Positions 1 through 10,000 of a DNA stretch of 10,000 nucleotides are shown here, piece after piece. The position numbers and the translations under genes are program-made. Source of the DNA: Flavobacterium sp. GTDB taxonomy: Bacteria > Bacteroidota > Bacteroidia > Flavobacteriales > Flavobacteriaceae. The stretch covers positions 1-10,000 of the forward strand of contig NZ_JAIWOF010000141.1 of NCBI RefSeq assembly GCF_020217025.1, read 5' to 3'. Position 1 is the first letter of the stretch. Every line of letters starts with the position of its first letter. The notes below the pieces were generated by a model. That model had not been told where the DNA came from and did no database searches. It was given only the letters and a program-made list of their open reading frames with translations.

Positions 1-239
1 TGACAATCGTGTGAAATAATTTTTTAAGACTTCTTAAATTCGTATTCCTGAAAAAACGTTTAAAATCCGCTTTTCCATTCTCCTCATCTCCCAGTCTCCA
101 ATGAGTAAAACGTTTCCATTAGCCTTCGACTCCGCTCAGGGTGACAATCGTGTGAAATAATTTTTAAGACTTCTTAAATTCGTATTCCTGAAAAAACGTT
201 TAAAATCCGCTTTCCCATTCTCCTCATCCCCCAGTCTCC
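1..239. repeat. Duplicated ~98-bp dispersed-type repeat, two copies
   Basis: Two nearly identical segments lie at about 1-99 and 142-239, giving a period of 141 bp. Reading along them I see only one T length difference in a T-run and two T/C substitutions. Each copy starts TGACAATCGTGTGAAATAA, contains a small AT-rich inverted repeat (TTTAAGA/TCTTAAA, 2-nt loop) and ends by running into pyrimidine octamers. The copy at the left edge has only two or three octamers (79-102), whereas the second leads into a 15-unit array. The spacer at 100-141 carries CTTCGACTCCGCTCAGGGTG, which resembles short elements I recall from many Bacteroidetes intergenic regions (recall, not searched). I see no credible protein-coding gene in the 335 bases left of the tviB stop codon. 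The stretch probably also forms the 3' end or intergenic spacer of the polysaccharide operon. Confidence 0.85.
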
Positions 240-338
240 CCATCTCCAAGTCCCCCAGTCTCCAAGTCTCCAAGTCTCCAAGTCTCCTCGTCTCCTCGTC
301 CCCAAGTCTCCCCATCTCCCCATCTCCTCATCTCCCTA
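219..338. repeat. Octamer minisatellite A (15 x 8 bp)
   Basis: Fifteen consecutive 8-bp units can be laid out without a gap from 219 to 338. They follow the pattern TCYCCNNR, for example TCTCCAAG (x4), TCTCCCCA, TCTCCTCG and TCCCCCAG. The plus strand is almost all pyrimidine with an A or G at the unit ends, so the transcribed (minus) strand is G/A-rich. The last unit, TCTCCCTA at 331-338, contains the stop codon of the TviB-type dehydrogenase (CTA on plus, TAG on minus), so the array begins exactly at the 3' end of that gene. It has the same unit length, style and orientation as the array at 2038-2229. Confidence 0.93.
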
Positions 339-1649
339 AAGCCTCCCATCCACTCTTCCCTTCAAAAACCCTTTAACATCGTAAACTACATTCGTTTCCT
401 TTGTTAAAGTAGCAATATCCAAATCAGCAAATTCTTTGTGTGAAACTCCTAAAACTAAAGCATCATATTTGAAACTTGGTAATTTTTGAATCGTTTCTAT
501 ACCATATTCGTGCATTACTTCTTCTGGTTTTGCCCATGGATCATAGATGGTGATATGGATTCCATATTCTTTTAAAGCATGAATAATATCTACTATTTTT
601 GTATTTCGAACATCAGGGCAATTCTCTTTGAAAGTTACTCCTAAAAGCAACAATTGCGCTTCGTGAAGTACGATTTCTTTTTTAATCATTAATTTCACTA
701 CTTGCGAAGCTACATATTCGCCCATACTATCATTCATGCGACGACCCGCTAAAATAATTTCAGGATGATACCCTGCTTCTAATGCTTTTTGCGCTAAATA
801 GTAAGGATCAACACCTATGCAATGTCCGCCTACTAATCCGGGTTTAAAAGGTAGGAAATTCCATTTTGTTCCCGCCGCTTCTAAAACTGCTTTGGTGTCT
901 ATTTCTAATATATTGAAAATTTTTGCCAGTTCATTTACAAAAGCAATATTGATATCACGCTGAGAGTTTTCTATCACTTTAGCAGCTTCTGCCACTTTAA
1001 TTGTGGGTGCCAAATGCGTCCCTGCAGTAACTACGCTATTGTATAAAGCATCTACCTTTTTTCCAATTTCTGGAGTAGATCCTGCGGTAACTTTTAATAT
1101 TTTTTCAACAGTGTGTTCTTTATCGCCTGGATTAATTCGTTCTGGAGAATATCCCGCAAAGAAATCTTCATTAAACTTTAATCCCGATAATTTTTCTAAG
1201 ACTGGCACACATTCTTCTTCAGTTACACCTGGATAAACAGTTGATTCGTATATTACGATATCTCCTTTTTTCAATACTTTCGCAACCGTTTCACTGGCTT
1301 TATAAAGTGGTGTTAAATCAGGCTTATTGTGTTTATCAACTGGCGTTGGTACAGTCACTATATAATAATTACAATCAGCAATATCGGCTAATTGATTAGA
1401 ACAATATAATCCTTTTTCATTTGAAGATTGAGCAACCAAAACTGATTTTAGTAAATCTTCTTCTACCTCTAAAGTTAAATCAATTCCTTTGTTTAACTCA
1501 GAAATACGTTGTTGATTAATATCAAAACCAACGACTGAATATTTTGTAGCAAAAAGTCTTGCCAATGGCAAACCAACATATCCAAGTCCAATGATAGCTA
1601 GACGAGGTGATGGGGTGATAGGGTGCTTTTGAGACATTATAAATTCCAT
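336..1649 (-). CDS. tviB: TviB-type UDP-N-acetylhexosamine 6-dehydrogenase
   Basis: This is an NAD-dependent nucleotide-sugar dehydrogenase that should oxidise C6 of UDP-GlcNAc (or UDP-GalNAc) to the uronic acid in the cytoplasm, supplying an acidic polysaccharide. Seen: an N-terminal Rossmann motif IIGLGYVGLPLA (residues 19-30), the family stretches VTVPTP, YESTVYPG and GYSPERINPGD, an Asn/Gln-rich ENSQRDINIA helix, the catalytic motif GGHCIGVDPYY with Cys277, and a C-terminal UDP-binding domain with GVTFKENCPDVRNT. The 437-residue length is normal. These motifs match the TviB/WbpA/WbpO group much better than UDP-glucose dehydrogenases; the exact substrate is inferred. Two starts are possible. 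The longer one begins MEFIM inside the upstream gene. The second Met (1635-1637) forms a TAATG overlap with the upstream stop codon and removes only four residues; I favour it. Residues 10-16 (PITPSPR) lie on three degenerate octamers and extend the N-terminus compared with the usual short lead to the Rossmann fold. Confidence 0.93.
   Translation of the reverse strand: MEFIMSQKHPITPSPRLAIIGLGYVGLPLARLFATKYSVVGFDINQQRISELNKGIDLTLEVEEDLLKSVLVAQSSNEKGLYCSNQLADIADCNYYIVTVPTPVDKHNKPDLTPLYKASETVAKVLKKGDIVIYESTVYPGVTEEECVPVLEKLSGLKFNEDFFAGYSPERINPGDKEHTVEKILKVTAGSTPEIGKKVDALYNSVVTAGTHLAPTIKVAEAAKVIENSQRDINIAFVNELAKIFNILEIDTKAVLEAAGTKWNFLPFKPGLVGGHCIGVDPYYLAQKALEAGYHPEIILAGRRMNDSMGEYVASQVVKLMIKKEIVLHEAQLLLLGVTFKENCPDVRNTKIVDIIHALKEYGIHITIYDPWAKPEEVMHEYGIETIQKLPSFKYDALVLGVSHKEFADLDIATLTKETNVVYDVKGFLKGRVDGRL
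1601..1624. repeat. Three degenerate octamers inside the 5' end of the tviB frame
   Basis: Plus-strand bases 1601-1624 read GACGAGGT, GATGGGGT, GATAGGGT: three 8-bp units in a row. On the coding strand they translate as PITPSPR plus the next codon, just before the Rossmann fold. The unit length and G/pyrimidine style recall the intergenic octamer arrays, but in the opposite orientation. With only three imperfect units, kinship to those arrays is a hypothesis. Confidence 0.5.
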
Positions 1650-2011
1650 TTTTCAGGTTCAACAATCATTCGCACCAACATTCCTAATATCATATCGTAT
1701 TCTTTATATAATTTTTCGTATTCTTCAATCGTAACATAGTCACAAGCTAAGGCAAAATCTAACCACACATGAGTTTCGGCAGCTTCAGATTCACAATCAG
1801 AAAGTTTAGAAACAAAGTTTTTAGGATAACGTCTCTTCCTGAAAGCCTCAGCAAGATTAGCACAAACAGAACGAGAACTTCTTCTAATTTGATCCGTTAA
1901 GGAAAATTTTTCTTCCCCAGGAAACGACTTAGACAATTTATAAATATCCATAGCTGCCATAAAAGCCGCTTGATATACTCTTAAATCTTTATGAGTAGCA
2001 ATTTTCGCCAT
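1637..2011 (-). CDS. Four-helix-bundle protein (S23 / rRNA intervening-sequence protein family)
   Basis: A 124-residue, largely helical protein with the family hallmarks: DLRVYQAAFMAAMDIYKLS in helix 1, QIRRSSRSVCANLAEAF (about residues 41-57) in helix 2, a KRRYPKNFVSKLSDCESEAAET helix 3 region split here by KNF, and a final helix ending in MLVRMIVEP. Length and order match the S23/IVP family (Pfam 'four helix bundle protein'), which is known from 23S rRNA intervening sequences and as the Avd accessory fold of diversity-generating retroelements. Its molecular role outside those settings is not established. Here no rRNA, reverse transcriptase or variable repeat is visible. The gene sits inside the polysaccharide operon, separated from ugd by a 24-unit octamer array and joined to the next gene by a TAATG overlap, so the downstream dehydrogenase is probably translated by coupling to it. 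The start (ATG at 2009-2011) has no clear Shine-Dalgarno sequence, and a weak TAGTTTTA box lies just upstream. Confidence 0.9.
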   Translation of the reverse strand: MAKIATHKDLRVYQAAFMAAMDIYKLSKSFPGEEKFSLTDQIRRSSRSVCANLAEAFRKRRYPKNFVSKLSDCESEAAETHVWLDFALACDYVTIEEYEKLYKEYDMILGMLVRMIVEPEKWNL

Positions 2012-2037
2012 AATTTATGATTTTAAAACTAACATCA

Positions 2038-2229
2038 CTCCCAAGTCCCCTCGTCCCCAAGTCTCCCAGTCTCCTCGTCTCCCAATCTCCTCGTCTCCCA
2101 ATCTCCTCGTCTCCCAATCTCCTCGTCTCCCAGTCTCCCAATCTCCCAGTCTCCCAATCTCCTCGTCTCCCAATCTCCTCGTCTCCCAGTCTCCTCGTCT
2201 CCCAGTCTCCTCGTCTCCCAGTCCCCCAG
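2038..2229. repeat. Octamer minisatellite B (24 x 8 bp)
   Basis: Exactly 24 consecutive 8-bp units fill most of the 224-bp gap between ugd and the four-helix-bundle gene. The main variants on the plus strand are TCTCCTCG, TCTCCCAA and TCTCCCAG. They often alternate, giving a 16-bp higher-order period (2070-2117 and 2158-2221), while 2126-2157 alternates only the CAG and CAA types. The edge units at 2038-2061 and 2222-2229 are more diverged. On the minus (transcribed) strand the array contains no stop codon in any frame, so long low-complexity open frames appear on both strands; these have no ATG start on the minus strand and only S/P-rich or R/D/E/G-rich repeat translations, and I do not call them genes. 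The array starts seven bases past the ugd stop codon. Confidence 0.96.
2129..2155 (-). other. Potential G-quadruplex within array B
   Basis: Four CCC runs on the plus strand at 2129, 2137, 2145 and 2153 are separated by 5-nt spacers. On the minus strand, and therefore in the operon mRNA, this gives G3-N5-G3-N5-G3-N5-G3, which fits the standard G3+N1-7 pattern. Folding is inferred only from the pattern. Confidence 0.45.
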
Positions 2230-2235
2230 TCTCAA

Positions 2236-3627
2236 CTACCTCGCCCCTATTCCTTGGTAAATAAATCCAATTTTCTCTAATTCTTTTTTATCCAAGATAT
2301 TTCTTCCATCAAAAACAAAAGCTGGTTTTAACATATTGTCATATATTTTTTGCCAATCGTATGTTTTAAATTCATCCCATTCGGTAAGAATTGCAATAGC
2401 ATGAGCCTCTTTACAAGCCTCATAAGCATTATCAACCACTTGAACTCCTGCTTTATTATCCGATTCTGAACGGGTTTCTAAATAATTCAAATCAAATTGA
2501 ATTTGTTCTTCCCCTACTTTAGGATCGTAAACCGCTACTGTTGCTTGCTCGCTCAATAAATCATCTGCTACATAAATAGCGGCTGATTCTCTTGTATCGT
2601 TAGTATCTTTTTTGAAAGCCCAACCTAAGAAAGCAATTTTCTTACCCGAAACGGTGTTGTATAATGTTTTGATAATGTTTTTCGCAAAACGGCGTTTTTG
2701 GTGGTCGTTCATAATAATTACTTGCTCCCAATAATCAGCCACTTCGTTTAAGCCATAAGATTTGGCGATATAAACTAAATTTAAAATATCTTTTTGAAAA
2801 CAAGAACCTCCAAAACCAACAGAAGATTTCAAGAATTTAGAACCTATTCGACTATCCATTCCAATAGCTCTGGCCACTTCATTAACATCGGCACCTGTCT
2901 TTTCACATAACTCGCTCAAAGCATTGATGGAAGAAACACGTTGCGCTAAAAACGCATTAGCTGTTAATTTTGATAATTCCGACGACCAAACATTGGTGGT
3001 TAGGATTTTATCTCTTGGTACCCAATTCGCATAAATAGCTACCAACGTTTCAATGGCTTTTTGACCTTCTGCAGAAGTATCGCCTCCAATCAAAACACGA
3101 TCAGGAGCAAATAAATCTTCAATTGCTGTTCCTTCTGCTAAAAATTCTGGATTGGATAAGATTTGGAATTGTACTCCATTACCAGTATGCTCTAAAATTT
3201 CTTTGATAGCACTAGCTGTTCTAACGGGTAAAGTCGATTTTTCAACAACGATTTTATCTGTTTTAGCTACACGGGCAATTTGACGCGCACATAATTCAAT
3301 ATATTTTAAATCGGCTGCCATTCCTTTCCCTACACCATATGTTTTTGTTGGGGTATTGACCGAAATAAAAATCATATCCGCCTCGTCGATTGCTTTATCC
3401 ACTTCTGTAGAGAAGAACAAATTTCTGCCTCTTGCTTCCGCTACCACATTGCTTAAACCAGGTTCGTAAATCGGAATATTATTTACGTCTTTATCATTCC
3501 AAGCCGCAATTCTTTTTTCGTTTAAATCAACAACGGTAACTTTAATATGCGGACATTTTTGAGCAATCACAGCCATCGTCGGTCCTCCAACATATCCTGC
3601 ACCGATACAACAGATATTTTTAATCAT
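2236..3627 (-). CDS. ugd: UDP-glucose 6-dehydrogenase (animal/plant-like form)
   Basis: Converts UDP-glucose to UDP-glucuronate with two NAD+, providing a uronic acid donor for polysaccharide synthesis in the cytoplasm. Seen: N-terminal Rossmann motif [11 protein letters not shown] (residues 7-17), the substrate-domain stretches [20 protein letters not shown] and [13 protein letters not shown], the central helix [16 protein letters not shown], the catalytic loop [15 protein letters not shown] with Cys276, and a C-terminal domain with [18 protein letters not shown] and FDGRNILD. At 463 residues it is longer than many bacterial Ugd proteins. The [16 protein letters not shown] signature and Cys276 numbering agree with the animal/plant-type enzymes, a form also known in some bacteria. 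It starts at ATG 3625-3627, 19 bp after the epimerase stop codon, consistent with one transcript. Its stop codon is followed within seven bases by the 24-unit octamer array. Confidence 0.95.
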
Positions 3628-3636
3628 TGTATTATC

Positions 3637-3685
3637 TTTTTACTTTTTACTTTTTACTTTTTACTTTTCTCTTTTTACTTTTCTC
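3637..3685. repeat. 7-bp tandem array at the 3' end of the epimerase gene
   Basis: Seven 7-bp units in a row: on plus TTTTTAC x4, TTTTCTC, TTTTTAC, TTTTCTC (minus GTAAAAA or GAGAAAA). The array overlaps the last dozen codons and the stop codon of the epimerase gene and reaches to within ten bases of the ugd start. GTAAAAA carries TAA, and because 7 is 1 modulo 3, consecutive units place TAA in all three frames; a change in unit number therefore changes the tail but always ends translation nearby. Confidence 0.92.
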
Positions 3686-4663
3686 TTGCAAATTATTCCA
3701 ATACCATTTTACCGCTTCTTTCAAACCTTCTTTTATAGAAAATTGAGGTTGGTAATTTAGTAGAGCTTTTGCTTTATCTATACTCGCTAACGAATGAGGT
3801 ATATCACCGACTCTATTTTGTGCATAAACAATTGGAACTGTAGCAATTTCTTTATCATATGCCGACAAAAACTCTTTTAATGTATTTACCAACTCATTCA
3901 AAGTTGTTCTTTCACCAAAAGCAGTATTATAAACCGTATTTATGGCTTCTGGATTTTCAGTCAACATGGCCAATTCATTCATTTGAATTACATTATCAAC
4001 ATACGTAAAGTCACGAGAAAAATTCCCATCACCATTAATAACCGGACTTTCATGATTTAAAAATTGGGCTACAAATTTAGGAATTACCGCAGCATAAGCC
4101 CCATTAGGATCTTGATTTCTTCCAAAAACATTAAAATAACGCAATCCTATGGTTTCAATTCCGTATGTTTTACTAAAAACATCCGCATATAATTCGTTTA
4201 CATATTTAGTTACCGCATATGGAGATAATGGTTTTCCTATAACATCTTCCACTTTCGGCAACGCTTCAGAATCACCATAAGTAGAAGAACTAGCGGCATA
4301 AATAAACCTTTTTACCTCAGCATTTCTAGAAGCCATCAACATATTCAAAAAACCCGAAACATTCACCTCATTAGAAGTAATTGGGTCATTAACAGATCGT
4401 GGCACACTTCCTAACGCAGCATGATGTAGAACATAATCAACACCTGAAGCGGCAGCTTCACAAGTTTTGAAATCTCTAATATCCCCTTCAATCAAAGTAA
4501 ACTTAGGATTTGAAAGAAAAAAATCAATATTATGATTATAACCAGTAGAAAAATTATCCAAACAAACTACCTCATTATGCTCTAAAAAATACGCACAAAG
4601 ATTAGAACCTATAAATCCTGCACCACCCGTGATAAGTATTTTCTTATTTACAATTTTTGTCAT
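3647..4663 (-). CDS. tviC: TviC/WbpP-type UDP-N-acetylhexosamine 4-epimerase
   Basis: Extended short-chain dehydrogenase/epimerase that inverts C4 of UDP-GlcNAc or UDP-GlcNAcA to the galacto form using bound NAD. Seen: the NAD motif ITGGAGFIGSN (about residues 11-21), LDNFSTGYNHN, the HHAALGSVPRSVNDP loop, the SSSTYGD segment, the catalytic pair Tyr149 and Lys153 in PYAVTKYVNELYADVF, and RYFNVFGRNQDPNGAY, all close to the TviC/WbpP group. With the TviB-like enzyme of the same operon it forms the known two-step route to UDP-GalNAcA; which step comes first cannot be decided from sequence. Normal homologues end shortly after the KWY helix. Here the last dozen residues form a very basic tail (SKKRKVKSKK) encoded by the 7-bp array, so that tail is probably repeat-derived and not functional. 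It lies 22 bp downstream of the kinase gene. Confidence 0.93.
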   Translation of the reverse strand: MTKIVNKKILITGGAGFIGSNLCAYFLEHNEVVCLDNFSTGYNHNIDFFLSNPKFTLIEGDIRDFKTCEAAASGVDYVLHHAALGSVPRSVNDPITSNEVNVSGFLNMLMASRNAEVKRFIYAASSSTYGDSEALPKVEDVIGKPLSPYAVTKYVNELYADVFSKTYGIETIGLRYFNVFGRNQDPNGAYAAVIPKFVAQFLNHESPVINGDGNFSRDFTYVDNVIQMNELAMLTENPEAINTVYNTAFGERTTLNELVNTLKEFLSAYDKEIATVPIVYAQNRVGDIPHSLASIDKAKALLNYQPQFSIKEGLKEAVKWYWNNLQEKSKKRKVKSKK

Positions 4664-4685
4664 TTATAACGATTAAGAGTAGTTT

Positions 4686-7151
4686 TTAACTATTTTTCTG
4701 AAACTTACCTAAAACTTTTCTCCATCCTGACTTAGGTTTTACCTCGTCATGATAAGCCTCCCCATAAGCTCCATAACCGTAGCCATAACCGTAGCCATAA
4801 CCGTAACCATATTTAGCTTTATTTTGAAAACCATTAAAGACTATACTAATGTTATGCAACTCACCTCTTTTATGTTTATCATTTACAACATTCAACATAC
4901 CTTTTTTAGTATATCCTTGTCTTGTAACATACAATGTAGCATCACAAAAATGAGCCAACTCTAAAGCATCTGAAACCAATCCAACTGGAGGCGTATCTAA
5001 TACAATATAATCGTATTTTGTTTTTAACTCTTGAATCATTTCCGCCATAGCCTCGCTCATTAATAATTCTGAGGGATTTGGAGGGATTGGACCAGAAGGA
5101 ATAACATCTAAATTAGGAATGTGTGTTTTCTGAATTACTTCATCGATTGTTTTTTGTCCGATTAAATAATTTACTACCCCTGTAATGTTATCAATATTAA
5201 AATCTCCAAATATCCTTGGCTTTCTTAAATCCAAACCTACTATAACCGTTTTTTTATCACTTAGTGCAAAAACAGTTGCTAAATTAATGGAACAAAATGT
5301 TTTTCCTTCACCACTTACCGATGATGTTAACATTAATATTTTCGATCCTTCTTTTTGCTGTTTTTTGTACATGAATTGTAACGAAGAACGTATTGCTCTA
5401 AATGACTCGGCTAATGGAGATTTAGGCTTTTCAAAAACCGATAAATTATTTTCAGTGTTTTTATTACCAATAACTCCAATTAATGGAATTGATGTTAGTT
5501 TTCTAATGTCTTCTGTTGTATTTATACTATTGTCTAATAATGTAATTACAAATACAACTAACAATGGCAGCAAGAATCCAAACATAGCTGCTAAAATATA
5601 ATTAACACTAGTTTTAGGACCTCTTAATCCTCCTCCAACATCTTTTGCTGGATCTAAGAAATTAATATCAGATATATTTGCTGCCTTCACAATTTCGGCT
5701 TCACTTCTTTTCTCTAAGAATGTACTATAAATTTTATCTTTTAAATTGTATTTTCTAGTAATTTTTATATGTTCTTGTTTGTTCTCAGGCAATAAACTTG
5801 CCTCTCCTTCTGCTTTTGATATGTTTCTATTAATCAAAGATAAATCCAAGGATAGAGCACTTTTAGCACTCGCTATATTTTCTAAAAGCACTTTTTTAGT
5901 AGATTCCATTTCAACATCAAAATCGGAAAACATTTTTTTGTTTTTAATAGAATACGACATATTGGCACGCTCTGCAGAAAGTTGAATCAATTTAGTAACA
6001 TTTCCTACTACGTTAGGATCATCAATCCCAGCAACTGTTGGAGCAGGAAGTTTTGAATAATCAGTAGTTTTCTCTAAATAATTCTTAAGTAAATTGTAGT
6101 AAGCTATTTTTCTATTAATCACATCCTTTTCCACATCATACCCAGACAATTTAGCGCTCAACAGCCCGCCTCCTCCTTCTTCTTCTAATTCAAAAATATT
6201 TTTTCCTTTTCTAAATTCTTTTAATTCATTTTCTGCTTCTTTGATTTGACCTTCCATTTCTCTTAAGGTACTATCAATAAAGTTTATGGTATTGTTAGCA
6301 AATTGATTTTTACTATCCAATTGAATCTTTCTCAACACCTCAACTGTTGTATTTAAATACTCGACCAGTCTGTATTTATTTGAACCCTCCATCTGCAAAC
6401 GAACCACCGACAAGGCTTTTGAATCAGCACTTACATCAATACCTCTATAATTTGCAACCGTTCCATTAAAATCATCAAAACGTATAAAAAATTCTTGATT
6501 GGTATAATCAAAAGCTTCGGGTTTAATCATCAATTTAAGATGCAAAAAGGGAACATCTACAGTTTCGTTAATCTTAAATACTTGCTTATATTCACCACCT
6601 GAGACATTAACTGGCTTTATAACTAAATCAGCATATTGCATTACTGAAGCTGATGTAGCTTCTCCAAAATCTACACTTAGCTCATATTGAGAGGGTGAAA
6701 GAAATTTAACCTTAATTAATTGACCAAACAACTGCCCTTTGGACTTATCAATTTCTACATAAAATGGAACTTCTCCGTAAGCATCTTTAAAATAATACTC
6801 ACCTTCTTTCAAATATTGAATATAATATTGTAATTTATCTACAACAACTTCATTATGTGAACGAGATTTCAATGTTGTGATAATAGTTTGAACTTTATCC
6901 GATGTTCCTCCCCAATTAAAAACCAAACTTGTATTAGATGTAAAAAAAGGATTATTTTGGTCTTCAACTACAATTAGTGACTCCATACCATAAACACTTT
7001 CTTTCCTAATGTTTACATTATAAGCAATAATAAAAGTAATTAGCAAGGATAAAACAAACCATTTCCAATAACCTACAATTCTCAATAGAAATCCTTTGAA
7101 ATCAAATGTACTTTGAGACTCAAAAAAATTAAAATCTTTAGTATCTAGCAT
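4686..7151 (-). CDS. wzc: Wzc-like polysaccharide co-polymerase / BY-type tyrosine autokinase
   Basis: Inner-membrane regulator of polysaccharide chain length and export, fused to a cytoplasmic tyrosine kinase. Seen in order: a first membrane helix near residues 29-45 after an FDFKGFLLRIVGYWKW Wzz-type start, a long periplasmic region with charged coiled-coil stretches (about 280-330 and 430-490), a second membrane helix at about 515-540, then the kinase with Walker A SSVSGEGKT (Lys617), Walker A' VIVGLDLRKPR (635-645), Walker B YIVLDTPP (Asp719) and a C-terminal Tyr cluster. The tail holds nine tyrosines between residues 781 and 800, mostly as Tyr-Gly repeats, the expected autophosphorylation site. 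The first acidic residue of the A' motif is Gly639, while Asp641 is kept; I recall this variant from other Bacteroidetes. The 821-residue length is usual for the group. The gene starts five bases after the OPX lipoprotein gene, its natural partner. No separate phosphatase (Wzb) gene is in view. Confidence 0.94.
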   Translation of the reverse strand: MLDTKDFNFFESQSTFDFKGFLLRIVGYWKWFVLSLLITFIIAYNVNIRKESVYGMESLIVVEDQNNPFFTSNTSLVFNWGGTSDKVQTIITTLKSRSHNEVVVDKLQYYIQYLKEGEYYFKDAYGEVPFYVEIDKSKGQLFGQLIKVKFLSPSQYELSVDFGEATSASVMQYADLVIKPVNVSGGEYKQVFKINETVDVPFLHLKLMIKPEAFDYTNQEFFIRFDDFNGTVANYRGIDVSADSKALSVVRLQMEGSNKYRLVEYLNTTVEVLRKIQLDSKNQFANNTINFIDSTLREMEGQIKEAENELKEFRKGKNIFELEEEGGGGLLSAKLSGYDVEKDVINRKIAYYNLLKNYLEKTTDYSKLPAPTVAGIDDPNVVGNVTKLIQLSAERANMSYSIKNKKMFSDFDVEMESTKKVLLENIASAKSALSLDLSLINRNISKAEGEASLLPENKQEHIKITRKYNLKDKIYSTFLEKRSEAEIVKAANISDINFLDPAKDVGGGLRGPKTSVNYILAAMFGFLLPLLVVFVITLLDNSINTTEDIRKLTSIPLIGVIGNKNTENNLSVFEKPKSPLAESFRAIRSSLQFMYKKQQKEGSKILMLTSSVSGEGKTFCSINLATVFALSDKKTVIVGLDLRKPRIFGDFNIDNITGVVNYLIGQKTIDEVIQKTHIPNLDVIPSGPIPPNPSELLMSEAMAEMIQELKTKYDYIVLDTPPVGLVSDALELAHFCDATLYVTRQGYTKKGMLNVVNDKHKRGELHNISIVFNGFQNKAKYGYGYGYGYGYGYGAYGEAYHDEVKPKSGWRKVLGKFQKNS
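4769..4812. repeat. 12-bp coding repeat for the Tyr-Gly tail of the kinase
   Basis: CCATAACCGTAG occurs at 4771-4782 and 4783-4794, followed by CCATAACCGTAA at 4795-4806 and a partial unit. In frame on the minus strand each unit gives Tyr-Gly-Tyr-Gly. Because 12 is a multiple of three, gain or loss of a unit would change the number of tail tyrosines by two without a frameshift. Confidence 0.88.
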
Positions 7152-7156
7152 TTTTA

Positions 7157-7948
7157 CTATAATGTTTTAGACAACACTAATAATGTTGTAATTAAGGAAA
7201 TAGCCGTCATAATTGTTGCAACTGATTGCATTCCAGTAACTCCAGTACCCCAAGATTTCTGCTTCAACGGTTTTATAATAATGTAATCATTAGGTTGAAT
7301 ATAAAAATAAGGAGAATTCATAGCACTTTCATTGGTTAAATCAATACTATAGGTTTCAAAACCGTGAGCAAACTTTCTAATAATTTGTACTTCTTTTCGA
7401 TTTCCTGTTATAGGAATATCTCCTGAATTTGCAATAGCTTCCATTATAGTAGCTCTGTCTTGATACAATACATTAGTTCCTGGCGACCCTATTTCTCCAT
7501 TTATGGTATATCGCAATCCCGCTAATTTAACAGTGACAAAAATATTAGCTTCTTTCTTGAAATACTCTTCCAATAATTGTTTTTCGATTTTCTGACGAAC
7601 TTCATCTGTCGTAAAACCCAAAACATTAACCTCTCCTAAAATAGGGACTCTTATATTACCATGATCATCAACAGTGTAACCATTAAAAAATAATGTTTGA
7701 GGAGACGTTTGTATCTGTCCGTTTGTTTGCGAAACAGAGAACATTTCCACTAATTTTTGATCTAATGCCTTTATATTTATATTTAAAATATCATTTGTTT
7801 GAATTCTGTAAGGCTTAGAAACCTCTTGAGCAACTTTAATAGAATCCGATTTTGTTATGGCATTAGGCTGTAAATACGTTAAATCCTTTGTAGAAATACA
7901 CGAAGTAAGTAGAACCGAAAATAAGGCTAAAAAAAGTATTTTTTTCAT
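7157..7948 (-). CDS. wza: Polysaccharide export outer-membrane lipoprotein (OPX, Wza-like)
   Basis: First gene of the operon; it should form or anchor the outer-membrane end of the export channel and contact the Wzc homologue encoded next. Seen: a lipoprotein signal peptide MKKILFLALFSVLLTSC with the lipid-modified Cys at residue 17, a Poly_export domain with YRIQTNDILNINIKALDQ (about 46-63) and VPILGEVNVLGFT, then an SLBB-type domain (GEIGSPGTNVL...IMEAIANSGDI, about 153-185), and the PNDYIIIKP segment. The last 25 residues (IMTAISLITTLLVLSKTL) form a hydrophobic helix. At 263 residues it is shorter than E. coli Wza, as is common for Bacteroidetes OPX proteins. The ATG (7946-7948) lies downstream of a 135-bp gap carrying a candidate promoter. 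No clear Shine-Dalgarno sequence is seen. Confidence 0.93.
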   Translation of the reverse strand: MKKILFLALFSVLLTSCISTKDLTYLQPNAITKSDSIKVAQEVSKPYRIQTNDILNINIKALDQKLVEMFSVSQTNGQIQTSPQTLFFNGYTVDDHGNIRVPILGEVNVLGFTTDEVRQKIEKQLLEEYFKKEANIFVTVKLAGLRYTINGEIGSPGTNVLYQDRATIMEAIANSGDIPITGNRKEVQIIRKFAHGFETYSIDLTNESAMNSPYFYIQPNDYIIIKPLKQKSWGTGVTGMQSVATIMTAISLITTLLVLSKTL

Positions 7949-8023
7949 GAGTTAACTATACTGATACTGCTTGACTTTTGTAAATAAAACACAATAAAAG
8001 ACAAACTACACTAAATTAGGTAA

Positions 8024-8054
8024 CAAATATAGTTTTTACAATTAAAAAAACGAA
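8024..8054 (-). promoter_or_regulatory. Candidate Bacteroidetes-type promoter for the polysaccharide operon
   Basis: On the minus strand a perfect TAnnTTTG -7 box (TATATTTG, 8024-8031) is preceded after exactly 19 bases by TTCG (8051-8054), close to the TTTG -33 box. The known Bacteroidetes sigma consensus is TTTG-N~19-TAnnTTTG. This would start RNA near 8017 and leave a leader of about 70 bases before the OPX start codon. I see no strong terminator hairpin for recR in the same gap, so some read-through from recR is possible. Confidence 0.6.
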
Positions 8055-8083
8055 GTTATTGTTGAATTTTGATTGAAATTTTG

Positions 8084-8704
8084 TTAATAAGGCTTAATTG
8101 AAGTTTCAAAAGGGATTCTATTCAATAAACTTCTTCCCAAAGTTACTTCATCGGCATACTCTAACTCATCTCCAACCGCAATTCCTCTTGCGATTGTTGA
8201 TGTTTTTATATCAAACTCTTTAATTTGTTTATATATATAAAAGTTTGTGGTATCGCCTTCCATTGTGGAACTTAAAGCAAAAATAATTTCAGTAACATTT
8301 CCTTGTTTTACTTTATCAACTAACGAAAAAATCTTTAATTGACTTGGCCCAATGCCTTCAATTGGTGAAATTTTCCCGCCTAATACATGATAAACGCCTT
8401 TAAACATTCCTGTGTTTTCCAATGCCATCACATCTCGAACATCTTCCACCACACAAATTATCGATTTATCACGAGAAGGATTAGAACAAATACCACAAAT
8501 ATCAGCATCCGAAATGGTATGACATTCTTTGCAATATTGAATATAATTTCGCATAGCTGTTAAAGCTGAAGATAAAACTTCAGTTTGCTCAGAAGGTTGT
8601 TTTAATAAATGTAAAACCAAACGCAGTGCCGTTCTTTTACCAATTCCTGGTAATTGAGCCATTTCATTAACCGCGTTTTCCAATAATTTTGATGGTAATT
8701 CCAT
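8084..8704 (-). CDS. recR: Recombination mediator protein RecR
   Basis: RecR works with RecO/RecF to load RecA at gaps during recombinational repair. Seen: a helix-hairpin-helix [17 protein letters not shown] (residues 18-34), a four-cysteine zinc motif with Cys58, Cys61, Cys70 and Cys73, a Toprim domain beginning IICVVED (Glu87/Asp88), the [14 protein letters not shown] loop (107-120), and the C-terminal [25 protein letters not shown] segment shared by the family. The full length of 206 residues is standard. It is transcribed in the same direction as the polysaccharide operon but is separated by 135 bp and a candidate promoter, so I treat it as an independent housekeeping gene. The ATG at 8702-8704 is supported by the conserved N-terminus ([22 protein letters not shown]). 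Confidence 0.97.
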
Positions 8705-8708
8705 TTAG

Positions 8709-8716
8709 CAAAAGTA
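8709..8716 (-). promoter_or_regulatory. Candidate -7 box for recR, very near the start codon
   Basis: The minus strand reads TACTTTTG CTAA ATG, a perfect TAnnTTTG box with only four bases before the recR start codon. If used, the mRNA would be leaderless or nearly so. No good -33 TTTG is found at 19 bases; the spot reads ACTT. Confidence 0.4.
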
Positions 8717-8735
8717 AAAAAAAGTCGGGAGATGT

Positions 8736-8752
8736 AAGTTGGAAGTTGGGAG
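8736..8752. repeat. Short 7-bp direct repeat upstream of recR
   Basis: AAGTTGG occurs twice back to back (8736-8749), flanked by GGGAGATGT and GGAGTTTT. Style and location between genes resemble the larger tandem arrays of this window. The whole 140-bp divergent gap (8705-8844) between recR and the symporter holds otherwise only AT-rich promoter-like sequence. Confidence 0.55.
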
Positions 8753-8806
8753 TTTTCCGAAAATAATTACAAATGAATTTTATTTAAGCTTATCTCAACA
8801 AACTTC

Positions 8807-8825
8807 TATCTTTTTGTTATTTTAG
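8807..8825 (+). promoter_or_regulatory. Weak candidate -7 boxes for the symporter gene
   Basis: Two near matches to TAnnTTTG lie 20-40 bases before the symporter ATG: TATCTTTT (8807-8814, followed by TG) and TATTTTAG (8818-8825). Neither has a convincing -33 box at the right distance. Confidence 0.3.
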
Positions 8826-8844
8826 CACATTCAAAAACCAATAT

Positions 8845-10000
8845 ATGACTTCAGGAACTATTTTAGCCATTATCATTATCTACTTCGGAATTCTGATTTT
8901 AATTTCCAATTTTGTTAGTAAAAGAGACAGTAGCAATGACGCTTTTTTTAAGGCCAATAAAAATGCTAAATGGTATTTAGTTGCATTTGGAATGATTGGA
9001 ACAGCGCTTTCTGGCGTGACTTTTATTTCCGTTCCAGGAGAAGTAGGAAATCCTGATTTGCAGTTTAAATATTTCCAATTTGTTTTAGGAAATGCTATTG
9101 GTTTTCTCATCATAGCCACCGTGTTGCTTCCGCTTTACTATCGAATGAATTTGACTTCGATTTACAGTTATATCGAACAACGATTAGGTGTGATAAGTTA
9201 TAAAACTGCTGCGACTATTTTCTTGATTAGCAGAACTATTGGCTCAGCTTTTCGCTTGTATTTAGTGGTAATTGTGTTACAACGTTTTGTTTTTGATGAT
9301 TTTGAAGTTCCGTTTGCCGTTACAGTTTTAATTTCGTTAGCTTTAATATTTGCTTACACCTATCGCGGTGGTTTAAAAACCATCATTATTACCGATACTT
9401 TACAAACGTTTTTCTTAGTTTCTTCGGTGTTTTTGACGATTATTTTTATTTGTAATAGTTTAGATTTAGGATTTGTTGATGCTTTTGAAACCGTTAAAAA
9501 CAGCAATTATTCTAAAGTATTTTTCTATGAAGATTATTTAAAAGGTAATTATGTTGTGAAACAAATTCTAGGCGGAATCTTCGTAACCATCGCTATGGTT
9601 GGATTAGACCAAGATTTAATGCAAAAGAATTTAAGTTGCGCCAACATTGGCGAAGCGCAAAAAAACATGTTTACTTTCACTGGAATTTTCGTAATTATCA
9701 ATATTTTCTTCTTGAGTGTTGGCGCTTTGCTTTATTTGTATGCAGAAAAAAATGGCATTTCGGTTCCAATGGTTGATGGTGTAAAACGAACCGATTTACT
9801 TTTTCCAGAAATTGCTTTTAATCATTTGAATATTATTCCGGCAGTGGTTTTCTTATTGGGATTAACCGCAGCAACTTTTGCTACAACGGATTCTGCTTTA
9901 ACCGCTTTAACCACATCATTTTGTGTTGATTTCTTAGGAATGGATAAAGCGGAAAACCAAAATAAATCCAATGCTGTTAGAACGCGTCATTTTGTTCATA
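8845..10000 (+). CDS. Sodium:solute symporter (SSS family), N-terminal part
   Basis: Inner-membrane secondary transporter that takes up a solute with Na+; the substrate cannot be told from sequence. The frame is open from ATG 8845 to the window edge (385 codons, no stop), so the 3' end is missing; SSS proteins are usually about 480-550 residues. Seen: an N-terminal membrane helix (LAIIIIYFGILILISNFV), a second helix with GMIGTALSGVTFISVPGEV as in family members, repeated hydrophobic helices, the YTYRGGLKTIIITDTLQ signature near residue 170-186, VGLDQDLMQKNLSC in the middle, and the Ser/Thr-rich FATTDSALTALTTS helix near residues 350-363 that forms part of the Na+ site in the family. It diverges from recR across a 140-bp gap and shows no functional link to the polysaccharide operon. 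Confidence 0.92.
   Translation, partial: MTSGTILAIIIIYFGILILISNFVSKRDSSNDAFFKANKNAKWYLVAFGMIGTALSGVTFISVPGEVGNPDLQFKYFQFVLGNAIGFLIIATVLLPLYYRMNLTSIYSYIEQRLGVISYKTAATIFLISRTIGSAFRLYLVVIVLQRFVFDDFEVPFAVTVLISLALIFAYTYRGGLKTIIITDTLQTFFLVSSVFLTIIFICNSLDLGFVDAFETVKNSNYSKVFFYEDYLKGNYVVKQILGGIFVTIAMVGLDQDLMQKNLSCANIGEAQKNMFTFTGIFVIINIFFLSVGALLYLYAEKNGISVPMVDGVKRTDLLFPEIAFNHLNIIPAVVFLLGLTAATFATTDSALTALTTSFCVDFLGMDKAENQNKSNAVRTRHFVH

Follow-up and report, generated by a model that had tools for sequence, protein, structure and literature searches.

A putative tiny insert, an S23 gene with mirrored short repeats, between two sugar-polymer genes of Flavobacterium

Genes and repeat arrays in the window

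The window, the whole 10,000-nucleotide stretch of Flavobacterium sp. DNA that was analysed, carries an S23 gene between a ugd-like and a TviB-like dehydrogenase gene (Table 1). The S23 protein scored 110.6 bits against PF05635 (cut-off 33.8) and 102.5 bits against TIGR02436 (cut-off 24), and by its sequence the gene is a member of the PF05635/TIGR02436 S23 four-helix-bundle family. We know of two solved structures of S23/IVP proteins and of no role for them. The PDB relatives found by sequence were 2RLD and 2GSC, with five chains in each. The S23 stop codon, TAA, overlaps the in-frame ATG of tviB. As the protein encoded at 336-1649 scored 547 bits with the TviB profile NF011729, below the cut-off of 592, it is called TviB-like here.

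Table 1. Positions of genes and repeats in the window
Feature	Position	Strand	Description
Short octamer stretch	79..99	-	two-unit array stub in the first copy of a 140-bp direct repeat
Array A	219..338	-	15 octamers like those of array B; stands alone, with no S23, downstream of tviB
TviB-like UDP-N-acetylglucosamine 6-dehydrogenase	336..1649	-	host gene downstream of the proposed element
Probable downstream arm	1602..1625	-	three octamers in inverted orientation, encoding HPITPSPR in the first codons of tviB (TRF row 1606-1625)
S23 / 23S-rRNA-intervening-sequence-protein family gene	1637..2011	-	four-helix bundle, 124 aa; PF05635 and TIGR02436 above cut-off
Array B	2038..2229	-	24 octamers, sense GGAGAYNN; upstream arm of the proposed S23 element, just past the ugd stop (2236-2238)
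ugd-like nucleotide sugar dehydrogenase	2236..3627	-	host gene upstream of the proposed element
Solo heptamer array	3636..3687	-	sense GTAAAAA; 3′ end of a TviC-like gene

By TRF and unit count, every unit of array A fits the pattern TCYCCNNR; in array B, 23 units fit it and the first (CTCCCAAG) departs from it. Both arrays read TCTCC on the plus strand, and hence GGAGACTG-like on the coding strand. Unit count, TRF and profile search thus bear out the preliminary description, in which two arrays in matching orientation enclose the S23 gene and a TviB-type dehydrogenase gene. A pattern of three octamers gave 67 matches in the genome of the window and none for a reversed control, and the arrays are therefore not due to chance. 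All but one of these matches were confined to three pieces of the assembly (C117, C136 and C138), with four further arrays on C117 and one on C136. From a reading of open reading frames, without a profile search, the genes of C117 and of the first 3 kb of C136 appear polysaccharide-like. Of 296 genomes of the phylum searched for an exact 21-mer of the octamers, the window's own alone had it; of 150 genomes of the genus, two matched a 14-mer probe, one of them (G005) by a lone copy without an array. On these sequence searches, the octamer array is private to its own genome as far as tested.

The S23 gene on C157, in the same genome, has an upstream arm built of the same GTAAAAA unit as the solo heptamer array. 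Thirteen GTAAAAA arrays were found in other genomes; for nine of the ten examined, the flanking DNA searched, at most 1.5 kb, contained no match to S23, and the unit is not supported as a marker of the C157 S23 lineage elsewhere. Four of the five other S23 genes of the genome encode proteins 23-31% identical to the window S23 and the fifth was not aligned; by this comparison no recent jump of the window S23 within its own genome was seen.

Inverted arms and repeat units at S23 genes

S23/IVP genes were present in 61 of 80 sampled genomes of the phylum, in up to 16 copies. In 20 regions of 20 kb, an arm score of at least 30 was obtained for 15 of 19 S23 genes against 10 of 319 other ORFs (363 ORFs were listed by mechanical calling and 25 dropped as near an end or containing N; L125, where S23 is broken, adds none to the S23 count). 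Seven of the ten high-scoring ORFs without S23 are one tandemly repeated gene. The two arms of a locus matched each other in inverted orientation better than permuted arms did, with scores of 1271 against 860 ± 61 for 30 loci (none of 2000 permutations as high) and 2588 against 1346 ± 37 for 79 loci from named genomes (none of 2000, maximum 1528; 80 loci, one dropped for short flanks). The same comparison within genomes gave 537 against 379 ± 24 for 20 loci of three genomes (0 of 5000 permutations), and within one orthologous site 317 against 230 ± 26 for 11 loci (6 of 5000). Arms compared in direct orientation showed no excess (18.5 against 19 in the 30-locus set, 17 against 16 in the named-genome set). 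These locus sets overlap (L199 and G120 C34 are contigs of equal length).

A score of at least 30 was reached at 26 of 29 related loci, but at only 13 of 34 loci of a second set and 42 of 79 named loci, and a score of at least 28 at 7 of the 20 loci compared within genomes; weak arms are common among S23 genes. The periodicity of the arms is loose, with an autocorrelation of at least 0.5 in 21 of 91 arms. S23 genes often stand between short tandem arrays in inverted orientation, with a like anatomy in several phyla. Neighbours on both sides were co-directional at 105 of 132 S23 loci, against 161 of 342 control triples and 65 of 123 controls with a small middle gene. The octamers themselves formed arrays at none of the 29 related S23 loci, two of which had a single lone pattern match. 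Octamer arrays were rejected as a general partner of S23 on this count and in view of the exact 21-mer being found in a single genome. Because the unit varies from locus to locus, a count of S23 genes near (TCTCCNNR)n, as suggested in the preliminary description, would miss the association of S23 with repeats.

We compared repeat units with S23 identity in pairs for which no shared neighbour was found, a neighbour being the one longest same-strand open stretch on each side, so that some may be missed. The cosine between arms was 0.03-0.04 below 60% identity, 0.16 at 60-70%, 0.38 at 70-80% and 0.66 at 80% or more. With pairs lacking a protein alignment set to 20% identity, the Mantel correlation of S23 identity and arm cosine was 0.40 (0 of 500 permutations). 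No shared neighbour was found for 518 of the 620 S23 pairs with an identity of 60% or more. S23 genes inside one genome differed in unit (five pairs, cosine 0.01), and units also varied at one site among close relatives. In the sequences compared, these results show that each S23 lineage has a short unit of its own, mostly of 7-8 nt and mirrored on both sides, and that units resemble each other where the S23 proteins are alike, even at unrelated sites. The link of unit and lineage is partly confounded with host relatedness.

Hairpins without S23 occur as well. Between ruvC and hemW, 22 of 24 short gaps held such a hairpin, scoring above 99% of shuffles. Hairpin densities of 4, 12, 18 and 38 per 400 kb were obtained for 0, 9, 1 broken and 9 S23 matches respectively; they did not track S23 number cleanly, and the matches were mainly apparent terminators and other dispersed repeats.

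Insertion between ugd and tviB, and alternative explanations

In the close relative G012, whose tviB is 84% identical and whose ugd is 92% identical over its visible part, the ugd stop codon overlaps the tviB start. The distance from ugd to the motif IIGLGYVG is 20-48 nt in 8 of 22 loci with ugd upstream, a set that includes the window, and 643 nt in the window. Of 61 genomes of the genus, 57 have a tviB homologue, and only 1 of 30 tviB loci scanned whole, that of the window, has an S23 match; gain and loss of tviB therefore do not follow the repeats. At one relative's tviB locus a C-terminal S23 remnant was seen by eye. S23 and array B probably belong together as an insertion between ugd and tviB, probably with the stretch at 1602-1625.

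This 24-nt stretch of tviB gave an arm score of 27 with array B, the first of 30 in both row and column, although it is short and weak and falls under the cut-off of 28 used in the lineage test. Its predicted RNA duplex with array B has an energy of -38.1 kcal/mol, which none of 163 other sense windows equalled and 2% of 300 shuffles matched. At the corresponding TviB N-terminus, G012 reads MSEK-IAIIGLG. In G031 the N-terminal stretch is HLITTTPR and is not octameric, so the HPITPSPR-type stretch may predate the octamers or only resemble them. We regard 1602-1625 as the probable second arm of the window element; an S23 ORF between inverted repeats is clear for S23 loci as a set, and the second arm is weak in the window. 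Start codons and N-termini close to such elements, here that of TviB, may be partly repeat-derived.

We consider it fairly probable that positions 1602-2235 form a small selfish S23 element, consisting of array B, the S23 gene and the short inverted stretch, whose pentamer reads its own repeat. Such an element would have gone in between ugd and tviB, so that S23 would be read within the operon. The putative pentamer would most likely bind its own unit, in DNA or RNA form, and the predicted binding would serve the copying or upkeep of the element. The arms may be kept alike by copying of one from the other in replication or transposition. The solo arrays, among them array A and those on C117 and C136, could be derivatives of such elements, as could the S23-less hairpins, spread or left behind in the neighbourhood.

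The preliminary description had proposed instead that recombination between arrays A and B could remove, double or swap S23 together with tviB, switching the uronic acid of the polysaccharide. The arrays are alike in unit and orientation and lie 1.7 kb apart, and direct repeats of this length can recombine. Yet the two genes are not present or absent together, given the wide distribution of tviB, the single S23 locus and the overlap of ugd and tviB in G012, and the cassette was rejected on these grounds. S23 arms elsewhere are inverted rather than direct, no A-B junction was seen, and no locus with collapsed arrays appeared among the relatives compared; we think recombination of this kind very improbable. 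The idea that the four-helix-bundle gene marks a travelling cassette survives in part. S23 does go with short repeats, as judged by arm matching and by units shared within lineages, but what travels looks like S23 with the arrays on its two sides and not the A-to-B segment with S23 and tviB.

Another explanation places the element at the RNA level, as an intervening sequence living in mRNA: the arms would pair, RNase III would cut, the stem would insulate the flanking genes, and S23 would lie in the loop as in an rRNA intervening sequence. The plan is like that of the Coxiella intervening sequence, which has an S23 ORF, terminal inverted repeats and variable-number tandem heptamers before the S23 start codon (available text of PMC4990558). 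The co-directional neighbours at 105 of 132 loci agree with such an origin, as does a predicted fold of the window transcript that pairs array B with the tviB stretch. Under selection for sense RNA pairing, G-U should exceed A-C among arm mismatches. The counts were 63 G-U against 89 A-C (88 of 143 loci), and 151 against 189 with looser settings (105 loci), in both cases with p=0.04 in the opposite direction. A sense-RNA stem under selection was therefore rejected, and we judge the RNA-level explanation unlikely. A further explanation is that of passive simple repeats: slippage would build intergenic arrays, fold-back template switching would mirror them, and S23 would be a surviving bystander. 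In its favour, arrays without S23 are common, close relatives have different units at one and the same site, and the wobble test gave no sign of selection on sense RNA. Against this origin, such arms are rare at other genes of the same 20-kb regions, and the unit tracks S23 lineage over unrelated sites and differs among S23 genes in one genome, which makes it decidedly unlikely in our view.

The lineage-specific repeat beside each S23 gene is a candidate ligand for the protein. The S23 gene, lying here between two sugar-polymer genes, looks like one of a widespread kind of tiny genetic insert, which often bears short repeats of its own, mirrored on either side. A wider reading of the sequence comparisons is offered tentatively. 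S23 may be the coding part of a bacterial mobile-element superfamily found in many phyla, with inverted tandem arrays and a private unit for each lineage's pentamer; the element and gene-less hairpins would be driven into junctions of co-transcribed genes, the rRNA intervening sequence being one special case and many scattered short arrays the footprints. S23 elements may in this way account for the origin of many private short tandem arrays, and S23-linked repeats connect rRNA intervening sequences with ordinary intergenic repeats.

Comparison with known systems

The window gave no Rfam match at gathering score. In the seven window proteins scanned, Pfam and NCBIfam named no RAYT-family tyrosine transposase, and there was no reverse transcriptase. 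To our knowledge the S23 four-helix bundle has no nuclease motif, in contrast to the REPIN/RAYT transposase. Among the matches listed, no open-access title or abstract start joined S23 genes with inverted tandem arrays between genes, nor was any open-access paper found that links such proteins with both kinds of repeat. The window S23 is weakly similar to Avd of diversity-generating retroelements, under both cut-offs (PF22296, 27.4 bits of 40; NF033474, 29.4 of 80); PMC10053308 describes Avd as homologous to 2GSC.

The TAACTGA heptamer repeats of Beggiatoaceae, Cyanobacteria and Bacteroidetes are, like S23 arrays, intergenic tandem heptamers ending close to start codons (PMC4679880). They differ in that the authors present them as direct repeats to which a post-transcriptional regulator might bind, and the available text of that paper makes no mention of S23. 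REPINs with their REP-associated tyrosine transposase resemble S23 elements as short inverted extragenic repeats tied to one gene family, with gene-less hairpin copies (PMC3116915, available text). Unlike these, S23 elements have arms that are tandem arrays, with few copies per unit.

The 23S rRNA intervening sequence of Coxiella shares with S23 elements an S23-family ORF between inverted repeats, has variable-number tandem heptamers upstream of the S23 start, and is termed a selfish element in the available text of PMC4990558. The same source reports the Coxiella ORF as probably not expressed and decaying, which would count against a needed S23 protein there. Unlike the rRNA sequence, the window element lies between the protein genes ugd and tviB, and S23 elements have tandem arrays as arms, with a unit that changes from one S23 lineage to another. 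The proposed S23 element resembles a 23S rRNA intervening sequence relocated out of rRNA.

Octamer arrays and the ugd-tviB junction

Octamer arrays A and B of the window (see table) are real and have unit and orientation in common, and the S23 gene (PF05635, the four-helix-bundle 23S-rRNA-intervening-sequence-protein family) and the gene for a TviB-like dehydrogenase both lie between them, as the preliminary description stated. Beyond ugd the window carries genes for a TviC-like epimerase, a Wzc-like kinase and a Wza-like exporter, and recR. The octamer pattern gave 67 matches in the genome (2.53 Mb in 238 pieces) against none for a reversed control, all located on C117, C136 and C138, the window's own piece, plus one on C133. 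By ORF reading alone, C117 and the first 3 kb of C136 contain glycosyltransferase, acetyltransferase and other polysaccharide genes, and the purine strand of their arrays is the coding strand of these neighbours. At 2302-2410 of the C117 locus L037, an octamer array runs in frame within a glycosyltransferase-like ORF, contributing a EIGRLGDWEIGRLGD-type stretch.

The window apparently starts a draft contig; as this start seems to fall within a 140-bp direct repeat, which includes CTTCGACTCCGCTCAGGGTGACA and continues into array A, the assembly may have broken there. The TviC-like protein owes its basic tail, KSKKRKVKSKK, to the heptamer array, whose unit also occurs in an arm (the repeat stretch before or after an S23 gene) of another S23 gene of the genome, on piece C157. 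The 12-bp repeat encodes a YGYGYGYGYGYG stretch of the Wzc-like kinase close to its C-terminus, where kinases of this type usually have a tyrosine cluster.

Repeats and genes of the window
Feature	Positions	Strand	Remarks
Direct repeat	1-239		140 bp; 79-nt core at 21-99 and 161-239, 97% alike
Array A	219-338		15 octamers
TviB-like dehydrogenase gene	336-1649	minus	
Probable downstream arm	1602-1625		three octamers, inverted relative to array B
S23/PF05635 gene	1637-2011	minus	
Array B	2038-2229		24 octamers
ugd	2236-3627		
Heptamer array	3636-3687		sense unit GTAAAAA
12-bp repeat	4771-4811		

The proposal that recombination between the arrays moves S23 and tviB as a cassette is unsupported: 57 of 61 genomes from the genus encode a TviB-like protein, and of 30 tviB loci scanned whole only that of the window contains an S23 match. 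In 22 of these loci ugd lies no more than 1.5 kb upstream of tviB. Eight of them have 20-48 nt between ugd and the IIGLGYVG motif of tviB, the window has 643 nt and the remainder have 147-1297 nt. In genome G012, whose tviB and ugd (over the part seen) are 84% and 92% identical to those of the window, the stop codon of ugd and the start codon of tviB overlap. This is an empty site; the window shows the same kind of overlap between the S23 stop and an in-frame tviB ATG. The ugd-tviB interval of genome G031 (L177) is about 1.3 kb long, with long repeats quite different from the window's. A C-terminal S23 remnant, spotted by eye at the orthologous place, suggests an old shared insertion with arms since replaced.

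The TviB N-terminus reads MSQK-HPITPSPR-LAIIGLG in the window and MSEK-IAIIGLG in G012, the eight added residues corresponding to 24 nt, or three octamers. These match array B modestly (score 27, the top of 30 in both row and column), and the duplex with array B has an energy of -38.1 kcal/mol. This value was equalled in 2% of 300 shuffles, and of 163 other sense windows none did as well. They are probably the downstream arm of the window's S23 element, a grade chosen because G031 TviB carries a similar N-terminal stretch, yet a non-octameric one. Array A is a solo array.

Inverted arms at S23 genes

An association of S23 with octamers, which the preliminary description proposed to look for, was not seen at related loci: none of 29 related S23 loci of the genus has an octamer array. 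Many of them have other short tandem arrays near both gene ends. Often these reach from the preceding gene's stop codon up to S23 and, on its other side, as far as the following start codon, one array inverted relative to the other. We scored arms by aligning 250 bp of sequence ahead of S23 with the reverse-complemented 250 bp behind it. Over 30 loci including the window, the own-arm sum was 1271 versus 860±61 when foreign arms were paired (0/2000 permutations); in direct orientation own arms showed no excess over permuted ones. Scores of at least 30 were obtained at 26 of the 29 related loci. In a second set of 34, which includes five other S23 genes of the window's genome, 13 reached 30 and 17 reached 28. 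Within 20 regions of 20 kb, 15 of 19 S23 genes scored at least 30, versus 10 of 319 other ORFs, seven of these ten being one tandemly repeated gene.

For named species the best 80 of 589 S23 loci were taken, partly overlapping the genomes of the other sets, and 79 were scored. Their own-arm sum was 2588 versus 1346±37 for permuted arms (0/2000, maximum 1528), and 42 of 79 scored at least 30, versus 1.3% of foreign pairs. By record title, and many titles are metagenome bins so that individual assignments may be wrong, strong arms occur in Deltaproteobacteria (62), Acidobacteria (61 and 37), Oscillospiraceae, Ruminococcus and Ignavibacteriae (55 each), Clostridiaceae (53), Planctomycetales (50), Akkermansia and Lambdaproteobacteria (46 each), Thiobacillus denitrificans (41) and Nitrospirae (33), and also in many Bacteroidota; titles with weak arms are Lentisphaerae (20), Gloeocapsopsis (18), Elusimicrobia, another Thiobacillus and Alphaproteobacteria (16 each) and Nitrospirales (14). 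Array B and its S23 gene, probably together with 1602-1625, belong to a widespread type of element, of which no prior description as an intergenic element was found in the open-access literature searched.

Repeat units, S23 lineages and S23-less repeats

A period of 7 fitted best in 45 of 91 arms, one of 8 in 16 and one of 14 in 15, with autocorrelation of at least 0.5 in only 21 of 91. Outside the window's S23 class, G outnumbered C in 60 of 65 upstream arms, as it does in array B. Among the 11 loci of one orthologous site the unit varies between species, and own arms fit best as a set (317 versus 230±26, 6/5000). Permutation within three genomes (20 S23 loci) gave 537 versus 379±24 (0/5000), although only seven of the 20 scored at least 28.

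Units were compared at those loci whose arms scored at least 28 (91 of 144), in 4010 pairs for which no shared neighbour was found. Unit cosine was 0.04, 0.03 and 0.04 at S23 identities of <40, 40-50 and 50-60%, and 0.16, 0.38 and 0.66 at 60-70, 70-80 and ≥80% (Mantel r 0.40, 0/500). Among 620 S23 pairs at least 60% identical, 518 had no shared neighbour found, 36 had one and 66 both. From this climb of unit similarity with S23 identity, mostly away from shared neighbours, S23 and its unit appear to relocate jointly between sites; kinship of hosts may account for part of the pattern.

Repeats also occur without the gene. S23 is present in four of the best 30 hemW loci, one being the query's own, and 24 of the 26 without it have short ruvC-hemW gaps, 22 of which contain a hairpin above 99% of shuffles, with at least two unit types. 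These hairpins look like gene-less relatives or remnants of the S23 element. Two other gaps (L137 and L140) hold a 285-residue ORF with a lipoprotein-like start where the hairpin sits in other relatives. One gap (L156) has two hairpins with different units in tandem, the second at an apparent old hemW start codon, part of which is repeated; it is a candidate insertion footprint. The window's genome has GTAAAAA arrays in five places, one directly preceding an S23 gene. No S23 match was present in the flank scanned of nine of ten such arrays checked (13 found in five genomes), which speaks against tight dependence of array and S23. Hairpin density in four genomes showed no clean relation to S23 number.

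Possible mechanism and relation to intervening sequences

S23 genes lie between co-directional genes at 105 of 132 loci, versus 161 of 342 control gene triples and 65 of 123 with a small middle gene; most are therefore positioned for co-transcription with host genes. Arm mismatches comprised 63 G-U versus 89 A-C, so that selection for sense-RNA pairing is unsupported, and we prefer the reading that arm identity would be maintained at the DNA level. S23 would then be a binder of the repeat unit; we infer both binding and mobility. Each of the solved S23 relatives, 2RLD and 2GSC, consists of five chains. Avd, which is remotely related, works for a retroelement according to PMC10053308.

The closest parallel comes from Coxiella, in the intervening sequence of its 23S rRNA. 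There, according to PMC4990558, inverted repeats flank an S23 ORF and pair with each other in the precursor RNA, and tandem heptamers, two or three in number and varying by strain, stand directly before the S23 start. The same paper regards the S23 protein there as probably unexpressed and in decay. The intergenic elements share this layout and are a non-rRNA variant of the intervening sequence. By this likeness, the version in rRNA may be a special case of the intergenic S23 element type.
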